A stretch of DNA of 64,000 nt from Alphaproteobacteria bacterium (GTDB taxonomy: Bacteria > Pseudomonadota > Alphaproteobacteria > SMXS01): the NCBI GenBank assembly GCA_028284945.1, contig JANQQJ010000006.1, forward strand, positions 62,001-126,000, given 5' to 3'. Numbering within the stretch: the stretch's first letter is position 1; each line of letters opens with the position of its first letter. The position numbers were made by a program, and so were the translations under genes. This document shows, piece after piece, positions 1 to 64,000 of this stretch. The notes below the pieces were generated by a model. The model worked only from the letters and a program-made list of their open reading frames with translations. It was not told where the DNA came from and ran no database searches.

Positions 1-1081
1 GCCAATTGAACATGACGACCATGGTGCGAATAACAGCCAGGACGCCAAACGCCTGGAATATCGGAATGACCGGCCCCCATCCGTCCCCCAATAAAAGAGG
101 CACAAGGTGATCTGCCATCAAGACGGCACACAATATACCGGGCGAAACGATCAGAATCGCCAAACGGTTCAGTGCCAGAAAGGATTGTCTATACCGATCC
201 GGGTCGTGGACAAGACGGCTCAAGATGGTTTGTGCCACCGACGCGATTGCGCCGGTCGTTCTACCGGTGGGTGCAAGCACCAGCTTGAAGGCTCGGTCAT
301 AGAAGCCCAGTGCGGTTTGTCCCCAGGTCTTTGCGATGAGAATCGTGTCGGCGTTGTCGGTTACGAAATTCATCAAGCGGGCGACAGCGATGTTTATCCC
401 AAATCGCAGCATGCCACCCACACGAACAGAACGGTCGTACCAGCCGGGCACCCAGCCGCTGAAGATCCAGGAGAGAATGACGCCGGTGATCGTACTGGCA
501 GCCTCCATGACAAAGAGGGCCCAAAAGCTGGGCCAGAACTGAGCGTAAATCAGCCCTGCTGTGATTCCGACAACAAGGGCGCAGACGGATATCGCGCCGC
601 GATGGATGAAGCGCAACCGCCGGAGCAAGACCAGTTGATGGAGCCCCCCCGTACCGCTCAGGATCAGCAGAAGGCCATAAGCGACAACAAGATCGGCAAC
701 TTCGGCAACGTCATAGAAGCCACTGATCAGTGGCGCTGACGCAATCGTCAGAAGACCCGTGACAAAGACAACACCCAGGTAACACCAGTACAGATTCGAA
801 AGCTCGGCATGGGTCAGGTCTTTCCGCTGAATGACGGCCTGGCCGATGCCCATTCCCGAGATGAGGGTGGCAAGGGCGTATGCGGGCAGGGCCATGGCCA
901 CCAAACCGAAGTCCGATGGTGCCAAAATCCGGGCCATGGTGATGGTCCAGGCAAAGTGCAGGAGTGAGTTGATGACCTGTGTGGCCATAATCACGGCTGC
1001 GCCTTGCCCCGTTTTCCGCTTCAGCGTGCCCACGTCCTCATCAAAACTGAGGGATGGTTTGCGGTCCTTCGGTTCGCTCAA
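1..1081 (-). CDS. Wzx/WzxC-like oligosaccharide flippase (3' end outside window)
   Basis: The minus strand holds one open frame from 1081 to the window edge (about 360 codons, C-terminus missing). The product is strongly hydrophobic, with repeated membrane segments and the N-terminal pattern of MATE-like polysaccharide exporters (ARILAPSDFGLVAMA, then GxGxAxIQRKDLT). The mid-protein segment DTILIAKTWGQTALGFYDRA is characteristic of lipopolysaccharide/colanic-acid type flippases. Such proteins move lipid-linked oligosaccharide across the inner membrane. The best start is TTG at 1081, preceded by GAGG about seven bases upstream; the first ATG lies 31 codons inside, after a basic stretch that fits the cytosolic N-terminus. 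It is divergent from a polyprenyl-phosphate sugar transferase, which supports an exopolysaccharide role. The exact glycan is unknown. Confidence 0.85.
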   Translation of the reverse strand, partial: MSEPKDRKPSLSFDEDVGTLKRKTGQGAAVIMATQVINSLLHFAWTITMARILAPSDFGLVAMALPAYALATLISGMGIGQAVIQRKDLTHAELSNLYWCYLGVVFVTGLLTIASAPLISGFYDVAEVADLVVAYGLLLILSGTGGLHQLVLLRRLRFIHRGAISVCALVVGITAGLIYAQFWPSFWALFVMEAASTITGVILSWIFSGWVPGWYDRSVRVGGMLRFGINIAVARLMNFVTDNADTILIAKTWGQTALGFYDRAFKLVLAPTGRTTGAIASVAQTILSRLVHDPDRYRQSFLALNRLAILIVSPGILCAVLMADHLVPLLLGDGWGPVIPIFQAFGVLAVIRTMVVMFNW

Positions 1082-1249
1082 GTTGGGCCTCGATGCGGAG
1101 TGGTCAGTAGCCTGTCAATACACCGCCATTTGTGGAAGAACAAACGATAGCAGAAGGGCTTGGCGGCATTTAGCCAAAACGGTGTACTTGCATTATACTT
1201 GGCATTTGCGGCTAAATGAGGGCGAGTCCGGTCGAACGGGGGCTATTCG
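1082..1249. promoter_or_regulatory. Divergent promoter region with inverted repeat
   Basis: This gap separates the divergent flippase and sugar-transferase genes, so promoters for both should lie here. ATTTAGCC (1168-1175) and GGCTAAAT (1210-1217) form a perfect 8-bp inverted repeat about 34 bases apart. Between them is a -10-like TATACT (1194-1199) without a convincing -35 box. GGCATTT also occurs twice in direct orientation. An operator for a regulator of exopolysaccharide genes is possible but not shown. Confidence 0.3.
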
Positions 1250-2716
1250 GTGGGGTCAAATGTCGTGCTGAAAGTGCGCGAGCAAAATGGATCAGAGGCC
1301 GTCAGTGCGATGCCGATAAAGAAAATGGCTGGCACCCGTATTTCGGCGCGTGTTGTGGAACTCATCGCGGCGGTCGGAGATGCCCTGGTTATTCTGGGGG
1401 CGGCTTTTTTGGCGCACCTTTTGAGATTCGGCGACGCTTCACTGCCTCCTGGTTCGCTCTACGCCGCACTTTTGCTGGCATTGTTCAGCATTAACATTTT
1501 TCATTGGCGGAAGCTCTATACGTTAGAGACCTATTCCCGGCGCATTGAGCACCTTGTCGAATTGGTCGGAAGCTACACGCTGGCGGCGCTTTTGGTTCTG
1601 GCCATCGGATTCGGGGCTAAAACGTCTGCTGATTTCTCCAGGCTGTGGTTCGGCCTTTGGACCATTCTGACGATTATCTTGTTGTCGGGATGGTTTGTTT
1701 TACGATCCGTTTTCGTCCGTGCAGTCCAAAGGAAAGGCGGTCTTCGCGACCGGCTGTTAATTATCGGCACGCCGCAGGCGGCGCATGAGTTTACCGATTG
1801 GCTGGACACCTACGCCCCCAGGCAGACGGCCGTGATGGCGGTCGTTACGACTGCAAAACCCGCGGCGTCGGACGTAAACGGACATAAGATTCACATTGGG
1901 CTGGATACGCTGGCAGAGGTTGCCGAGCAATTGATGCCGGACAAAGTGGTCTTGCTGGTCGATTGGTCGGATGAGGTGATCGTCAATTCATGCCTGGAAA
2001 AATTGCGCAATCTGGCCCTCGATGTGGAACTTGTTGTGCCACAGGAAGGGGCCCGGTGGGCGCACCGGCCCATCGCCAGCGTGGGCGGAATGCCCGCCAT
2101 CAATCTCATGCGCGCACCGCTTTCAGACACGGCGCGCCTGGCCAAACGGGTTGAAGACTATGTACTTGCGAGCAGTCTTTTGCTGCTGTTGAGCCCGTTG
2201 TTCCTGGTTTTTTCTGTTCTTATCAAAGCGTCTTCACCCGGTCCGGTGTTTTACCGGCAGAAACGAGCCGGTTTTCAAGCCCGCGAATTCTCCATCTTTA
2301 AGTTCCGGACCATGCGTGTCGAACATAGCGAGGAATTCAAACAGGCGACCAAAGATGACGATAGGGTCACGCCGATTGGCCGATTCCTGCGCCGGACCAG
2401 CCTTGATGAGCTGCCCCAGCTTATCAACGTACTTCGTGGTGAAATGTCTCTAGTGGGCCCGCGGCCGCACGAAGTATCCATGAACAAGGAATATGCCGAA
2501 CAGATCGGCGATTACCTTGTACGGCACAAAATTCGGCCAGGTATCACCGGATGGGCACAGGTCAATGGCGCACGGGGGGAAACCAAGACGCTGGAGGATA
2601 TGGAACGCCGGATCGCTTTCGATCTGGAATATGTCGACCGGTGGTCGGTTTGGTTCGATATTCGTATTTTGGTGCGTACCGCGGTGTTCTTCCTGTTTCA
2701 CCGCAACGCGTATTAA
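1250..2716 (+). CDS. Polyprenyl-phosphate sugar-1-phosphate transferase (exopolysaccharide initiation)
   Basis: The product has the two-part layout of WbaP/WcaJ-type enzymes: four N-terminal membrane segments (about residues 36-58, 70-85, 104-122, 137-155), a soluble nucleotide-binding-like middle (165-290), another hydrophobic segment (302-325) and a C-terminal bacterial sugar transferase domain. That domain carries KFRTM (351-355), TSLDELPQ and SLVGPRPH (about 383-407) and PGITGWAQVNG. Such enzymes load the first sugar phosphate onto undecaprenyl phosphate. The frame opens at GTG 1250; ATG at 1310 (residue 21), preceded by AGAGG at somewhat long spacing, is an alternative start giving 468 residues. 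Its stop overlaps by four bases the stop of the convergent amidohydrolase gene. The sugar donor cannot be read from sequence. Confidence 0.9.
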   Translation: MGSNVVLKVREQNGSEAVSAMPIKKMAGTRISARVVELIAAVGDALVILGAAFLAHLLRFGDASLPPGSLYAALLLALFSINIFHWRKLYTLETYSRRIEHLVELVGSYTLAALLVLAIGFGAKTSADFSRLWFGLWTILTIILLSGWFVLRSVFVRAVQRKGGLRDRLLIIGTPQAAHEFTDWLDTYAPRQTAVMAVVTTAKPAASDVNGHKIHIGLDTLAEVAEQLMPDKVVLLVDWSDEVIVNSCLEKLRNLALDVELVVPQEGARWAHRPIASVGGMPAINLMRAPLSDTARLAKRVEDYVLASSLLLLLSPLFLVFSVLIKASSPGPVFYRQKRAGFQAREFSIFKFRTMRVEHSEEFKQATKDDDRVTPIGRFLRRTSLDELPQLINVLRGEMSLVGPRPHEVSMNKEYAEQIGDYLVRHKIRPGITGWAQVNGARGETKTLEDMERRIAFDLEYVDRWSVWFDIRILVRTAVFFLFHRNAY

Positions 2717-3597
2717 GCACCCAGGCCTTCAAGCCCATAAACCTCGATCGCGTTGGCGCCCAGGAACGGGGCCCAGGTCTCGTCCCGCAGCGGAATATCG
2801 TCCATCTCGCCGAAAATCCGTTCGTAGCTTAGGCCCGGGTAATAGCCGGCAAACATGACCTTGTCGGCACCCCGCTTATTGGCGAAGTCGAGAATGTTCC
2901 TCGGATAGTGTTTCGGCGCCCAGGCCGAGGTTGAGTAATAGAGGTTGGGCCACTTCAGCAGCAGTTTGACACACAGATCAGTCCACGGATCGCCGCCATG
3001 GCGCATAACGATCTTCAGTTCCGGGAAGAACCAGGCTACCTCATCTAACAGGCCGGGATGCTGGCACTTGTAGGGGACACGGGGGCCCGGGACGCCGACC
3101 AGTACATTGATCGGAATATCCAGTTCGCAGCACTTCGCGTAGACCGGATACGCCATCTTGTCGTCCAGCGGGACCTGCGGAAACAGTAGGCAGGGGTAGA
3201 ACGAGGCCGATTTCATATTCGGGTGCAGCTTGATCGTGGCTTCCAGCGCGCGAACAGCATCCATCCCTTCATTCGGGTCGACTCCGACGCTGCCAAAGAA
3301 ACGTGTCGGGTGTTTCTCGAAGATTTCAAGTGCGCTTTCGGGCGCCTTGGAATCCACCGATATCTGGGCCATGGCAACACCATAGGCATCCATCATGGCG
3401 ACGATCTCATCGATACCGGTCTGTTCCGACATGCGCTCTGGCGCGTCCTTGAACAGATACTGCGCCGGATGGTGGGAAAATTCCTCTGTACTGCTGTCGC
3501 GGGTTAGCTTGCGCGCCGCATCCATGCCCATGCCAGCCTGGCCGGTCGGCAGGGCGAGCATCAAGTCGACAACGGGTAAATCCTTCGGGCGGGGCAT
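2713..3597 (-). CDS. Amidohydrolase-family (amidohydro_2-like) protein lacking usual metal ligands
   Basis: This 294-residue protein has the size and flow of the ACMSD-like amidohydrolase-2 TIM barrels, with motifs such as VMRHGG (198-202) and a late DKVMF strand. The usual first-strand HxH is replaced (PVVDLMLALP, residues 8-17), the strand that normally ends in His reads INVLVGVPGP, and the usual SDYP near the end is GYYP (251-254). Only the RHGG histidine is clearly kept. A close paralogue lies at 49621-50508 with the same substitutions. It may be a non-canonical or metal-free hydrolase/decarboxylase, or a binding protein. It is transcribed alone and convergently with the sugar transferase. 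Confidence 0.8.
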   Translation of the reverse strand: MPRPKDLPVVDLMLALPTGQAGMGMDAARKLTRDSSTEEFSHHPAQYLFKDAPERMSEQTGIDEIVAMMDAYGVAMAQISVDSKAPESALEIFEKHPTRFFGSVGVDPNEGMDAVRALEATIKLHPNMKSASFYPCLLFPQVPLDDKMAYPVYAKCCELDIPINVLVGVPGPRVPYKCQHPGLLDEVAWFFPELKIVMRHGGDPWTDLCVKLLLKWPNLYYSTSAWAPKHYPRNILDFANKRGADKVMFAGYYPGLSYERIFGEMDDIPLRDETWAPFLGANAIEVYGLEGLGA

Positions 3598-3753
3598 GGT
3601 TTTCCTCTAAGCGTCGTATAATGGTTGGTGCAGGCAGACTAGAGAGACGTTCCGGGTGGCGCAATGTGGCGCTGAATCGTGGTCACTGGGACGATATGAT
3701 CCATCTATGGCGTGGACCCGTAGGCGGACCGGGTGTGGATAACGGAGAGATAA

Positions 3754-6027
3754 ATGCGCAAGAGCTTGTCCAGGCTGGCTTCCAGGGGGCTCACGGTTGC
3801 AGCGGCAATCGGCCTATCAAGCTGTGCGCTGTTGTCGTCGCCACCGGGTGAAACCACGCTGCAGGACCGTCTGGCTGTCATGCCGACCCAGAATCTGCCG
3901 CTCGAACAACCGGTGACGATTTATTGGAACGCACATCAGGTACCCTTCATTGAAGCGACAACAGATCAAGACGCGGCGTTTGCACTGGGGTTGGTCCATG
4001 CGCATTTGCGTCTTGGCCAGATGGAATTGTTACGCCGGGTCAGTCAGGCGCGTCTGTCGGAAATCGGCGGGCCGATCGGGCCTGTCGGTGACATTGAAGA
4101 AGTACTCAAGATCATTGATCTGGGCCGGACTTCGAAGCAGGTCTACGCCAACATGCCGGCGGATACGCGCGCCTGGCTCGACAGTTTCGTGGCAGGTGTT
4201 AATCACTATCAGCGCACCACGGATCGATTGCCGCACGAATATACGCTTCTGGGACTGGACCGGGAGCCATGGCAACCGCATGAAATTCTGACCATCGGGC
4301 GGCTTGCTTCGGTCGATGTCAGTTGGCTGGTCTGGTTCCGCCTGATGGCACTGCGCGACCGGCCCGACTGGCCAGAGCTCTGGGCCCGCGCGCTCGAACA
4401 GGGTACGGCGTCGGCGACCTCGTTTGCGTGGCAGGACGACAAGGCGATCAACCGGCTCGCGGAATTACTCACCCTGGCAGCGAAGTGGGGGTCGAACAGC
4501 TTTGCCGTCAACGGGACGAAAACGGCAACCGGCAATGCGATCATCGCCAGCGATCCGCATCTGGGCGTGGGCTTGCCAAATCTCTGGGTCCTGGCGGGCG
4601 TCAAGTCGCCGTCCTATCACACGGTTGGGCTGATGGTGCCGGGCATTCCCTTTGTCGCGGTGGGCCGAAACCAGGACATTGCGTGGGGTGGCACCAATAT
4701 GCGCTCGGCCTCCAGCGATTTGCTGGATGTCAGCAGCGTATCTGTCGACCAGATAACCCAACGCGAGATCGACGTGGATGTCCGCTGGTGGTTCGACGGC
4801 AGTGTCACAGCGCGTGACACGCCCTACGGACCGATCTTATCGGACGCTGAGATTTTTCCCGCGCGTGATGGTGAGGTGCTCGCGCTAAAATGGATCGGCC
4901 ACTACCCGTCCGATGAACTGACGTCGATGCTACGGGTCAACCAGGCGGCGGATTGGGAAGGCTTCAGGGCGGCGCTCGAAGGTTTTGCCATCTCGCCGCA
5001 GAATTTTATCTATGCCGATGCGAACGGCAATGTGGGGCAGGTCACCGCCACCCATCTGCCCGCGCGCTCAACAACGCCGCCTGAAGATATTGTTCAGCCG
5101 CTGGAAGCCGCCTCGGCCTGGGATACCATTGTCACGTCGCGCGATTTGCCGTCGGCGTTCAACCCTGAGGACGGATTTGTTGCGTCAGCCAATAACAAGC
5201 CGGCCGATGCCGCGATCCCGATCGGCTATTTCTTCTCCGGCGATGACCGGATCTTGCGCATGCGCGATGTTCTGGGCGATGCGGAGAACCTGACCGTCGA
5301 TGATATGCGTGAATTACAGACCGATACGTTCATGCGGTCAGCCGTACTGCTGCGCGATGCGATGGTATCGAAACTCCCGGCTACCGCCATCCTTGATGCT
5401 GACGCACAAAAAGCCCTTGAAGCGCTGCGGTCCTGGAACGGCCGGTATGATCTGGACTCGGGCGGCGCGGTCGCCTTTGAAACAGCGGCGGCTGTGCTGA
5501 TCCCCAGCCTTTTGTCGCCTGCTGAACAGGTCGCGTTTGAAGTAGGTGGCGCGGAATATGCTGATTATGCGCTGATGGTTGAGCAAACCCCGCCTGATCA
5601 ACTGGCCGAACCATTGGCCGCTGCGCTCTCGCAGGCGGGCAAGACGCTGGCGGACCATCCGACCTGGGGGCACTTCCATACGCTCAAGGTACAGCACAAT
5701 TTTGCGGCCATTCCGCTGATCGGCGACCGCTACAAGGTGGCAGAGGTGCCTTGGCCCGGCTCCGGTGAGACGCTCTGGAAGGCAGATCATCCGCTGGCAA
5801 CCGGTCCAACCCAGACGACCTATGGCGCACAGTCCCGGCATATTTCGGACATGTCGGACCTAGACAGTAACTGGTTCGTGCTGCTGGGTGGCAATGATGG
5901 TTGGATCAACTCAGCCAACTTTGCCGATCAGATTGATCTCTTCGGCCGGGGTGAGATGATTCACGTGCCGATGCGGATCGAGACCATCGCCCGGGAGTTT
6001 CAGTACAAGACCGTTTTGCAGCCGTGA
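3754..6027 (+). CDS. Penicillin acylase family N-terminal nucleophile hydrolase, lipoprotein
   Basis: The 757-residue product starts with a lipoprotein signal (basic N-terminus, hydrophobic core, LSSC lipobox with Cys24), so it is probably lipid-anchored and exported. An alpha-chain-like part (about 40-240) is followed by KWGSNSFAVNG. Ser247 after Gly246 is the expected autoprocessing nucleophile of the penicillin/AHL acylase family. NAIIASDPHL, just downstream, is a family hallmark. These enzymes cleave amide bonds of N-acyl compounds such as beta-lactams, acyl-homoserine lactones or N-acyl amino acids. GGAGAG lies just before the ATG. The stop overlaps the GTG start of the GH3-type gene (GTGA), so the two are translationally coupled. 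Confidence 0.9.
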   Translation: MRKSLSRLASRGLTVAAAIGLSSCALLSSPPGETTLQDRLAVMPTQNLPLEQPVTIYWNAHQVPFIEATTDQDAAFALGLVHAHLRLGQMELLRRVSQARLSEIGGPIGPVGDIEEVLKIIDLGRTSKQVYANMPADTRAWLDSFVAGVNHYQRTTDRLPHEYTLLGLDREPWQPHEILTIGRLASVDVSWLVWFRLMALRDRPDWPELWARALEQGTASATSFAWQDDKAINRLAELLTLAAKWGSNSFAVNGTKTATGNAIIASDPHLGVGLPNLWVLAGVKSPSYHTVGLMVPGIPFVAVGRNQDIAWGGTNMRSASSDLLDVSSVSVDQITQREIDVDVRWWFDGSVTARDTPYGPILSDAEIFPARDGEVLALKWIGHYPSDELTSMLRVNQAADWEGFRAALEGFAISPQNFIYADANGNVGQVTATHLPARSTTPPEDIVQPLEAASAWDTIVTSRDLPSAFNPEDGFVASANNKPADAAIPIGYFFSGDDRILRMRDVLGDAENLTVDDMRELQTDTFMRSAVLLRDAMVSKLPATAILDADAQKALEALRSWNGRYDLDSGGAVAFETAAAVLIPSLLSPAEQVAFEVGGAEYADYALMVEQTPPDQLAEPLAAALSQAGKTLADHPTWGHFHTLKVQHNFAAIPLIGDRYKVAEVPWPGSGETLWKADHPLATGPTQTTYGAQSRHISDMSDLDSNWFVLLGGNDGWINSANFADQIDLFGRGEMIHVPMRIETIAREFQYKTVLQP

Positions 6028-7547
6028 TCAACTTCACACCTTTGCTGCGGGCCTATGGACGGCGGCGCCGGGCGACCCTGGCTCGGCAGGATGCCGCGGC
6101 GGTTCAGGAGCGCGAATTGCTGTCGCTGGTGAAGCGCGCCGAGAACACGCAATTTGGCAAAGATCACAACTTCGGATCGATCAGCAGCGTTGCCGACTTT
6201 CAGTCGGCGGTGCCGTTGCGCGACTATCATGCCTTTTGGGATGAGTACTGGCAGAAGCCCTTTCCGGTTCTCGAAAATGTTTCCTGGCCCGGGCGCATGC
6301 CTTATTTCGCGGTAACGTCAGGGACCACGTCAGGCACTTCAAAATACATCCCGGTCAGCCATCAGATGAACCGTGCCAACGCATTGGCCGGACTGGACGT
6401 GCTGGCCCATCACGCTGTCCATCATCCAAACAGCCGGGCGATGGGCGGGAAGGGGCTGATGCTGGGCGGATCAACCGATCTGGTGCAAGAGACAAGCGGT
6501 GTCTATTCTGGGGACCTGTCGGGCATTGCCGTGAAGCGTGCGCCCTGGTGGTCCAAACAGTTTTTGTTCCCCCCACTCGAAATCGCCCTGCTGACCGATT
6601 GGGAGGAAAAAGTCGCGCGGATTGCCGAGGCCGCACGGGACATCGACGTGTCGATCATTACCGGTACGCCGTCCTGGTTGCTGATCCTGTTTGACCGGCA
6701 GAAGGAACTCGCGGGTGGCGATGGTGATGCCAGGGCGCTCTATCCGAAACTGGATCTGCTGGTGCATGGGGGTGTGAACTTCAAACCCTACCGTGAGCGG
6801 TTTGAGTCCTTTTTGGGTGACCACGCTGAATTGCGTGAGGTTTACCCGGCATCCGAAGGGTTCATTGCGCTCCAGGATGAAACGCCGGATGACGGGCTTC
6901 GCCTGCTGCTCGACAACGGCCTGTTCTTCGAGTTTGTGCCGTTGGAGGAGTTGGACAGTTCAGCGCCCACGCGGCATACGCTGGCGAATGTCGCGCCGGG
7001 GGTGAATTATGCATTGGTGCTGTCTTCCTGTGCCGGATGCTGGGCCTATGTGATCGGCGATACAGTCCGCTTCGTTTCGACCGATCCGCCCCGGGTGCTG
7101 ATCACAGGCCGGACCAGCTATTTCCTGTCTGCCTTTGGCGAACATGTGATCGAAGAAGAGCTTGAAGAAGCCGTGACCGACGCTGCGGCGGCGATTTCAG
7201 CGCCTGTCACGGACTTTTCCGTTGGCGCGGTCTATCCTGAAAGGGAAGGGGACCTTGGCCGTCATTTGTTTGTCGTCGAATTCGATGTCGAGCCCGACGA
7301 AGAGGCGCTCGCCCGGTTTTCCGGCCTGGTGGATCAAAAACTCTCTGATCTCAATGACGATTACCGCGCGCATCGCTCAGGCGGCTTCGGCATGGACGCG
7401 CCGGAAATCAAACCCGTCGTGCCCGGCACGTTCGCGGCATGGATGAAAAAGCGCGGCCGGCTCGGTGGTCAAAACAAGGTGCCGCGCATTATTAACGATC
7501 AGGAACTCTTTGAGGGCCTGATCGTGTTCGCGGGTGACAGCGGATGA
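6024..7547 (+). CDS. GH3-family acyl-adenylating amido synthetase
   Basis: The 507-residue protein matches the GH3 auxin-responsive-promoter family of adenylate-forming enzymes. It has the N-terminal NTQFGKDHNF pattern, an ATP-binding SGTTSGTSK (99-107), a central YPASEG motif and a C-terminal PGTFAAWMKKRG segment near the closing domain. Plant members conjugate amino acids to acyl acids through an acyl-AMP; bacterial members are largely uncharacterised. It starts at GTG 6024, overlapping the stop of the acylase gene by four bases. The pair therefore couples a likely amide-forming enzyme with a likely amide-cleaving one, which suggests synthesis and turnover of N-acyl amino acids. The substrate is not deducible. 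Confidence 0.85.
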   Translation: MINFTPLLRAYGRRRRATLARQDAAAVQERELLSLVKRAENTQFGKDHNFGSISSVADFQSAVPLRDYHAFWDEYWQKPFPVLENVSWPGRMPYFAVTSGTTSGTSKYIPVSHQMNRANALAGLDVLAHHAVHHPNSRAMGGKGLMLGGSTDLVQETSGVYSGDLSGIAVKRAPWWSKQFLFPPLEIALLTDWEEKVARIAEAARDIDVSIITGTPSWLLILFDRQKELAGGDGDARALYPKLDLLVHGGVNFKPYRERFESFLGDHAELREVYPASEGFIALQDETPDDGLRLLLDNGLFFEFVPLEELDSSAPTRHTLANVAPGVNYALVLSSCAGCWAYVIGDTVRFVSTDPPRVLITGRTSYFLSAFGEHVIEEELEEAVTDAAAAISAPVTDFSVGAVYPEREGDLGRHLFVVEFDVEPDEEALARFSGLVDQKLSDLNDDYRAHRSGGFGMDAPEIKPVVPGTFAAWMKKRGRLGGQNKVPRIINDQELFEGLIVFAGDSG

Positions 7548-7620
7548 CCTGATCGGTGACTCAGGGTCCTTTTTCGCGTTAGGATGCCTCGTATCGGCTG
7601 CGAAAGGGAAGGAGGGGCCC

Positions 7621-10323
7621 CTGGTCCGATCATCTAGAGTTTTGGCAGTGCTTGCTGCTGTGCTGTGGTTGCCGACAGCCGCGCAAGCCTATGTCATGGG
7701 GGTGCCAAACCCGCCTTTAGGTCAGCCGGAAACCTCTGACGGTGTCCAGATCACGCTTCCTGATCAGGCGCCCCAAAATGCCATGACCGAGCAGCAATGT
7801 ATCGACTCGGGCGAGGATTGCCCGAAGGGATATGACTGGTATCTGCAGACCGACTATAAAATCGGATACGACCTTAAAATCGATGTGCGCTATGTGGATG
7901 CGGCCGGGCAGACTGTCGCAGAAGCTGATGCCACTACCTGGCGCGACGGCAATGTCGGTGATTATGGCGCCGTCAGATATGACTCTCCGACCATTGCGGG
8001 TTTTACACTCTCAAACTCCTGGGGCGAAGACGAGGCCTATGATGCTGCCCTACGTTACGCGGGCGAGTTCGGCGCGATCCGGGTCGCCGCCGGTGTCGGA
8101 TATTTCGACGATGCTGTGATCGGCGACTATGAGGCCGATCCCAACCGCGCCTATAACACCGCCAGCAATAGCTTTACCGGGACGCCTGACGGAATCGCGC
8201 CGGGCGACGCCACTCCTCAGACGTGGCAGGTTGATGGTGGGTACAAGTTCACCAGGGGGCTGACAATCGATCTCAAATACCAGCCGGATGGCTGGTATGG
8301 CCGCAGTCAGGGCGCGACGGAAGACGTCGATACCGGCGTCTATGTCGCACCGACCATCCAGCGCCCGACCTTCGAGCTTGGAGTGGACTATAATTTCAAC
8401 GATTGGGCACCCATCAAGGCCGGGTACTTTGTGCCGACCGAAACATTTCAGATTCCTGCGGATGCCGGCGGCGGTGCTTTGGGAACCTTTGTCCCCGCGA
8501 CCCCGAACAACATTATCGGCGGCATCGATGTTAAAGCCCGTTATCAGCTGAACAACGATTTCACCCTGAGCGGCAACTACAGCTATTACGATACGGCAAC
8601 CGGCGACACGCAAAACATGGTTGGCGGCGATCCATCGACCTATTCGAACGGCATGACCCTGGGAGGGCCGATCTGGAAGGATAAGATCTGGTTCTTTGCT
8701 GGCTCACCCTGCCGCCAGGAGTTGGCAGGCACGAATAAAGCCCGAAACAAGACCCATATCCGGGCCAGCGCCCCCTCGGCTGAGGACTTCGTGCGTGACC
8801 CTGATGGGCCGCGTCAGTTCTGGAATGCCAGATATGATGGTGCGGCGCCGGTGGTGCTTGACGCAGGCGCTGGCTCCAAAGCGATCAGCGCAGCGCTCAC
8901 CGAATTCCTCAATCAGGCCTATCTGTGGTTCGCCCCATCAGACACGGCCATTTTGCTGGGCAAGGACTCAGCAGCGGGCCAGGGTGGCCCGGCGATCAAG
9001 GTCGATCCGGAGATCGAAAACGCCGATGATGAGTGCAATGGGTCCAAGACCGTCATCAAGGGCCCACAGGGGCTGCAGGGCCCCGCCATTGTAGACGGGC
9101 CCAGCGGGCCGTCGACGCAAACGCGTCAACCGGACCAGCCTTGCGATTGTTCGAAGGAACAGGCGGCCTATGACACAGCGGACAAAGCCGTAAAGGCCGC
9201 CGAAAAGGCGCTCAAGGATGCTGAAGCCAGACATACTTCAGCAAAAGCCGCCTATCAGGAGGCCGATAGGCTGATGGTCGCCAATGAGGGCTGGCGACCG
9301 ATCACCGAGGACGGCCTCAAGGAGCGGATGGAAGCCAAGCCGAAGCTAAAGGCAGCAAACGACGCGGCTGTTAAGGAGGTCGATGCGGCTTATGCAGCCA
9401 AAAAGGCGGCAGAAAAAGCGCTCGAAGAGGCGTTGACTAAACGGGGAGTGGCGAAAAGGGCTTTGGACGCCTGCAAGGCCAAATGCCCGACGACTGGAAC
9501 CGGGACCGGCGGGACGGCGGCGCCCGTTGGCCCGCAAGGTCCTGCGACCACAACGGGTGATAAGGACAAGCCCTGCGACTGCAAAAAGGAACAGTCTGCG
9601 TACGACGCCGCGGATAAGGCGGTAAAGGCAGCCGAGAAAGCGCTTAAGGATGCGGAGGAGAAACACCAGGAAGCCCGGGCAAATTATCAGAAGATCGATC
9701 AGCAGCTGACGTCGGCACTGTCCTTGAGCGGACCCCGTCCGCATAACGATCTGCCGAGGGACCGGAAAACGCTAGAGCCAATGAACGCACAAGCGGTCAA
9801 GGATGCTGACGCGGCTTATGCAGCCAAGAGGGCGGCTGAAAAGGCGCTTGAAGAGGCTAAGATTGACCGTGGCGCGGCCAAGAAAGCGCTTGATGCCTGC
9901 AAGGCCAAGTGCCCGACGGCTGGCGCGGGCGTTGGTGGAACGAGTGCGCCTGCAGGCCCCTCCGGTCCGACAACAACGACGGGCGACAAGGACAAACCCT
10001 GCGACTGCGCCAAGGAACAGGCCGCCTATGACGCCGCCAAGAAGGCCGAGGACGCGGCAGAAAAGGACCTGCGCGTGAAGTATCAGGCGCAAAAGGACAC
10101 TGGCAAGAAGGCCAGTGAGGCCTATCAGGCCTTTCAGGACAATGGCGGTCGGAACCCTGAAGCACTTGCGCCTTATCGCAAAGATCTGGACGCTGCTAAT
10201 GCAGCCGCAAACGCGGCCAAGACAGCCGCGACAAAAGCGTCCAAGGATTATGACAAAGCCCGCGTCAAAACCATCCGGGCCAAGAGGGCACTTGATGAAT
10301 GTAAACAGAAGTGCGGTAAATGA
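7621..10323 (+). CDS. Porin-like / collagen-like linker / triple coiled-coil repeat outer-surface chimera
   Basis: A signal peptide (VRSSRVLAVLAAVLWLP then AQA, residues 2-23) is followed by about 340 residues resembling part of an alphaproteobacterial porin barrel (RYDSPTIAGFTLSNSWGED, then DAALRYAGEFG and VAAGVGY). An unrecognised middle (about 365-485) leads to a Gly-Pro-rich linker (GPQGLQGP). Three repeats follow, beginning near residues 507, 651 and 793. Each opens with PCDC and a KEQ/AYD segment, continues as an Ala/Lys/Glu-rich helical hairpin and closes with a CxxxC motif (CKAKC or CKQKC). No ATG fits. CTG at 7621 sits just after GGAGGGG and gives a perfect signal peptide; GTG at 7534 overlaps the GH3 gene and adds 29 residues before it. 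The product is probably exported and oxidised in the envelope. Function unknown. Confidence 0.75.
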   Translation: MVRSSRVLAVLAAVLWLPTAAQAYVMGVPNPPLGQPETSDGVQITLPDQAPQNAMTEQQCIDSGEDCPKGYDWYLQTDYKIGYDLKIDVRYVDAAGQTVAEADATTWRDGNVGDYGAVRYDSPTIAGFTLSNSWGEDEAYDAALRYAGEFGAIRVAAGVGYFDDAVIGDYEADPNRAYNTASNSFTGTPDGIAPGDATPQTWQVDGGYKFTRGLTIDLKYQPDGWYGRSQGATEDVDTGVYVAPTIQRPTFELGVDYNFNDWAPIKAGYFVPTETFQIPADAGGGALGTFVPATPNNIIGGIDVKARYQLNNDFTLSGNYSYYDTATGDTQNMVGGDPSTYSNGMTLGGPIWKDKIWFFAGSPCRQELAGTNKARNKTHIRASAPSAEDFVRDPDGPRQFWNARYDGAAPVVLDAGAGSKAISAALTEFLNQAYLWFAPSDTAILLGKDSAAGQGGPAIKVDPEIENADDECNGSKTVIKGPQGLQGPAIVDGPSGPSTQTRQPDQPCDCSKEQAAYDTADKAVKAAEKALKDAEARHTSAKAAYQEADRLMVANEGWRPITEDGLKERMEAKPKLKAANDAAVKEVDAAYAAKKAAEKALEEALTKRGVAKRALDACKAKCPTTGTGTGGTAAPVGPQGPATTTGDKDKPCDCKKEQSAYDAADKAVKAAEKALKDAEEKHQEARANYQKIDQQLTSALSLSGPRPHNDLPRDRKTLEPMNAQAVKDADAAYAAKRAAEKALEEAKIDRGAAKKALDACKAKCPTAGAGVGGTSAPAGPSGPTTTTGDKDKPCDCAKEQAAYDAAKKAEDAAEKDLRVKYQAQKDTGKKASEAYQAFQDNGGRNPEALAPYRKDLDAANAAANAAKTAATKASKDYDKARVKTIRAKRALDECKQKCGK
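9139..10323 (+). repeat. Three in-frame coiled-coil repeats with CxC...CxxxC frames
   Basis: Units start at 9139, 9571 and 9997 (periods 432 and 426; the last, 327 bases, is shortened and diverged). Each encodes PCDC plus KEQ at its start and a CxxxC motif at its end, joined by Gly/Thr/Pro linkers containing GPQGP or GPSGP and TTGDKDKP. The first two helical cores share the AADKAVKAAEKALKDAE-like pattern, which suggests internal tandem duplication. Confidence 0.85.
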
Positions 10324-10345
10324 TGGCGTTAAAGGAGCTATCGGC

Positions 10346-11737
10346 ATGACGATGCAACGACGTTGGGGAACGGCACTGATCGCCATGGGGCTGGTGGCAA
10401 TCCTATGGGCCAGCCCTTCCCAGGCGAATGACCCTTATCTGTCCAGTCAGAATAGCTGGGGCCAGGGCTTTGCCGACCAATGGGGGCTGAAACGGATCAA
10501 CCTGCCGCCACAGCGGCCAACTGCGCCGGTCATTGTGGCCGTTATCGATTCCGGGATCGACTTCTATCATCCCGACTTCAAGGCCGAGACCATCTGGCGC
10601 AATCAGGGTGAAATGCCGGATGGCCAGGATAATGACGGCAATGGCTATGTTGATGATCTGATCGGCTGGAACTTCGTCGACAATGACAATACGCCCTGGG
10701 ATCACTCCGGCCACGGGACGCATACGGCGGGAATCATTGCCGCGGCCACTGGCAACGGCAAGGGCATCGCGAGCGTAAACCCGTCCGCCAAAATCATGCC
10801 GCTAAAGGTAATGAACTTCTTTGGCCGCGGCCGCAGCATCCAGGTCGCTGCCGCGGTCTATTACGCCGTTCAGAACGGCGCGCGGGTGATCAATATGAGC
10901 CTGGGGTCCGAAGGCATCTCTCAGGCGGAAAAGCGCGCCATTGATTATGCCAACAGTAAGGGCGTCATCGTTGTTGTTGCCGCCGGAAACTCCGCGGTTG
11001 ATGCAGGCACCATTGGTCCGGCCGGGCTGGACGGGGTGATCACAGTCACCTCTGTCGATCAGCAGGACAAGCGCCCGCTCTATGCGAATTACGGCACGAC
11101 GGTCGAGATCGCCGCACCGGGCGACGATATATTGAGCCTGCGGGCGAGGCGGACCGATTTCATGATGGTCGAAGGCCCGCCGGACTATAAGCCGGGCGAT
11201 GGTGTCGTGGGGGCGGATAAAGCCTATTACCGGGCCACCGGCACGTCTTTTGCCGCGCCCTTCGTGGCCGGTGTGTGTTCGCTGGTCATCGCTAGCAACC
11301 CGTCGCTGACCGCCGACCAGGTCAAGCGCATGGTGCTGCACTCAGCCTCTGACGTCGGAACCACGGGCTGGGACTATCTGACCGGCTATGGCGTGGTCGA
11401 TGCGGCGGCCGCCATTAATGCCGACCCGAATTTCTTCATTGAAAGCCGCATTGCCAGTGCCGGCGTGGAGCAGCCGGGCGGCAAATATGTGTTGCGGGTG
11501 AAGGGCACCACGGGCGCGGATCAGTTCAAGAGGGCGTGGATCGAAATCGGCGCGGGTGAGAACCCGACCAGCTGGACCAAGGTCGTCGATAAGATCAAGA
11601 AGCCGGTGACGGATGGGGTCTTGGGCGACTTCGGGATCGACATTCTGCGCAGTTCGCCCAAATGGATGATCCGGCTGGTTACCGAACACAAGAACGGCCA
11701 GCAGCGGGAAACCCGGTTCCTTCTCAATCTGGGCTAG
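10346..11737 (+). CDS. Secreted subtilisin-like serine protease (S8)
   Basis: The 463-residue product has a signal peptide ending SQA (about residue 27) and a complete subtilase triad: Asp68 in AVIDSG, His123 in SGHGTHTAG and Ser301 in GTSFAAP, with the oxyanion Asn215 in AAGNS. An acidic DNDGNGYVDD loop is typical of this branch. Only about 30 residues separate the signal peptide from the catalytic domain, so the usual I9 prodomain appears absent. About 110 residues after the catalytic core form a beta-rich tail. The ATG at 10346 is preceded by AAAGGAG at good spacing; a longer reading from 10115 runs inside the previous gene and is rejected. The gene follows the porin/coiled-coil gene by 22 bases, suggesting an operon and possibly a processing role. 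Confidence 0.92.
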   Translation: MTMQRRWGTALIAMGLVAILWASPSQANDPYLSSQNSWGQGFADQWGLKRINLPPQRPTAPVIVAVIDSGIDFYHPDFKAETIWRNQGEMPDGQDNDGNGYVDDLIGWNFVDNDNTPWDHSGHGTHTAGIIAAATGNGKGIASVNPSAKIMPLKVMNFFGRGRSIQVAAAVYYAVQNGARVINMSLGSEGISQAEKRAIDYANSKGVIVVVAAGNSAVDAGTIGPAGLDGVITVTSVDQQDKRPLYANYGTTVEIAAPGDDILSLRARRTDFMMVEGPPDYKPGDGVVGADKAYYRATGTSFAAPFVAGVCSLVIASNPSLTADQVKRMVLHSASDVGTTGWDYLTGYGVVDAAAAINADPNFFIESRIASAGVEQPGGKYVLRVKGTTGADQFKRAWIEIGAGENPTSWTKVVDKIKKPVTDGVLGDFGIDILRSSPKWMIRLVTEHKNGQQRETRFLLNLG

Positions 11738-11874
11738 CCTGATACGATCCGCCGACTTTCGCGCCTGACAGTGGGCGCAGCAGATCGGAGTGGATTAGCC
11801 GTTCACCCCCGGGCGCTTTGCCGATATATACGGGGGCTCTCACCTGCCTATTTCAGATCACGGAGCATAAGAAA

Positions 11875-12621
11875 ATGAATGAAGCGGCCGACAGCCAGAC
11901 CGCACAGGGATTTCCCATGTTTTATAAACAGCCAGAAGTCTTGAACGCCGAACGGCATAGCGCTCTGGGTCTTAAGCCAGGGCGCTCATTTGACTTTGCC
12001 GCTGAAACCCATGTTGTACCGGTCAATACGATCGAGTTGCCGCATGCAGCCCGCCATAATCCGTTGGTATTTACTGCGTCGGACAAGCCGTCGCCGGTTA
12101 TGGTTGTTGGTTTGCGCGCTGGACAAAATGTCTTTGTCGACAAGAAGGGCGAATGGGCGCGCGACAGCTATGTGCCCGCCTATGTGCGCCGGTATCCGTT
12201 CGTCTTTCTGCGTCAGGAAGACCAGAACCGCTTCACCCTGTGTATCGACCGGGCGTCGGACCAGTTGGGCGAAGGGACGGACAATCCGTTTTTCAAGGAC
12301 GGCGAGCGCACCGACCTGACGACACGGGCGCTGGAGTTCTGCACCACTTATCAACGCGAGCATGTCCGCACCCAGGCTGTATGCGACCTGTTGGGTGAAT
12401 TGGAGCTGTTTAAGCTTCAGAGCGGGACGTTCACGCTTGAATCAGGCGAGAAGCTGGCGCTGCGCGACTTCAACATCGTTGATGAAGAGAAGTTTAACGC
12501 GCTGGACGACAACGCCTTCCTGAAGCTGCGCAAAGCCGGTGCGTTGCCGTCGATCTACAGCCACCTGATTTCGATGCAGAACTGGCGCGAACTTGTGCGC
12601 CGGGCCTCTGCAGCCGCTTAA
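11875..12621 (+). CDS. SapC family protein
   Basis: The 248-residue protein resembles the SapC family. It has PVNTIELPHAARHNPLVF near residues 44-61, YVPAYVRRYPFVF in the middle and an acidic, helical C-terminal half ending in a YSHLISMQNWREL-like segment. No signal peptide or membrane helix is evident. SapC proteins were first linked to S-layer secretion loci, but their biochemical role is unclear. The ATG at 11875 has GGAG nine bases upstream, preferred over an in-frame start at 11818. It follows the subtilase gene by about 140 bases. The gap holds a GCGCC/GGCGC hairpin without a T tract. Confidence 0.85.
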   Translation: MNEAADSQTAQGFPMFYKQPEVLNAERHSALGLKPGRSFDFAAETHVVPVNTIELPHAARHNPLVFTASDKPSPVMVVGLRAGQNVFVDKKGEWARDSYVPAYVRRYPFVFLRQEDQNRFTLCIDRASDQLGEGTDNPFFKDGERTDLTTRALEFCTTYQREHVRTQAVCDLLGELELFKLQSGTFTLESGEKLALRDFNIVDEEKFNALDDNAFLKLRKAGALPSIYSHLISMQNWRELVRRASAAA

Positions 12622-12637
12622 GGGATTAGTGCTAAAA

Positions 12638-12752
12638 AACGTTCGCTTCGAGTGGCGTCGGAGCATCGCGACAATGCTGTATCGAGAAGCCGACAAATGG
12701 GTCTCGATACAATCCCTCACGGTGTTCGGGATCACTCGACCCGAACGGTGTT
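12638..12752. repeat. Inverted pair of family-B repeats, nearly gene-less form
   Basis: Two copies of a roughly 50-base repeat face each other: left arm 12638-12690 and right arm 12701-12752, with only about ten bases between. Both arms, read inward, share CGTTCG, TCGAGTG, a variable hairpin and TGTATCGAGA (left) or TGTATCGAGACCC (right). The same two arms flank a GIY-YIG gene at 48288-48690. The pair sits between convergent sapC and Rieske genes. Confidence 0.85.
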
Positions 12753-12756
12753 AAGC

Positions 12757-14133
12757 CTAGTCGTCCAAATACATATCCAGCGTCCGGTGCGTGCGGCGGA
12801 TGCGGTTTTCCTGGTAATGCGCGAGCTGTACTTCGGGCCGGAAGGTGGCGTTGAGGCCGTCCTGCACACCGGCCATGTTTGTTGTGTCCTGGTCTAGCAC
12901 AAACCCCAGACCGCCGAGTTCTTCGGCGTCTTCCCATTTCTGATCCAGGGTCAGGAAGTTGAACGGGGCCGGCGCCGGTTTTGGCTGATCCTTGGGGTGC
13001 CGGAGGATGTAGCCCACCTCCATCAGCGTTTCTGACTCGCTGTCCTGCCAGGGCCTAAAGCGGTACCACATGTTCGGGCCATAGCCGCCCCAGAACATCA
13101 TGTTCGGGAAGATGTTGTAGTACCAGCCGTCGACTAGTTCAGCGTCCGAGACCTTCGATAGGTCCTCCCCGGTGGCGGCTTCCGCCATCGCGCGGTTTTC
13201 ATCGGCCACCGCCGTGCGTGCCGTCTCACCGGGTTCAAGTGTGCGGTAATCCTGATCGCTTTCCGTCGGCCGTCGGCCACGCCACTCGTCATAGACGTCC
13301 TGCTGGGTCACCTGGTCGATGACATAAGAGCTGGCCGCGGCAAATGGCACCATCATGCGGTTCACATGCGGTTTATCCTGCCAGGTGTCGTACTGACAGC
13401 CAAAGTCATCGACACTGCCGACAATTTGCGGGTGGGTGTCGAGCGAATGGAAGCTTTCCATGAAGGCTTCCTGGATCACCTTCCAATTGCCTTTCAGGAC
13501 CTTGCCGACATGAACGCCCAGATAGCTCTGATCCCATAGGTAGGGTTCATAATGGCGCTTGATCGGGTCGAGGTACTGGTCGATCGGCATGGCATCGGGA
13601 TCCGGGTTGATGAACACCCAGCCGGCCCAGGTTTCACAGTGGATTTCGGGCAGGCTGAAACTCTCCTGTTTCAGATCCGGGAAATCCCATTCGCAGGGGA
13701 TGTGCGCGCTGGAGCCATCCAAGGCCCAGGTGAACCCGTGGAACGGGCAGCGGAATTGCTCCGCATGCCCTGACTCATCACGCAGCTTGCGACCCCGGTG
13801 AAGGCAGACATTCGGATAGGCCTTAATCAGGTTTTCTTCGACGCGGACGATCAGATAGGAACGTTTGGCGATTTCATAGACATGATAGTCGCCGACATTG
13901 GGAATGTGCTCCTCCCGGCAAGCCATTTGCCAGACCTTGTCCCACATGGCGCGTTCGCGTTCATAGAACTCCCGGCTGGTATAGCGCTTGGGGTCCAGCG
14001 GTGCGGTCCCCATATCGTCATTGCCGACTTCGCGAAATGCCCGTGGCGCTTCATTGCGGTCCGCATCCAGATAATCCTGGTAGGTGCTGTGCGGCGACGT
14101 CTGCGCCGGAATTTTTTCGAGGTCATATCCCAT
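12757..14133 (-). CDS. Rieske non-heme iron oxygenase alpha subunit (1)
   Basis: The 458-residue protein has a Rieske cluster motif (CLHRG then CPFHGFTW) and the mononuclear iron site in NWKVIQEAFMESFHSLDTH, where the bridging residue is Glu instead of the Asp usual in naphthalene dioxygenase. Such enzymes hydroxylate or demethylate substrates with O2 and electrons from a reductase/ferredoxin. The ATG at 14133 has CGGAGA eight bases upstream, better than the first ATG at 14169. No beta subunit or reductase gene lies beside it. A 143-residue unknown gene precedes it on the same strand. The closest relative within the window is the Rieske gene at 54287-55669 (shared EHIPxVGDxYVYD-like segments). 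Substrate unknown. Confidence 0.93.
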   Translation of the reverse strand: MGYDLEKIPAQTSPHSTYQDYLDADRNEAPRAFREVGNDDMGTAPLDPKRYTSREFYERERAMWDKVWQMACREEHIPNVGDYHVYEIAKRSYLIVRVEENLIKAYPNVCLHRGRKLRDESGHAEQFRCPFHGFTWALDGSSAHIPCEWDFPDLKQESFSLPEIHCETWAGWVFINPDPDAMPIDQYLDPIKRHYEPYLWDQSYLGVHVGKVLKGNWKVIQEAFMESFHSLDTHPQIVGSVDDFGCQYDTWQDKPHVNRMMVPFAAASSYVIDQVTQQDVYDEWRGRRPTESDQDYRTLEPGETARTAVADENRAMAEAATGEDLSKVSDAELVDGWYYNIFPNMMFWGGYGPNMWYRFRPWQDSESETLMEVGYILRHPKDQPKPAPAPFNFLTLDQKWEDAEELGGLGFVLDQDTTNMAGVQDGLNATFRPEVQLAHYQENRIRRTHRTLDMYLDD

Positions 14134-14181
14134 AAGAAAATCTCCGTTTCTGGCACCATGATCCGCCATGGAGCCAAATAG

Positions 14182-14613
14182 TCAATCCTGATCGGCCCGC
14201 CTGCTTTGTTGATAGCCAGCCCAAGCCCTGCCGACTGCCTGGTCGATCGCCAGTTGCATTTGCATGTCTTTATATCTGTCTGTCCCGATCAATAGGGTAA
14301 ATTCGCGGTAGGCGTCGTTAAGGTCGCCGAATTCCTGTAACACCAGGCCATCGCCGGGCGACAGGCCATATTCCGCAGCCCATTCCAGCACGTCATCGCA
14401 TTCGTCATAGAGCTGAAAGTAATGAAGGATGTGATAGAGCAGCTCGTCTGCTCCCGCGTCTATTCTGACCGTGCCACGCAGCAGGATATCGATATCGGTC
14501 TCAGGCGCTGTAACGCGGATGGTGTAGCGTCCGTCTTCGCTCCTATTGGTGAGCGACAGTTTCAGGCGGCAGTCCGAGATTGTTTGTCTGATTTTTTCGT
14601 CCAGATGCATCAT
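14182..14613 (-). CDS. Conserved-looking hypothetical protein, 143 aa
   Basis: This acidic protein begins MMHLDEKIRQTISDCRLKLS. It is predicted mixed alpha/beta with no signal peptide, membrane helix or cofactor motif that I recognise. The reading frame is clean, and it ends 12 bases before the longer reading (48 before the preferred start) of the downstream Rieske gene on the same strand, so co-transcription is likely. A small accessory or assembly protein for the oxygenase is conceivable but not supported by any motif. Confidence 0.6.
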   Translation of the reverse strand: MMHLDEKIRQTISDCRLKLSLTNRSEDGRYTIRVTAPETDIDILLRGTVRIDAGADELLYHILHYFQLYDECDDVLEWAAEYGLSPGDGLVLQEFGDLNDAYREFTLLIGTDRYKDMQMQLAIDQAVGRAWAGYQQSRRADQD

Positions 14614-14726
14614 GCAACTTTGGACATCTGCCCCAGCCGGTTCAAGATGAAGCCTTGATTATTGAACCTTGCGTTTACGGCGTATAGGGTGCCGTCAACT
14701 CAGGGAATCAGCGTCAGGGGACGATT

Positions 14727-16487
14727 ATGCATGACTATGTTTTAAAGGGCGGCACGCTTGTCGATGGCGATGGCGGTACGCCCGTTACCGGTGACATCGC
14801 GATTGCCGATGGCAAGATTGCCGCTGTGGGCGGCACCATCAATGATGCAGCCAAAGAGGTGATTGACGTCTCGGGCAGCATCGTCGCGCCCGGCTGGGTC
14901 GATGTGCACACCCATTATGATGGCCAGGTCGCCTGGGATGACGAGATTGACCCGTCAGCCAGCAACGGCGTTACCACGGCTGTTATGGGCAATTGCGGCG
15001 TTGGTTTTGCGCCGGTGCCACCAGGCGGTGAAAAAGAGCTGATCGAGTTGATGGAAGGTGTCGAGGATATCCCGGGCACCGCGCTTTATGAGGGCATGCC
15101 CTGGGGCCAATGGGAATCCTTCCCCGAATATCTGGATTTTCTGGGAAGCCGCAAATATGCGCTCGATATCGGTGCGCAGATCGCTCACGGGGCGATCCGC
15201 AACTATGTGATGGGTGAGCGCGGCCGCAATAATGAAGACGCAACCCAGGATGACATCGCTGCGATGGGGAAGATTGTTCAAGAGGCGCTTGAGGCTGGCG
15301 CCGTCGGCGTGTCCACGTCGCGGACTATCGGCCACCGCTCCATCGATGGGCGTCAGGTGCCGGGCACCTTTGCCGCTGATGATGAACTGATGTCCTTCGC
15401 CAATGCCATCGGCAAGGCGGGACGCGGTGTGTTTGAGATCATTCCATCCAGCGCGATTGGTGATCTGCCGCAGCTGGGCGGTGAGCACCGGTCCAGCATG
15501 GAAGAGCTCGACATGATGGCCGCTGTGTCCAAGGCTTGCGGCCGTCCGGTCACCTTCACCATGATCCAGGTGTTTGAAGATCCTGAACTGTGGCGGACGA
15601 TTCTCGCCAAGGTCGATGAATATAATGCCGCTGGCGCACAGCTTCGCCCACAGGTCTGCGCGCGGCCGATTGGTATGATTACGGGCCTGACCGGCTATCA
15701 CCTGTTTATGCGCCGTGAAGCATTCCTGAAGATGGCCGATTTGCCGCTTGATCAGATCGTCGCTGAAATGCGCAAGCCCGAGGTTCGCGCCGCGATCATG
15801 GCGTCAGATGATATTCCGCACCCGCAGGACGGCTCGATGCAGAACGTCTATGGCGCTTTCAAAATGGCTATGAGTACCATGTTCCCGATGGGCAACCCGG
15901 TGAATTACGAACCCAAGCCGGAAGAGTCTTTCGCTGCCATGGCCCAAGCCCAGGGCCGCAGTGAAGAAGAGGTCATGTATGACTTCCTGCTCGAAGACGA
16001 AGGACAGTCTTTCGGTATCCTGCTTGGTGCCAACTACCTGCAGAAGGATTTCGGCGTGATCCGCGAGATGCTGACCGACGAGCATACGGTGACCGGCCTC
16101 AGCGATGCCGGCGCCCATGTCAGCTTGATCGTTGATGGCACGATGCCAACCTATCAGCTGACTCATTGGTGCCGGGACCGGACCCGAGGCGACAAGCTGC
16201 CGCTGGAATTCATTGTTGAGAAGCAGACCGCGCGCAACGCCGATCTATATGGTTTTGCCGATCGCGGCCGGCTGCAGACGGGTCTTCGTGCAGACATTAA
16301 CGTGATGGATCTGGATGCGATGCGCGTCGACCGTCCGGTGGCGCACTATGATCTGCCCGCTGGTGGCCGCCGCATTCTGCAGCCGGTTGAGGGCTATGTG
16401 GCGACCTTCTGCAACGGTGTGCGCACCCGTGCGAACGATACCGACACCGGCGAGCGCCCGGGCCGGGTCGTCAGAAACGCGGTCTAA
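14727..16487 (+). CDS. D-aminoacylase-like N-acyl-D-amino-acid amidohydrolase
   Basis: The 586-residue product is a metal-dependent amidohydrolase of the D-aminoacylase type. It starts with a beta-sandwich [13 protein letters not shown], has the metal-binding [10 protein letters not shown] (HTH at 61-63), the family Cys in GNCGVGFAP (Cys90) and a late catalytic SDAGAH motif. These enzymes release acyl groups from N-acyl-D-amino acids, or act as D-hydantoinase-like hydrolases. ATG 14727 is preceded by AGGGGA. It is divergent from the 143-residue gene and ends at a strong hairpin terminator. With the GH3 and acylase genes it adds another N-acyl-amino-acid-type activity to this part of the window. 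Confidence 0.92.
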
Positions 16488-16489
16488 AG

Positions 16490-16528
16490 AAAAACGCCCG
16501 CTTGCTCGTGTGAGCAGGCGGGCGCTTT
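16490..16528. terminator. Bidirectional rho-independent terminator
   Basis: GCCCGCTTGCTC (16496-16507) pairs with GAGCAGGCGGGC (16512-16523) across a GTGT loop, with one G-T pair. On the minus strand the stem is followed by GTTTTT; on the plus strand by GCTTTC. It lies between convergent genes ending at 16487 and 16560 and can serve both, the minus strand better. Confidence 0.85.
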
Positions 16529-16559
16529 CGAATCAGAAATCGCTCTTCTGGTCGGTTAC

Positions 16560-16901
16560 CTATTCCTTGAAGTGTGCGCGGGCGACGCCGGTCTCGTCAT
16601 AGACCGGTTGCTTGAGATCGACACGGTATTTGTGCACGTCGGCGCTGATCAGGCCTGACGCCTGCAGGTGTGCACCCATATCCGTGTACCAGTGATCGTT
16701 CAGGTGGACGTCCAGATCTTCAATCGTGTCCCACTCTTCAAACACATAGACCCGGCCCGGATTCAGTGGGTCCAGCGTCCACGCATAGTGAACGCAACCC
16801 TTTTCCGTATAGGCGCCCTCGATGTGCTCGCGCGCGGCGGCCATGGAATCATGGGCGGTTTCGGGGGGGAACTGCAATACCCCTGCAACGATGACTCTCA
16901 T
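16560..16901 (-). CDS. Antibiotic biosynthesis monooxygenase (ABM) domain protein
   Basis: The 113-residue protein is a single ferredoxin-like ABM domain: MRVIVAGVLQFPPE at the start, a helix with REHIEGAYTEKGCVHYAW, then VYVFEEWDTIEDLDVHLND. Family members are small dimers that oxidise quinols or polyketides without a metal cofactor, or bind heme, but many have no known substrate. The ATG is preceded by AGGAGAC. It is transcribed alone and terminated by the hairpin at 16490-16528. Confidence 0.85.
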   Translation of the reverse strand: MRVIVAGVLQFPPETAHDSMAAAREHIEGAYTEKGCVHYAWTLDPLNPGRVYVFEEWDTIEDLDVHLNDHWYTDMGAHLQASGLISADVHKYRVDLKQPVYDETGVARAHFKE

Positions 16902-17077
16902 ATTTCGTCTCCTGGTTTTTGTTGTGGTGCTACCTTAAAGCTTGGTCGTGCCGCGACAAGCCCTGAAACAAGCCGTCAAGTTGGGTGATTCTTGCATTGC
17001 TTCCGCCCCAGTTCGCGGTACTTATGGAGGCGTAACAAACACCGGCGGGTAAGCCGGACACTTATCAGGAGTCATAG

Positions 17078-18088
17078 ATGATGAAAATCGACGCGGGCGT
17101 TCCCGACACACTGGCCGACGTGCCTGAACAGGCAGCCAAGCTTGAACGCCTGGGCTATGACGGGTTGGCGTGCGCGGAAACATCGCATGACCCCTTTATG
17201 CCCCTGGCGCTGGCAGCTGAACATACCAGCCGTGTCGAACTGATGACATCGATCGCGGTTGGTTTTGCCCGCAATCCCATGGTGCTCGCCAATCTGGCGC
17301 ATGATCTGAACGCTTACTCCAAAGGACGCTTCCTGCTTGGCATCGGTTCGCAGATCAAGCCGCATATCACCAAACGGTTCTCCATGCCCTGGTCGGACCC
17401 GGCAGCGCGGATGAAGGAAATGATCCAGGCGGTCCATGCCATCTGGGATAGCTGGTATGACGGGACGCCGCTGAAGTTCCGTGGTGACTATTACCAACAC
17501 ACCTTGATGACACCGGTTTTCACGCCGACCAACACGGATTACGGCCGGGCCAAGATCATTTTGGCAGCAGTCGGTCCGATGATGACCAAGACGGCGGCCG
17601 AAGTCGCAGACGGTCTGCTGATCCACGCCTTTACGACGCCGCGCTATCTGAAAGAAGTGACCGCGCCTGTCGTCGAAGAGACGCTTGGCCAATTCGGCCG
17701 CGCGCGCGACGATTTTCAGATCGTCTATCCGGCCTTCATCGTGACCGGTGAAACCGAAGAACAGTTCAACAAGTGGAAGAAGAGTACCCGTGAGCGGGTC
17801 GCGTTCTACGGCTCGACGCCGGCCTATAAGGGCGTGCTCGATCTACACGGCTGGGGCGATGTACAGCCCGAGTTGAACCGTCTTTCCAAAGAAGGAAAAT
17901 GGGAGGAGATGGGCACCTTGATCGACGACGATATCCTCAGCGCTTTTGCTGTGGTCGGCGAACCCGACCAGGTTGTCGGCCAGCTGAAGGACCGGTTTGA
18001 AGGGGTCGTCGACCGGCTGTTCGTCAGCTTCCCGGACTTGCCTGAAGACCGGGTCGGCCAACTTATTGACCAGATGAAAGCTGCGTGA
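17078..18088 (+). CDS. LLM-class (luciferase-like) flavin-dependent oxidoreductase
   Basis: The 336-residue protein has a luciferase-like TIM-barrel layout: [19 protein letters not shown] near 23-41, [16 protein letters not shown] (about 51-66), [16 protein letters not shown] (about 80-95) and a C-terminal [14 protein letters not shown] segment. Members use FMN or F420 to oxidise or reduce small substrates; which cofactor applies here is not clear. AGGAG lies eight bases before the ATG. A CCGGC/GCCGG hairpin (17042-17057) sits just upstream of that site. Its stop lies nine bases before the msrB start, so both are likely co-transcribed. Confidence 0.88.
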
Positions 18089-18096
18089 GGTTTGTG

Positions 18097-18558
18097 ATGT
18101 CCGATAAAACCTATCAAAAGACACCCGAAGCGGTTGCCGCCTTAACGTCGGCGCAACGCGAGGTGACCCAGAACGATGCCACCGAACGGCCCTTCGCCAA
18201 CGAATTCTGGGACAACAAGGAACCCGGTATCTATGTCGATGTGGTCAGTGGCGAACCGCTGTTTGCGTCAAACACCAAATATGATTCGCATAGTGGCTGG
18301 CCCAGTTTCTGGGAGCCATTGGTTGCCGAGAATGTAGTAGAATTAGAAGACCGCAGCCACGGCATGGTCCGCACGGAAGTCCGCTCAAAGCATGGTGATT
18401 CCCATCTGGGGCATCTATTCCCCGATGGTCCTCAGCCCACCGGCATGCGCTATTGCATCAACTCGGCATCGTTGCGTTTTATTCCGGTTAAAGATTTGGA
18501 ATCAGAAGGTTACGGGGAATTCGCCAACCTCTTTGAAGGGGCTGACGCCGCAGAATAG
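18097..18558 (+). CDS. msrB: Peptide-methionine (R)-S-oxide reductase MsrB
   Basis: The 153-residue protein has the MsrB fold signatures [31 protein letters not shown] and the catalytic RYCINSASL (Cys120). The four zinc cysteines of many MsrBs are absent ([10 protein letters not shown] replaces a CxxC strand). The usual resolving Cys of GCGWPSF is Ser66 here. It therefore belongs to a zinc-free form that must recycle its sulfenic acid by another route. The ATG at 18097 has TGAGG six bases upstream and lies nine bases after the flavin oxidoreductase gene. Role: repair of oxidised methionine. Confidence 0.93.
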
Positions 18559-18605
18559 CATCGGCTTCGCGTCGGTCACCGCTCCTTTGCAAGCCTGCTC
18601 TTAAC

Positions 18606-18652
18606 AATTTGCTATTGCAATAATTGCAAAAGCAATTATGTTGCAGTGCACA
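18606..18652. promoter_or_regulatory. TTGC/GCAA palindromic operator upstream of phasin-like gene
   Basis: The stretch is packed with TTGC and GCAA words. ATAATTGC (18620-18627), AAAA and GCAATTAT (18632-18639) form a perfect 8-bp palindrome. TTGCTATTGCAA precedes it and TTGCAGTGCA follows. Repeated TTGC/TGCA palindromes upstream of phasin genes are the known target type of the PHB regulator PhaR. It starts the phasin/DGAT gene pair. Confidence 0.6.
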
Positions 18653-18672
18653 AACGAAATAGGGAGCGTGCT

Positions 18673-19068
18673 ATGGCGCAATCAGGCAATCCATTCGAGG
18701 ACATGTTCAAGGCGTTTCAGGATCTGGGAAGTGCAAACTTCCCGGGTTTCGACCCGGCGTCGCTGGGCGGTGCAGGTGGCGAGTCGATGAAGGCGATGCA
18801 GGAAGTCGCCCGTATTTCGGCAGGCGCCATGCAACAGATGCTGTCGCGTCAGCAATCCATGGCCGCAGAGGCTGTCTCAGACTGGCAGCAGTCGGTTCAA
18901 AGCGTCATGCAGGGCGATCCCGCGAGCATGATGCAGCGGGCAACGGAACTGAGCCGCGAAGGTGCGGACAAAACGGCGAAGAACTTCAGCGAGCTATCGA
19001 AAATCGCCAGCGATGCACAGGCGGAAATCATGGCGGTCGTCAGCGGTAACGCCAAAGCCAAGAAATAG
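18673..19068 (+). CDS. Phasin-like granule-associated protein
   Basis: The 131-residue protein is amphipathic, mostly helical and rich in Ala, Met, Gln and Ser, as in phasins (repeated MQQM, QQSM and SVMQ words, then an ATELSREGADKTAKNF helix and a KAKK tail). Phasins coat polyhydroxyalkanoate or neutral-lipid granules. The ATG at 18673 follows AGGGAG, preferred over an upstream in-frame start at 18646. It lies behind a TTGC/GCAA palindrome cluster resembling a PhaR site and 35 bases before a wax ester synthase/DGAT gene, so a role on storage-lipid bodies fits. No PHA synthase is in the window. Confidence 0.75.
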   Translation: MAQSGNPFEDMFKAFQDLGSANFPGFDPASLGGAGGESMKAMQEVARISAGAMQQMLSRQQSMAAEAVSDWQQSVQSVMQGDPASMMQRATELSREGADKTAKNFSELSKIASDAQAEIMAVVSGNAKAKK

Positions 19069-19103
19069 ACCTAGGGCATCCGCCTGACTCCAGGAGATTC
19101 ACT

Positions 19104-20600
19104 ATGGAACAGTTAAGCGCGCAAGACGCGTCGTTTCTCTACGTCGAAAATGAACAGGTCGCCAACCATGTCGGTGGCATGTACATCTATGACCAGTCCA
19201 CGGCGCCCGACGGCAAGGTCGGCTTCAAGCAAATTCTGGCGCATTTGGATGCGCATCTGCCGATGGTGCCTCGCTACCGCCAGAAGTTGAAGATGGTACC
19301 CGGAAATCTGGATCACCCCTATTGGGTCGATGACGAAAAGTTCGACATTGAATATCACGTTCGCCATATGGCGCTGCCGCAGCCGGGTGATTGGCGCCAG
19401 CTCTGCATTCTGGCGTCGCGGCTCTATGACCGGCCTCTGGATATGTCGCGTCCGCTCTGGGTGTTCTATGTGATCGAGGGCCTCGGCAATATCGACGGCA
19501 TGCCGGAAGGCTCATTTGCGGTGGTTACCAAAACCCACCATGCGATGATCGACGGTGTGTCCGGCACAGCGATGATGACGGCGATCCACAATACTGAGCC
19601 CGATGTCAGCCTGCCCGAACCGCAGCCCTGGACCCCGAAGCCCGCGCCCAGTGATATGGAATTGCTCAGCCGCGCCTATATGAAGAACTTCACCCAGCCG
19701 CTCAATTTCGTCCAGGCGCTCAGCGCGACCATGCCGGCGGCAACACGGGTTATGACGGGCCTTTCCGAACAGAAGTTCAGCATTCCAGAAGCGATCGGTT
19801 CGGTGCCCCGGACGCGGCTCAATGGCGAAGTCTCGGGCCATAAGGTGATTGATGCCGCGGAGTTCAAGATCTCCGAAATGCGCGAGGTAAAGAACGCCGT
19901 GCCCGGTGCGACCTTGAACGACGTTGTCCTGGCCATCGGCGGCGGCGCGCTGCGCAAATATCTCCTCGATAAGGACGAATTGCCTGACCAATCATTGATC
20001 ACATTGTCTCCGATCTCGGTACGCTCCAAGGACGCCCGCGATCCGTCCAATGCTGATACCGCAGCAGCGGGCGGCAATGATGTCAGTGGCATGTTGGTCG
20101 ACCTTGGGACCAATATCGAAGATCCGTTGGAGCGCCTGCAGCATATTCATGATTCCGCAGCCAATTCCAAGGAATTGACCAGTGCGATCGGGGCCAAGAC
20201 CCTTACCGATTTCAGTCAGTTTATTCCGGGTATCACCATGGGGCTGGCCTCGCGCTTGGCCAGTTCGCTGGGCCTTGCAACCCAGATGCAGCCCATTGTG
20301 AACACGGTTTTGACTAATGTGCCCGGACCGCAGTTCCCGCTCTATTTCTGTGGCGCAGAGATGGTTAATCAGTGGAGCCTGGGTATCGTGCAGAACGGCC
20401 TGGCGCTCTTCCACGGCATCCTGAGCTATAACGGGAAAATGACCATTACAGCCATGTCCGACCGTGAAGTGATGCCCGACCCGGCATTTTATCGCCAGTG
20501 CATGGAAGAGGCCTTCGAAGAACTCAAGGCCGCGACGACGGCTGCACCTAAGAAGCGCGCTCCGCGGGCGAAGCCCAGGGCGAAGAAGCAGCCCGCTTAA
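19104..20600 (+). CDS. Wax ester synthase / acyl-CoA:diacylglycerol acyltransferase (WS/DGAT)
   Basis: The 498-residue protein has the WS/DGAT hallmarks: MEQLSAQDASFLY at the start, PRYRQKLK, the catalytic HHxxxDG motif (His145-His146, Asp150-Gly151) and the later NDVVLAIGGGALRKYL and NTVLTNVPGPQFPLY motifs. It esterifies acyl-CoA with fatty alcohol or diacylglycerol to make wax ester or triacylglycerol. The last 20 residues form a Lys/Arg/Pro/Ala-rich basic tail (KKRAPRAKPRAKKQPA) beyond the usual domain, perhaps for lipid-surface or nucleic-acid binding. AGGAG precedes the ATG. It follows the phasin-like gene in the same direction. Confidence 0.95.
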   Translation: MEQLSAQDASFLYVENEQVANHVGGMYIYDQSTAPDGKVGFKQILAHLDAHLPMVPRYRQKLKMVPGNLDHPYWVDDEKFDIEYHVRHMALPQPGDWRQLCILASRLYDRPLDMSRPLWVFYVIEGLGNIDGMPEGSFAVVTKTHHAMIDGVSGTAMMTAIHNTEPDVSLPEPQPWTPKPAPSDMELLSRAYMKNFTQPLNFVQALSATMPAATRVMTGLSEQKFSIPEAIGSVPRTRLNGEVSGHKVIDAAEFKISEMREVKNAVPGATLNDVVLAIGGGALRKYLLDKDELPDQSLITLSPISVRSKDARDPSNADTAAAGGNDVSGMLVDLGTNIEDPLERLQHIHDSAANSKELTSAIGAKTLTDFSQFIPGITMGLASRLASSLGLATQMQPIVNTVLTNVPGPQFPLYFCGAEMVNQWSLGIVQNGLALFHGILSYNGKMTITAMSDREVMPDPAFYRQCMEEAFEELKAATTAAPKKRAPRAKPRAKKQPA

Positions 20601-20622
20601 AGTTTGCTGAAAGCTGATGTGA

Positions 20623-20841
20623 ATGACCATGGCATCTGTTGTGGATATGCATGTCTGGCGCATGTCGCGCAGGCTCGTTGACGAGTACGAGCGATACGCG
20701 CCTTACAAGGCCGACAAGCAGGCTGACGCCTGCTTTGAGGCCGGTGATCCGATCGGTGAGCAATGGTGGCTTAGCGTCCGCGAGGCTGTCATCGAAGCGC
20801 AGATAAAAAACGGCGCTCGACAGGACTGTTGGAATGGTTGA
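20623..20841 (+). CDS. Small hypothetical protein, 72 aa
   Basis: The short frame encodes a helical protein rich in Trp, Tyr and charged residues (VDMHVWRMSRRLVDEYERYA, then EQWWLSVREAVIEAQ). I do not recognise its family. It begins 22 bases after the DGAT gene without a clear ribosome site, so it probably depends on read-through translation. It overlaps the next frame by eight bases. Codon use resembles its neighbours, which favours a real gene. Confidence 0.5.
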   Translation: MTMASVVDMHVWRMSRRLVDEYERYAPYKADKQADACFEAGDPIGEQWWLSVREAVIEAQIKNGARQDCWNG

Positions 20842-21058
20842 AGGCGGCTTTAAAGATATCGATCTTATCGGCCCGGGGCCGTTTCACCTGCCCGTTGTGG
20901 AAGGCGTCATTGGCGTGGAACTGATCGACGGCCAGGGTCCGCCGGAAATGCGGCTGGTTACCAAAGGGGGTGCGGAGCTTTGTATCCCGATCAGGGGGAT
21001 CGCTTTGGCTGATCTGTGGAACCAGCTCGGAAAAATTCTGGGCACGGAGTCCGCTTAA
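20834..21058 (+). CDS. Small hypothetical protein, 74 aa
   Basis: The frame encodes a small, mostly beta protein (IDLIGPGPFHLPVVEGVIGV, then MRLVTKGGAELCIPIRG and a short C-terminal helix). A CAGGA site precedes the ATG, which overlaps the previous small gene by eight bases, suggesting coupling. Its stop overlaps by four bases the stop of the convergent alcohol dehydrogenase. Family unknown. Confidence 0.5.
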   Translation: MVEGGFKDIDLIGPGPFHLPVVEGVIGVELIDGQGPPEMRLVTKGGAELCIPIRGIALADLWNQLGKILGTESA

Positions 21059-22155
21059 GGCATCCGCAGGATCGGTTTGATCACCTTGCCGGTTGTGGCT
21101 GAGTCGTGGACAGCCTGGTTGATGTCGGCAAAGTCGTAATATTTGACGAACTTGTCATAGGGTAACCGGCCATCGCGCCATAGGGATGCCAGATAAGGTA
21201 CAAAGGTCTGAGCGGCCGCATCGCCCATCACCACGCCCTTGATGCCGCGGCCTAGCCCGATATTGTCCATACTGAATGGAATCTCGATGCCGCCGGGCGT
21301 GGCGCCCACCTGTGCCGCCCATCCCGGCCGACCCAGACAATCTACCGCCTCGCGTACTGCCGTTGGCGCACCGGAGCATTCAACGGAAAAGTCCGCACCG
21401 CCATTGGTCAGCGCGCGAATCTCTGAAACCACATTGCTGGTTTCGGCATTGATGCAGTGGGTAGCACCCATTTCAACGGCCATATCCAGCCGCGCCGGCT
21501 TCATATCGACGGCGATGATTTTTTCGCAGCCGGTCTCGCGCGCCCCCATGATGGCGGCCAGGCCTACTGTGCCGACTCCAAACACGACGATCGACGAGCC
21601 CGCTGGCGGTTTGATCGCATTGATCACCGTACCGAACCCGGTGGTAAGCCCGCAGCCCAGCGGCCCCATCAGTTCCAGCGGCAGGTCCTGATCGATCTTG
21701 ATGACGCTGCGGCGGGGCGACAGGGAATAGGTGGCGAAAGACGACTGGCCGACAAACCGGCCCAGCAGCTCGTGCCCGTTCTGTTTTAGCGGCGAGGAGC
21801 CATCGGTGCGCTGTCCCGACAGATTTCGTTCAATGAACTCGTCACAATAGGCTGGTGCGCCTTCGTGACAGTGCCGGCACTGACCACAGGAATCGCCACT
21901 CAGAACCACATGGTCGCCCGGTTTCACATGGGTGACGGCGCTGCCCACCGCCTCAACCACGCCTGACCCTTCATGCCCAACCACCATGGGCAGCGGCAGG
22001 TTGATCTCCTGGCGTTGCACTGCCACATCCGTGTGACAGATGCCGCTGGCAACGATGCGCACCAGTACTTCGTCAGCGCGCGGTTCGTCGACGTCGACCG
22101 CCTCGATGAGAAAGTCGCCCTCGGCCTCGCGTACCACCGCTGCCATTGCCTGCAT
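21055..22155 (-). CDS. Zn-dependent alcohol dehydrogenase (aryl-alcohol type MDR)
   Basis: The 366-residue protein is a classical zinc MDR alcohol dehydrogenase. Catalytic zinc ligands are Cys40 (SGICHTD) and His61-Glu62 (GHEGSG); the structural zinc lobe is Cys90, Cys93, Cys96 and Cys104; the NAD-binding GVGTVG follows in the middle. It resembles aryl-alcohol/benzyl-alcohol dehydrogenases and should oxidise primary alcohols to aldehydes with NAD. AGGGGAGAACC precedes the ATG. It is divergent from an enoyl-CoA hydratase gene. Confidence 0.93.
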   Translation of the reverse strand: MQAMAAVVREAEGDFLIEAVDVDEPRADEVLVRIVASGICHTDVAVQRQEINLPLPMVVGHEGSGVVEAVGSAVTHVKPGDHVVLSGDSCGQCRHCHEGAPAYCDEFIERNLSGQRTDGSSPLKQNGHELLGRFVGQSSFATYSLSPRRSVIKIDQDLPLELMGPLGCGLTTGFGTVINAIKPPAGSSIVVFGVGTVGLAAIMGARETGCEKIIAVDMKPARLDMAVEMGATHCINAETSNVVSEIRALTNGGADFSVECSGAPTAVREAVDCLGRPGWAAQVGATPGGIEIPFSMDNIGLGRGIKGVVMGDAAAQTFVPYLASLWRDGRLPYDKFVKYYDFADINQAVHDSATTGKVIKPILRMP

Positions 22156-22272
22156 TTTTGGTTCTCCCCTTTGACCCTGGATATGCCCTCCAGCCTAATG
22201 CGCGACTCAAGCCGTTGCCAGCATCGCCTCAGCCTGCTAACCGGAATGTTCAAACCGTCAGGGAGATGCCAT

Positions 22273-23052
22273 ATGGCCGAACCGGTCATTCTTGTCGAAA
22301 AAACGGGCGAATGCGCCCTCGTGACCCTTAACCGACCGAACCAGATGAACGCTCTGTCGCGTGAGCTACGCACGGCCATCGCCGATACGGTCGATGCGTT
22401 GGAAGCCGATCCGGATGTCCGTGTCATGATCTTGACCGGGGCGGGGCGGGCGTTCTGCGCCGGGCTGGATTTGAAGGAACTGGGGGCAGAGGGTCTCTCG
22501 GGCAATAACAACGCCGTCACGACCAAGGACCCGGTGACCTCGCTGTCGAAATTTTCCGGGCCGATCATTGGCGGTATCAATGGTGTCGCGATCACCGGCG
22601 GCTTTGAACTCGCGCTTGCCTGCGATGTTCTGATCGCCTCGACCGAAGCGCGCTTTGCCGATACCCATGCCCGCGTCGGCATCATGCCCGGCTGGGGCCT
22701 CAGCCAAAAACTCAGCCGCGCGATCGGCATTTCTCGTGCCAAGGAATTATCGCTGACGGGCAATTTTTTGGGCGCGCAGCAAGCTTCGGACTGGGGCCTG
22801 GTTAACCGGGTGGTTGAGCCCGGCGACTTGCTCTCTGCGTGCAAGGCGCTGGCCGACGATATGCTATCCGTCGATCCGCGGCTGCTGCCTGCATACAAGA
22901 AGCTGATTGATGACGGCTTCGACCGAAGCTTTGGCGATGCGATGCAGCTTGAAAAAGACGTCTCGTCTGCAATGAACTCAGCCGTCAGCGCCGATACTGT
23001 CGAATCCCGCCGCGAAGCCATCCGTCAACGCGGCCAGACCCAGAAGGGGTAA
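22273..23052 (+). CDS. Enoyl-CoA hydratase/isomerase (crotonase family)
   Basis: The 259-residue protein has crotonase features: LVTLNRPNQMNALS near the start, the oxyanion-hole GAGRAFCAGLDLKEL, and GPIIGGINGVAITGGFELALACD (second oxyanion Gly). The active-site region reads TEARFADTHARVGIMPG, where one hydration Glu is not obvious, so isomerase or hydrolase activity cannot be excluded. The ATG at 22273 follows GGGAGATG. It is followed after five bases by a glutathione transferase gene, so both are in one operon. Likely in fatty-acid or side-chain beta-oxidation. Confidence 0.92.
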   Translation: MAEPVILVEKTGECALVTLNRPNQMNALSRELRTAIADTVDALEADPDVRVMILTGAGRAFCAGLDLKELGAEGLSGNNNAVTTKDPVTSLSKFSGPIIGGINGVAITGGFELALACDVLIASTEARFADTHARVGIMPGWGLSQKLSRAIGISRAKELSLTGNFLGAQQASDWGLVNRVVEPGDLLSACKALADDMLSVDPRLLPAYKKLIDDGFDRSFGDAMQLEKDVSSAMNSAVSADTVESRREAIRQRGQTQKG

Positions 23053-23057
23053 GTGCG

Positions 23058-23693
23058 ATGCCGAATATCACGGTCCACCATCTGAACAATTCGAAGTCCC
23101 AGCGCATCCTCTGGGTGCTGGAAGAGCTGGGGCTGCCCTATGACATCAAATATTATCAGCGCCAGCCGACCATGGCCGCCCCGCCCGAAATGCGCGAGGT
23201 GCACCCGCTAGGCAAGTCTCCGATTACGGAGATCGATGGCAAGGTAATGGCGGAATCCGGTGCGGTCGTTGGCTTTTTGATCGACCGCTTCGGTGGTGGC
23301 CGGTTCGCGCCCGCCAAGGATGGCGATGATTGGGGCCACTACATCGAAATGCTGCACTATCCCGAAGGCTCAGCCAACACGCCGTTCTTTTTGAACCTGA
23401 TCGTCAACGCCATGCAGTTGGGCGACAGCCCGCTCAAGCAATATGCCGATGAGCAGACCAAGCTGCACCTCGACTATATGCAGGGGCTGCTGGGCGATGA
23501 TGATTATCTGGTCGGGAATGAATTCTCCGGCGCCGACATTCAGATCGGCTTCACCCTGCAGGGTGCCAATGTCGGCGGGCTGTTGGAAGGGCGGCAAAAC
23601 CTGATCGACTATGTCGCGAAGTTAGAAGCTCGTCCCGCCTATAAGGCCGCCATTGAAAAAGGCGGCGACATGAACCTCGATTTCGGGGGGTAG
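23058..23693 (+). CDS. Glutathione S-transferase family protein
   Basis: The 211-residue protein has an N-terminal thioredoxin fold (ITVHHLNNSKSQRILWVLEELGL) with SKS at the position of the catalytic Ser, the cis-Pro region KSPITEIDG and an EsG-type glutathione contact (AESGAV), then an all-helical C-terminal domain ending with ARPAYKAAIEKGG. It probably conjugates or reduces electrophiles. It is encoded five bases after the enoyl-CoA hydratase gene and likely protects against reactive intermediates of that pathway. Confidence 0.92.
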   Translation: MPNITVHHLNNSKSQRILWVLEELGLPYDIKYYQRQPTMAAPPEMREVHPLGKSPITEIDGKVMAESGAVVGFLIDRFGGGRFAPAKDGDDWGHYIEMLHYPEGSANTPFFLNLIVNAMQLGDSPLKQYADEQTKLHLDYMQGLLGDDDYLVGNEFSGADIQIGFTLQGANVGGLLEGRQNLIDYVAKLEARPAYKAAIEKGGDMNLDFGG

Positions 23694-23719
23694 GGTGCTG
23701 AGATTGGGAGCGTCAGAAC

Positions 23720-24196
23720 ATGAGCTACGACTTGATGGTATTTGACCCTGCGGCAGCACCTTTTGACCGGAAGGAATTCAAGGCCTGGTACGACGATCAG
23801 ACCAAGTGGTCGGAAGGGCATAGTTACAACGATCCCAAGGTGACCACGCCAGCGCTTCAGGATTGGTTTCATGAGATGATCCGTGAATTCCCAGCGATGA
23901 ACGGTCCCTATGCGTCAACGGACTATGACAATAGCTACGTTACGGACTATTCGGTCGGCAGAGCTGTGATTTATGCTGGTTTTGCCTGGTCCGTTGCTCA
24001 AGATGCGTACAAGGCCGTCGTCGAAGGGGCGGCCAGACACAAGGTCGGGTTCTACGACGTGTCCGGACCGCATGGCGAGATTGTGCTCCCTGGCCAGACG
24101 CCTAGAGATACGGACAGCGCCACTTGGACTAGAGAAATTGACAAAAGCTCAATCGACGAGTTTGTCCGCAAGTTCACGCATCGCGACGAGAAATGA
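23720..24196 (+). CDS. Conserved-looking hypothetical protein, 158 aa
   Basis: The product starts MSYDLMVFDPAAAPFDRKEF and contains WYDDQTKWSEGHSYNDP and REFPAMNGPYAS, a highly patterned aromatic/acidic region that I take to be a family of uncharacterised proteins. No signal peptide, membrane helix or catalytic motif is seen. GGGAG precedes the ATG. It follows the GST gene by 26 bases in the same direction and is followed by a terminator-like hairpin at 24312. Confidence 0.7.
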   Translation: MSYDLMVFDPAAAPFDRKEFKAWYDDQTKWSEGHSYNDPKVTTPALQDWFHEMIREFPAMNGPYASTDYDNSYVTDYSVGRAVIYAGFAWSVAQDAYKAVVEGAARHKVGFYDVSGPHGEIVLPGQTPRDTDSATWTREIDKSSIDEFVRKFTHRDEK

Positions 24197-24311
24197 ACGA
24201 TTGAGCATATGGGCAAACGGGCGTATACCCCCGCGCACTATGACGAACTTGAAAACCATGACCGCACGAATTCGCGTCCACCCTTGGTGGGCTGCCTAGG
24301 CCGTGCGCTTT

Positions 24312-24342
24312 GGGCAGTCCGCCATCCAGCGGCTGCCCTTTT
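24312..24342 (+). terminator. Rho-independent terminator
   Basis: GGGCAG and CCGC (24312-24322, one bulged T) pair with GCGG and CTGCCC (24329-24338) across a six-base loop, followed by TTTT. It lies between the 158-residue gene and the GNAT gene and would end the enoyl-CoA hydratase/GST transcript. Confidence 0.75.
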
Positions 24343-24394
24343 CTGAAACATCGAAGAATTCTTCCAAGGGCTGCCGCTAACCGGGAGAATACCG

Positions 24395-24901
24395 ATGCCA
24401 GAAAACCAGGTCACGATCAGAGCTGTTGAGCCGGAAGACTGCCGCGCGCTGCAGGCGCTCTATAGCCAGCCACGGGCGCAGGGCTGGACCATGCAGATGC
24501 CCTACCCGTCGGTTGCGATGTGGCGGCAGCGGCTGGCCGATGTGCCGGATGGGTTGCGTGCCTTCGTTGCCGAACTGGACGGAACGGTGGTCGGCAATCT
24601 GGGCATCCATGTGAATGGAAAATCGCCACGCCGCACTCACGCGGCTGAACTTGGTATGGCCGTGCACGATGACTTTCACGGAAAGGGTGTCGGTTCGGCC
24701 CTGATGACGGCTGCCATTGATGTGGCGGACAACTGGCTTAACCTGGGGCGGCTGGAACTAACGGTCTATGTCGATAACGAACCGGCGATCGGGCTCTACC
24801 GCAAATTCGGTTTCGAGATTGAAGGCACCCTGCGTGCCTATGCGTTCCGCAGCGGCGCGTTCCAGGACGCCCATATCATGGCGCGGCTTTCTGTCAGCTA
24901 G
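24395..24901 (+). CDS. GNAT family N-acetyltransferase
   Basis: The 168-residue protein has the GNAT fold: VTIRAVEPEDCRAL at the start, AELGMAVHDDFHGKGVGSAL (the acetyl-CoA pyrophosphate loop, HGKGVG) and LYRKFGFEIEGTLRAYAFR near the end, as in RimJ/RimL or PhnO-like acetyltransferases. Substrate unknown. GGGAGAATACC precedes the ATG. It is convergent with two secreted mini-CAP genes. Confidence 0.9.
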   Translation: MPENQVTIRAVEPEDCRALQALYSQPRAQGWTMQMPYPSVAMWRQRLADVPDGLRAFVAELDGTVVGNLGIHVNGKSPRRTHAAELGMAVHDDFHGKGVGSALMTAAIDVADNWLNLGRLELTVYVDNEPAIGLYRKFGFEIEGTLRAYAFRSGAFQDAHIMARLSVS

Positions 24902-24920
24902 GTACAGCTTTGCCTGAGGG

Positions 24921-25409
24921 TCATTTTGCTGCGGCGTCTTTGCCGATCCTGTCGGCATCGGTGAAGGATAGAATGATGTCGCCGGTTTTGGGGTCGAACT
25001 CAGGCTCATAGAGTGGGGTGCTGCCACCAGCGCTGCCGGAGGGATAATAGTGGCATGTAAACACAGCCCGGGACCAGTCCGAACCGGCCTGATCACCCGC
25101 TCCGCACTTGGAGAAATTACAGCCGACATGAGGCGGTTCAGGCCATATGACCTGTGTGAAGTACTGCGTCATCAGACTCACCGCGTCGCAAGTTGCCCCG
25201 GCTGAGAAGCTATAGCTGCCGCCCGAAACGACGGTTGTTGCGCCACGTTTCGCGACTTTGACATTGAGATCGGTGGATGTCTTGTTGACCACGGTAATTT
25301 TGGGTCCGGAAACCGTATCGTCAGCAAGGGCATCGGCTGACACCGCGGCCAGCAGAGCTGCCAGAAAAAAGGCAAGGGTTCTCCGGGTCATTCGTTTGGT
25401 CACGTTCAT
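24921..25409 (-). CDS. Secreted mini-CAP protein (C-terminal half of CAP domain only), His lost
   Basis: The 162-residue protein has a signal peptide (TRRTLAFFLAALLAAVSADALA), a short beta-rich segment (PKITVVNKTSTDLNVKV, ending in SGGSYSFSAG) and then two blocks matching CAP/SCP/PR-1 signatures: YFTQVIW (83-89) and CHYYPSG (119-125), with several Cys that could pair. The N-terminal half of a normal CAP domain, with its first His and Glu, is missing, and the CAP1 His (GHYTQ) is Gln82 here. It is paralogous to the next gene. Function unknown; probably periplasmic or extracellular. Confidence 0.75.
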   Translation of the reverse strand: MNVTKRMTRRTLAFFLAALLAAVSADALADDTVSGPKITVVNKTSTDLNVKVAKRGATTVVSGGSYSFSAGATCDAVSLMTQYFTQVIWPEPPHVGCNFSKCGAGDQAGSDWSRAVFTCHYYPSGSAGGSTPLYEPEFDPKTGDIILSFTDADRIGKDAAAK

Positions 25410-25461
25410 TTACCGTTCGTTGATTAGTGTTTCTCAGGAACACCTTATCGGCGGCTTGAGC

Positions 25462-25965
25462 TTAGTGTGTAGATTTCGTTTCGTAGTCCGGGCTCTGGCA
25501 GCCAGTGCACAGGCCGTTTTGGATGGTCTCGCGGTCGGTGATCGTCATGTCGATATCACCTGACTTCGGGTCGACAGCCGGCTGATAGGGCGGTGTTTTG
25601 CCGCCAAAGTCACCTGGTGGATAGTAGTTGCAGGTTAGGTTCAAATTGGCCCAATTGTACCCGGTTCTGGTCTCACGGCCGCACTGCTTGAAGTCGCATC
25701 CGATGAAGCGGGTCTTGGCCCAGACCACCTGGGTATAGTGGCCGCTCGCGGCGGCCGCGGTGCAGCCATCGCCGGCCGACCAGCTATAGCTTCCGCCAGG
25801 CGATAGTGTTGTGTAGAAGCCATTGGCGATCTGGAGGACAAGGTCCGTCGATGACTGATTGTTGACCGTGATATTGGGCGGTGTCGTGACTGTCGCTGCC
25901 TGGGCGTTCGCCGCGACCAACAGTCCCAGTAACCCGATTGCCAGTGCTTTTCTCGTCATCTGCAT
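25462..25965 (-). CDS. Secreted mini-CAP protein (C-terminal half of CAP domain only)
   Basis: The 167-residue protein has a signal peptide ending NAQA, a beta-rich segment (PPNITVNNQSSTDLVLQI, then LSPGGSYSWSAG) and clear CAP signatures: GHYTQVVW (75-82) and CNYYPPG (112-118). A conventional CAP domain has about 70 more residues before these, holding half of the proposed metal or active site; here they are replaced by the short beta segment. The C-terminus adds a CTGC motif. ATG at 25965 follows GGGGAGGAAG and is preferred over 25992. It lies 23 bases after the Rieske gene stop on the same strand and upstream of its paralogue. Confidence 0.8.
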   Translation of the reverse strand: MQMTRKALAIGLLGLLVAANAQAATVTTPPNITVNNQSSTDLVLQIANGFYTTLSPGGSYSWSAGDGCTAAAASGHYTQVVWAKTRFIGCDFKQCGRETRTGYNWANLNLTCNYYPPGDFGGKTPPYQPAVDPKSGDIDMTITDRETIQNGLCTGCQSPDYETKSTH

Positions 25966-25988
25966 TATTCTTCCTCCCCTGAGCGGGT

Positions 25989-27329
25989 TCAATCCGCCAT
26001 ATAGGCGTCAATCCAGTCATGATAGTGCTGCACACGGCCTTCATCCTGGTTCAGCCAGGCCTCTGAGAATCCGCGGGAGTGCATGCCCTTCTGCACATCG
26101 CGGATCAGGTGCACGTCCTGGTCGACGGTAATGGTCATGGAATATTTGCCCGCAATCACCTCGTCCTGGGTGAAGTTCTCGTGTTCCGGCCGCTCCATAT
26201 CCTCTGCGGCAATCGGCTTGTCGCTCAGGTTGAAGGAGATATTCGCACTCCAATCGGCATCCGGGTTGGGCAGCATGCGCAGGGTGAACTTGTCCCAATA
26301 GCATTTGTTCGGGTCGGTCGCATGCGGTCTAGACCGCATGATCCAGACTTCCTCGGGCTGGATCGCCATCACGATATTGGGGAAGATATTGTACTGCACG
26401 ATGTCCGACAGTTCTTCATCTGTCAGCCGGTCATAATTGAAGCCAAGCTTGGGGCCCATTTCGCGCTTCTTGATCTGGATATCCCGGCGTACATCCAGTA
26501 CCCGGCCGCGATAATCTTCCGGGTCCATGCCCACCGCTTTCATCTGCAGATGTTGAGAGGCAGGCACCTCATCGGGGATCGGCAGGCGCGTATTAACGGT
26601 AAAGCCCTCGATCAGGACCCGGTTATGGCCACCGGCCCATAGCTCGGTGCGGGCCGCAGGGCAGTCAAAGATCGTCTCATGCTGCGGGTGGATATGTTCG
26701 ACGTGATAGAGTTCGCCGAAATTGTCCATCACCGCTTTCCAGTTACAGTCCAGGCTGACGGTCTGATCGACAGCGAGCACCATATCTTCCATGCGGAAGG
26801 GTTCGATCATCGGGATCATCGGGTCCAGGAAGTCCTTCAAAGGCGGGACGTCATCGTCCATGCAGACCCAGACTGTTCCGGCCCAAACCTCGACCCGCAC
26901 AGACTTCAGTGACAGCCGGTCGCATGGTGTGCCCTGCACGAAGCGGTCCGCGTCGGGGACGTGTTTTAGGGTGCCATCCAAATCATACGTCCAGCCGTGG
27001 TACGGGCAGACAAAGGCATCAACAGCACCGCGCTCATTGACTGCGATCCGGGCGCCGCGATGCTGGCAGGTGTTGTAATTGGCGGCGACGGTGCCGTCTT
27101 CGGTACAGCTGACGATGATCGATTCCGGCCCCAGGTCGAATACGAAATAGTCGCCTGGTTCGGCGACGTCCTGGGCGACGCCGGCAAACAGCCAGCAGCG
27201 CGGCCAGAGTTTCTCTGCTTCGCGGTGCATATAGTCTGGTGAGGTGAACCGCTCGGCAGTGATGGTGGCGGTCCCGGTGGGCGCGGCTGCGCCATCCTCC
27301 AGTATTGTAACGGCACGGACAGTTGACAT
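25989..27329 (-). CDS. Rieske non-heme iron oxygenase alpha subunit (2)
   Basis: The 446-residue protein has CQHRG and CPYHGWTY (Rieske cluster) and NWKAVMDNFGELYHVEHIHP (iron site, with Glu at the bridging position). It begins with a short disordered stretch and has the usual C-terminal substrate domain. The first bases of the gene follow CAGGGGAAGAAC, which selects ATG 27329 over the longer reading. It faces the DUF2855 gene across a 119-base promoter region in which both ribosome sites read CAGGGGAA. The two mini-CAP genes lie downstream on the same strand. Substrate unknown; a demethylase or hydroxylase is expected. Confidence 0.93.
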   Translation of the reverse strand: MSTVRAVTILEDGAAAPTGTATITAERFTSPDYMHREAEKLWPRCWLFAGVAQDVAEPGDYFVFDLGPESIIVSCTEDGTVAANYNTCQHRGARIAVNERGAVDAFVCPYHGWTYDLDGTLKHVPDADRFVQGTPCDRLSLKSVRVEVWAGTVWVCMDDDVPPLKDFLDPMIPMIEPFRMEDMVLAVDQTVSLDCNWKAVMDNFGELYHVEHIHPQHETIFDCPAARTELWAGGHNRVLIEGFTVNTRLPIPDEVPASQHLQMKAVGMDPEDYRGRVLDVRRDIQIKKREMGPKLGFNYDRLTDEELSDIVQYNIFPNIVMAIQPEEVWIMRSRPHATDPNKCYWDKFTLRMLPNPDADWSANISFNLSDKPIAAEDMERPEHENFTQDEVIAGKYSMTITVDQDVHLIRDVQKGMHSRGFSEAWLNQDEGRVQHYHDWIDAYMAD

Positions 27330-27448
27330 GTTCTTCCCCTGTTTTCTCAATACGAGGGTATGCGAAATGCAGATTTCGGGGAAGGGCGCGTCTGGACTTA
27401 CGCTGTACGCCGTCGGATAGTACAGGCGACTTAATCAGGGGAAGCATA

Positions 27449-28561
27449 ATGTCGACAGTTGAAGCAGGAATCCGCACCGCCGCCATCAAGGTCCGTAAGG
27501 ACGACTTAAGAAGCGCCGAAATTGAACGCGGCGATGCACCAGAGGACATCTCGCTGGCGCAGGGCCAGATTCTGATGCGCGTCGATAAATTCGCGCTCAC
27601 CGCCAACAACATTTCCTATGCGCTGGCGGGCGAGTTGATGAACTATTGGGGGTTCTTCCCGGCCGAGGAGGGATGGGGGCGGGTGCCCGTCTGGGGGTAT
27701 GGCGACGTCATTCGTTCCGAACATCCCGACGTCGCGGTCGGTGAACGGTTCTGGGGCTATTACCCGATGTCGACCCATCTGGTGGCGGAGCCTGACAAGG
27801 TCAATGAGCGCGGCTTTGTCGACAACGCGCCGCACCGCCGCGAGCTGGTCGGTGTCTATAATCAGTATACCAACACAGCTTCCGACCCCTCCTATCGCGC
27901 CGATCAGGAGGGCGCCCGGATGGTGATGAGCCCGCTGTTCAGCACGTCGTTCATTCTCGATGATTTCTTCGACGACAATGACTTCTTTGGCGCCGGGACG
28001 ATGATCGTCGGCAGCGCGTCGTCAAAGACCGGTTTGGGTTTGGCGTTCCTGCTGCACAAGAACCGGGATGTGAAAGTGGTTGGGCTGACCTCACCGGGTA
28101 ACGTGGGTTTCTGCGAAAGCCTGGGGTGCTATGACCAGGTGGTGACCTATGACGCGCTGGAAACCATCGACAACAGCCAGCCGGTGGTTTTCTGCGACAT
28201 GGGCGGCGATGCGGACGTCCTGAAACGTCTGCACACGCATTTCGACAGTAATCTCGCCTATAGCTGTCTTGTCGGTGGCACCCATTGGGAGAATGTCGGC
28301 TGGGGCCAGACCGATCTGCCGGGACCGGCCCCAGCCCCGTTCTTTGCACCGGACCAGTTCACCAAGCGCGCGCAGGATTGGGGGCCTGCAGGTCTACAGG
28401 AACGTATGGGCGCCGCTTGGGACAGTTTCGTCGGCCCCGCACAGGGCTGGATCAAGTCGGAAGAAGCGCGCGGGGTCGAAGTCGTGCGCGACATCTATCT
28501 CAAGATGCTCGACGGTAAGGTGCCGCCCAGCCAGGGATATATATTGTCGCTCAACGAGTGA
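27449..28561 (+). CDS. DUF2855 family protein
   Basis: The 370-residue product matches DUF2855: a GroES-like N-terminal part (SLAQGQILMRVDKFALTANN), the GYGDVIRSEHPDVAVGERFWGYYPM block and a Rossmann-like middle with GSASSKTGLG. It looks like an MDR oxidoreductase remnant without zinc ligands. The biochemical role of the family is unknown, though members often sit in lipid or terpene catabolic clusters. ATG 27449 follows CAGGGGAAG. It heads a run with the heme-PQQ dehydrogenase, KstD-like flavoprotein and GMC oxidoreductase genes. Confidence 0.88.
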   Translation: MSTVEAGIRTAAIKVRKDDLRSAEIERGDAPEDISLAQGQILMRVDKFALTANNISYALAGELMNYWGFFPAEEGWGRVPVWGYGDVIRSEHPDVAVGERFWGYYPMSTHLVAEPDKVNERGFVDNAPHRRELVGVYNQYTNTASDPSYRADQEGARMVMSPLFSTSFILDDFFDDNDFFGAGTMIVGSASSKTGLGLAFLLHKNRDVKVVGLTSPGNVGFCESLGCYDQVVTYDALETIDNSQPVVFCDMGGDADVLKRLHTHFDSNLAYSCLVGGTHWENVGWGQTDLPGPAPAPFFAPDQFTKRAQDWGPAGLQERMGAAWDSFVGPAQGWIKSEEARGVEVVRDIYLKMLDGKVPPSQGYILSLNE

Positions 28562-28613
28562 CTTTGCAGACATAACGCGGACGCGGTTAGACCATTCAGT
28601 GGGGAGGCTGAAA

Positions 28614-30605
28614 TTGGTGCAGACTTATCGATTTGCTGGGTTGCTTGCCGTTGCGCTTATGGCTGGTTGCGGGGCCGTTGAGCCCGAAAGGGCGGCATCT
28701 GAGGATCAGGCAAACTCGACTGAGAAGGTTACGCAGCTGGACCCGCACGGTCCCCAAGAAAGGGCCTATGAGGATCGGCACGGCAATATCAGCAATGAGA
28801 TTCGGGCTGCGGGTCAGGTGGTCTATGATGCGCATTGCGCCACTTGCCACGATCCCGGGCTGAATCGGGCACCGCAGCGCGAGATGCTGATTCTAATGAC
28901 GCCAGAGTCAATCCACCGTGCCCTGACCGACGGCGTGATGCAGTCTGAGGCCGAAGCGCTCAGTGATCGTGAAAAAGTGTTGGTCGCGGAGTATTTGACC
29001 GAACGCAAGCTTGGCTCCATGGACGATATGCCCGCCCCCGTCATGTGCGAGGGGCCTGCGCTTGTTTTCGACCGGTCAGAGCCGCCTGTATTCAACGGTT
29101 GGGGCCTGAGTGGGGGGAATGAGCACTTCATTCCTGCCAGTGTCGCCGGACTGAACAAAGACAATATCGGCACATTGAAATTGAAATGGGCCTATGGCTT
29201 CCCCAACGCGATCCGCGCCCGGTCACAGCCTGCTTCGGCTGGTGGTGCGATCTTTGTCGGCAGTCATAATGGGACGGTCTATGCGCTGGACCGGGAAACC
29301 GGCTGTACGCGCTGGACGTTTACAGCCTCTGCAGAGGTGCGCACCGGCATTGTCATAGACCCCTGGCAGCCGGGTGACGAGGCGGCCCGTCCCTTGGCCT
29401 ATTTTGGTGACTTGATCGGGAACATCTATGCGGTTGACGCCTTTACCGGTGCTCTGGAATGGCGCAAGCGCATGGACGACCATGCCAATACCACCATTAC
29501 GGCAGCGCCTGCGCTGCATGACGGCACGCTTTATGTCTCTGTGTCGGCGCTCGAAGTGTCTGCCGCCATCAACCCGGACTACCCGTGCTGTAGCTTCCGA
29601 GGGTCGGTGGCGGCGCTCGATGCGGCGACCGGCGATGAAAAGTGGCGCACCTATACGATTGATGTTGAACCCTCGGTGCAGGGGCAAAATGCCAGCGGAA
29701 CCGACCAGTTTGGTCCGTCTGGCGCACCCGTCTGGAATACGCCGTCGATTGATGCCAAACGCGGCCAGCTCTACTTCGGCACAGGAGAGAATTATTCGTC
29801 GCCCGCGACCCTGACCAGTGATGCAATTTTTGCGCTCGATCTGGAAACCGGGGCAGTGAAATGGACCTTCCAGGGCACGCCGAATGATGCCTGGAACAGC
29901 GCCTGCGAGAACGAAGACAAAACCAATTGTCCGGCTGAAAATGGACCTGACTTCGACTTTGGTGCAGGGACGATCATCACCAGCGACAGTGACGGACGGG
30001 ACTATGTGCTGGCTGGCCAGAAGTCGGGCATGCAACACGCGCTCGACCCCGACACAGGCGAGGTAATCTGGCAGACGAAAGTCGGCCGCGGCGGCGTTCG
30101 CGCCGGCATTCACTTTGGCATTGCTGCCCAGGGAGACACGGTGTTTTCACCGGTTTCTGACCTGCCGGACAGCAAGGACCATGGTGAAGAGCCCCGGCCC
30201 GGCATGTATGCACTTGATATGAAGACCGGCGACTATTTGTGGCGGGCACCGTCGGAAAACATCTGCGGCGATACGCCGTTTTGTGCACCCGGATATTCAG
30301 CAGCGGTCAGTACGACGCCCGATCTGCTGCTGGCAGGGTCTATCGATGGTCATATGCGGATCTTTGACACGCGGACGGGCGAGATACTCTGGAGCTTCGA
30401 TACACGTCGTGAATTCGAGACCATCAACGGCGTGCCGGCCCGCGGCGGGTCGTTGGGCGGCGGTTCTGCCCCCATTGCGCATGATGGTGTGCTTTACTTC
30501 AATGCAGGTTATGGGTTTTCAGGGATGATGCCCGGAAATGTGCTGCTGGCATTTGAGGTTCAACCCGTAATGGATGTTTCCGAACAAACCGAGGGTGCTG
30601 AGTGA
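28614..30605 (+). CDS. Heme c / PQQ beta-propeller dehydrogenase, lipoprotein (polyvinyl-alcohol-dehydrogenase-like)
   Basis: The 663-residue product starts with a lipoprotein signal (LMAGC, Cys19), then a cytochrome c domain with CATCH (75-79), then an eight-bladed PQQ propeller with repeated GxxYALDxxTG words (GTVYALDRETGCTRW, AIFALDLETGAVKW and others) and a vicinal-type PCC. This is the layout of polyvinyl-alcohol dehydrogenase and related quinohemoproteins, which oxidise secondary alcohols in the periplasm and pass electrons to the heme. The start is TTG 28614, or GTG 28617, just after GGGGAGG; no ATG is suitable. Its stop overlaps the next gene by four bases, so an operon is clear. Substrate unknown, probably a hydrophobic or polymeric alcohol. 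Confidence 0.9.
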   Translation: MVQTYRFAGLLAVALMAGCGAVEPERAASEDQANSTEKVTQLDPHGPQERAYEDRHGNISNEIRAAGQVVYDAHCATCHDPGLNRAPQREMLILMTPESIHRALTDGVMQSEAEALSDREKVLVAEYLTERKLGSMDDMPAPVMCEGPALVFDRSEPPVFNGWGLSGGNEHFIPASVAGLNKDNIGTLKLKWAYGFPNAIRARSQPASAGGAIFVGSHNGTVYALDRETGCTRWTFTASAEVRTGIVIDPWQPGDEAARPLAYFGDLIGNIYAVDAFTGALEWRKRMDDHANTTITAAPALHDGTLYVSVSALEVSAAINPDYPCCSFRGSVAALDAATGDEKWRTYTIDVEPSVQGQNASGTDQFGPSGAPVWNTPSIDAKRGQLYFGTGENYSSPATLTSDAIFALDLETGAVKWTFQGTPNDAWNSACENEDKTNCPAENGPDFDFGAGTIITSDSDGRDYVLAGQKSGMQHALDPDTGEVIWQTKVGRGGVRAGIHFGIAAQGDTVFSPVSDLPDSKDHGEEPRPGMYALDMKTGDYLWRAPSENICGDTPFCAPGYSAAVSTTPDLLLAGSIDGHMRIFDTRTGEILWSFDTRREFETINGVPARGGSLGGGSAPIAHDGVLYFNAGYGFSGMMPGNVLLAFEVQPVMDVSEQTEGAE

Positions 30606-32068
30606 TGACGGAGATTCCTGGTCTTATCGCTGCGTCTGATGTCGAGGAATGGGCCGATGAAACCGACGTCCTGATCATCGGGTTCGGGATTGCCGGCGCC
30701 TGTGCAGCGCTGGAGGCCCGCCGCGCAGGCGCTGACGCGTTGGTCATTGAGCGGGCGAGCGGCGGTGGCGGGGCCAGTGCCCTATCGGCAGGAATCTTTT
30801 ATCTGGGCGGTGGCACGGCGGTGCAGGAAGCGGTCGGCATCGAAGATACGCCGGAGGATATGTTCAAATTCCTGATGGCCAGCACCGGGGCCCCCGATGC
30901 CGAGCTGGTCCGTCGGTTTTGCGATGATTCGGTTGAGCACTTTGATTGGCTGGAGACCCAAGGGGTGCCGTTCGAACGCACCTATTACAAGGATAAGGCC
31001 GTGATCGCACCAACCAGCGAGTGCCTGGCCTCGACTGGTAATGAAAAGCTCTGGCCTTATCGCGAGATCGCGGCACCGGTGCCCCGCGGTCACAAGGTCG
31101 CGATCGAAGGTGATGGTGGCGGCGCGGTGGCGATGGAGGCACTGATCGCCCGCTGTCTCGATGAAGGCGTGCGACCGCTTTACGACAGCCGGGTCACGGC
31201 ACTGATTGTAGACGGGGATGAACGGCTTGTTGGTGCATGTGTCCGGCAGTTTGGCGAGGAACAGAGTCTCCGCGCGCGCCGCGCCGTGATTATCGCGGCC
31301 GGTGGGTTCGGCATGAACAAAGACATGATGGATGAACATGTCCCCAACCTGCCCGAAACGGCGGAGCCACTGGGCATTCCCAACAATGATGGTGATGCCA
31401 TCGTGCTCGGCCAGTCGGCGGGGGCCGCGACCCGGGCGATGGGTGGGATCATTGCAACCGGGTCGTTCTATCCGCCCGGTCACCTGATTAAGGGCGTGCT
31501 GGTTAATATGCGCGGTGAACGCTTTATCGCTGAAGATTCCTACCATGGGCGCACCGCGGATTTCATATTGGAGCAACCGAATTCAGCGGCTTATCTGATT
31601 GTCGATTCGGAAATCTTTGCCTATCCGGAGATTGAAACCGCCAAGCACCGGCTGCTTGATGGCTGGGATTCGATCACTGAGATGGAGGCAGGTCTGAAGC
31701 TGCCGGAAGGGTCATTGCAAACCACCATGGATCAGTACAACAGGGACGCAGCAGCAGGCCATGACACCTTGTTCAATAAGCACCCTGACTGGCTGAAACC
31801 CTTGGACAAAGGCCCGTTCGCGGCCTTTGATGTGGGCTATGGGAACTCCACCTATGTCTATCTGACTTTGGGCGGGCTGCGCACGACTGCCGATGCCGAA
31901 GTGCTGGATGAGCAGGGCAAGACAGTACCGGGACTTTATGCCGCCGGGGCTTGCGTTTCCTCCATTCCGCAGGATGGAAAAGGGTATGCCAGCGGGCTAA
32001 GTTTGGCCCCGGCGTCTTATTATGGCCGGGTTGCAGGACGCAATGCGGCCCGGCTTTCCAACAGATAG
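30602..32068 (+). CDS. FAD-dependent oxidoreductase, 3-ketosteroid dehydrogenase / fumarate-reductase-like
   Basis: The 488-residue protein has an N-terminal FAD Rossmann motif (DVLIIGFGIAGACAALEAR, GxGxxG at 27-32), the AVIIAAGGFGMN motif, GKTVPGLYAAGACVSS near the end and a C-terminal GKGYASGLSLAPASYYGRVAGR. The layout fits the flavocytochrome c/KstD superfamily; catalytic tyrosines of KstD cannot be assigned by eye. It would dehydrogenate a ring ketone or reduce a double bond. ATG overlaps the stop of the PQQ gene. It is followed ten bases later by the GMC gene. Confidence 0.88.
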   Translation: MMTEIPGLIAASDVEEWADETDVLIIGFGIAGACAALEARRAGADALVIERASGGGGASALSAGIFYLGGGTAVQEAVGIEDTPEDMFKFLMASTGAPDAELVRRFCDDSVEHFDWLETQGVPFERTYYKDKAVIAPTSECLASTGNEKLWPYREIAAPVPRGHKVAIEGDGGGAVAMEALIARCLDEGVRPLYDSRVTALIVDGDERLVGACVRQFGEEQSLRARRAVIIAAGGFGMNKDMMDEHVPNLPETAEPLGIPNNDGDAIVLGQSAGAATRAMGGIIATGSFYPPGHLIKGVLVNMRGERFIAEDSYHGRTADFILEQPNSAAYLIVDSEIFAYPEIETAKHRLLDGWDSITEMEAGLKLPEGSLQTTMDQYNRDAAAGHDTLFNKHPDWLKPLDKGPFAAFDVGYGNSTYVYLTLGGLRTTADAEVLDEQGKTVPGLYAAGACVSSIPQDGKGYASGLSLAPASYYGRVAGRNAARLSNR

Positions 32069-32077
32069 TTCAGGCAT

Positions 32078-33697
32078 ATGGAAACATACGACTACATCAT
32101 TGTCGGCGCGGGGTCGGCAGGTTGCGTGCTGGCCAACCGGCTCTCGGAAAATCCAAAAAACAAAGTTCTGCTGCTTGAGGCCGGCGGCGCTGATACCAGC
32201 ATCTTGATCGGCATGCCCAAGGGGATCGCCAAGCTGGTCACGGATCCCGGCCATGCCTGGCACTTCCCCGTTGAGCAGGAGCGGTTCGAGGGCAAGCCCT
32301 CACAGGAAGTCTGGGTGCGCGGCAAGACGCTGGGCGGGTCCAGCTCGATCAATGGCATGATTTATTCCCGTGGCCATCCGAACGACTATGACGACTGGAA
32401 GGAAGAGGCCGGGCCCGGCTGGGGTTGGGACGAGATGAAGGCCGCCTTCATGGCGGTCGAAGACCACGAGCTGGGCGCGACCGACTATCGCGGCGCCGGC
32501 GGGCCGCTGCATGTCAGCACGGGCAAGCTGCGTTATCCGGCGTCGGAAGCCATGCTGGAGGCAGGGATCCAGATGGGCCTGCCACGGCGTGAAGAACTCA
32601 ACCACCCGGAGCTGGAGGGCGTCGGTTATTATAGTCATACCATCAAGAACGGACGGCGAGTCAGTTCGGCGAAAGCCTTTCTGAAGCCCGCATCGAAACG
32701 GCCCAATCTGCGGATCATCACCGACGCTCATACGGACCGGGTGCTGTTCGACGGACACCGGGCGACGGGCGTGGCTGTGCGGGTCAATGGTCAGCCGACG
32801 GAGTTTCACAGCGCTGGTGAGATCATCATTTCGGCCGGCACGATCATGTCGCCGGTCATTTTGCAGCGTTCGGGCATTGGCCCGGCGGCGCATCTGCAGT
32901 CGATTGGCCTCGACGTCATCAGTGACAGTCCGGATTGCGGCGCGCGGATGCGCGAACATGTCGGCTTTGGCCTGCCGCACCGTCTGAAAAACGCCAAGGG
33001 GCTGAACCACCGCTATCAGGGCCTGGGACTGATCGGCAGTGTCCTGCAATACTATCTCACCCGCACCGGGCCCCTGGCGACGGGGATATATGAGATTGGT
33101 GCTTTTGCCCGCAGCACGCCGGAAATGGACCGTCCCGACATGCAGATCTTTGTCGGCGCGTTCACCTTCGATCGCAGCGACGACAACTTCCCCGTGCCGC
33201 TTCAGTCACCGGAAAAACTGCCGGGCCTTAATATCTATGGGCAATTGGTGCAGGCCAGCAGCGAAGGCACGATCATGATCAAGTCCGGCGATCCGGACGA
33301 GAATCCCTACATCGCGCCCAATTGGCTCGAGACCGATTACGATAAGCAGACCGCCATCGCGATCGTTAAATATATGCGCCGATATGTGCGCCAACCGGCA
33401 CTGCAGCCCTATGTCGCGGAAGAGTTACTGCCGGGCCCGGATTACGACACAGACGAAAAGATTCTTGAAGCTGTACGTCACCTCTCCACCTCCGGCTTGC
33501 ACGCGACCAGTACGTGCCGTATGGGCCGGGACAATGCAGCAGTGGTCGACAACGAGTTGAAGGTCAAAGGTGTCGAGGGGTTGCGGGTGGCCGATTGTTC
33601 GGTGATGCCGGGACTGATTTCCGGCAATACCAATGGCCCCGCCATCGCCATGGGCTGGCGTGCATCGGATGTGATTTTGAATGGGTTGAGCGGGTAG
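32078..33697 (+). CDS. GMC-family FAD oxidoreductase (choline/alcohol dehydrogenase type)
   Basis: The 539-residue protein has the GMC N-terminus [20 protein letters not shown], the [19 protein letters not shown] signature, the second signature [23 protein letters not shown] and the C-terminal catalytic pair HATSTCRMG (His) and [13 protein letters not shown] (Asn). Such enzymes oxidise alcohols, including sterols and alkanols, with FAD. It is the last gene of the DUF2855/PQQ/KstD-like run. A CCCTCTCCC-type palindrome block follows. Confidence 0.93.
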
Positions 33698-33707
33698 GAT
33701 TCTGATT

Positions 33708-33851
33708 CCCTCTCCCTTTGGGAGAGGGTTGGGATAAGGGGCGGCGCTTCAAGCAACGTAGCGCCCGTCATGAAAGCCTGTGGATTTCGGCATAGACCGA
33801 CCCTCACCCGCTCGCCTTTCAGGCTCGCCGCCCTCTCCCAGAGGGAGAGGG
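33708..33851. repeat. Paired CCCTCTCCC/GGGAGAGGG palindromes (family C)
   Basis: CCCTCTCCC-TTT-GGGAGAGGG (33708-33728) and CCCTCTCCC-AGA-GGGAGAGGG (33831-33851) are perfect 9-bp hairpins about 100 bases apart. Between them lie a GGCGCT/AGCGCC hairpin and the words CCCTCACCC and CTCGCC. It fills the convergent gap between the GMC and RND genes. The same palindrome recurs at 45556-45786. It resembles REP-type elements and could stop transcription both ways. Confidence 0.8.
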
Positions 33852-33860
33852 ATACTTGAC

Positions 33861-36800
33861 CTATTCCGCGGGGTGCGGGTCTGCGGCGGGTGTCTGCGCC
33901 GTACCCCGGGGCTTGACCAACCGCCGGTCCTTGGCGAGCAGCATATAGAAGCTGGGCACCACGAACAGGGTGAAGATCGTGCCAATGCCCAGCCCTGTCA
34001 CGATAACCAGGCCGATCTGAAAACGGCTGAGCGCGCCGGGGCCGGATGCCAGCAGCAGTGGGACCATCGCCATCAGCATCGCCACCGTCGTCATTAAGAT
34101 CGGCCGCAGGCGGATGGCAGCGGCCTCTTCAATGGCCTCGCGCTTTGTCATGCCGTGGACCGTTTGTTGCCGGTTGGCGAAGTCGACAATCAAGATGCCG
34201 TTCTTGGCGATCAGTCCGATGAGCGTGATAAGCCCAACCTGGGTATAGATATTGACCGTGGCGAAGCCGAGGGTGATGAAGATCATCGCGCCGGCAATCG
34301 ACATCGGCACGGATATCAGGATGATCAATGGATCGCGCCAACTCTCAAACTGCGCGGCCAGCACCAAATAGATCACCACAATCGACAGGAAGAAGGTCAG
34401 GATCAGCGCGCTGCCCTGGCTTTTGAACTGCCGTGCCTCACCGATGTAGTCATAGCTGAATTCGCGGGGGAATATCTCATCCGCCTTGGTTTCCATGAAT
34501 TCGATGGCCTGGCCAAGTGAGACGCCGGGGGTCATCACCGCGTTGATCGTGACCGAGTTAAGCTGCTGGAACTGGGTCCGCTTGGTCGGCTCGATTGACT
34601 GCTCAAAACTGACGATGCTGGAAAGCGGCACCAGTGCGCCGGATGCCGACCGCAGATAGTAGTTGTCCAGCGTACTGGGATCACCGCGGAACTCGCGCTT
34701 GATCTGCGGAATCACTTCATAACTCCGCCCAGACAGGCTGAACCGGTTGATGTTATTGCCGCCTAGCAACGTCGCCAGGGTCAGCCCGACATCGCGCATT
34801 TCAATGCCCAGATCGCCCGCCCGGTCACGGTCGATGACAACTTTGGTGCGGGGCAACGAATAGTCGATGGACTTGTTCAGGAACACGAACTGGCCGCTTT
34901 GATAGGCGGCAGCGATCATCTGGTTCGCCAGGGAATCGAGTTGCTGGTAATCCTGGTCAGAGGTGATCACGAACTGGACCGGTGCACCCCGCGTCGCACC
35001 GGGAAGGACCGGGAAGTTGAATATGGCGACTTGGACGCCGGCAATTTGATTGACCCGGTTTTGCAGATAACGATGCAGGTCTTCCTGGTTGCGGTCGCCT
35101 TCCTGGGCGCCGCCGTCGGCGGCGTTCATTCTAAATCCGCCAAATGATGTCGCGGGCGTGCCGCCGCCACCAATCATGATGAAGCTTCTGGTGTATTCCG
35201 GGATCGACTCAAAAATATCGATCATCTGTCGGCCATAGGCGGTGGCGTATTCCAGCGTCGCGGTCTCCGGCGCGGACATCTGGATGTTGAGTACGCCGCG
35301 TTCTTCCGGTGGCGCGAGTTCCGATGTGCTGCTGACAAACATGAAATAGATGCTGCCGACAACAACAGCAGCAAACAGATAGGTGACCGGCTGATAGTTG
35401 AGTGAGTTGCTTAAGGCGTTGCGGTATCGGTTGGACAGCCGGTCAAAGAAGTGCTCGACCATCAGTTCGAACTTGCCGGTATCCCCCGTTTTGCTGAGTA
35501 CCTTAGAGGACAAAACCGGCGACAGTGTCAGCGCGACGATGCCGGATATCAGCACGGCTCCTGCCAGCGCGAAGGCGAATTCGGTAAAGATAATCCCGAC
35601 AAGACCGCCCATGAAGCCGATCGGCGCATAGACGGCAAGCAGCGTCGTGGTCATGGAAATAATTGGCAGGGTGAGTTCGCGCCCGGCAATCAACGCGGCG
35701 TCAAACCGCGACTTTCCTTCGGCGATGTGCCTATGCACGTTTTCGACGACAACAATGGCGTCATCGACCACCAGGCCGATAGCGAGCAGCATCGCCAGGA
35801 GCGTCAACATGTTGATGGAAAAACCCAGAATCAACATGATGAAGGCCGCCCCGACCAGCGACAGCGGAACCGATACCGCGGGCACAATGGCCGCGTGCCA
35901 TGACCCCAGAGACAGATAGACCACCAGCAAGACGATGATCACCGCCTCAGCCAGGGTCTGGAACACCTCGTTGATGGACTTTTCGATATAGTCGCTGCCG
36001 TCATGCGGGATGGCGAGTTCCAGAGCTTCCGGCAATTGCCGGCGGACATCCGGCATGATCGATTTAACCGCCTCCGCGACATTAAGCGGATTGGCGCCGG
36101 GGGCTGCTTCGACCGCCATCATCACGGCCATCTGGCCGTTGTACCAGGCGGTGATGTCATAATTGCGGGACCCGAGTTCGACATCGGCAATGTCCCGCAT
36201 GCGCACCAGCGTATTGCCGTCCGACCGGATGATCAGATTGTCGAATGCCTCTTTGGTGAAAATATCTGTCGTGGCCGACAGATTGATCGTGACCAGATCG
36301 TCCTTGGTTTGGCCGACCCCGGCCTGAAAGTTGTTCTCGATCAGCGCCTGGCGCACGTCGACAGCGGTCACGCCAAGGGCGGCCATCCGCTGCGGGTCGA
36401 GCCAGATGCGCATGGCAAAACTCTGGTCCCCGTTGATCTCGGCCTTGGCGACACCGGGGATCGCCTGCAGGCGTGGGGTGACACTGCGCATCAGATAGTC
36501 GGTAATCTGCTCCGGCGTCATGGATTGGCTGTAAAACGCCAGATACATCAAGGCAAAACCCTGATCGTTGCGCATGTCAATCACCGGATCTTCGGCGCTT
36601 TCGGGCAGAATATTGCGCTGGCTGGCGACCTTGGCCTGGATTTCGGCAATCGCCGCGTTCGGGTCGTAATTCAGCTCCATATAGGCCTGGATCGCTGAAA
36701 CGCCCTGCCTGGAGGTCGAGGTCATATAGTCGATGCCTTCAGCCTCGGAAATCACCCTCTGCAGTGGGGCGGTAATGAAACTCTGCACCAGTTGACTGTC

Positions 36801-36962
36801 CGCGCCGGGATAGGCGGTCGTGACGTGGATCACGGCGCGCATGGTGTATGGGTATTGCCGTACCTCCAACATGCCCACGGCGCGCAGCCCGACCAGCAGG
36901 ATCAGCAGGCTGACAACGGTTGCCAAAACCGGGCGTTTGACAAAAAGGTCGGTAATACTCAC
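33861..36962 (-). CDS. RND multidrug efflux permease (AcrB/MexB type)
   Basis: The 1033-residue protein starts SITDLFVKRPVLATVVSLLI and has the full HAE1-type RND layout: 12 predicted membrane segments and two large periplasmic loops. The proton-relay motif GLVVDDAIVVVENVHRH in TM4 carries the paired Asp; the fourth-repeat ITLIGLIAKNGILIVDFA motif is also present. It exports hydrophobic compounds using the proton gradient. Its start overlaps by four bases the stop of the membrane fusion protein gene, so the two form one operon. No outer-membrane factor is in the window. Confidence 0.96.
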   Translation of the reverse strand: MSITDLFVKRPVLATVVSLLILLVGLRAVGMLEVRQYPYTMRAVIHVTTAYPGADSQLVQSFITAPLQRVISEAEGIDYMTSTSRQGVSAIQAYMELNYDPNAAIAEIQAKVASQRNILPESAEDPVIDMRNDQGFALMYLAFYSQSMTPEQITDYLMRSVTPRLQAIPGVAKAEINGDQSFAMRIWLDPQRMAALGVTAVDVRQALIENNFQAGVGQTKDDLVTINLSATTDIFTKEAFDNLIIRSDGNTLVRMRDIADVELGSRNYDITAWYNGQMAVMMAVEAAPGANPLNVAEAVKSIMPDVRRQLPEALELAIPHDGSDYIEKSINEVFQTLAEAVIIVLLVVYLSLGSWHAAIVPAVSVPLSLVGAAFIMLILGFSINMLTLLAMLLAIGLVVDDAIVVVENVHRHIAEGKSRFDAALIAGRELTLPIISMTTTLLAVYAPIGFMGGLVGIIFTEFAFALAGAVLISGIVALTLSPVLSSKVLSKTGDTGKFELMVEHFFDRLSNRYRNALSNSLNYQPVTYLFAAVVVGSIYFMFVSSTSELAPPEERGVLNIQMSAPETATLEYATAYGRQMIDIFESIPEYTRSFIMIGGGGTPATSFGGFRMNAADGGAQEGDRNQEDLHRYLQNRVNQIAGVQVAIFNFPVLPGATRGAPVQFVITSDQDYQQLDSLANQMIAAAYQSGQFVFLNKSIDYSLPRTKVVIDRDRAGDLGIEMRDVGLTLATLLGGNNINRFSLSGRSYEVIPQIKREFRGDPSTLDNYYLRSASGALVPLSSIVSFEQSIEPTKRTQFQQLNSVTINAVMTPGVSLGQAIEFMETKADEIFPREFSYDYIGEARQFKSQGSALILTFFLSIVVIYLVLAAQFESWRDPLIILISVPMSIAGAMIFITLGFATVNIYTQVGLITLIGLIAKNGILIVDFANRQQTVHGMTKREAIEEAAAIRLRPILMTTVAMLMAMVPLLLASGPGALSRFQIGLVIVTGLGIGTIFTLFVVPSFYMLLAKDRRLVKPRGTAQTPAADPHPAE

Positions 36963-38137
36963 CGGCCGACGGTTCCGCTATCGACGGCAATAGAGTCGTC
37001 GATTTTGATCTTCTGTCCGGTCTGCAGCTTCAGCTGACCGGTATTGACGACCCTGTCTCCGGCCATCAAACCCGACACGATTTCCACGCGGCCATCCACC
37101 ACCCGCCCGGTCGTGACCTGGCGGCGCTCGGCAATCAGTTCCTCACCAGAGCCGCTGATCAGGAAGACCGAGTCGCCATAAGGGTAAAAGGTCACCGCCG
37201 TGCGCGGGACGGTCAGAACCTGCTCGGTCTCGCCTGAGACCACGGCGACCTGGACGAACATGCCCGGCCGCAGCCGCTTATCCGGGTTCTGGATCGTGCC
37301 CTGCATCGGCACGTTGCGGGTGGTTTCCTCGACCTTGGGGCTGATCGCGGTCACCGTTCCGGTAAAGACCTCACCCGGCCAGGCTGCGACATCTGCTTCG
37401 AAGATTTGGCCAACGGACAATTGGCCGATGAACCGTTCTGGCAGGGTAAAGTTGGCATAGATGGGATCGAGGCTTTGCAGCGTGACGATCTCGGTGCCGG
37501 GCGAGATGAACTGCCCGATATTGACCTGTCGGATGCCCAATTCACCGGAAAACGGCGCGCGGATCGCGGTTTTGGCGATCATCGCCTGTTGTTCTTCGAC
37601 CTGTGCCTGGAAATCTTCCAACTCGCTGCGGGCCCGGTCGAGCTGCGCTTGCGACACAGCCCCACGCTTGACCAGATTTTGCGACCGCTCGAAATCGAGC
37701 TGTGCGAGATCACGCTCTGCTTCCAGCGCGCGCAATTCGGCGCGCTGGGCCGATGCGTCAAGCTGGACCAGCAAATCACCCCGGGAAACGCTTTGACCGG
37801 ATTCAAAGTTGATACTGACGACTTTGCCGGGCACTTCCGTGCTGACTTCGACACCTTGGTGCGCGCTCAAACTGCCGACAGATGAGACCCTAGACTGAAC
37901 ATTTTGCTGGGTGACCGTGGTCGATGAAACAACCACCGCCGGGGCGCTCATGCTGGCCAGGAATTCAGCTCGCTTTGCCGCGACAAACGACTTCCAGGCG
38001 TAAATGCCGCCAAATACGACAACGAGCGCGATTGTGACGATGATCAGGCGCTTGGCCATGCCCCTGCGCGTCGCCCCGCTTTCGCCGGGGTTGGCGCGTG
38101 GCGACTGCTTGCCGCTATCGATTTCCATCTGGTTCAT
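36959..38137 (-). CDS. RND periplasmic adaptor (HlyD/AcrA-type membrane fusion protein)
   Basis: The protein (392 residues from ATG 38137) has an N-terminal transmembrane anchor (RLIIVTIALVVVFGGIYAW) and no lipobox. A lipoyl-like half (HQGVEVSTEVPGKVVSINFESG), a coiled-coil hairpin (ERDLAQLDFERSQNLVKRGA then QAQVEEQQAMIAKTAIRAPF) and beta-barrel/MP domains follow. It links the RND pump to an outer-membrane channel. A TTG at 38143 would add two residues; ATG 38137 or 38128 are the better starts, none with a strong ribosome site. It lies downstream of the BVMO gene on the same strand with a gap of about 105 bases. Confidence 0.93.
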   Translation of the reverse strand: MNQMEIDSGKQSPRANPGESGATRRGMAKRLIIVTIALVVVFGGIYAWKSFVAAKRAEFLASMSAPAVVVSSTTVTQQNVQSRVSSVGSLSAHQGVEVSTEVPGKVVSINFESGQSVSRGDLLVQLDASAQRAELRALEAERDLAQLDFERSQNLVKRGAVSQAQLDRARSELEDFQAQVEEQQAMIAKTAIRAPFSGELGIRQVNIGQFISPGTEIVTLQSLDPIYANFTLPERFIGQLSVGQIFEADVAAWPGEVFTGTVTAISPKVEETTRNVPMQGTIQNPDKRLRPGMFVQVAVVSGETEQVLTVPRTAVTFYPYGDSVFLISGSGEELIAERRQVTTGRVVDGRVEIVSGLMAGDRVVNTGQLKLQTGQKIKIDDSIAVDSGTVGR

Positions 38138-38243
38138 CGTCAAAAATACAGTGTCACCCCAAACGGGGCCGGTTGCCCTAGTGGTTTAGACCAGAATATA
38201 CGCCACGCCAATCAAGAACCAGCACGGGTGCAGGTTTTGACAT

Positions 38244-40190
38244 TCAAAAAAAACGGTAATCCTCTGGATTGGGGTGTTTGGTCAGGTTCCAATACTCAAG
38301 CAGCGGGCCCGGCCAGTTCTGCGCCACCCGCCCATATTCGTTCTTGTACCAGCTGTTCACATGCGGTGATCCCCAGGCATATTGCCTGTTTTCCGCATCG
38401 ACCTTTTCGTTATAGGCGTCATGGACGTCCGGCTTGCAGTCCATGGCCGCGTGGCCCTCGTCGATCAGCATTTTCAGGCAGCCGATCACATAGCGCATCT
38501 CGCATTCGGAAAAGAAAATGATGCTGCCATTCACCACGATGTTGGTATTGGGGCCATAAAGGCAGAACAGGTTAGGGAAATTCGGGATCGTGATGCCCAG
38601 ATAAGCGCGGGCGTCGCCCCGCCATTGGTCGTTCAGGTCAACACCGCCGCGTCCGGTGATCTTCATCGGGAACAGGAACTTGCTGGCCTGAAAACCGGTA
38701 CCATAGATTAAGACGTCAATATCGTAGGCGGCACCGCTTTCGCACAGGATGCCCGTTGGCGTGATCTCTTTAATCGGGTCGGTGATCACATCGACATTGT
38801 CGCGCTGCAGCGCGCTGAACCAACTGCCATTATCGACAAGCATGCGTTTGCCGCCCGGCGGGTAATGGGGAATGGACAGGTCTGCCAGGTCCGGGTCCTC
38901 GATCTGGTCGTGGATATATCCGATCAGTTCCTCACGCAGCGCCAGGTTTTCCGGTCCGACCGACTCGTGCAGATCGTTCCAGGCCGGGTCGACCTTAACC
39001 CGCGGCAGCAACCCTTCGGCCGAAAGCCAGAACAGCCAGAACCGGTACCAGTTGGCAAAGAATGGCATATGTTTGAACAGCCACTTCATGCCCTCGGGGA
39101 CCGGCAGGTGATAATGCTCTGCCGGGCGAATCCAGGGCGGTGTCCGCTGAAAGATTTTGGTTTCGCCCGTTACCTTTGTGATCTCGGGAACAAATTGAAA
39201 GGCGCTGGCCCCGGTTCCGATCACCGCGACCTTCTTGCCCGTCAGATCGATGTCATGGCGCCATTCGGCGGAATGAAAGGCATCGCCCTGAAACGTGTCC
39301 TGTCCGGGGATATCGGGCCATTTGGGCCGGTTCAGTTGGCCGGTGGCGGCGATGACAGCATTGGCGTCCAGGATCTCGGATAGGCCGTCGGCGCTTTTGA
39401 TCCGCACGGACCACTGGCTCGTTGCTTGATCAAACCGGGCGTCCTCCACGTCGGTGTTGAACCGAATGAACTCACGTAGGCCATAGGCGTCGACCAAGCG
39501 GTCGAAATAGCCGAACAACGTGTCGTGGGTCGAAAAATATTGCGGCCAGTCGTGGTTCGGCTCGAACGAATAGGAATAAAGGTGATTGGGCGTATCGACG
39601 CGGCAGCCGGGATAGGTGTTTTCGTACCAGGTGCCGCCAACGCCGGCGTTTTTCTCGATAATCTCGAATGGAATGCCTGCCTGCTGAAGCGCGATGGCGG
39701 CCAGGATGCCCGACATCCCAGCACCGATAATGACGACCTTGAAGCCATCCGGCGGCAGGTCGACCGCTGCCTCGCGCCACTGGTTGACGCGGGTTTGCTC
39801 GCCCATCAGGGCGAGTTCCTCTTTCAGCAGTGGCAGGTATTCACGGGGAATCGGCTCTCCCATGATGTAATCCATCATGTCGCAGATGGTTGCTTCGTCA
39901 GGGTCTGCAGGCGGCGGGCAGCCTTTATCACGATAGTCGCACAGTACTTTGTGCGCCAGCACCCGGGCCTCGGCCTGTTCTTCTTCCGTCAGGCTCATTT
40001 GCATGTCGAAATTGATCACGGTGGGTTTCGGCTTGATCGATCCCCGCAGGTGGATGGTGTTGCCGGTGATGTGGGTCAGCGCGGTCATTAGGGTGGGGAT
40101 GTGCGCGTCTTCAAGCATCCGCGCGATGGCAGCGTCGTCTTCCGTGATCTTCTCAATCGGGTCGCGGACCGGGTCACGCTTGGTGCTCAT
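38244..40190 (-). CDS. Type I Baeyer-Villiger monooxygenase (4-hydroxyacetophenone monooxygenase-like)
   Basis: The 648-residue protein has an N-terminal extension of about 145 residues as in HAPMO. FAD GAGMSG (156-161) follows, then GGTWYENTYPGCRVD typical of BVMOs, the FxGxxxHxxxW fingerprint (FQGDAFHSAEW, with Arg instead of Pro after the Trp), a second Rossmann VIGTGASAFQF and a late FPNLFCLYGPNTN. It should insert oxygen next to a ketone with NADPH and O2, giving an ester or lactone. AGGGGAAAGACA precedes the ATG. The RND efflux pair lies downstream on the same strand. Confidence 0.94.
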   Translation of the reverse strand: MSTKRDPVRDPIEKITEDDAAIARMLEDAHIPTLMTALTHITGNTIHLRGSIKPKPTVINFDMQMSLTEEEQAEARVLAHKVLCDYRDKGCPPPADPDEATICDMMDYIMGEPIPREYLPLLKEELALMGEQTRVNQWREAAVDLPPDGFKVVIIGAGMSGILAAIALQQAGIPFEIIEKNAGVGGTWYENTYPGCRVDTPNHLYSYSFEPNHDWPQYFSTHDTLFGYFDRLVDAYGLREFIRFNTDVEDARFDQATSQWSVRIKSADGLSEILDANAVIAATGQLNRPKWPDIPGQDTFQGDAFHSAEWRHDIDLTGKKVAVIGTGASAFQFVPEITKVTGETKIFQRTPPWIRPAEHYHLPVPEGMKWLFKHMPFFANWYRFWLFWLSAEGLLPRVKVDPAWNDLHESVGPENLALREELIGYIHDQIEDPDLADLSIPHYPPGGKRMLVDNGSWFSALQRDNVDVITDPIKEITPTGILCESGAAYDIDVLIYGTGFQASKFLFPMKITGRGGVDLNDQWRGDARAYLGITIPNFPNLFCLYGPNTNIVVNGSIIFFSECEMRYVIGCLKMLIDEGHAAMDCKPDVHDAYNEKVDAENRQYAWGSPHVNSWYKNEYGRVAQNWPGPLLEYWNLTKHPNPEDYRFF

Positions 40191-40358
40191 TGTCTTTCCC
40201 CTGAACCGCCGGCTAATAACCGGGCAGTCATTGCCATGGTGAAATCGTGCCGCATGAAGGCGACTGCCAAAAGCAAAATATTCAATCTTTAACTGGTAGA
40301 ATCACTGATTTGGCGCAACACTACCGTCACGCGTGACTTCAAAAGGGGGAGAAGCATT

Positions 40359-40901
40359 ATGAACCCGCGCAACAGCTATCCGCTGTTTCAGCAGGCATAT
40401 TTCGTTAACGATCTGGAGGATTGGTGCGTCAAGTGGAGCAAACTTTTCGGTGCCGGCCCGTTCCGGCTCGCCTGGCATCACAAGACGGACAAGTTTCACT
40501 ATCGCGGTACCGATCAGGAGGCAGATGTCTCCTATGCCTTCGGCTATCTGGGCAATGTGATGATTCAATTCATCCAGCAGCACGACGATACGCCGTCGAT
40601 CTATCGGGATATGTTCGAAAAAGGTGAGGAAGGGTTCCACCATGTCGCTTATCTGGTTCAGGACTTTGAAGCCGAACATAAGCGGCTGGAGGACATGGGC
40701 TTCGAATGCGGCACACGTCTGTTTGCCGACGGGGTCGATGCGGCCTATTTCGATACCAGGTCGGTAAACGGGTGCTTCACTGAAATCCATGGCGAACATT
40801 TGCCCATTATGGGCCGCTGGTACGCCATGAAGCGTGCGCATGAAATGTGGTCACCGGGCGACAGCCCCTATATGGAGATCAAGCTACCGCACGAGCAGTA
40901 A
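40359..40901 (+). CDS. VOC/glyoxalase-fold protein, copy 1 of a tandem pair
   Basis: The 180-residue protein has vicinal-oxygen-chelate signatures: QAYFVNDLEDWCVKWSKLFGAGPF at the start, GNVMIQFIQQHDDTPSIYRD in the middle, GFHHVAYLVQDFEAEHKRLEDMGF (second VOC module) and ENCFTEIH-like GCFTEIHGEH near the end. Candidate metal ligands include His in GFHH and Glu in TEIH, as in related dioxygenase or isomerase families. AGGGGGAG precedes the ATG. A close paralogue follows after 73 bases. Substrate unknown. Confidence 0.88.
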   Translation: MNPRNSYPLFQQAYFVNDLEDWCVKWSKLFGAGPFRLAWHHKTDKFHYRGTDQEADVSYAFGYLGNVMIQFIQQHDDTPSIYRDMFEKGEEGFHHVAYLVQDFEAEHKRLEDMGFECGTRLFADGVDAAYFDTRSVNGCFTEIHGEHLPIMGRWYAMKRAHEMWSPGDSPYMEIKLPHEQ

Positions 40902-40974
40902 AACCGGTTTACGCAGGCAATCAAATCGCGCAACACTCCGCGCGGACCAAGACACCAAAACAGGGGAAATCAAC

Positions 40975-41532
40975 GTGAGTACACTTGGCAATTATCCACT
41001 TTTTCAAGAGGCCTATCTGGTCAACGACATCGATGCGTCGATCAAGAAATGGAACGAGCTTTTCGGGGCCGGTCCGTTCGTACGGGTGCCGCACCACAAG
41101 ACGGACAAATTCGATTATCGCGGCACCGACCATGAAGCTGATGTGTCCTATGCTTTTGGTTATCAGGGCGACATGATGATTCAGTTCATCCAGCAGCATG
41201 ACGATACGCCGTCGATCTATCGCGACATGTTCCAGGCGGGCCAGGAAGGCTTCCACCATGTCGGCGTGTTGGTGCACGACTTTGAGGCCGAATTCCAGCG
41301 GCTGCTCGACATGGGTTTTGAATGTGCGACCCGGCTTTACGCCGATGAAGTGGATGCGGCCTATTTCGACACCCGCGAATACAATGGCTGTTTCACCGAA
41401 ATCCACGGCGATCCGCCGCATATTCTGGGCACCTTCGCGCAATGGCGCCGTAGCCACGAATTGCTGCAGCCGGGCGACAGCCCGTTCCTGGAAATGCCGG
41501 TGGCGACCCAGGTGGACGGCCAGTTGAGTTAA
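40975..41532 (+). CDS. VOC/glyoxalase-fold protein, copy 2 of a tandem pair
   Basis: The 185-residue protein keeps the same blocks as its neighbour (QEAYLVNDIDASIKKWNELF, IQFIQQHDDTPSIYRDMF, EGFHHVGVLVHDFEAEFQRL, GCFTEIHGDPP) and is clearly a tandem duplicate. GTG 40975 follows CAGGGGAAATCAAC and gives the best alignment with copy 1; an earlier in-frame ATG at 40834 lies inside copy 1. A looser third relative lies at 58262-58810. Possible roles are ring cleavage, isomerisation or lyase reactions in the surrounding catabolic pathway. Confidence 0.88.
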   Translation: MSTLGNYPLFQEAYLVNDIDASIKKWNELFGAGPFVRVPHHKTDKFDYRGTDHEADVSYAFGYQGDMMIQFIQQHDDTPSIYRDMFQAGQEGFHHVGVLVHDFEAEFQRLLDMGFECATRLYADEVDAAYFDTREYNGCFTEIHGDPPHILGTFAQWRRSHELLQPGDSPFLEMPVATQVDGQLS

Positions 41533-41547
41533 GGGTTCAGCAATAGA

Positions 41548-42003
41548 ATCCCTACCCGTTCGCCCTGAGCGCGGGGCCCGCAAGGCGGGCGACGCAGTCG
41601 AAGGGTCCTTGCGAATGGGTAGGGATAGTTGGGCGGTCAGATGGCATTCTGGGTCTACATGCTGCAGTGTGCCGATGGATCCTACTATGCGGGCCATACA
41701 GATGATCTAGAGCGCCGCGTTGGTGAACACCAATCGGGCGCCATCGTCGGGTACACTCACAAACGGCGTCCGGTAACGCTGGTCTTCCAGCAAGATTTCT
41801 CGAACCGCTATGAAGCATTGTCGGCGGAACGCCAGATCAAGCGCTGGACCCGCGCTAAGAAGGAAGCGCTGATCGCGGGCAACTGGAACGAACTTTCACT
41901 ATTAGCGAAGGGACCCCGCTGAAAAACTAGCCGCCCGCGAGAAGCCTTCGACTGCTCCCCTTCGGCGGGCTCGGGGTCGCGCTCAGGCCGAACGGCTAGT
42001 TTT
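41548..42003. mobile_element. Family-A element: GIY-YIG gene between inverted palindromic repeats
   Basis: The left arm (41548-41626) is bounded by ATCCCTACCCGTTCGC and GCGAATGGGTAGGGAT (16 bp including one G-T pair) and holds GCCCGC-AAG-GCGGGC. The right arm (41923-42003) is bounded by AAAACTAGCCG and CGGCTAGTTTT (11 bp perfect). Read inward both arms share CGTTCGSCCTGAGCGCG and CAGTCGAAGG, in inverted orientation. The GIY-YIG frame fills almost exactly the space between. A gene-less inverted pair of the same repeat lies at 58820-58927. Confidence 0.75.
41641..41922 (+). CDS. GIY-YIG family endonuclease (UPF0213/YhbQ-like), in element A
   Basis: The 93-residue protein is a single GIY-YIG domain: FWVYMLQCADGSYYAGHTDD (GIY and YIG tracts as VYM and YAG), LERRVGEHQSG (catalytic Arg) and AERQIKRWTRAKKEAL (Glu). 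The nearest relative in the window is the protein at 48343-48633. The gene lies between inverted palindromic repeats, and its stop abuts the right arm. ATG 41641 is preferred; 41629 is an in-frame alternative. A DNA-cleaving role in moving the element is plausible but unproven; stand-alone members of this family are poorly characterised. Confidence 0.88.
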   Translation: MAFWVYMLQCADGSYYAGHTDDLERRVGEHQSGAIVGYTHKRRPVTLVFQQDFSNRYEALSAERQIKRWTRAKKEALIAGNWNELSLLAKGPR

Positions 42004-42023
42004 GGCGTCCTGTCGTCTCGCGT

Positions 42024-43217
42024 CTATTCAGCCGCCTGTGCCGTCGGCTGGAACAGCGCGGTCAGGTCCTCGTCCTTGGTGTCGAGAATGCGATCGACCC
42101 AGCCATGGAAATTCTGCCCGCCACCTTCGTTGCGGCCGAACAGAACCGTCTTGCGGGCGCCGCTTTCCAGCGCCTTCTGCTGCCGCAGACCCATGCCATA
42201 ATCTTCGGTCTCAACGACATATTTCAGCAGTTTGAACTGCTCATCGGCCTCCATAGCCTGTTGTTCATTGGGTTCGTTTTCCATCAGGTAGTATTGCGTG
42301 GTGAAGGACTCACCGGGCGTTTCGCCGGGCACCAGCTGCGACAGCATCACGCTGCGCCCGCCGCCGGGGAAACCGGCGATGGAGATATGCGGGAAGATCG
42401 TCCAGACGCCCATCAAAAGCGTGTCGTCGTCCCAGTTTTCTTCGGGAATATCCTCCAGCGGGATCATGTGACGCGACGGCGACGTCACGCGCTGGTGCGG
42501 TCCCCAGGCGTGATAGAGCGCCTGGTTCGACATTTCCGGGCCAAAGGTTTCCCGGTGCAGCACCGGCAGGTGATAGAAATCGAGATAGCCGTCATAGGCG
42601 ATCTTCCAGTTCGGGCCGCGCACGGTCCGGGTCTGGAACAGGTGCCAGTTCTCGAACCCGAAGGTTTCCAGCAATTCGTCATAGCCGGCCATAAAGGCGT
42701 CGAAATCGAGCGTCGAGTCCGGGTCCAGAATGCCCCAGATCAGACCTGCGCGCTCGAACACCCGCAGCGGCGTCAGGCCATAGCATGACTTGTCGATATC
42801 GCCGAATTCGTCGTTGGAGGCAACGGCGCGAAGATTGCCTTCGCGGTCGAAGGTCCAGCCGTGATAGCCGCAGGTAAAGCGCTTCGCGTTGCCGGTGCCT
42901 TCCAGAACCACATTGGTGCCACGGTGGGTGCAGCTGTTGATGAAGCCGCGGACCACGCCATCGGCGCCCCGGGTCAGCAGGATCGGCAGACCCACCACGG
43001 TCATGGATTTGTAGTCGCCGTCATTGGGAAGCTGGGCCGTCGGCGCCAGAACAAGCGGCATGCGCTTGAACACTTTGTCGACTTCGGCATCGAAGCGGTC
43101 CGGATCGAAATAGTTCGCGGCCGGGATTTCGCGGACCTCATCCGCAATGTCGATTGTTCCGGCTTTTGCATGCGCGATGTTTTCCCGCGCAATTTGAATA
43201 AGCTGTTCTTTTCCCAC
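42024..43217 (-). CDS. Rieske non-heme iron oxygenase alpha subunit (3)
   Basis: The 397-residue protein has CTHRG and CGYHGWTF (Rieske) and NWKIAYDGYLDFYHLPVLH (iron site with Asp at the bridging position). It resembles the protein at 51874-53049 in its N-terminal FKRMPL and DGDYKSM-type segments and in the WGPHQR segment, so the two are related oxygenases. GTG at 43217 follows GGAGGCAGCA. It ends 21 bases after the element-A right arm and is divergent from an SDR gene. Substrate unknown. Confidence 0.93.
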   Translation of the reverse strand: MGKEQLIQIARENIAHAKAGTIDIADEVREIPAANYFDPDRFDAEVDKVFKRMPLVLAPTAQLPNDGDYKSMTVVGLPILLTRGADGVVRGFINSCTHRGTNVVLEGTGNAKRFTCGYHGWTFDREGNLRAVASNDEFGDIDKSCYGLTPLRVFERAGLIWGILDPDSTLDFDAFMAGYDELLETFGFENWHLFQTRTVRGPNWKIAYDGYLDFYHLPVLHRETFGPEMSNQALYHAWGPHQRVTSPSRHMIPLEDIPEENWDDDTLLMGVWTIFPHISIAGFPGGGRSVMLSQLVPGETPGESFTTQYYLMENEPNEQQAMEADEQFKLLKYVVETEDYGMGLRQQKALESGARKTVLFGRNEGGGQNFHGWVDRILDTKDEDLTALFQPTAQAAE

Positions 43218-43411
43218 TGCTGCCTCCTTGAAGCATCGTCAGCGAGAAGCGCAGCAGACACACGAGTCTGATAGCTTTGGCAGCGCTTCCCGACGCAAAC
43301 CCGTTTTGCAGGCCATAAACTGCGGTATTTTTCCGCCAATTTCCACTTTATGCCGCGTGATTCGCGATAGAGTGCGGCAAAACTGGTGATTCTGAGAGGG
43401 AGTATTGGCCT

Positions 43412-44200
43412 ATGGACCTGGGGATTCGAGGGCGAAAAGGCATCGTTAACGGCGGCAGTGCCGGACTAGGTTTGGGCAGCGCCCGGGCCCTGGCGCGAGA
43501 AGGTGTCGATTTGTTCATCACCGCCCGCGGTGAGGAGCGGCTGAACAGAGTTTGTGATGAACTGGCGGCCGAAACCGGATCGACAGTGCGTCCGGTGGTT
43601 GCCGATCACAGCACCAAGGAAGGCCGCGCCAAGATTCTATATGCCTGTCCGAACCCCGATATTCTTGTTGCCACCTGCTCGCCCCCCACCTGGACGGGTG
43701 ACTTCCAGGCGGTGGAACCGGAGCATTGGGAATCCGGGCTGGCAACCACCCTGATCAGCCCGGTCGAGATGATGCGCGCCATCATTCCCGGCATGATAGA
43801 GCGCAAATGGGGCCGCATCGTCATGATCGGGACCGGCGCATCCAAATTTCCGGTCGAGGCGCGGATTCTGTCAGGCGCCCCGCGCGCGGCTCTGGTGAAC
43901 TATGTCGTGGCCGTTGCCAAAAAGGTCGCCAAGCATGGTGTCATTTTGAACAATATGCTGCCCGGCATGTACCACACCGCGACAATCCACGACAATTTCA
44001 CCAAACAGGCCGAAGAGCGGGGCATCAGCTACGATGATGTGGTGCAGGAATTTGTCGACAACTGGCATATCCCGGCGAACAAATTCGGCCAGATCGACGA
44101 CTTTGGCGCTGTCTGCGCGATGCTGTGCAGTGAATTCGCCAACTATACCGTCGGCCAAAGCTGGGTCATGGACGGCGGCATCGGCAACACAACGTTTTAG
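43412..44200 (+). CDS. SDR family oxidoreductase with altered YxxxK site
   Basis: The 262-residue protein has an SDR Rossmann start (GIVNGGSAGLGLGSARALAREG), WGRIVMIGTGASKFP around the catalytic Ser region, GVILNNMLPGMYHT and a C-terminal GQSWVMDGGIG. The expected YxxxK motif is replaced: the aligned segment reads SGAPRAALVNY, so the usual Tyr and Lys are Ser and Arg. Such substitutions occur in a divergent SDR branch whose chemistry is unclear. AGGGAG precedes the ATG. It is divergent from the Rieske gene and upstream of a serine hydrolase gene. Confidence 0.87.
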   Translation: MDLGIRGRKGIVNGGSAGLGLGSARALAREGVDLFITARGEERLNRVCDELAAETGSTVRPVVADHSTKEGRAKILYACPNPDILVATCSPPTWTGDFQAVEPEHWESGLATTLISPVEMMRAIIPGMIERKWGRIVMIGTGASKFPVEARILSGAPRAALVNYVVAVAKKVAKHGVILNNMLPGMYHTATIHDNFTKQAEERGISYDDVVQEFVDNWHIPANKFGQIDDFGAVCAMLCSEFANYTVGQSWVMDGGIGNTTF

Positions 44201-44231
44201 CTGGCCGGACGCTGCCACGCCAAGTTGGTGC

Positions 44232-44237
44232 TATAAT
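44232..44237 (+). promoter_or_regulatory. Candidate -10 box TATAAT
   Basis: A consensus TATAAT lies about 25 bases upstream of the serine hydrolase ATG, in a T-rich leader that ends with GAGGG. No good -35 hexamer is seen 17 bases upstream, so it may be a weak or activator-dependent promoter. Confidence 0.4.
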
Positions 44238-44262
44238 CCCATTTTATTTGTGAGGGATTGAA

Positions 44263-45531
44263 ATGCGCCGATTATCAGTTTCACTGCTGCTCGCCTGGGG
44301 CCTGCTGACTGGGTTACATGCCAACGCAGCTGACTTGCCAACCGCCGATCCGGCAGAAGTTGGATTGTCGCTAGAGCGCCTTGCGCGCATTGATAAGGCC
44401 ATGGCGGCCTATGTGCAGGACGGCAAGCTGGCGGGCGTGACCTTTGCCATCATGCGCCGCGGAAAGCTCGCCTATCTTCGAATGGAAGGCGCTGCCGATA
44501 TTGAAGCGGGCAAGCCCCTTGCGCGCGACACCGTCTTCCGCATTCATTCCATGACCAAGCCCATCGCTGCGGCTGCGGCTATGATCCTGATAGAAGAAGG
44601 CCGGTTGAAACTCACCGACAAGGTGTCGGACTACATTCCTGAATTTGCCAATACCCAGGTCTTTGTGGGCGGCAAGGCAGGGGCGCCGGAGCTGGCCCCG
44701 CTCGAGACACCGATCACGGTCTACCAGCTCCTGACCCATATGTCGGGCATGACCGCGCCTGGGTTCTTTGAGACGCCCGTTACAGAGATTTATGAGGCGG
44801 CAAACCTCTGGGATCATGCGGCCCCGCTCGAGGTCTTTGCAAAGAAGGCCGCGGCGTTGCCGTTGGCTGCGCAGCCAGGGGCGACTTATGACTACGGCAT
44901 CTCGACGGACATCCTGGGCCGCGTGATCGAGGTCGCTTCGGGCATGACGTTCGACGCGTTTCTGAAGGCGCGAATTCTCGATCCGCTCGGCATGACCGAC
45001 ACCGGCTTCATCGTCCCCCAGGAAAAGAGAGAACGGTTCGCCACCGCCTACAAGCATGATGAGAATGGGGTGCTGACCTCTGCGGCGGACCGGAACCCCG
45101 CCATACGCTGGACGCCTCAAGACAAGCTTTTCTTGGGTGGAGGCGGGCTTGTGTCGACAGTTGACGACTATCTTCGCTTTGCGCAGATGATGCTGAACGG
45201 TGGCCAACTCAATGGCGCCCGTATCCTGTCGCGCAAGACGGTTGAACTGATGACGACGAGTCAGGTCCCGTATGAAAAGCTCGCATCCTTTCATCAATTC
45301 ATGCCGGGCTACGGCATCGGCTTGGGATTTGGGGTGCTGGATGACGTTACCGCCACAAAACGCCTGGGGTCAAAGGGTGAGTATTTCTGGTCGGGTGCTG
45401 CCAACACCTTCTTCCTAGTTGACCCGCAGGAAGAACTGATCGCGATCCTGCTGACGCAGTTCTATCCATTCGCCGCCTATTCGCTGCAGGAAGAGTTGCG
45501 CACCCTGACCTATCAGGCCATTGATGACTAG
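44263..45531 (+). CDS. Secreted serine hydrolase of the beta-lactamase/esterase (class C-like) family
   Basis: The 422-residue protein has a signal peptide (RRLSVSLLLAWGLLTGLHANA) and the class C/EstB layout: SxxK as SMTK (Ser96, Lys99) in FRIHSMTKPIA, the YDYGISTDILG segment in place of YxN, and GSKGEYFWSGAANTFF near the end. It is more likely an esterase or D-aminopeptidase than a true beta-lactamase. Its location is periplasmic or extracellular. GAGGG precedes the ATG, and a TATAAT lies upstream. Confidence 0.9.
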   Translation: MRRLSVSLLLAWGLLTGLHANAADLPTADPAEVGLSLERLARIDKAMAAYVQDGKLAGVTFAIMRRGKLAYLRMEGAADIEAGKPLARDTVFRIHSMTKPIAAAAAMILIEEGRLKLTDKVSDYIPEFANTQVFVGGKAGAPELAPLETPITVYQLLTHMSGMTAPGFFETPVTEIYEAANLWDHAAPLEVFAKKAAALPLAAQPGATYDYGISTDILGRVIEVASGMTFDAFLKARILDPLGMTDTGFIVPQEKRERFATAYKHDENGVLTSAADRNPAIRWTPQDKLFLGGGGLVSTVDDYLRFAQMMLNGGQLNGARILSRKTVELMTTSQVPYEKLASFHQFMPGYGIGLGFGVLDDVTATKRLGSKGEYFWSGAANTFFLVDPQEELIAILLTQFYPFAAYSLQEELRTLTYQAIDD

Positions 45532-45555
45532 TTGCGTAGCGCTTCGTTGAAAATT

Positions 45556-45786
45556 GCGTCCCTCACCCTGACCTCGCTGCGCTCGGCCGCCCCTCTCCCC
45601 GCCGAGGAGAGGGATACTGGAGCTTCGCGGCGGCAGTCCGCCCTAGCCCTCTCCCTCTGGGAGAGGGCAGAGAGTGAAACGAGCGGGTGAGGGACGGTTT
45701 CGAGCGTGAAGACTCCGACTTTCATGAATGGCCACGCTTTTTCTGCTCCGTGGCCCCTCACCCCGACCCTCTCCCAGTGGGAGAGG
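45556..45786. repeat. Palindrome block of family C between convergent genes
   Basis: The 300-base gap 45532-45831 holds no gene. CGTCCCTCACCC (45556-45567) and GGGTGAGGGACG (45684-45695) form a perfect 12-bp outer repeat. It encloses two hairpins: CCTCTCC/GGAGAGG (45591-45611) and CCCTCTCCC-TCT-GGGAGAGGG (45646-45666). A third hairpin, CCCTCTCCC-AGT-GGGAGAGGG, lies at 45766-45786. The same 9-bp arms occur at 33708-33851. REP-like element; may end transcription from both sides. Confidence 0.8.
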
Positions 45787-45831
45787 GAGCCCCAACAGTC
45801 ATGGTTGCAAGGCTTGGAAAGTAGGCAAGAT

Positions 45832-46731
45832 CTAGACCGGCACCTCGCCGTCGATGGTGACGCGCAGCATTTCCCTGCGGTGGCCGTGATAGTCGTTGAG
45901 CGGATAGTGCAGGCTAACCCGGTTGTCCCAGATCGCCAGTGTCCCCGGCGTCCAGTGATGCCGGTGACAGAACTGGTCCTGGATGGCATGGGCGAAGAGT
46001 TCGTCCAGTAGCGGCTCGCTAGCCTCTTCGCTCAAGCCAGCGAAATTGGTCGTGTGTGCCGGGCTGACAAACAGTGCTTTCTCACCAGTAAGGGGATGGG
46101 TGCGGACGACCGGGTGGGTCGCTTGTTGCGTGTCCATCTCCTCTTCATGGGTGCCGGACATGGACCCGTCATGCAGCGGGTCGGCGCGCAGTTCGCGCTT
46201 GTTTTTGGCGGCGCTTTGAACGGCGCGAAGCTGACTGAGTTCTGAGACCAGGCCCCAGGGAAGCGCATCAAGCGCGGCGACCATATCCGACCAGATAGTG
46301 TCGCCGCCTTCGTCCGGCACCTCAACGGCATAGAGCGCGGTGGCGGCAGCGGGTCGCTCCAGATAGGGCGTGTCGGTGTGCCACATGCCGCCGAAGTTGG
46401 TTTTCTGGTCCGGTTCCTTGATGACGGCAATGACGTCCGGATTGTCCGGTAGCGGCTCGGCAAAAGGATAGTGCCCTATGGGACCGAAGTGGCTGGCAAA
46501 GTCGACTAACTGAGCGGGCGACAATGCCTGATCGCGGAAGAACAGCACCTTGCGGTCGGCAAAGGCGCTCAGGATGTCCTGCCAAAGCGGATGGTCTGCC
46601 GGCTCGTGCAGCACCGGCCGGACGTCGAACCCCGCGATCTCCGCGCCCAAAGGCGCGGCACAGGGCTCGATGGTCAGACCAGTAACCGCCTTAATCCCCC
46701 AGCGAGATCGCCTGCGCCGGGCAGACTTCAA
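45832..46731 (-). CDS. TauD/TfdA family Fe(II)/2-oxoglutarate dioxygenase
   Basis: The protein (299 residues from TTG 46731) shows TauD features: LGAEIAGFDVRPV near the start, KVLFFRDQALSPAQLVDFASHFG, the iron motif WHTDTPY (His118, Asp120), the distal His in VSLHYPLNDY and the 2-oxoglutarate Arg near HRREMLRV. It should hydroxylate a substrate with 2-oxoglutarate and O2. The start is uncertain: TTG 46731 lies within the ferredoxin gene behind AGGAGG and no ATG is near, so translational coupling is likely. It is the last gene of the P450/ferredoxin group. Confidence 0.9.
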   Translation of the reverse strand: MKSARRRRSRWGIKAVTGLTIEPCAAPLGAEIAGFDVRPVLHEPADHPLWQDILSAFADRKVLFFRDQALSPAQLVDFASHFGPIGHYPFAEPLPDNPDVIAVIKEPDQKTNFGGMWHTDTPYLERPAAATALYAVEVPDEGGDTIWSDMVAALDALPWGLVSELSQLRAVQSAAKNKRELRADPLHDGSMSGTHEEEMDTQQATHPVVRTHPLTGEKALFVSPAHTTNFAGLSEEASEPLLDELFAHAIQDQFCHRHHWTPGTLAIWDNRVSLHYPLNDYHGHRREMLRVTIDGEVPV

Positions 46732-46885
46732 TTGCCTCCTCGGCCTCCTGCCGCAGCGCGTCGGTGGTGATTTCCTCGATCAGGATCTTCGGCAGACCGG
46801 TGTCGGTATATTCGAAGATCGTTGGGTGGTTGTAATAGCACTCACCCGCTTTCAGGCACTTCTTATAGTCGACCAGGACCTTCAT
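46691..46885 (-). CDS. Small ferredoxin (3Fe-4S type) of the P450 operon
   Basis: The 64-residue protein has the pattern of P450-associated ferredoxins: Cys10, then five residues and Cys16, and Cys55 in VCPAQA, with three cluster ligands and no fourth Cys, so a 3Fe-4S cluster is expected. It lies 11 bases after the P450 gene and should deliver electrons to it, perhaps also to the Rieske oxygenases nearby. Its 3' end overlaps the possible start of the TauD gene. No ferredoxin reductase gene is present in the window. Confidence 0.93.
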   Translation of the reverse strand: MKVLVDYKKCLKAGECYYNHPTIFEYTDTGLPKILIEEITTDALRQEAEEAIEVCPAQAISLGD

Positions 46886-46896
46886 TTACGCGCTCC

Positions 46897-48192
46897 TCAA
46901 TCGACGTCGAATTCAAGCCAGAGCTCGGCCGGTGACCGGAAGCCGCCGGAGTCGATATTGGGCGAGAAGATCCCCGGGTGGTCCTTGAATTTGGGCCGCA
47001 GGTTCTTGAGCTGATTGGCGAAATGCGTGCTCGCCAGCACCGCTTCCTGCCGTGCCATGGCATAGCCCATGCAGAAATGCTGGCCCATGCCGAAGCCCAG
47101 ATGTCCTGGTTTGCCGTCCTTATAGCGGCCGGACCGGTTCTCGCGGCCCATATGCAGGTCGTCGCGGAAGGCATCGAACGTATCCGGGTCCTTGAACACC
47201 CGCTCGTCGCGGTTGCCGGCCCCCAGATAGATGATGACGTTGCCGCCCTTGGGGATGACCTCTTCATAGAGTGCTATGTCCTCGGTCGCCCGGCGGAATT
47301 GCATATGCACAACCGGGTCGTAGCGCATCATTTCGGTAAAGACGTTTTCCCACAGCTCCGGGTTCTCGCGCACCTGATCATATTGATCGGGCCGCGTGTA
47401 CATCATGTGATACCACATGTTGGAAATGGCCTTGTCGGTGGTGTCACCACCGGCCGCCAGCAGCAGCGCGACAAAGCCTTTGATCTCTTCGTCGCTCATC
47501 TTCTTGCCGTCGCGCTCGGCATGGATGATGCGGGACAGCAGGTCTTCGCCCGGCTGCGCCCGGCGTTGCTCCAGCAGCGGATTCAAATATTCCCACATCT
47601 CGTTGCGGGCCGCGATGCCGCGGGCCAGATGCTCGCCGCCAAAACCCAGGCCCGCGATCAGTGCCTGATACCAGCCGACGAACATGTCTTCGTCTTCGCG
47701 CGGCAGGCCCAGCATGTTGGAGATCACACGGATCGGGAACTGATTGGAGAACTCGCTGACGAGCTCGACCTCGCCCTTTTCCTTGAACTTGTCGATCAGC
47801 TCCTGGGCGATCAGGTCGATAAAGGGCAGAAAGTCATTCAGCTTCTGGCCGACGAACTGCCCGGCGATCACATTGCGCAGCCAGCGATGATGGTCACCGC
47901 GGCCATATTCCAGGATGTTCGGGCCGAAGACGTGCTTCTTGCCGAATTCATAGGGGCCCTCTTCGTCATAAATGCCGCGCGTATAGGCTTCCGTTGCCTG
48001 GAAGACAGCATCCACATCCCAATAGCGGCTGATCACCCATCTGTTGTGAAAGCGGTCGTGGTAGCAGGGGTGGTGGTCCCGCAGCCGCTGATAGAGTGGA
48101 AATGGGTCCTTTTGAAAATCAGGCTGGTCGAATTCACGTGGGTCGATGGCCGTGGCCAGCATTTCCCTAATCTGGTCTTCCGCTGCAGACAT
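46897..48192 (-). CDS. Cytochrome P450
   Basis: The 431-residue protein has intact bacterial P450 motifs: AAGGDTT in the I helix (247-252), ExxR (Glu287-Arg290 in EMMR), and the heme loop FGMGQHFCMG with Cys374. ATG 48192 follows AAGGGAAAGACA and is preferred over a longer in-frame start. It is followed by the ferredoxin gene and TauD gene, so it has its own electron donor. The family-B GIY-YIG element sits between it and the upstream PhyH gene. The substrate is unknown; a hydrophobic terpene, steroid or alkyl compound is plausible. Confidence 0.95.
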   Translation of the reverse strand: MSAAEDQIREMLATAIDPREFDQPDFQKDPFPLYQRLRDHHPCYHDRFHNRWVISRYWDVDAVFQATEAYTRGIYDEEGPYEFGKKHVFGPNILEYGRGDHHRWLRNVIAGQFVGQKLNDFLPFIDLIAQELIDKFKEKGEVELVSEFSNQFPIRVISNMLGLPREDEDMFVGWYQALIAGLGFGGEHLARGIAARNEMWEYLNPLLEQRRAQPGEDLLSRIIHAERDGKKMSDEEIKGFVALLLAAGGDTTDKAISNMWYHMMYTRPDQYDQVRENPELWENVFTEMMRYDPVVHMQFRRATEDIALYEEVIPKGGNVIIYLGAGNRDERVFKDPDTFDAFRDDLHMGRENRSGRYKDGKPGHLGFGMGQHFCMGYAMARQEAVLASTHFANQLKNLRPKFKDHPGIFSPNIDSGGFRSPAELWLEFDVD

Positions 48193-48287
48193 TGTCTTTC
48201 CCTTCATGCATGACTTTTGGCAGGAGTGTAGCGGCTGGAGCAGTGCGCGTAAATCGTAAGAGGACAACGAATTGCGTGTACAAACCT

Positions 48288-48690
48288 CCGTTCGGGTCGA
48301 GTGATCCCGAGCGAAGCGAGGGATTGTATCGAGACCCTGGTCTCAGTTGCTCTTGAATCGCTTCTTGGCAGACGTTGATATCCGGCCCCAGTCACTCTGG
48401 ATAAGCGCCTCTTTCTTGGTGCGGCTCCACTTCTTGATCTGAAGTTCAGCGCGCAGGGCCTCTTCGCGGGTTGAAAACTCTTGTGAGAAGGCGAGCCGGA
48501 CTGGCAGTCGGCGCGAGGTATATCCCGCGAATAAACCGGACATGTGCTCACCGATCCGCCTTTCGAGGTCATCCGTATGGCCGGTGTAATACGTGCTATC
48601 CGCACAACGGAGCATATAAACCCAGAACGCCATGTCTTGCTTCTCGATACACCTTTTTCGCTGTGCTCAAAAGGCACTCGAAGCGAACGG
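48288..48690. mobile_element. Family-B element: GIY-YIG gene between inverted palindromic repeats
   Basis: The left arm (48288-48337) reads CCGTTCGGGTCGAGTG, a hairpin with GAGCGAAGCGAGG, then TGTATCGAGACCC. The right arm (48639-48690), read inward, has CCGTTCGCTTCGAGTG, GAGCACAGCGA and TGTATCGAGAAGC. The two arms are inverted copies that frame the GIY-YIG gene. The same left and right arm variants face each other with only ten bases between at 12638-12752. The element lies between the phyH and P450 genes of a same-strand run. Confidence 0.75.
48343..48633 (-). CDS. GIY-YIG family endonuclease, in element B
   Basis: The 96-residue protein has FWVYMLRCADSTYYTGHTDD, LERRIGEHMSG and AELQIKKWSRTKKEAL, so all GIY-YIG landmarks are kept (VYM, YTG, the Arg and the Glu). 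It is closely similar to the protein at 41641-41922, although the flanking repeats belong to a different family. The start lies six bases from the right arm and the stop six bases from the left arm, so the gene and repeats form one compact unit. No ribosome site stands out. Its presence inside a metabolic operon suggests insertion. Confidence 0.88.
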   Translation of the reverse strand: MAFWVYMLRCADSTYYTGHTDDLERRIGEHMSGLFAGYTSRRLPVRLAFSQEFSTREEALRAELQIKKWSRTKKEALIQSDWGRISTSAKKRFKSN

Positions 48691-48701
48691 TAAAGCTGCG
48701 T

Positions 48702-49589
48702 TTATTTCCAATCCGCGTCGATTACGTCGGGGATCGGGCGCAGGCGAGGGTAATAGGGGCTGCGCAGCGGGTCGCCAGGTTTAAGCGCCTGATGCAGCCC
48801 GGGCGTCAGCGGCACGGTCGGGCGGGTGTCGGGCCGTTTGGCATAAACCATGTCGTCACCGTAAAGCCGCGCGGACAAGGTCCGCCGCTTGTGGCCCTCG
48901 GTCGTGTGACCGCCGCCATGTAGCACGCCGGGGTGCAGCAGCACCACATCGCCCGGCGTGATGTCGAAGGAGACGATGTCCCACTTCTCGCGCTCCGCTT
49001 CGATATCGGGCAGGCGCGGCAGATCCTTGCCGTAGAAGCCGATGGTCACGTCATCATCGGCATCGGCGGGGCTGAAACCGTCATACATGGTCCGGCGATG
49101 CGAGCCGGGGATGAACTCCAGACATTCTTCCTTCGGGATCGGATCGAGCGTGATCCACATGGAGGCGATCTGCTCGCCCGCAACCGGCCAATAGGGCATG
49201 TCCTGATGCCACGGGGTCTTGCGGCAGAACCCGCCTTCTTTCACGAACACATGGTCGAACAGCAGCCAGACGTTCTCCGAGTCGATCAGCTTCTGGATCA
49301 TGTCGGCGATGGGTGAATAGTAGAGTAGGCGTTGGAATTCCGGCGTCACATCAAAGTGTCGCACCATGTCTTTGAACTCGCCGGGCAGATCTTTGAAGAA
49401 GGTCTGGATCAAAGGGCTGCCACTCATCAGGATTCGGTTGATGCCCTGTTCAATGAGTGCCAGCCAGTCCGGGTGGATGGCCTGTGGTAGAAAGACCACG
49501 CCATCGCGCCTGTAAGCCTCGATCACGTCGGTGGTGATCAATGAGACCGGGTCATCCCAGTTGGCGGTGTTTTCTAATACAGCAGACAT
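48702..49589 (-). CDS. Phytanoyl-CoA dioxygenase (PhyH) family protein
   Basis: The 295-residue protein has the PhyH Fe(II)/2-oxoglutarate layout: EAYRRDGVVFLPQAI near the start, the iron motif WHQDMPYWP, and the distal His and Arg in LLHPGVLHGGGHTTEGHKRR. It would hydroxylate an acyl chain or another hydrophobic substrate. GGGGAGAATCGAC precedes ATG 49589, which is preferred over TTG 49604. It lies downstream of the thiolase/amidohydrolase genes on the same strand (gap 31 bases) and just upstream of the family-B element. Confidence 0.9.
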   Translation of the reverse strand: MSAVLENTANWDDPVSLITTDVIEAYRRDGVVFLPQAIHPDWLALIEQGINRILMSGSPLIQTFFKDLPGEFKDMVRHFDVTPEFQRLLYYSPIADMIQKLIDSENVWLLFDHVFVKEGGFCRKTPWHQDMPYWPVAGEQIASMWITLDPIPKEECLEFIPGSHRRTMYDGFSPADADDDVTIGFYGKDLPRLPDIEAEREKWDIVSFDITPGDVVLLHPGVLHGGGHTTEGHKRRTLSARLYGDDMVYAKRPDTRPTVPLTPGLHQALKPGDPLRSPYYPRLRPIPDVIDADWK

Positions 49590-49620
49590 GTCGATTCTCC
49601 CCAATCGCGTGCCTTAATGT

Positions 49621-50508
49621 TTACTTCGGTAGCATCTCTTCTAGGCCGTAAACCCGCGCCGCATTACCGGAGAGGAACGGTTCCCAGGTCTCATCCCGCA
49701 GCGGCAGGTCGTCCAGTTCCGCCATCACCCGGTCATAGGACAGCACCGGGTAATAGCCGGTGAACATCACCTTATCCCGGCCGCGTTTGTTGGCAAAATC
49801 AAGCACGTCGCGCGGGTAATATTTCGGCGCAAAGGCCGAGGTGCAGTAATGGAGGTTCGGCCATTTCAGTAAGAGCTTGCAGCACAAAGCCGTCCAGGGT
49901 TCGCCGCCATGGCGCATCACGATCTGCAGTTCCGGGAAGAACCAGGCGATCTCGTCCAGCAGTCCCGGGTGTTGGCCCTTATAGGGCACGCGTGGGCCCG
50001 GTACGCCGACGAAGACGTTCATCGGGATGCCCAGCTCGATGCACTTCGCATAGAGCGGGTACCACTTCTTGTCGTCCAGCGGGACCTGCGGGAAGACGAA
50101 GCTGGGCGCCGCCGTCATCGACTTCACATTCGGGTGCAGCTTGACCGTGGCTTCGAGCGCGCGCACCGCATCCATGGCCAGATTGGGATCGACGCTGACG
50201 TCGCCGATGAACCGGTTGGGATAGGCCTCAAACAGCGCGAGCGCGCCTTCCGGCGAGTCCGGATGGACCGGGATCTGCGCGATGGCCACCCCGTGCTTGT
50301 CCATCTGGGCGACGACAGCGGCGGGGTCGGCGGCCTCCTCCTTGCGGTCCGCGGCGCCCTTAAACATATAGCCGATGGGGCTGCCGCCTTCCTTGTCCTT
50401 GGGTGACACCTTGATCAGATTGGCCGCGCCGCCAAGGGGCGAGCGCCCCTCGGATGTCGGCAACGACATCATCAGATCGATGGCTGGAATGTCGCGCGGG
50501 CGCGGCAT
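49621..50508 (-). CDS. Amidohydrolase-family protein lacking usual metal ligands, paralogue 2
   Basis: The 295-residue protein is a close paralogue of the one at 2713-3597; they align without gaps from about residue 60 on (shared QVPLDDK, VGVPGPRVPYK, IVMRHGG, KWPNL and PLRDETW blocks). Again the first-strand HxH is absent (AIDLMMSLP), the second His strand reads MNVFVGVPGP and the usual SDYP is GYYP (251-254). It lies 12 bases downstream of the thiolase gene, so it likely acts in the same pathway. Function could be hydrolysis, decarboxylation or lyase chemistry without a bound metal. Confidence 0.82.
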   Translation of the reverse strand: MPRPRDIPAIDLMMSLPTSEGRSPLGGAANLIKVSPKDKEGGSPIGYMFKGAADRKEEAADPAAVVAQMDKHGVAIAQIPVHPDSPEGALALFEAYPNRFIGDVSVDPNLAMDAVRALEATVKLHPNVKSMTAAPSFVFPQVPLDDKKWYPLYAKCIELGIPMNVFVGVPGPRVPYKGQHPGLLDEIAWFFPELQIVMRHGGEPWTALCCKLLLKWPNLHYCTSAFAPKYYPRDVLDFANKRGRDKVMFTGYYPVLSYDRVMAELDDLPLRDETWEPFLSGNAARVYGLEEMLPK

Positions 50509-50520
50509 CTGTTTGGAGGC

Positions 50521-51771
50521 TTAGACCCGCTCGACGATCACCGCCGGGGCCATGCCGCCGCCGGTGCACATGGTCACCAGCCCGGTATTGAGGTCGCGGC
50601 GTTCCATTTCATCAACCAGGGTGCCCAGCAGCATTGCGCCGGTGGCGCCGATCGGGTGGCCCAGCGCCATGGCGCCGCCATTGACGTTGACCTTGGCGTC
50701 GTCGAGTTCCAGGTGCTTCATGAAGCGCAACGCCACGACGGCAAAGGCTTCGTTGATTTCCCACAGGTCGATGTCGTCGGTGGTCATGCCCGCCTGTTTG
50801 AGGGCCTTGCGGGCAGCCGGGACCGGGGCATTGAGCATCAGTTCCGGCGAATCACCTGAGGTGGCGACCGTGACGATCCGTGCTTTCGGGCTCCAGCCCT
50901 GGCTCTTGGCATATTCGGGCGAGGCGAGAATGACGCCCGAGGCACCGTCCACAACACCCGACGAGTTACCGGCATGGTGCATGTGGTCAATCTTCACATC
51001 CGGATAGGCCTGCTCGACCAGTTTCTTATAGGTCAGGCCTTCTTCATCCAGCGGATAGTCGTAAAGCGCGGCAAACGAAGGCTTCAGTCCGGCCAGGCCT
51101 TCCTTGGTTGTGCCGGGCCGTGGGAACTCTTCATGGTCCAGCGCCAGGGTGCCGTCATCGTGATAGACCGGCACCAGCGCGCGGTCGAAACGGCCATCCT
51201 TGATGGCTTCATCAGCACGCTTCTGGCTTTCAACAGCCAGGTCTTCCGTCTCGTCGCGGGTGATGCCTTCCAGGGTCGCGATCAAATCAGCGCAGATGCC
51301 CTGATGCGGCTGCGGGTGAATGGCGCGCAAATGCAGATTGTTGCGGTCCATGGTCGGCATGCTGACGCCCGACTGGGCCAGGGTTGAGCCGTAGGACATG
51401 CTCTCAACACCACCGGCCACAACAAGGTTCTGCATGCCCGACATGATGCCCATGGCGGCCAGATTGACCGAGGTCAGCGCCGAGCCGCAGAAACGGTCGA
51501 GTGAAAAGCCGGTGGCCAGATCGCTCCAGCCGGCGTCGAGCGCGGCCATGCGGGCGATGCAGGCACCCTGTTTGCCCACCTGGCTGCCGCAGCCGGCGAT
51601 GACGTCATCGACTTCGTCGGTGTTGATGTCGTTGCGGTCTTTCAGCGCGCTCAGAACCTGCGACAGCATGCGCTGTGGGTGTACATCGGCCAACGATCCC
51701 TTGCCGATTTTGCCAATGCCGCGCGGGGTGCGCGCATGGTCGATGATCCACGCTTCTTGAACTTCAGCCAT
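50521..51771 (-). CDS. Acetyl-CoA acetyltransferase / thiolase
   Basis: The 416-residue protein has all thiolase active-site blocks: acyl-binding Cys95 in DRFCGSALTSVN, the GGVESMS motif, His372 in NGGAMALGHPIGATGA and Cys402 in MCTGGGMAP. It can cleave a 3-ketoacyl-CoA with CoA, the last step of beta-oxidation-type side-chain removal. AGGAGCAATC precedes the ATG. It is followed by the amidohydrolase and PhyH genes, and preceded (102 bases away) by the Rieske/ADH pair on the same strand. Confidence 0.95.
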   Translation of the reverse strand: MAEVQEAWIIDHARTPRGIGKIGKGSLADVHPQRMLSQVLSALKDRNDINTDEVDDVIAGCGSQVGKQGACIARMAALDAGWSDLATGFSLDRFCGSALTSVNLAAMGIMSGMQNLVVAGGVESMSYGSTLAQSGVSMPTMDRNNLHLRAIHPQPHQGICADLIATLEGITRDETEDLAVESQKRADEAIKDGRFDRALVPVYHDDGTLALDHEEFPRPGTTKEGLAGLKPSFAALYDYPLDEEGLTYKKLVEQAYPDVKIDHMHHAGNSSGVVDGASGVILASPEYAKSQGWSPKARIVTVATSGDSPELMLNAPVPAARKALKQAGMTTDDIDLWEINEAFAVVALRFMKHLELDDAKVNVNGGAMALGHPIGATGAMLLGTLVDEMERRDLNTGLVTMCTGGGMAPAVIVERV

Positions 51772-51873
51772 AATGATTGCTCCTGGTCATCCCGTTTGTG
51801 GCGGCCTTTATGGCCGCGCTGTTGGGCAAATTTAAATCATGGAAGGCGGTGCGAGTCACGCACCGGATGGCGT

Positions 51874-53049
51874 TTACGGATTTGGCCGATTGGCGGGGTC
51901 CGGCTGATCCTCGCTGTAATGGGCGATCCAGTCATGCAGACGTTGATTGCCTAACTCGCTTTTGCCGAACAGCACGTCGGGGATCGCGCCTGATTGCAGC
52001 CCCTCCTGCACCGTATCGACGGTCGCATAATCTTCATCGCGCACGACGGCATAGAGCATGTCGGTCTGCATTTTCAGCATCTGCTCTTCTTCCGGCGTTT
52101 CGGGCTTCTTTGGCGCCAGGAAGTTCTGGATCGTAATGGATGTACCAGGCTCTGGCCCGGGGTAGAGTTGGGAGATCAGCCCGCCTGATCCATGCTGGAC
52201 GGCGAGGGAAATATTGGGGAACACGGTCCGAATCACGGTCAGGCCGTCGTTCAGTGTGCGGTCAGCGGGTGCCTGTTCGGCCACATCGAGAATATTGTGA
52301 TGGGCAAAACCGATCCGCTGATGCGGGCCCCAGGCGTCAAAGGTCAGCACGTTGGATTGTGAGAATGCGCCAATGGTGGTCGGGTGCAGCGAGGCGATGT
52401 GATAGCCATCGACATAGCCATCATGGGCCATTTTCCAATTGGCGGTGGTGAGCGACTGGGTCGCGCAGAGTTCCCAATGGGCAATCTCCAGCGATTCCAG
52501 TTCCGGCAGCATGCCGCCCAGATAGGCGTCGATATCGGTTTCATATCCTGGTGTCAGACCGACAAAGATCAGCCCGGCGCGTTCGGCGCAGGGCAGCTCA
52601 GTGAGGCCTTCGCCCTCGGTGTCCAGGTCTCCGAATTTTGGCGCGTCATTCACGGTCACCAGCACGCCCCGGTCGTTATAGGCCCAGGCGTGATAGGGGC
52701 AGACCATGCGGGCGCATTTTCCAGTGCCCTCTTTCAGGACGGCAGCGCCGCGATGGCGGCAGGCGTTCAGGAAGGCACGGACCCGGCCATCCTTGCTGCG
52801 GATCATGATCACCGGCACGCCCATAATCTTGACAGCCTTATACTGACCAGAGTCGCGCAATTCGCTGGTGAACCCCAGCAGCAGGGGCAGGCGTTTAAAG
52901 ATATTGTCCACCTCGCGCTGCCAGATATCCGGATCAAGATAATAATCGGCGGGCATGCGCGTAATGCCTTCGGCTGAATCGGTTGTGCCCTCACGGGCGT
53001 GGGTGATCAGCCGCTCAAGAATGTGGTTATAGGTGTCGGCATAGTCCAT
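51874..53049 (-). CDS. Rieske non-heme iron oxygenase alpha subunit (4)
   Basis: The 391-residue protein has CRHRG and CPYHAWAY (Rieske) and NWKMAHDGYVDGYHIASLH (iron site, Asp at the bridging position). It is related to the protein at 42024-43217. Its ATG overlaps the stop of the upstream alcohol dehydrogenase by one base (TAATG), so the two are coupled. The 102-base gap after it (51772-51873) contains no evident gene before the thiolase. Electrons must come from an unlinked or shared reductase. Confidence 0.93.
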   Translation of the reverse strand: MDYADTYNHILERLITHAREGTTDSAEGITRMPADYYLDPDIWQREVDNIFKRLPLLLGFTSELRDSGQYKAVKIMGVPVIMIRSKDGRVRAFLNACRHRGAAVLKEGTGKCARMVCPYHAWAYNDRGVLVTVNDAPKFGDLDTEGEGLTELPCAERAGLIFVGLTPGYETDIDAYLGGMLPELESLEIAHWELCATQSLTTANWKMAHDGYVDGYHIASLHPTTIGAFSQSNVLTFDAWGPHQRIGFAHHNILDVAEQAPADRTLNDGLTVIRTVFPNISLAVQHGSGGLISQLYPGPEPGTSITIQNFLAPKKPETPEEEQMLKMQTDMLYAVVRDEDYATVDTVQEGLQSGAIPDVLFGKSELGNQRLHDWIAHYSEDQPDPANRPNP

Positions 53050-54149
53050 TAGTGCTCAAACTCCAGGATCGCCCGGCCCGAGATTTCACCCGCCTCGAGG
53101 GCCGCTGTCGCCTCATTGATCTGGTCGATCGAATAGCGTTCGGTGACCAGCGCATCCAGGTCCAGCTCACCCTTCTCGAACCAGTCGATAAAGGTCGCGA
53201 AGTCCCGGTCCGGCGAACACGACCCGCCGATACTGCCTATGAAGTGCTTTTCGTTGAGCAACAGGTCGCGCGCATCGATTTCGGGGAATTCCAGCGGGAC
53301 ACCCACCAAAACCGCGGTGCCGCCATCATGGCTGCCGAAGTGGCCATCGCGGCAGGCAGGTACGATCTGCTGCATGGTTTTCTTGATGCCGATGCAATCG
53401 AAGGTGAAGTCGGCGCCAGCGACCGGCGTGCCATAGAGCGTATAGCCGGGTTTGCCGCCGGTCAGCGCGCGGATCGCGGCGATCGGATCCTGATCGCTGG
53501 CATTAACGGTTTCGGTCGCGCCGAATTTCCGGGCAAAGGCCAGTTTTTCGTCATCCAGATCGACGGCGATGATCGGGTCGGCGCCGGCCATGCGGGCCGC
53601 GACCACAGCCGACAGTCCCACGCCGCCGACGCCGAAGATGGCGACGCTTTGCCCGGCCTGCACATTGGCCGTGTTCATCACCGCGCCCGCGCCGGTCATC
53701 ACCGCACAGCCGATAATCGCGGTGACGTCCATGCGCACGCTCGGGTCCACTTTAACGACATACTGTTCGTCGGCAAGGGTGTGGTCGGCCCAGGTGAAGA
53801 CGAAGCCTGATTGCGCCAGCCCTTCTGAACATTCGATCGAGGCGCGCCAGGCGGGGCGGGCAGTGCCTTCTGCGTTTCGGGGCACCCAGGTGACGAAGAC
53901 TGTATCGCCTTCTTCTACATGGGTAACTTCGGGCCCCACTTTAAGCACAATGCCAGTAGATTCATGGCCGAGCGATACCGGGCCCGGTCGGTTCGGCGCA
54001 TGCATTTCATGCAGCTGCGAATGGCAAATACCCGACGCGTGCTGGCGCACCAGCACCTGATGCGGTCCTGGGTCCGGTATGGAAATCTCTTCGACCCGAA
54101 GTGTGGAGGTGTTCTTCGGTAAAATGACGACTCGTGCCGGCGTGGCCAT
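53049..54149 (-). CDS. Zn-type alcohol dehydrogenase (MDR) lacking the structural-zinc cysteines
   Basis: The 366-residue protein has the catalytic zinc ligands Cys42 (SGICHSQ) and His62-Glu63 (GHESTG) and the NAD motif GVGGVG. The structural-zinc lobe, usually four Cys, is replaced by TWVPRNAEGTARPAW. This resembles a branch of MDR dehydrogenases often found in Rieske-containing catabolic clusters. AGGGGAGACTGCC precedes the ATG. It is the first gene of the minus-strand run that continues with the Rieske, thiolase, amidohydrolase and PhyH genes, and is divergent from Rieske gene 5. Confidence 0.92.
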   Translation of the reverse strand: MATPARVVILPKNTSTLRVEEISIPDPGPHQVLVRQHASGICHSQLHEMHAPNRPGPVSLGHESTGIVLKVGPEVTHVEEGDTVFVTWVPRNAEGTARPAWRASIECSEGLAQSGFVFTWADHTLADEQYVVKVDPSVRMDVTAIIGCAVMTGAGAVMNTANVQAGQSVAIFGVGGVGLSAVVAARMAGADPIIAVDLDDEKLAFARKFGATETVNASDQDPIAAIRALTGGKPGYTLYGTPVAGADFTFDCIGIKKTMQQIVPACRDGHFGSHDGGTAVLVGVPLEFPEIDARDLLLNEKHFIGSIGGSCSPDRDFATFIDWFEKGELDLDALVTERYSIDQINEATAALEAGEISGRAILEFEH

Positions 54150-54286
54150 GGCAGTCTCCCCTGCTGAAATCTTCCCACTGACTTCCCGCCTCCATCATTC
54201 CGCGAATGCCCGTCAGGAGTCACGTCAAAGTTGGCCGTATTAGGTCCAGAGGTGTACGCTCCAAAGGATTTTGGGGAGAGATTGTC

Positions 54287-55669
54287 GTGAATGTTGAGAC
54301 TCAGAAAAACCTGAAACCCGGCGAGGCACGCTGCCCCGGTCCCAGCACGCGTGACATCATCATCGGCGATGGCGCCAACGTGCCAGAGGTATTGGTTACG
54401 GAGAGTTATGAATTCCTCGGCGATGAGGACATTCCCTACGACCGCTATATCAGCGAAGAGTTCTTCCAGCAGGAATTCGACAAGCTCTGGCCCAGGGTCT
54501 GGCAATGGGCCTGCCGCGTCGAGCACATCCCCGAGGTCGGCGACAACTATGTCTATGATGTCGGCCCTTACTCGATCCTGATCGTCCGACATGGTGAGAG
54601 CGCTGAAGACATCAAGGCCTATCACAATTCCTGCCTGCATCGCGGCACCCAGTTAAAGCCGTCGGCAAGCGCGGGGAATTCACCGAAACTGCGCTGCCCG
54701 TTCCACGGCTGGGAATGGAATCTGGACGGTACGGTGAGCGAAATTCCCTGCCGCTGGGATTTTCCCAAGGTGACCGATGAAGACTTTGCGTTACCGGAGG
54801 TCAAGGTCGGTCTGTGGGGCGGCTTCGTCTTCATCAATATGGACGCGGACGCCATGCCGCTTGAGGACTATCTGGAGGTGTTTCCGCAGCACTTCGCCCA
54901 TTGGCCGCTGGAGGAGCGGGCCATTGCCGTTCATGTCCAAAAAATGCTGCCGGCCAATTGGAAAATGGTACAGGAGGCGTTTGCCGAGGCCTACCACGTG
55001 CTGGAAACACACAGTCAGGCGCTGAAAACCGCCGGGGATGCCAATGCGCAATATGATGTTTTTGGCGAGCGGACCAGCCGGTTCATCCATACAGTCGGGA
55101 CGCCCAGCCCGCATCTGGACGAGCGGCCCAGTGAGGCTGAAATCGTTGGGCTGATGCGGGGCGGCGGGGATGACGTCGAGGTGCCTGAAGGAGAAACCGC
55201 CCGCAGCGTGGTGAGCGACCAACTCCGCCAGAATTTGGGCGAGACCCACAGCATCGATCTATCAGGCTGGAGTCCGTCGGAGCTGATGGATTCGATCCAG
55301 TATCACCTGTTTCCCAACACCTATATGCATGCCGGGGTCACCCTGCCGCTGATCTACCGGTTCCGGCCCAATGGCATGGATGTGCACTCGGCGATTTTTG
55401 ACATCCTCGTGCTGCGGCCCCTGAAGCCCGGGGAGACGGCGCCCGATGCGCCTGAGCCTGTCATGCTGGGCGAAGAGGACTCCTACACGACGGTCGATGG
55501 CCTCGATCCCGGCCTTGCCGTGGTCTACGACCAGGATACGCGCAATCTGGGCATGCAGCAGCGCGGCATCAGGGCCAGTATGGGCAAGAAGGGTGAGACG
55601 CTGGGCAACTATCAGGAAATCCGTATCCGCCGCATCCACAAGACGCTGGATCAGTATTTGAACGCCTAG
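54287..55669 (+). CDS. Rieske non-heme iron oxygenase alpha subunit (5)
   Basis: The 460-residue protein has CLHRG and CPFHGWEW (Rieske) and NWKMVQEAFAEAYHVLETH (iron site, Glu at the bridging position). It is most like the protein at 12757-14133 (EHIPEVGDNYVYD, IPCRWDFP and IRRIHKTLDQYL blocks). GTG 54287 follows GGGGAGAGATTGTC; the longer in-frame ATG at 54206 lies upstream of that site and is rejected. It is divergent from the ADH gene. An NTF2-like protein encoded at 56825 has the fold of Rieske beta subunits, but a partnership is only a guess. Confidence 0.93.
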   Translation: MNVETQKNLKPGEARCPGPSTRDIIIGDGANVPEVLVTESYEFLGDEDIPYDRYISEEFFQQEFDKLWPRVWQWACRVEHIPEVGDNYVYDVGPYSILIVRHGESAEDIKAYHNSCLHRGTQLKPSASAGNSPKLRCPFHGWEWNLDGTVSEIPCRWDFPKVTDEDFALPEVKVGLWGGFVFINMDADAMPLEDYLEVFPQHFAHWPLEERAIAVHVQKMLPANWKMVQEAFAEAYHVLETHSQALKTAGDANAQYDVFGERTSRFIHTVGTPSPHLDERPSEAEIVGLMRGGGDDVEVPEGETARSVVSDQLRQNLGETHSIDLSGWSPSELMDSIQYHLFPNTYMHAGVTLPLIYRFRPNGMDVHSAIFDILVLRPLKPGETAPDAPEPVMLGEEDSYTTVDGLDPGLAVVYDQDTRNLGMQQRGIRASMGKKGETLGNYQEIRIRRIHKTLDQYLNA

Positions 55670-55689
55670 GTCACACTGTCAGAGAAAAT

Positions 55690-56712
55690 TTACTCTGGCA
55701 TAACCCGGATCAGTTGGGTGCCGAAATTCTCACCCGCCAGCACGCGCAAAAGCGCGTCTGGCGCCTTATCGATACCGTCCAAGATGTCCTCATTATAGGT
55801 AAGGTCGCCGGATCGGAGCAGCGCGCCCAGCCGGTCGCGCGATTCGCCGAACCGGTCGGCGAAGCTGAAAATATAGAACCCGCGCATGGTCGCTTCCTTG
55901 TAGACCAGGTTGAAGTAGTTCTTCGGACCCAGCCACTCGGCTTCCTGATCATATTGGGAGGTGCCGCCGCACAGCACGACGCGCGCGCCATGGGCGATGT
56001 TGTCGAGCGCGGCGTCGAGGGTCTCACCGCCGACATTATCGAAGAAGATGTCGATGCCATTGGGGCACAGGTCCTTGATCCGTGTTGCGACATCCTCCCG
56101 CTTGTAGTTGATGGCGCCATCCATGCCGAGCGCATCGGTCAACCAATTACACTTCTCATCTGACCCGGCGATGCCGACCACCTGGCAGCCGGCCATTTTG
56201 GCTAATTGGCAAACGATCGCGCCGACCGATCCGGCAGCGGCAGAGACCAGCACCATATCGCCGACCCTGGGCAGGCCGAATTCATAGAGCCCGAAATAAG
56301 CGGTTGCGCCGGTGCCGCCCATCACATGCATGGCGGTCGTCAGCGGCAGACCCTCGGGTGCGGCAATTTTCTGCACGGGCATTTTGGCTGCACCGTCTGA
56401 CAGGTTGTAGTCCGTCCATCCGAGTGCGCCGCTGACGATGTCACCGTCAGCGAATCCGGGATGCCGGGAGCCAACAACGCGGCCTATGCCGCTGCCGCGC
56501 ATGACCCCACCGACAGGGACCGGCACGCCAGTTAACCCGCCAGACGTCAGCCACATACGCGCAGGCGGGCTGACGGTCAGGTAGAGTGTTTCAATGCCGA
56601 ATTCGCCGTCACTGGGCGCATCCACCGGGACAGTCTGTTTCTCGAAATTGGCCAGGCTGACCTGATCATTGGGACGTGATCTGACCGTCCATTGTGTGGC
56701 TGAGTCCCGCAT
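55690..56712 (-). CDS. Zinc-independent NADP-dependent MDR oxidoreductase (leukotriene B4/curA type)
   Basis: The 340-residue protein matches the alkenal/2-enone reductase branch of MDR: SLANFEKQTVPV start, PVGGVMRGSGIGRVVGSRHPGFADGD, GGTGATAYFGLYEFG, the NADPH motif AAAGSVGAIVCQLAK and GARVVLCGGTSQYD. It would reduce alpha,beta-unsaturated ketones with NADPH. GGGGGAAAGAA precedes the ATG. It is convergent with Rieske gene 5 (20 bases) and divergent from the NTF2-like gene. Confidence 0.93.
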   Translation of the reverse strand: MRDSATQWTVRSRPNDQVSLANFEKQTVPVDAPSDGEFGIETLYLTVSPPARMWLTSGGLTGVPVPVGGVMRGSGIGRVVGSRHPGFADGDIVSGALGWTDYNLSDGAAKMPVQKIAAPEGLPLTTAMHVMGGTGATAYFGLYEFGLPRVGDMVLVSAAAGSVGAIVCQLAKMAGCQVVGIAGSDEKCNWLTDALGMDGAINYKREDVATRIKDLCPNGIDIFFDNVGGETLDAALDNIAHGARVVLCGGTSQYDQEAEWLGPKNYFNLVYKEATMRGFYIFSFADRFGESRDRLGALLRSGDLTYNEDILDGIDKAPDALLRVLAGENFGTQLIRVMPE

Positions 56713-56824
56713 TTTCTTTCCCCCCTCATACGTTCAATCACCATGCTAGGCGACCAGGCCCGGATTGGAAACCGGCGCCCTTGGGCCTAAAGTCGAGTCA
56801 TAGGGAAATTTGGGGAGACCGGTG

Positions 56825-57364
56825 ATGAGCGATCTTGAAGCAGAAGTCCGCGCGCTGCGCGAAGAAGTCGAAAACCTGAAATCGCGTGAGGAAATCCGCC
56901 AGCAGATCACCCGTTATGGGCGTGGGCAGGAGTGGCTTGACGGGTCCTTGATGGACGAGGTGTTCTGGCCCGACGCGCATGTCGATTTCGGTTTCTTCAA
57001 GGGCGTGTGGAAAGACTACAAACCCGTCTTAATGGAGATCGAGGCCGGCGGCGAGACCACCTTTCACTTCTGCGGGTCGCCGCAGATCGAACTTCAGGGC
57101 GACACGGCCTATGCCGAAGTCTATGGCATTGCAGGCGGCCGCAACGCCGGTGAAACCAACGTCTTTGGCGGTCGATACATTCAGCGCTTTGAACGACGCG
57201 AGGGCGTCTGGAAGATTGCCAGCTGTCAATATGTGCTCGATTGGCACATTGACCAGAAAGTCGAAGGCCCGGTCGGCGGGCCCCACCCGGAACTGGAAGC
57301 GGTCAATCCCCGGTCACCGGAACATCCGCTGTTCCGGCGCATGGGGATCGATGTGACGGGTTAG
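56825..57364 (+). CDS. NTF2/SnoaL-like protein
   Basis: The 179-residue protein starts with a coiled-coil helix (LEAEVRALREEVENLKSREE), followed by an NTF2-like cone: the ITRYGRGQEW helix, FWPDAHVDFGFFKG, AYAEVYGIAGGR and GRYIQRFERREGVWKIA. The fold covers isomerases, dehydratases, cyclases and Rieske beta subunits; the DFGFFKG segment gives no specific call. ATG 56825 follows GGGGAGACCGGTG. It is convergent with an SDR gene (three bases apart). Possible steroid- or terpene-modifying enzyme. Confidence 0.85.
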   Translation: MSDLEAEVRALREEVENLKSREEIRQQITRYGRGQEWLDGSLMDEVFWPDAHVDFGFFKGVWKDYKPVLMEIEAGGETTFHFCGSPQIELQGDTAYAEVYGIAGGRNAGETNVFGGRYIQRFERREGVWKIASCQYVLDWHIDQKVEGPVGGPHPELEAVNPRSPEHPLFRRMGIDVTG

Positions 57365-57367
57365 CGT

Positions 57368-58138
57368 TTACCGCGGTGCGAAACGCTGGCCGCCGTCCAG
57401 ACGGATGGTGTCGCCATTCAGCATCGGGTTCTCGACGATGGCGCGGGCCAAAAGCGCATATTCATGTGGCACGCCCATCCGCTTGGGATAGGCAGCGTCC
57501 TTGGTCATGTTGAGCGCGCCTTCTTCGGTGACGCGGGCAGTCAGGCCGGTCTCGAACAGGCTGGGCGCGATGGTGTTGACCCGAATCCCCATGCTGCCCA
57601 AATCGCGCGCCATGGTCAGCGTCATGCCCGCAATGCCGGCCTTGGCGGCGGTATAGGACACCTGGCCGATCTGCCCCTCAAACGCGGCGATGGAGGCGGT
57701 GTTGATGATCACGCCGCGCTCGCCGCCCGGTTCGTCGATCTCGTTCTGGCTCATGTGATAGGCCTGCAGGCGGGCGCAATTGAAAGTGCCGATCAAGTTC
57801 AGTTCGATCACCCGGCGGAAGTCTTCAATCGGGTAGGGACCTTCCTTGTTGAGCGTCCGCCGCGCATGGCCGCCGCCCGCGGTATTAATGGCCGCATCCA
57901 GGCCACCCAGTGCCTCGACACCAGCAGCGATGGCGTCTTCGGTTTCCTTGTCGTCCATCACGTTCATGGGATGAAAGGTGGTGCCGTTACCCAGTTCTTC
58001 GGCAATCGCCGCTCCTGCTGAGGTCGGCAGGTCGAGGATGGCTGCTTTGGCGCCGTGTTTCATCAGTTCCTTGATCGAGGCGAGGGCGAAGCCCGATGCG
58101 CCACCGACTGCCAGCAGGCGCAGTCCTTGAAGTTCCAT
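57368..58138 (-). CDS. SDR 3-hydroxyacyl-CoA dehydrogenase type 2-like (HSD10-like)
   Basis: The 256-residue protein is a complete SDR: Rossmann GGASGFALA, NTAGGGHARRT, INTASIAAFEGQIGQVSYTAAKAGI (YxxxK intact) and a C-terminal LDGGQRFAPR. The order and the ASIAAFEGQIGQ block match the 3-hydroxyacyl-CoA dehydrogenase type 2 group, which oxidises 3-hydroxyacyl-CoA and steroids with NAD. AGGAGACTTCAC precedes ATG 58138; a long upstream extension in the same frame is not coding. It is divergent from the VOC gene. Confidence 0.93.
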   Translation of the reverse strand: MELQGLRLLAVGGASGFALASIKELMKHGAKAAILDLPTSAGAAIAEELGNGTTFHPMNVMDDKETEDAIAAGVEALGGLDAAINTAGGGHARRTLNKEGPYPIEDFRRVIELNLIGTFNCARLQAYHMSQNEIDEPGGERGVIINTASIAAFEGQIGQVSYTAAKAGIAGMTLTMARDLGSMGIRVNTIAPSLFETGLTARVTEEGALNMTKDAAYPKRMGVPHEYALLARAIVENPMLNGDTIRLDGGQRFAPR

Positions 58139-58261
58139 GTGAAGTCTCCTGAATTCTTTTTGGTTCGCGGGCCACGTTAATCGACACGGGCGTCCGGTGC
58201 TAGTGGCAGACCGCCTTTGGTGTAGGATGGGTCGCGATACGAGGGACAGGGGGAGATCATA

Positions 58262-58810
58262 ATGTCCGTACTGCCGACCTTTGAGGTCATCCAGAACGCC
58301 TATGTGGTGAACGATATCGATCAGGCCATCGAACGCATGACCCGTGATGCGGGGCTTGGCCCCTGGATGATCACGCGAAACCTGACGCTGCCGCAGGTGT
58401 TTTATCGTGGCAAGGAAGCCGAACTGGAAATCAGCGTCGCCTTTACCCAGGCGGCAGATGTCCAGATCGAGCTGATCCAGCAAATCAACGATGGTCCGTC
58501 ATGCTACCGCGACGTCTATGCGCCGGGTGAAGAAGGGTTCCACCATACCGCAATGTTCGTGCCGGACTATGAAGCCGCCATCAAAGCCTATGAGGATGCG
58601 GGCTATCCCTGCGCGGAATACTTCGTTCTGCCGGAAGGGGGCAGTGCGGCCTATATGGACACCAACCCGCTATTGGGTCACATGGTCGAGCTCTATCGCG
58701 ATACGCAAGGCATCCACGACATGTATGCCGCGGTGCGGAATCTGTGCGACACGGTTGAAGACCGGCGTCATGTTCAGGATGGGGACGCTGTCAAAATTCT
58801 AGCGGTTTAG
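58262..58810 (+). CDS. VOC/glyoxalase-fold protein (3)
   Basis: The 182-residue protein shares the VOC layout of the tandem pair near 40.4-41.5 kb: QNAYVVNDIDQAIERM, QIELIQQINDGPSCYRD, EGFHHTAMFVPDYEAAIKAY and GHMVELYRD, with His in GFHH and Glu in VELY as candidate metal ligands. It is more distant from the pair than they are from each other. AGGGGGAGATC precedes the ATG. It is convergent with the Cys-less P450 gene; the gap carries a family-A repeat pair. Confidence 0.85.
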   Translation: MSVLPTFEVIQNAYVVNDIDQAIERMTRDAGLGPWMITRNLTLPQVFYRGKEAELEISVAFTQAADVQIELIQQINDGPSCYRDVYAPGEEGFHHTAMFVPDYEAAIKAYEDAGYPCAEYFVLPEGGSAAYMDTNPLLGHMVELYRDTQGIHDMYAAVRNLCDTVEDRRHVQDGDAVKILAV

Positions 58811-58819
58811 GGAAGAAGC

Positions 58820-58927
58820 CCGTTCGCCCTGAGCGTGAGCGAAGTGAACAGTCGAAGGGTCGTTCCGAACGGACGTGGCGTCTCAAAACCGTTCGCAAGA
58901 AGCCTTCGACAAGCTCAGGCCGAACGG
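58820..58927. repeat. Inverted pair of family-A repeats, gene-less form
   Basis: The left hairpin is bounded by CCGTTCG (58820-58826) and CGAACGG (58866-58872) and contains CCCTGAGCGTGAGCG and AGTCGAAGGG. The right hairpin is bounded by CCGTTCG (58889-58895) and CGAACGG (58921-58927) and contains AAGCCTTCGACAAGCTCAGG, the inverted core. Sixteen bases separate them. The same core flanks the GIY-YIG gene at 41548-42003. The pair lies between convergent genes. Confidence 0.85.
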
Positions 58928-58949
58928 ATTTGTGGGCGCACCTGAGCCT

Positions 58950-60299
58950 CTAAAACACCACCGGCAGGTTCCAGCACGTATGCATTTCGCCCAGGCGAAG
59001 CGACCGTAGCGTCGGTTCCGCGCCGGGTTTCAGCCGTAAGTCAGGCAGGGCATTCAGCAATATATTTGAGGCTGTGACCGCTGTGTCACGGGTGATCGCG
59101 TAGAGCGACCGGGGCCGGTCTTCCGGCAGGGCGGGATGCTTTGATGGTGAGCCCAAACCCAGCGCGACGCCGGCGGGCAGGCCGTCGGCGCGGTAATGGC
59201 CGCGCGGTTCCCGCTGACAGAGATCCTTGCGCCCGACAATAAACTGGTCAGGGTTTTTGAATTGGCGCGGGTCCCGGTTGGCGCCAGCGGCTGCGCAATA
59301 AATCAGCCCGCCAATGGGCAACAATCGCCCGAAACGCTCGACTTCATGGCGGGCGAACCGCTTCTTCCAGAGTACGGGTGTGGAGTGCCGCAGTGTTTCG
59401 AGATAGGCGAAATTTGTGAGCCGCCGGTCGTTCGTCACCTTCGACATTTCATCCGGATGGGTGAGTAGCAGGAACCACATATTGGCCAGGGCGCCGTGCA
59501 GCGTTTCATGGTCCATCTCCAGCAGCGTGACGACCACATCTTCTGCGGTGGCCGGGCCGTCCGGCAGGTCCAATCCCGCGATGGCCGAGATCATGTCCTC
59601 GCCGGGTTGGTTTCGGCGCGTCTTCAGCAGAGGTCTGACCATTTCGAAGAGTTCGGCCATAGCCAGTTTGCCGGATTGCTCGTCCCGCGCTTCCCAGTCA
59701 TAGCCCCGCTGCATGCGCCAGAACAGTTCGACAAAACGGGCGAAGTCTTCCACCGGCAGGTCAAGCGCGCGCGCCAGCAGTTCCATCGGTAACCGCGCCG
59801 CAAAGTCCAGCGCCAGATCAGCGGCGCCTTTTGCCTTGAGATCTGCCACGATGGCTTCGGTGACCGGGCCGACATGCGCATCAAAAGCTCGCTCAAAGGC
59901 GGTCAGGACGGGCAGTTCCCCGCGCAGGTCCCGTCCATGGCCTTCCATGCGGTAGAACCATAATTTGGACCGGGTCTCGAAATTGCCTTCGTCGGTAAAG
60001 ATCGAGGTGACGTCGTTGTACCGGGTGATCCAATAGGAATTGCCCAGCCAGTCGCGGTAGCAGGGATAGTTCTCGCGCAGGGTCTCCAGGATGGGATAGG
60101 GGTTCTGCACGAACGCGGGCGAGATCAGTTGAACGGGCCGGATTTTCTCTGTGTTTTCGTGGACGCGCTCACGCTGATAGACCTCATAGGTGCGGTAATC
60201 CTCGTTCGTGCCGGTGCGGATGTATTCCGGCACACCGGTCCGGGATTTGGACGGCTTTGCGTTGCCGAGAATTTTGACAGGCGGGCGTTTGGTGCTCAA
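58950..60299 (-). CDS. P450-family protein lacking the heme-ligand cysteine
   Basis: The 449-residue protein has P450 architecture: an I-helix segment MDHETLHGAL, ExxR intact (YLETLR, 301-304), ANRDPRQFKNPDQF before the heme loop and PDLRLKPGAEP at the end. The heme-binding loop reads ALGLGSPSKHPALP: the normal F-G-x-G-x-x-x-C has Leu at the Phe position and Lys387 at the Cys position, and no Cys follows. Start is TTG 60299, four bases after the upstream P450 stop, so the two are coupled. It may have no heme, another axial ligand, or a partner role. Confidence 0.82.
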   Translation of the reverse strand: MSTKRPPVKILGNAKPSKSRTGVPEYIRTGTNEDYRTYEVYQRERVHENTEKIRPVQLISPAFVQNPYPILETLRENYPCYRDWLGNSYWITRYNDVTSIFTDEGNFETRSKLWFYRMEGHGRDLRGELPVLTAFERAFDAHVGPVTEAIVADLKAKGAADLALDFAARLPMELLARALDLPVEDFARFVELFWRMQRGYDWEARDEQSGKLAMAELFEMVRPLLKTRRNQPGEDMISAIAGLDLPDGPATAEDVVVTLLEMDHETLHGALANMWFLLLTHPDEMSKVTNDRRLTNFAYLETLRHSTPVLWKKRFARHEVERFGRLLPIGGLIYCAAAGANRDPRQFKNPDQFIVGRKDLCQREPRGHYRADGLPAGVALGLGSPSKHPALPEDRPRSLYAITRDTAVTASNILLNALPDLRLKPGAEPTLRSLRLGEMHTCWNLPVVF

Positions 60300-60303
60300 T
60301 GCA

Positions 60304-61749
60304 TCAATCCAGATCGTAGTCGATCCAAAGATCGCGCAGCTTATTGATGCCGATCGGTGCCAGGCTGACGCCGTCAATGTCCTTGGGCATCTTGTCGATA
60401 TTGATGCGGGCGTTCTTCAGCCTTTTGGCCAGGATTTTCGACCCGACGACGGCTTCCTGGTGCGAAATCCAGGCGCCCGGGCACATATGCGGGCCGACGC
60501 CGAACGCCATGTGGCTGCATTTGCCGTCCTTGTTGTAGCCGCTGCGCAACAGTTTTCCGGAATAGAGATCGTCGCGGAAAATGTCGAACGTCTCCGGGTC
60601 CTTGAAGATGCGCTCATCGTGACTGCCGGAGAAATTGACCATTTCCATCAGCGAGCCTGCAGGTACGACGATGCCATGGATCTCCACATCATAGGTATTA
60701 TGCCGGGGTTGGCCGCCGATCGGGTTGGAATGGCGTAGGGTTTCGTGGAAGGCCTGATCCCACAGGTTGTCGTCGGCGATAACGGCGTCAAACTGGTCCG
60801 GGTGCTGCATCAGCGAGTACCACATGTTCAGGATCGTGCCGCGGGTGGTCTCGCCGCCGCCGGCAACGACAAGCGCGATCAGGGCCGTGATTTCCTCAGA
60901 GCTCAGATAATCCCCGTCCACCTTGCTTTCGCAGAGCTTGGAGATGATGTCCTTGCCCATGATGTTGCCGTCATTGTCGTAGAGGTAGGTCGGATTTTTG
61001 CGCCGGTCCTCAACGATATCGGCAACGAAATCCTGCAGGTGCTGGCGGGCCTCCATACCTTGTTTATGGGTTTCAGAGGCGCCGAGCCCGCCCATCATGG
61101 AATCGTACCAGTAGAAGAAATTGCCTTGTGCCTCACGGGGGAAACCCAGCACGTCGCAGACGACGCGGACGGGGAATTCATAGGCAAAAGCACGGCCCAG
61201 CTCGAGGGTGCGGACACCGTCTTTGTCCTGCTTGATCGAGTCATCGAGATTATCGAAATCGTCGATCATTTCGGTCGCCAGCCGTTCGATGGCGGGGACA
61301 CGGTTTTCCAGTGATTTGCCGACGAGGTGCTGGCCGAACAGGTTGCGGCGCCGGCGGTGTTCAACGCCCGACAGTTCGTGCGTCACATTGCCCAGCACGC
61401 CGTTGGACGAGCCTTTCGGGATCGTGTTGAACCCGACATCGTCGTAGTAGCACTCGGTCATGTCCTCATAGCGGGTGACGTAATAGGTGTTGTTGAGCTT
61501 ATTGAAATAGACCGGATAGTGATCTCGCATGATCCGGTAATAGGGCCAGGGATTGCGGCGGAATTCCTCGGAAAAGAAGATGCGTGGATCGATCAAGGGT
61601 GTGCCGTCCGGCGCCGTGCCCATGTCGACGGTTTCGCCCAAGGGCATCAACGGGAAGTCCTTCACCGCGCCCGGGTCGCCTTCACCGGCCAATAGTGCAG
61701 GATCGATCGCCTGTGACAGGGCTTCAGCGAAATCTGGTTGTGTGGACAT
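60304..61749 (-). CDS. Cytochrome P450
   Basis: The 481-residue protein has an intact set: I helix VAGGGETT, ExxR in HETLRHSNP, and the heme loop FGVGPHMCPG with Cys423. It has a long N-terminal stretch rich in acidic and Pro residues before the first helix. It is transcribed immediately before the Cys-less P450 gene. No ferredoxin gene is adjacent; the one at 46691 could serve. ATG at 61749 follows TGGGGAGGTTTTAAA. Substrate unknown; the neighbours suggest terpene, steroid or alkyl ring oxidation. Confidence 0.95.
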   Translation of the reverse strand: MSTQPDFAEALSQAIDPALLAGEGDPGAVKDFPLMPLGETVDMGTAPDGTPLIDPRIFFSEEFRRNPWPYYRIMRDHYPVYFNKLNNTYYVTRYEDMTECYYDDVGFNTIPKGSSNGVLGNVTHELSGVEHRRRRNLFGQHLVGKSLENRVPAIERLATEMIDDFDNLDDSIKQDKDGVRTLELGRAFAYEFPVRVVCDVLGFPREAQGNFFYWYDSMMGGLGASETHKQGMEARQHLQDFVADIVEDRRKNPTYLYDNDGNIMGKDIISKLCESKVDGDYLSSEEITALIALVVAGGGETTRGTILNMWYSLMQHPDQFDAVIADDNLWDQAFHETLRHSNPIGGQPRHNTYDVEIHGIVVPAGSLMEMVNFSGSHDERIFKDPETFDIFRDDLYSGKLLRSGYNKDGKCSHMAFGVGPHMCPGAWISHQEAVVGSKILAKRLKNARINIDKMPKDIDGVSLAPIGINKLRDLWIDYDLD

Positions 61750-61901
61750 TTTAAAACCTCCCCAGCTTGGCAGCCGTCAATATGGAGTGAGCGTACAGCC
61801 GGTCCGGACCGTGCGCAATGTTCACCTGCACGCGTGACTTTCCAGCCGCGCGGGCGTGGGCTAGGGTCGGCGTTGGGCTTGGTTAACGGGAAGGAAAGAC
61901 A

Positions 61902-62717
61902 ATGCCGCTCAACGTTTTGCTGGTCACCAAGGGCCATCCGTTCGACTATAACGGCTTCTACGCGATCTTTGATGAGAACCCGGAATTGAACACAACGGTC
62001 GTGGAGCAGCCGGCGGCACAGATCATCCTGCGGCCGGAATTCGTCAAGGACTATGACGCGGTGGTCTTTTACGACATGTGGGGCACGGAAATGGACGGCA
62101 AGGCCCACTTTCCGGAACCACCAGCTCATTATATCGAGACGATTGAAGCGCTGCTGGAGAGTGGCGTCGGCATGGTGCTGCTTAACCACGCGACGGTGCA
62201 ATGGCCCGCCTGGCCGCGCTGGCGGGAAATCACCGGTACGTCTTTCATGTTGGAGGAAGGTGAACTCAACGGCGAAACCGTGCCTGGGTCCGGCTATCGC
62301 GGCGGCGGCGGCGAGCCTGAGCGCAACGCGACCCATCGCTTGACCCCTGTCGATCCAAACCATCCGGTGGCCAAAGGGCTGGAAGACGGGTTCGAAATTA
62401 CCGACGAACTCTATATCAAGACGGCGGGCTTTGAGGATGATCCGGATATCCTGCCGCTGTTCCGCAGTGACTATGATTTTTCGCCGGCCAACTTCAACCC
62501 GCCGCCTTTGGCGTCTGCGGATGAGCAGGCGAACTGGAACCACCCCAAAGGCAGCAATTTGATCACCTGGGCCAAGCGCACCGGTAACAGCCCGATTGTC
62601 GCGACGGAATCAGGCGATGGACCGGCGGCCTATGCCAATCCTGCTTTTCGGCAATTTCTCGAAAATGCGATCCGCTGGGTCGCGTCTGACGAAGCCAAGG
62701 CTTGGGCGCAGGATTAG
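61902..62717 (+). CDS. ThuA-like (trehalose-utilisation fold) protein
   Basis: The 271-residue protein has the class I glutamine-amidotransferase-like fold of ThuA: LNVLLVTKGHPFDYNGFYAIFDE at the start, YDAVVFYDMWGTEM, GVGMVLLNHATVQWPAWPRW, and HPVAKGLEDGFEITDELY near the end. The nucleophile-elbow Cys of amidotransferases is replaced by HATVQW, as in other ThuA proteins. ThuA members act in sugar or polyol metabolism, but the substrate here is unknown. ACGGGAAGGAAAGACA precedes the ATG. It is divergent from the P450 pair. Confidence 0.9.
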   Translation: MPLNVLLVTKGHPFDYNGFYAIFDENPELNTTVVEQPAAQIILRPEFVKDYDAVVFYDMWGTEMDGKAHFPEPPAHYIETIEALLESGVGMVLLNHATVQWPAWPRWREITGTSFMLEEGELNGETVPGSGYRGGGGEPERNATHRLTPVDPNHPVAKGLEDGFEITDELYIKTAGFEDDPDILPLFRSDYDFSPANFNPPPLASADEQANWNHPKGSNLITWAKRTGNSPIVATESGDGPAAYANPAFRQFLENAIRWVASDEAKAWAQD

Positions 62718-62721
62718 CTAC

Positions 62722-63960
62722 CTATTCAGCCGCGCTGGGCGCAGGGCGTTTGAGCTTCGGCAGCAATGCCATTGAAAGCACAGCCGGGATCAGCAGCAAC
62801 AGGAAGACCTCGAAGATTGGGGTGTAACTGCCTGCTGCGTCTCGTGCCCAGCCGGTTATGGTCGGCCCAAAGGAACTGATGGTGGTGAACGGCATCATCA
62901 GGCCCATAACCTGCCCGAAGGCCTTGGGCCCGAACCGGTTGCCGACAATGGACCCCATCAGCGGCAAGGTGCCGCCTGCGGCCAGCCCAAGCAGCACGCA
63001 GGCCGATAGTGTGAGCGCATAGGTCGGCTCTCGCAGCAGCAGGATTACCGTGGCCGCAATCAGCACCGCCTGCAGCCAGAACAGATAGCGATTGTCGTAG
63101 CGGTCGGCGGCCCAGCCGAAGCCGATTTTGCCGAAGATCATGACGACGGCAATGGTCGACATCAAATAGGCCGTGTCCTGGGCACTGAACCCCAAATCCA
63201 TGGTAAAAGGCCGCAGGTTTTGCTGGATGGACATGAAGACCACCGAGACCAGGGTCACGGTGATTACAGTTGCCCAAAAGGCCCGTTCCCGAAAGATGCT
63301 GCGGGTTGTCCAGGCGCGCCCGTCGAACTGCGAGGCCAGCGCGCGGGAGTGGTCGCTTTCCGGGTCGGGCTCCACGCCGGCTTCTTCAGGGGAGTTGCGC
63401 ACCACCAGCCAAACCGGCGGCAGAATGGTGACAAGTGTCAGCCCCGCCAGCGCCACGCAGGCTGTCCGCCAGCCCAGTTCGCCGATCAGCCATGTTGCCA
63501 GCGGTGGCAGAATAAACCCGCCGATCGATGTGCCGATAGTGACAAGGCCCACGGCAAGACCGCGCCGGCCGCGGAACCATTTCGCCGCCAGAGTCTGCCC
63601 GGCGATGGTGCCACCGAGCACCAGCCCCCCGCCCATCAAGGTCGCGTAGATCAGGATGACATGCCACACCGCCGTCGCCGTCGAGAGTGCCAGGAAGCCA
63701 AGGGCAAAGAGCACGCCGCCGGTACAGACAATGGCGCGGATTGAGTACCGGTCCATCGCGCGGCCGGCAAAGGGGCCGAAGGCCCCAATGGCGAGCGTGG
63801 CCGCGGTCACCGCGGCCATCAGTTCACCGCGCGGCGCGCCAAATTCCTCAATCCAATGCTCGGTAAAGAAAGTGAAGGAAAATAGGCCAAGCCCGAAGGT
63901 GATGCCCTGGAACACCAGCGCGACTGCGAGCACGTTCCATCCGTAATACCAGCGCGGCAC
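62722..63960 (-). CDS. MFS transporter (monocarboxylate/oxalate-formate type)
   Basis: The 412-residue protein has 12 predicted membrane segments and begins PRWYYGWNVLAVALVFQG, the typical start of the monocarboxylate/oxalate-formate antiporter branch. Motif A in the first loop is GRAMDRYSIRAI, and a second copy GWAADRYDNR lies in the second half. It should import or export an organic acid. GTG 63960 follows AGGGGGAAACG and is preferred over TTG 63975. It ends four bases from the convergent ThuA-like gene. The substrate may be a product or input of the neighbouring catabolic genes. Confidence 0.9.
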   Translation of the reverse strand: MPRWYYGWNVLAVALVFQGITFGLGLFSFTFFTEHWIEEFGAPRGELMAAVTAATLAIGAFGPFAGRAMDRYSIRAIVCTGGVLFALGFLALSTATAVWHVILIYATLMGGGLVLGGTIAGQTLAAKWFRGRRGLAVGLVTIGTSIGGFILPPLATWLIGELGWRTACVALAGLTLVTILPPVWLVVRNSPEEAGVEPDPESDHSRALASQFDGRAWTTRSIFRERAFWATVITVTLVSVVFMSIQQNLRPFTMDLGFSAQDTAYLMSTIAVVMIFGKIGFGWAADRYDNRYLFWLQAVLIAATVILLLREPTYALTLSACVLLGLAAGGTLPLMGSIVGNRFGPKAFGQVMGLMMPFTTISSFGPTITGWARDAAGSYTPIFEVFLLLLIPAVLSMALLPKLKRPAPSAAE

Positions 63961-64000
63961 CCGTTTCCCCCTCAAGACTATGACCTTAGGCTAGGGGGCG

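Follow-up and report, generated by a model that had tools for sequence, protein, structure and literature searches.

F0, a gene on the minus strand of the window (the whole stretch of 64,000 nucleotides analysed here), probably encodes a heme-free paralogue of the cytochromes P450, a pseudoenzyme that arose once inside the clade of its neighbour F1 and acts as the obligate partner subunit of that intact P450. A heme-free partner of the intact P450 had been among the suggestions of an earlier note on this DNA, and with the substitution conserved and the synteny complete it is now the best-supported reading of F0. The loss of the heme anchor, the universal pairing and coinheritance with F1, purifying selection and an origin in the P450 clade of F1 can be read directly from the sequences; co-transcription of the two genes, physical binding of their products and activation or stabilisation of F1 would complete the picture. 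To the wider proposal of a two-subunit P450, in which a heme-thiolate P450 depends on a dedicated heme-free paralogue and the two are inherited and sometimes duplicated as a unit, we would give an even chance. In the accepted view a P450 works as a single chain and requires nothing but redox partners. If true, the proposal would place a catalytic/pseudoenzyme heterodimer inside the P450 superfamily, for which no precedent was found in the literature searched. It would add a new means of regulating or shaping what P450s do, through an obligate pseudo-subunit of the same fold, and might serve as a tool for their stabilisation.

Translation of the minus strand gives a frame that is open and uninterrupted from a TTG across all 449 codons, and this frame begins four bases past the stop of F1 (spacer TGCA), both as the earlier note had described. 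The TTG start is supported by the homologues, which begin with the same conserved MST. While the match of F0 to the Pfam p450 profile is marginal (19.1 bits, below the cut-off of 22.8), its sequence matches hundreds of solved P450s, with CYP134A1 (CypX) and its staphylococcal orthologue among the best, and of the NCBIfam profiles the CypX-type TIGR04538 comes closest. AlphaFold2 predicts a P450 fold from 67 sequences with a mean pLDDT of 86, confidence being low for residues 1-50 and for the heme loop. The 21-row alignment of F0 proteins alone had given a poor model (pLDDT 61), and the gain came with the addition of F1 and the other P450s of the relatives' loci. In a Foldseek search with this model the best PDB match is again CYP134A1 (TM 0.73 by query length, 0.84 by target length). 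CypX, however, is a catalytic heme-thiolate P450, whereas F0 has neither the Cys nor helix C. The features of F0 and its relatives are collected in Table 1.

Table 1. Positions of F0, its altered and retained elements, F1 and the F1b genes (window coordinates unless a locus is given).
Feature	Position	Strand	Remarks
F0, Cys-less P450-fold protein, probably heme-free	58950..60299	-	449 aa, TTG start
N-terminal extension, F0 residues 34-60, DYRTYEVYQRERVHENTEKIRPVQLIS	60120..60200	-	conserved; modelled alone with low confidence; candidate site of docking to the partner
Helix C deletion site, F0 residues 116-135	59895..59954	-	18-residue block of F1, GVEHRRRRNLFGQHLVGK, with HxxxR, absent
I helix centre, F0 residues 258-269, TLLEMDHETLHG	59493..59528	-	acid-alcohol pair retained, A/G-G lost
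ExxR (ETLR), F0 residues 301-304	59388..59399	-	E301 and R304 invariant
F0 residues 357-374, RKDLCQREPRGHYRADGL	59178..59231	-	block with highest conservation
Altered heme loop, F0 residues 380-400, LGLGSPSKHPALPEDRPRSLY	59100..59162	-	no Cys; 10 residues longer than normal; strongly conserved
K387 codon of F0	59139-59141	-	inside altered heme loop
F1, intact P450, 481 aa	60304..61749	-	FGVGPHMCPG, HxxxR, AGGGETT; immediately 5' of F0
F1b genes	L068:5982-7427, L069:8555-9994, L085:579-2024		no F0 beside

Central to the proposal is the constancy with which F0 accompanies F1. Every one of the 21 F0 genes found follows an F1 gene on the same strand at a distance of 3-26 bases, which answers the question of synteny with the intact P450 that the earlier note had raised. 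Among 385 genomes of the class, F0 (E <= 1e-40) is confined to seven, and exactly these seven also have F1 (>= 65% identity); one more holds only F1b, a P450 with 59% identity to F1 that stands without F0. Moreover, five genomes carry a tandem F1A-F0A-F1B-F0B arrangement, in which an A-type F0 always goes with an A-type F1 and a B-type F0 with a B-type F1. The F0 and F1 trees have 12 of 18 splits in common (mean 0.2 and maximum 3 in 1000 label shuffles), and their distance matrices correlate with r = 0.68, a value reached in none of 5000 permutations. Since adjacent genes share their vertical descent, such congruence is by itself no proof of interaction; more weight attaches to the facts that no F0 stands alone and that the pair is duplicated as a unit.

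In the mechanism proposed, F1 would be the heme-thiolate P450 that does the catalysis, and in most genomes the adjacent 3Fe/4Fe-type ferredoxin would feed it; F0 would be made together with F1 from one transcript. F0 would then bind F1, probably via its N-terminal extension and a proximal face rebuilt in the region of residues 357-400; once bound, it would stabilise or allosterically activate F1, or complete the F1 substrate pocket. The candidate docking segments, residues 34-60 and 357-400, are strongly conserved: R36, Y38, E39, Q42, R43, R45 and T50 are invariant within the first, and the most conserved stretches of F0 are rebuilt regions (CQREPRGHYR, mean entropy 0.16 bits; LPEDRPRSLY, 0.33). 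Further invariant residues are R314, R357, C361, H440 and C442.

As for the neighbouring genes, a gene for a 3Fe-4S/4Fe-4S or 2[4Fe-4S] ferredoxin, transcribed divergently, adjoins 13 of the 16 F0-F1 clusters. It is missing at the window locus and at L035, and the third cluster without it, L040, has too little upstream sequence to judge. At L035 the place directly upstream of the pair is taken by a gene of the SOUL heme-binding family (L035:5860-6453). Beyond the ferredoxin no neighbour of the pair recurs; the others differ between loci and so point to no shared pathway or substrate. This bears on the thought that F0 might instead be a substrate-binding or delivery protein, whose emptied pocket binds a hydrophobic substrate or product and passes it on to its partner, or shields a product that is unstable; a substrate chaperone had been among the earlier suggestions too. 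Such a role would suit both the pocket-lining I-helix and beta regions, which are among the most conserved in F0, and the setting of the window pair, which has oxygenases, a thiolase and SDRs around it, as is typical where hydrophobic compounds are broken down. Yet no pathway gene other than the ferredoxin recurs beside the pair, and the strongest conservation lies also in surface-type segments, the N-terminal extension and residues 357-400, so that we consider delivery unlikely.

The case for a heme-free partner subunit begins with the heme loop itself. In F0 this loop reads GVALGLGSPSKHPALPEDRPRS, and no Cys occurs between C361 and C442; the aligned loops of the family follow GLGKPSKHPAVPEDRPRS and variants of it. 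The axial Cys of FGxGxHxCxG is present in none of the 21 F0 proteins. As a control set served the 66 other P450s at these loci; the heme loop is covered in 65 of them, and all 65 have the Cys. Six P450-like proteins seemed at first to be without the loop motif, and the Cys was found in slightly variant loops in all bar one, whose contig ends before its heme loop. With 21 of 21 lacking the Cys and 65 of 65 retaining it, the loss in F0 is not a matter of chance. The earlier note, which had seen no Cys near this loop, thus holds for the whole family; a homologue with a normal Cys at the locus was looked for in the 21 pairs, and none was found. The same note had Lys387 standing in for the Cys. The Cys is indeed gone, but what lies opposite depends on the alignment: as the F0 loop is 10 residues longer, it is K387 in an ungapped reading and Ala390 in the 67-sequence alignment. 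Further, the His ahead of the loop FG is missing in F0.

The remaining contacts to the heme have changed as well. In P450s, helix C clamps the heme propionates through its HxxxR; in F0 this helix has been deleted, a feature that the earlier note did not mention, and the AlphaFold2 model has no helix at the position where F1 has its helix C. Likewise, the small A/G-G residues of the I helix pack against heme and O2 in P450s. Where these have (A/G)Gx(D/E)T, F0 reads TLLExDHETLHG, so that E-x-D takes the place of A/G-G, with a middle position that varies and is often bulky. Of the earlier statement that ExxR and the I helix are kept, the ExxR, a structural element in P450s, and the E-T pair stand, while the A/G-G does not.

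It could still be asked whether F0 binds heme through another axial ligand. The candidates would be His388 and Lys387, in keeping with the His- or Lys-ligated heme protein among the earlier suggestions, and the two invariant cysteines Cys361 and Cys442, if one of them reached the iron. The invariance of the ExxR, R314, R357, C361, H440 and C442 would be compatible with such a ligand, and C361 or C442 could in principle rescue the ligation. Against it, position 387 is K, R or I and position 388 is H, F or Y across the 21 proteins, so neither residue can be a family-wide ligand, and the HxxxR helix and the heme-facing glycines are gone. We hold an alternative ligand to be improbable. Variation at K387 and H388, a loop extended by 10 residues, the deletion of helix C and its HxxxR, and the replacement of the I-helix glycines together make it probable that F0 carries no heme, a judgement that draws on these features together with general knowledge of P450 structure.

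The same I helix carries a string, HETLH (residues 264-268, window 59496-59510), which reads as HExxH and is found as such in 20 of the 21 homologues. Together with the invariance of E261, D263, H264 and H268, positions that hold no conserved charges in F1 or other P450s, it might suggest that F0 has become a different enzyme with a non-heme metal site or an acid-base site built from these residues. However, the HET is part of the common P450 motif GHETT, from which the string is probably derived, one homologue has HQTLH, and no other metal-enzyme signature is seen, and a new active site is an idea to which we attach little probability.

The origin of F0 as a partner of F1 is reflected in the tree, in which F0 forms a single clade (SH-aLRT 100) on a long stem, inside a supported clade (99) that unites it with F1, the solo F1b and the P450 type of window 46897-48267. 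All of these have in common an insert of about 15 residues ahead of the heme loop, and the F0 block of residues 357-374 is homologous to this insert, which is otherwise common only to F1, F1b and the clade of the 46897-48267 P450. As F0 is one clade within that of F1 and the insert is common to all, the tree places the loss of the Cys as a single event following a duplication inside the P450 clade of F1. F1b offers a natural control for partner dependence: it apparently works without F0, so that an F1-type fold by itself does not call for a partner, a point against the proposal. No ferredoxin was found beside F1b at the two genes with enough upstream sequence.

A precedent for a P450-derived partner protein comes from glycosyltransferases. 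EryCII is a Cys-less P450 homologue without C helices; it uses an N-terminal helix to bind EryCIII, which it stabilises and allosterically activates (PMC3391682). Like F0, the P450-derived glycosyltransferase activators EryCII, DesVIII and TylMIII (TIGR04515) have a P450 fold, no Cys and no C helices, and are encoded beside their catalytic partner; judged by analogy, EryCII would be the nearest functional analogue of F0. The partner, however, is a P450 in one case and a glycosyltransferase in the other, and F0 differs from the EryCII family in its clade (the insert in common with F1), its loop and its N-terminal extension. That F0 is itself a member of this family and activates a glycosyltransferase is very improbable: although TIGR04515 is its second-best NCBIfam match and the Cys and helix C are lost in both, membership is refuted by its score, 88.8 bits where the cut-off stands at 343, and 19 other P450-like stretches of the genome outscore F0. 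Nor does a glycosyltransferase recur beside F0, whose constant partner is a P450, and no Pfam GT was found among the subset of neighbours scanned. With a score so far below the cut-off and ordinary P450s scoring higher, the likeness of F0 to EryCII is probably convergent, in so far as a tree that held no EryCII sequence allows.

The F0 family comprises 21 genes in 14 genomes and MAGs from several families of the class, found in a search of relatives, 385 genomes of the class and genome contigs, with gene coordinates at the relatives' loci set by homology. F0 occurs in eight of ten genomes of the window's own order, and the window's genome has a second F0-F1 pair on another contig (G000:C28, L039). 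In a sample of 399 genomes of the phylum, the window's own genome was the sole carrier, so the family is rare; the viral contigs searched held no relatives of F0, and the plasmids searched held only ordinary P450s with <60% identity. In close pairs dN/dS is 0.08-0.17 for F0 and 0.06-0.15 for F1, and F0 is thus under purifying selection (dN/dS about 0.1). A decaying pseudogene or an assembly error, to which the lost catalytic residue might have pointed, is effectively excluded by the intact homologues, the low dN/dS and the conserved rebuilt loop, in line with the earlier view that decay is unlikely.

It is also of interest why such a family should have escaped attention. P450 surveys drop proteins without EXXR or CXG as pseudo-P450s or fragments (PMC7369989, PMC7998510), and F0, with an EXXR but no CXG, would fall among the 'pseudo-P450s' (PMC7369989). 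These are a discard bin and no family, whereas F0 is a conserved, coinherited one; the family may have been overlooked because of this practice, and filters on EXXR and CXG would then be throwing away a real, conserved family (PMC7998510, PMC7369989). A literature search for a heme-free or Cys-less P450 partner of a P450, with subscription journals mostly outside its reach, returned only the EryCII line and the surveys. Heme-free partner proteins derived from P450s are therefore already known, and what is new here is probably that the partner is a P450.

Finally, several observations on the genome and the surrounding region may be added. About 34-46 P450-like matches per genome occur in the window's genome and its family, in genomes of 3.3-4.1 Mb, and a survey of Gammaproteobacteria reported at most six P450s per species (PMC7998510); this expansion is itself unusual. 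Right behind the F0 stop lies an imperfect inverted repeat (window 58812-58930, GTTCGCCCTGAGCGTGAGCGAAGTGAAC...CCTTCGACAAGCTCAGGCCGAACGG), a dispersed repeat; its conserved half has four copies in this genome and one in a relative, and 11 others lack it. Window 42024-63975 is a dense catabolic region with Rieske oxygenases at 42024, 51874 and 54206, TauD and PhyH dioxygenases, a thiolase, an amidohydrolase, an SDR, zinc dehydrogenases, a second intact P450 (46897-48267), an MFS transporter and a ThuA-like protein, and more Rieske genes stand at 12757 and 25989. Two small, related genes with a GIY-YIG nuclease domain (window 41629-41922 and 48343-48633) belong to one catabolic region.
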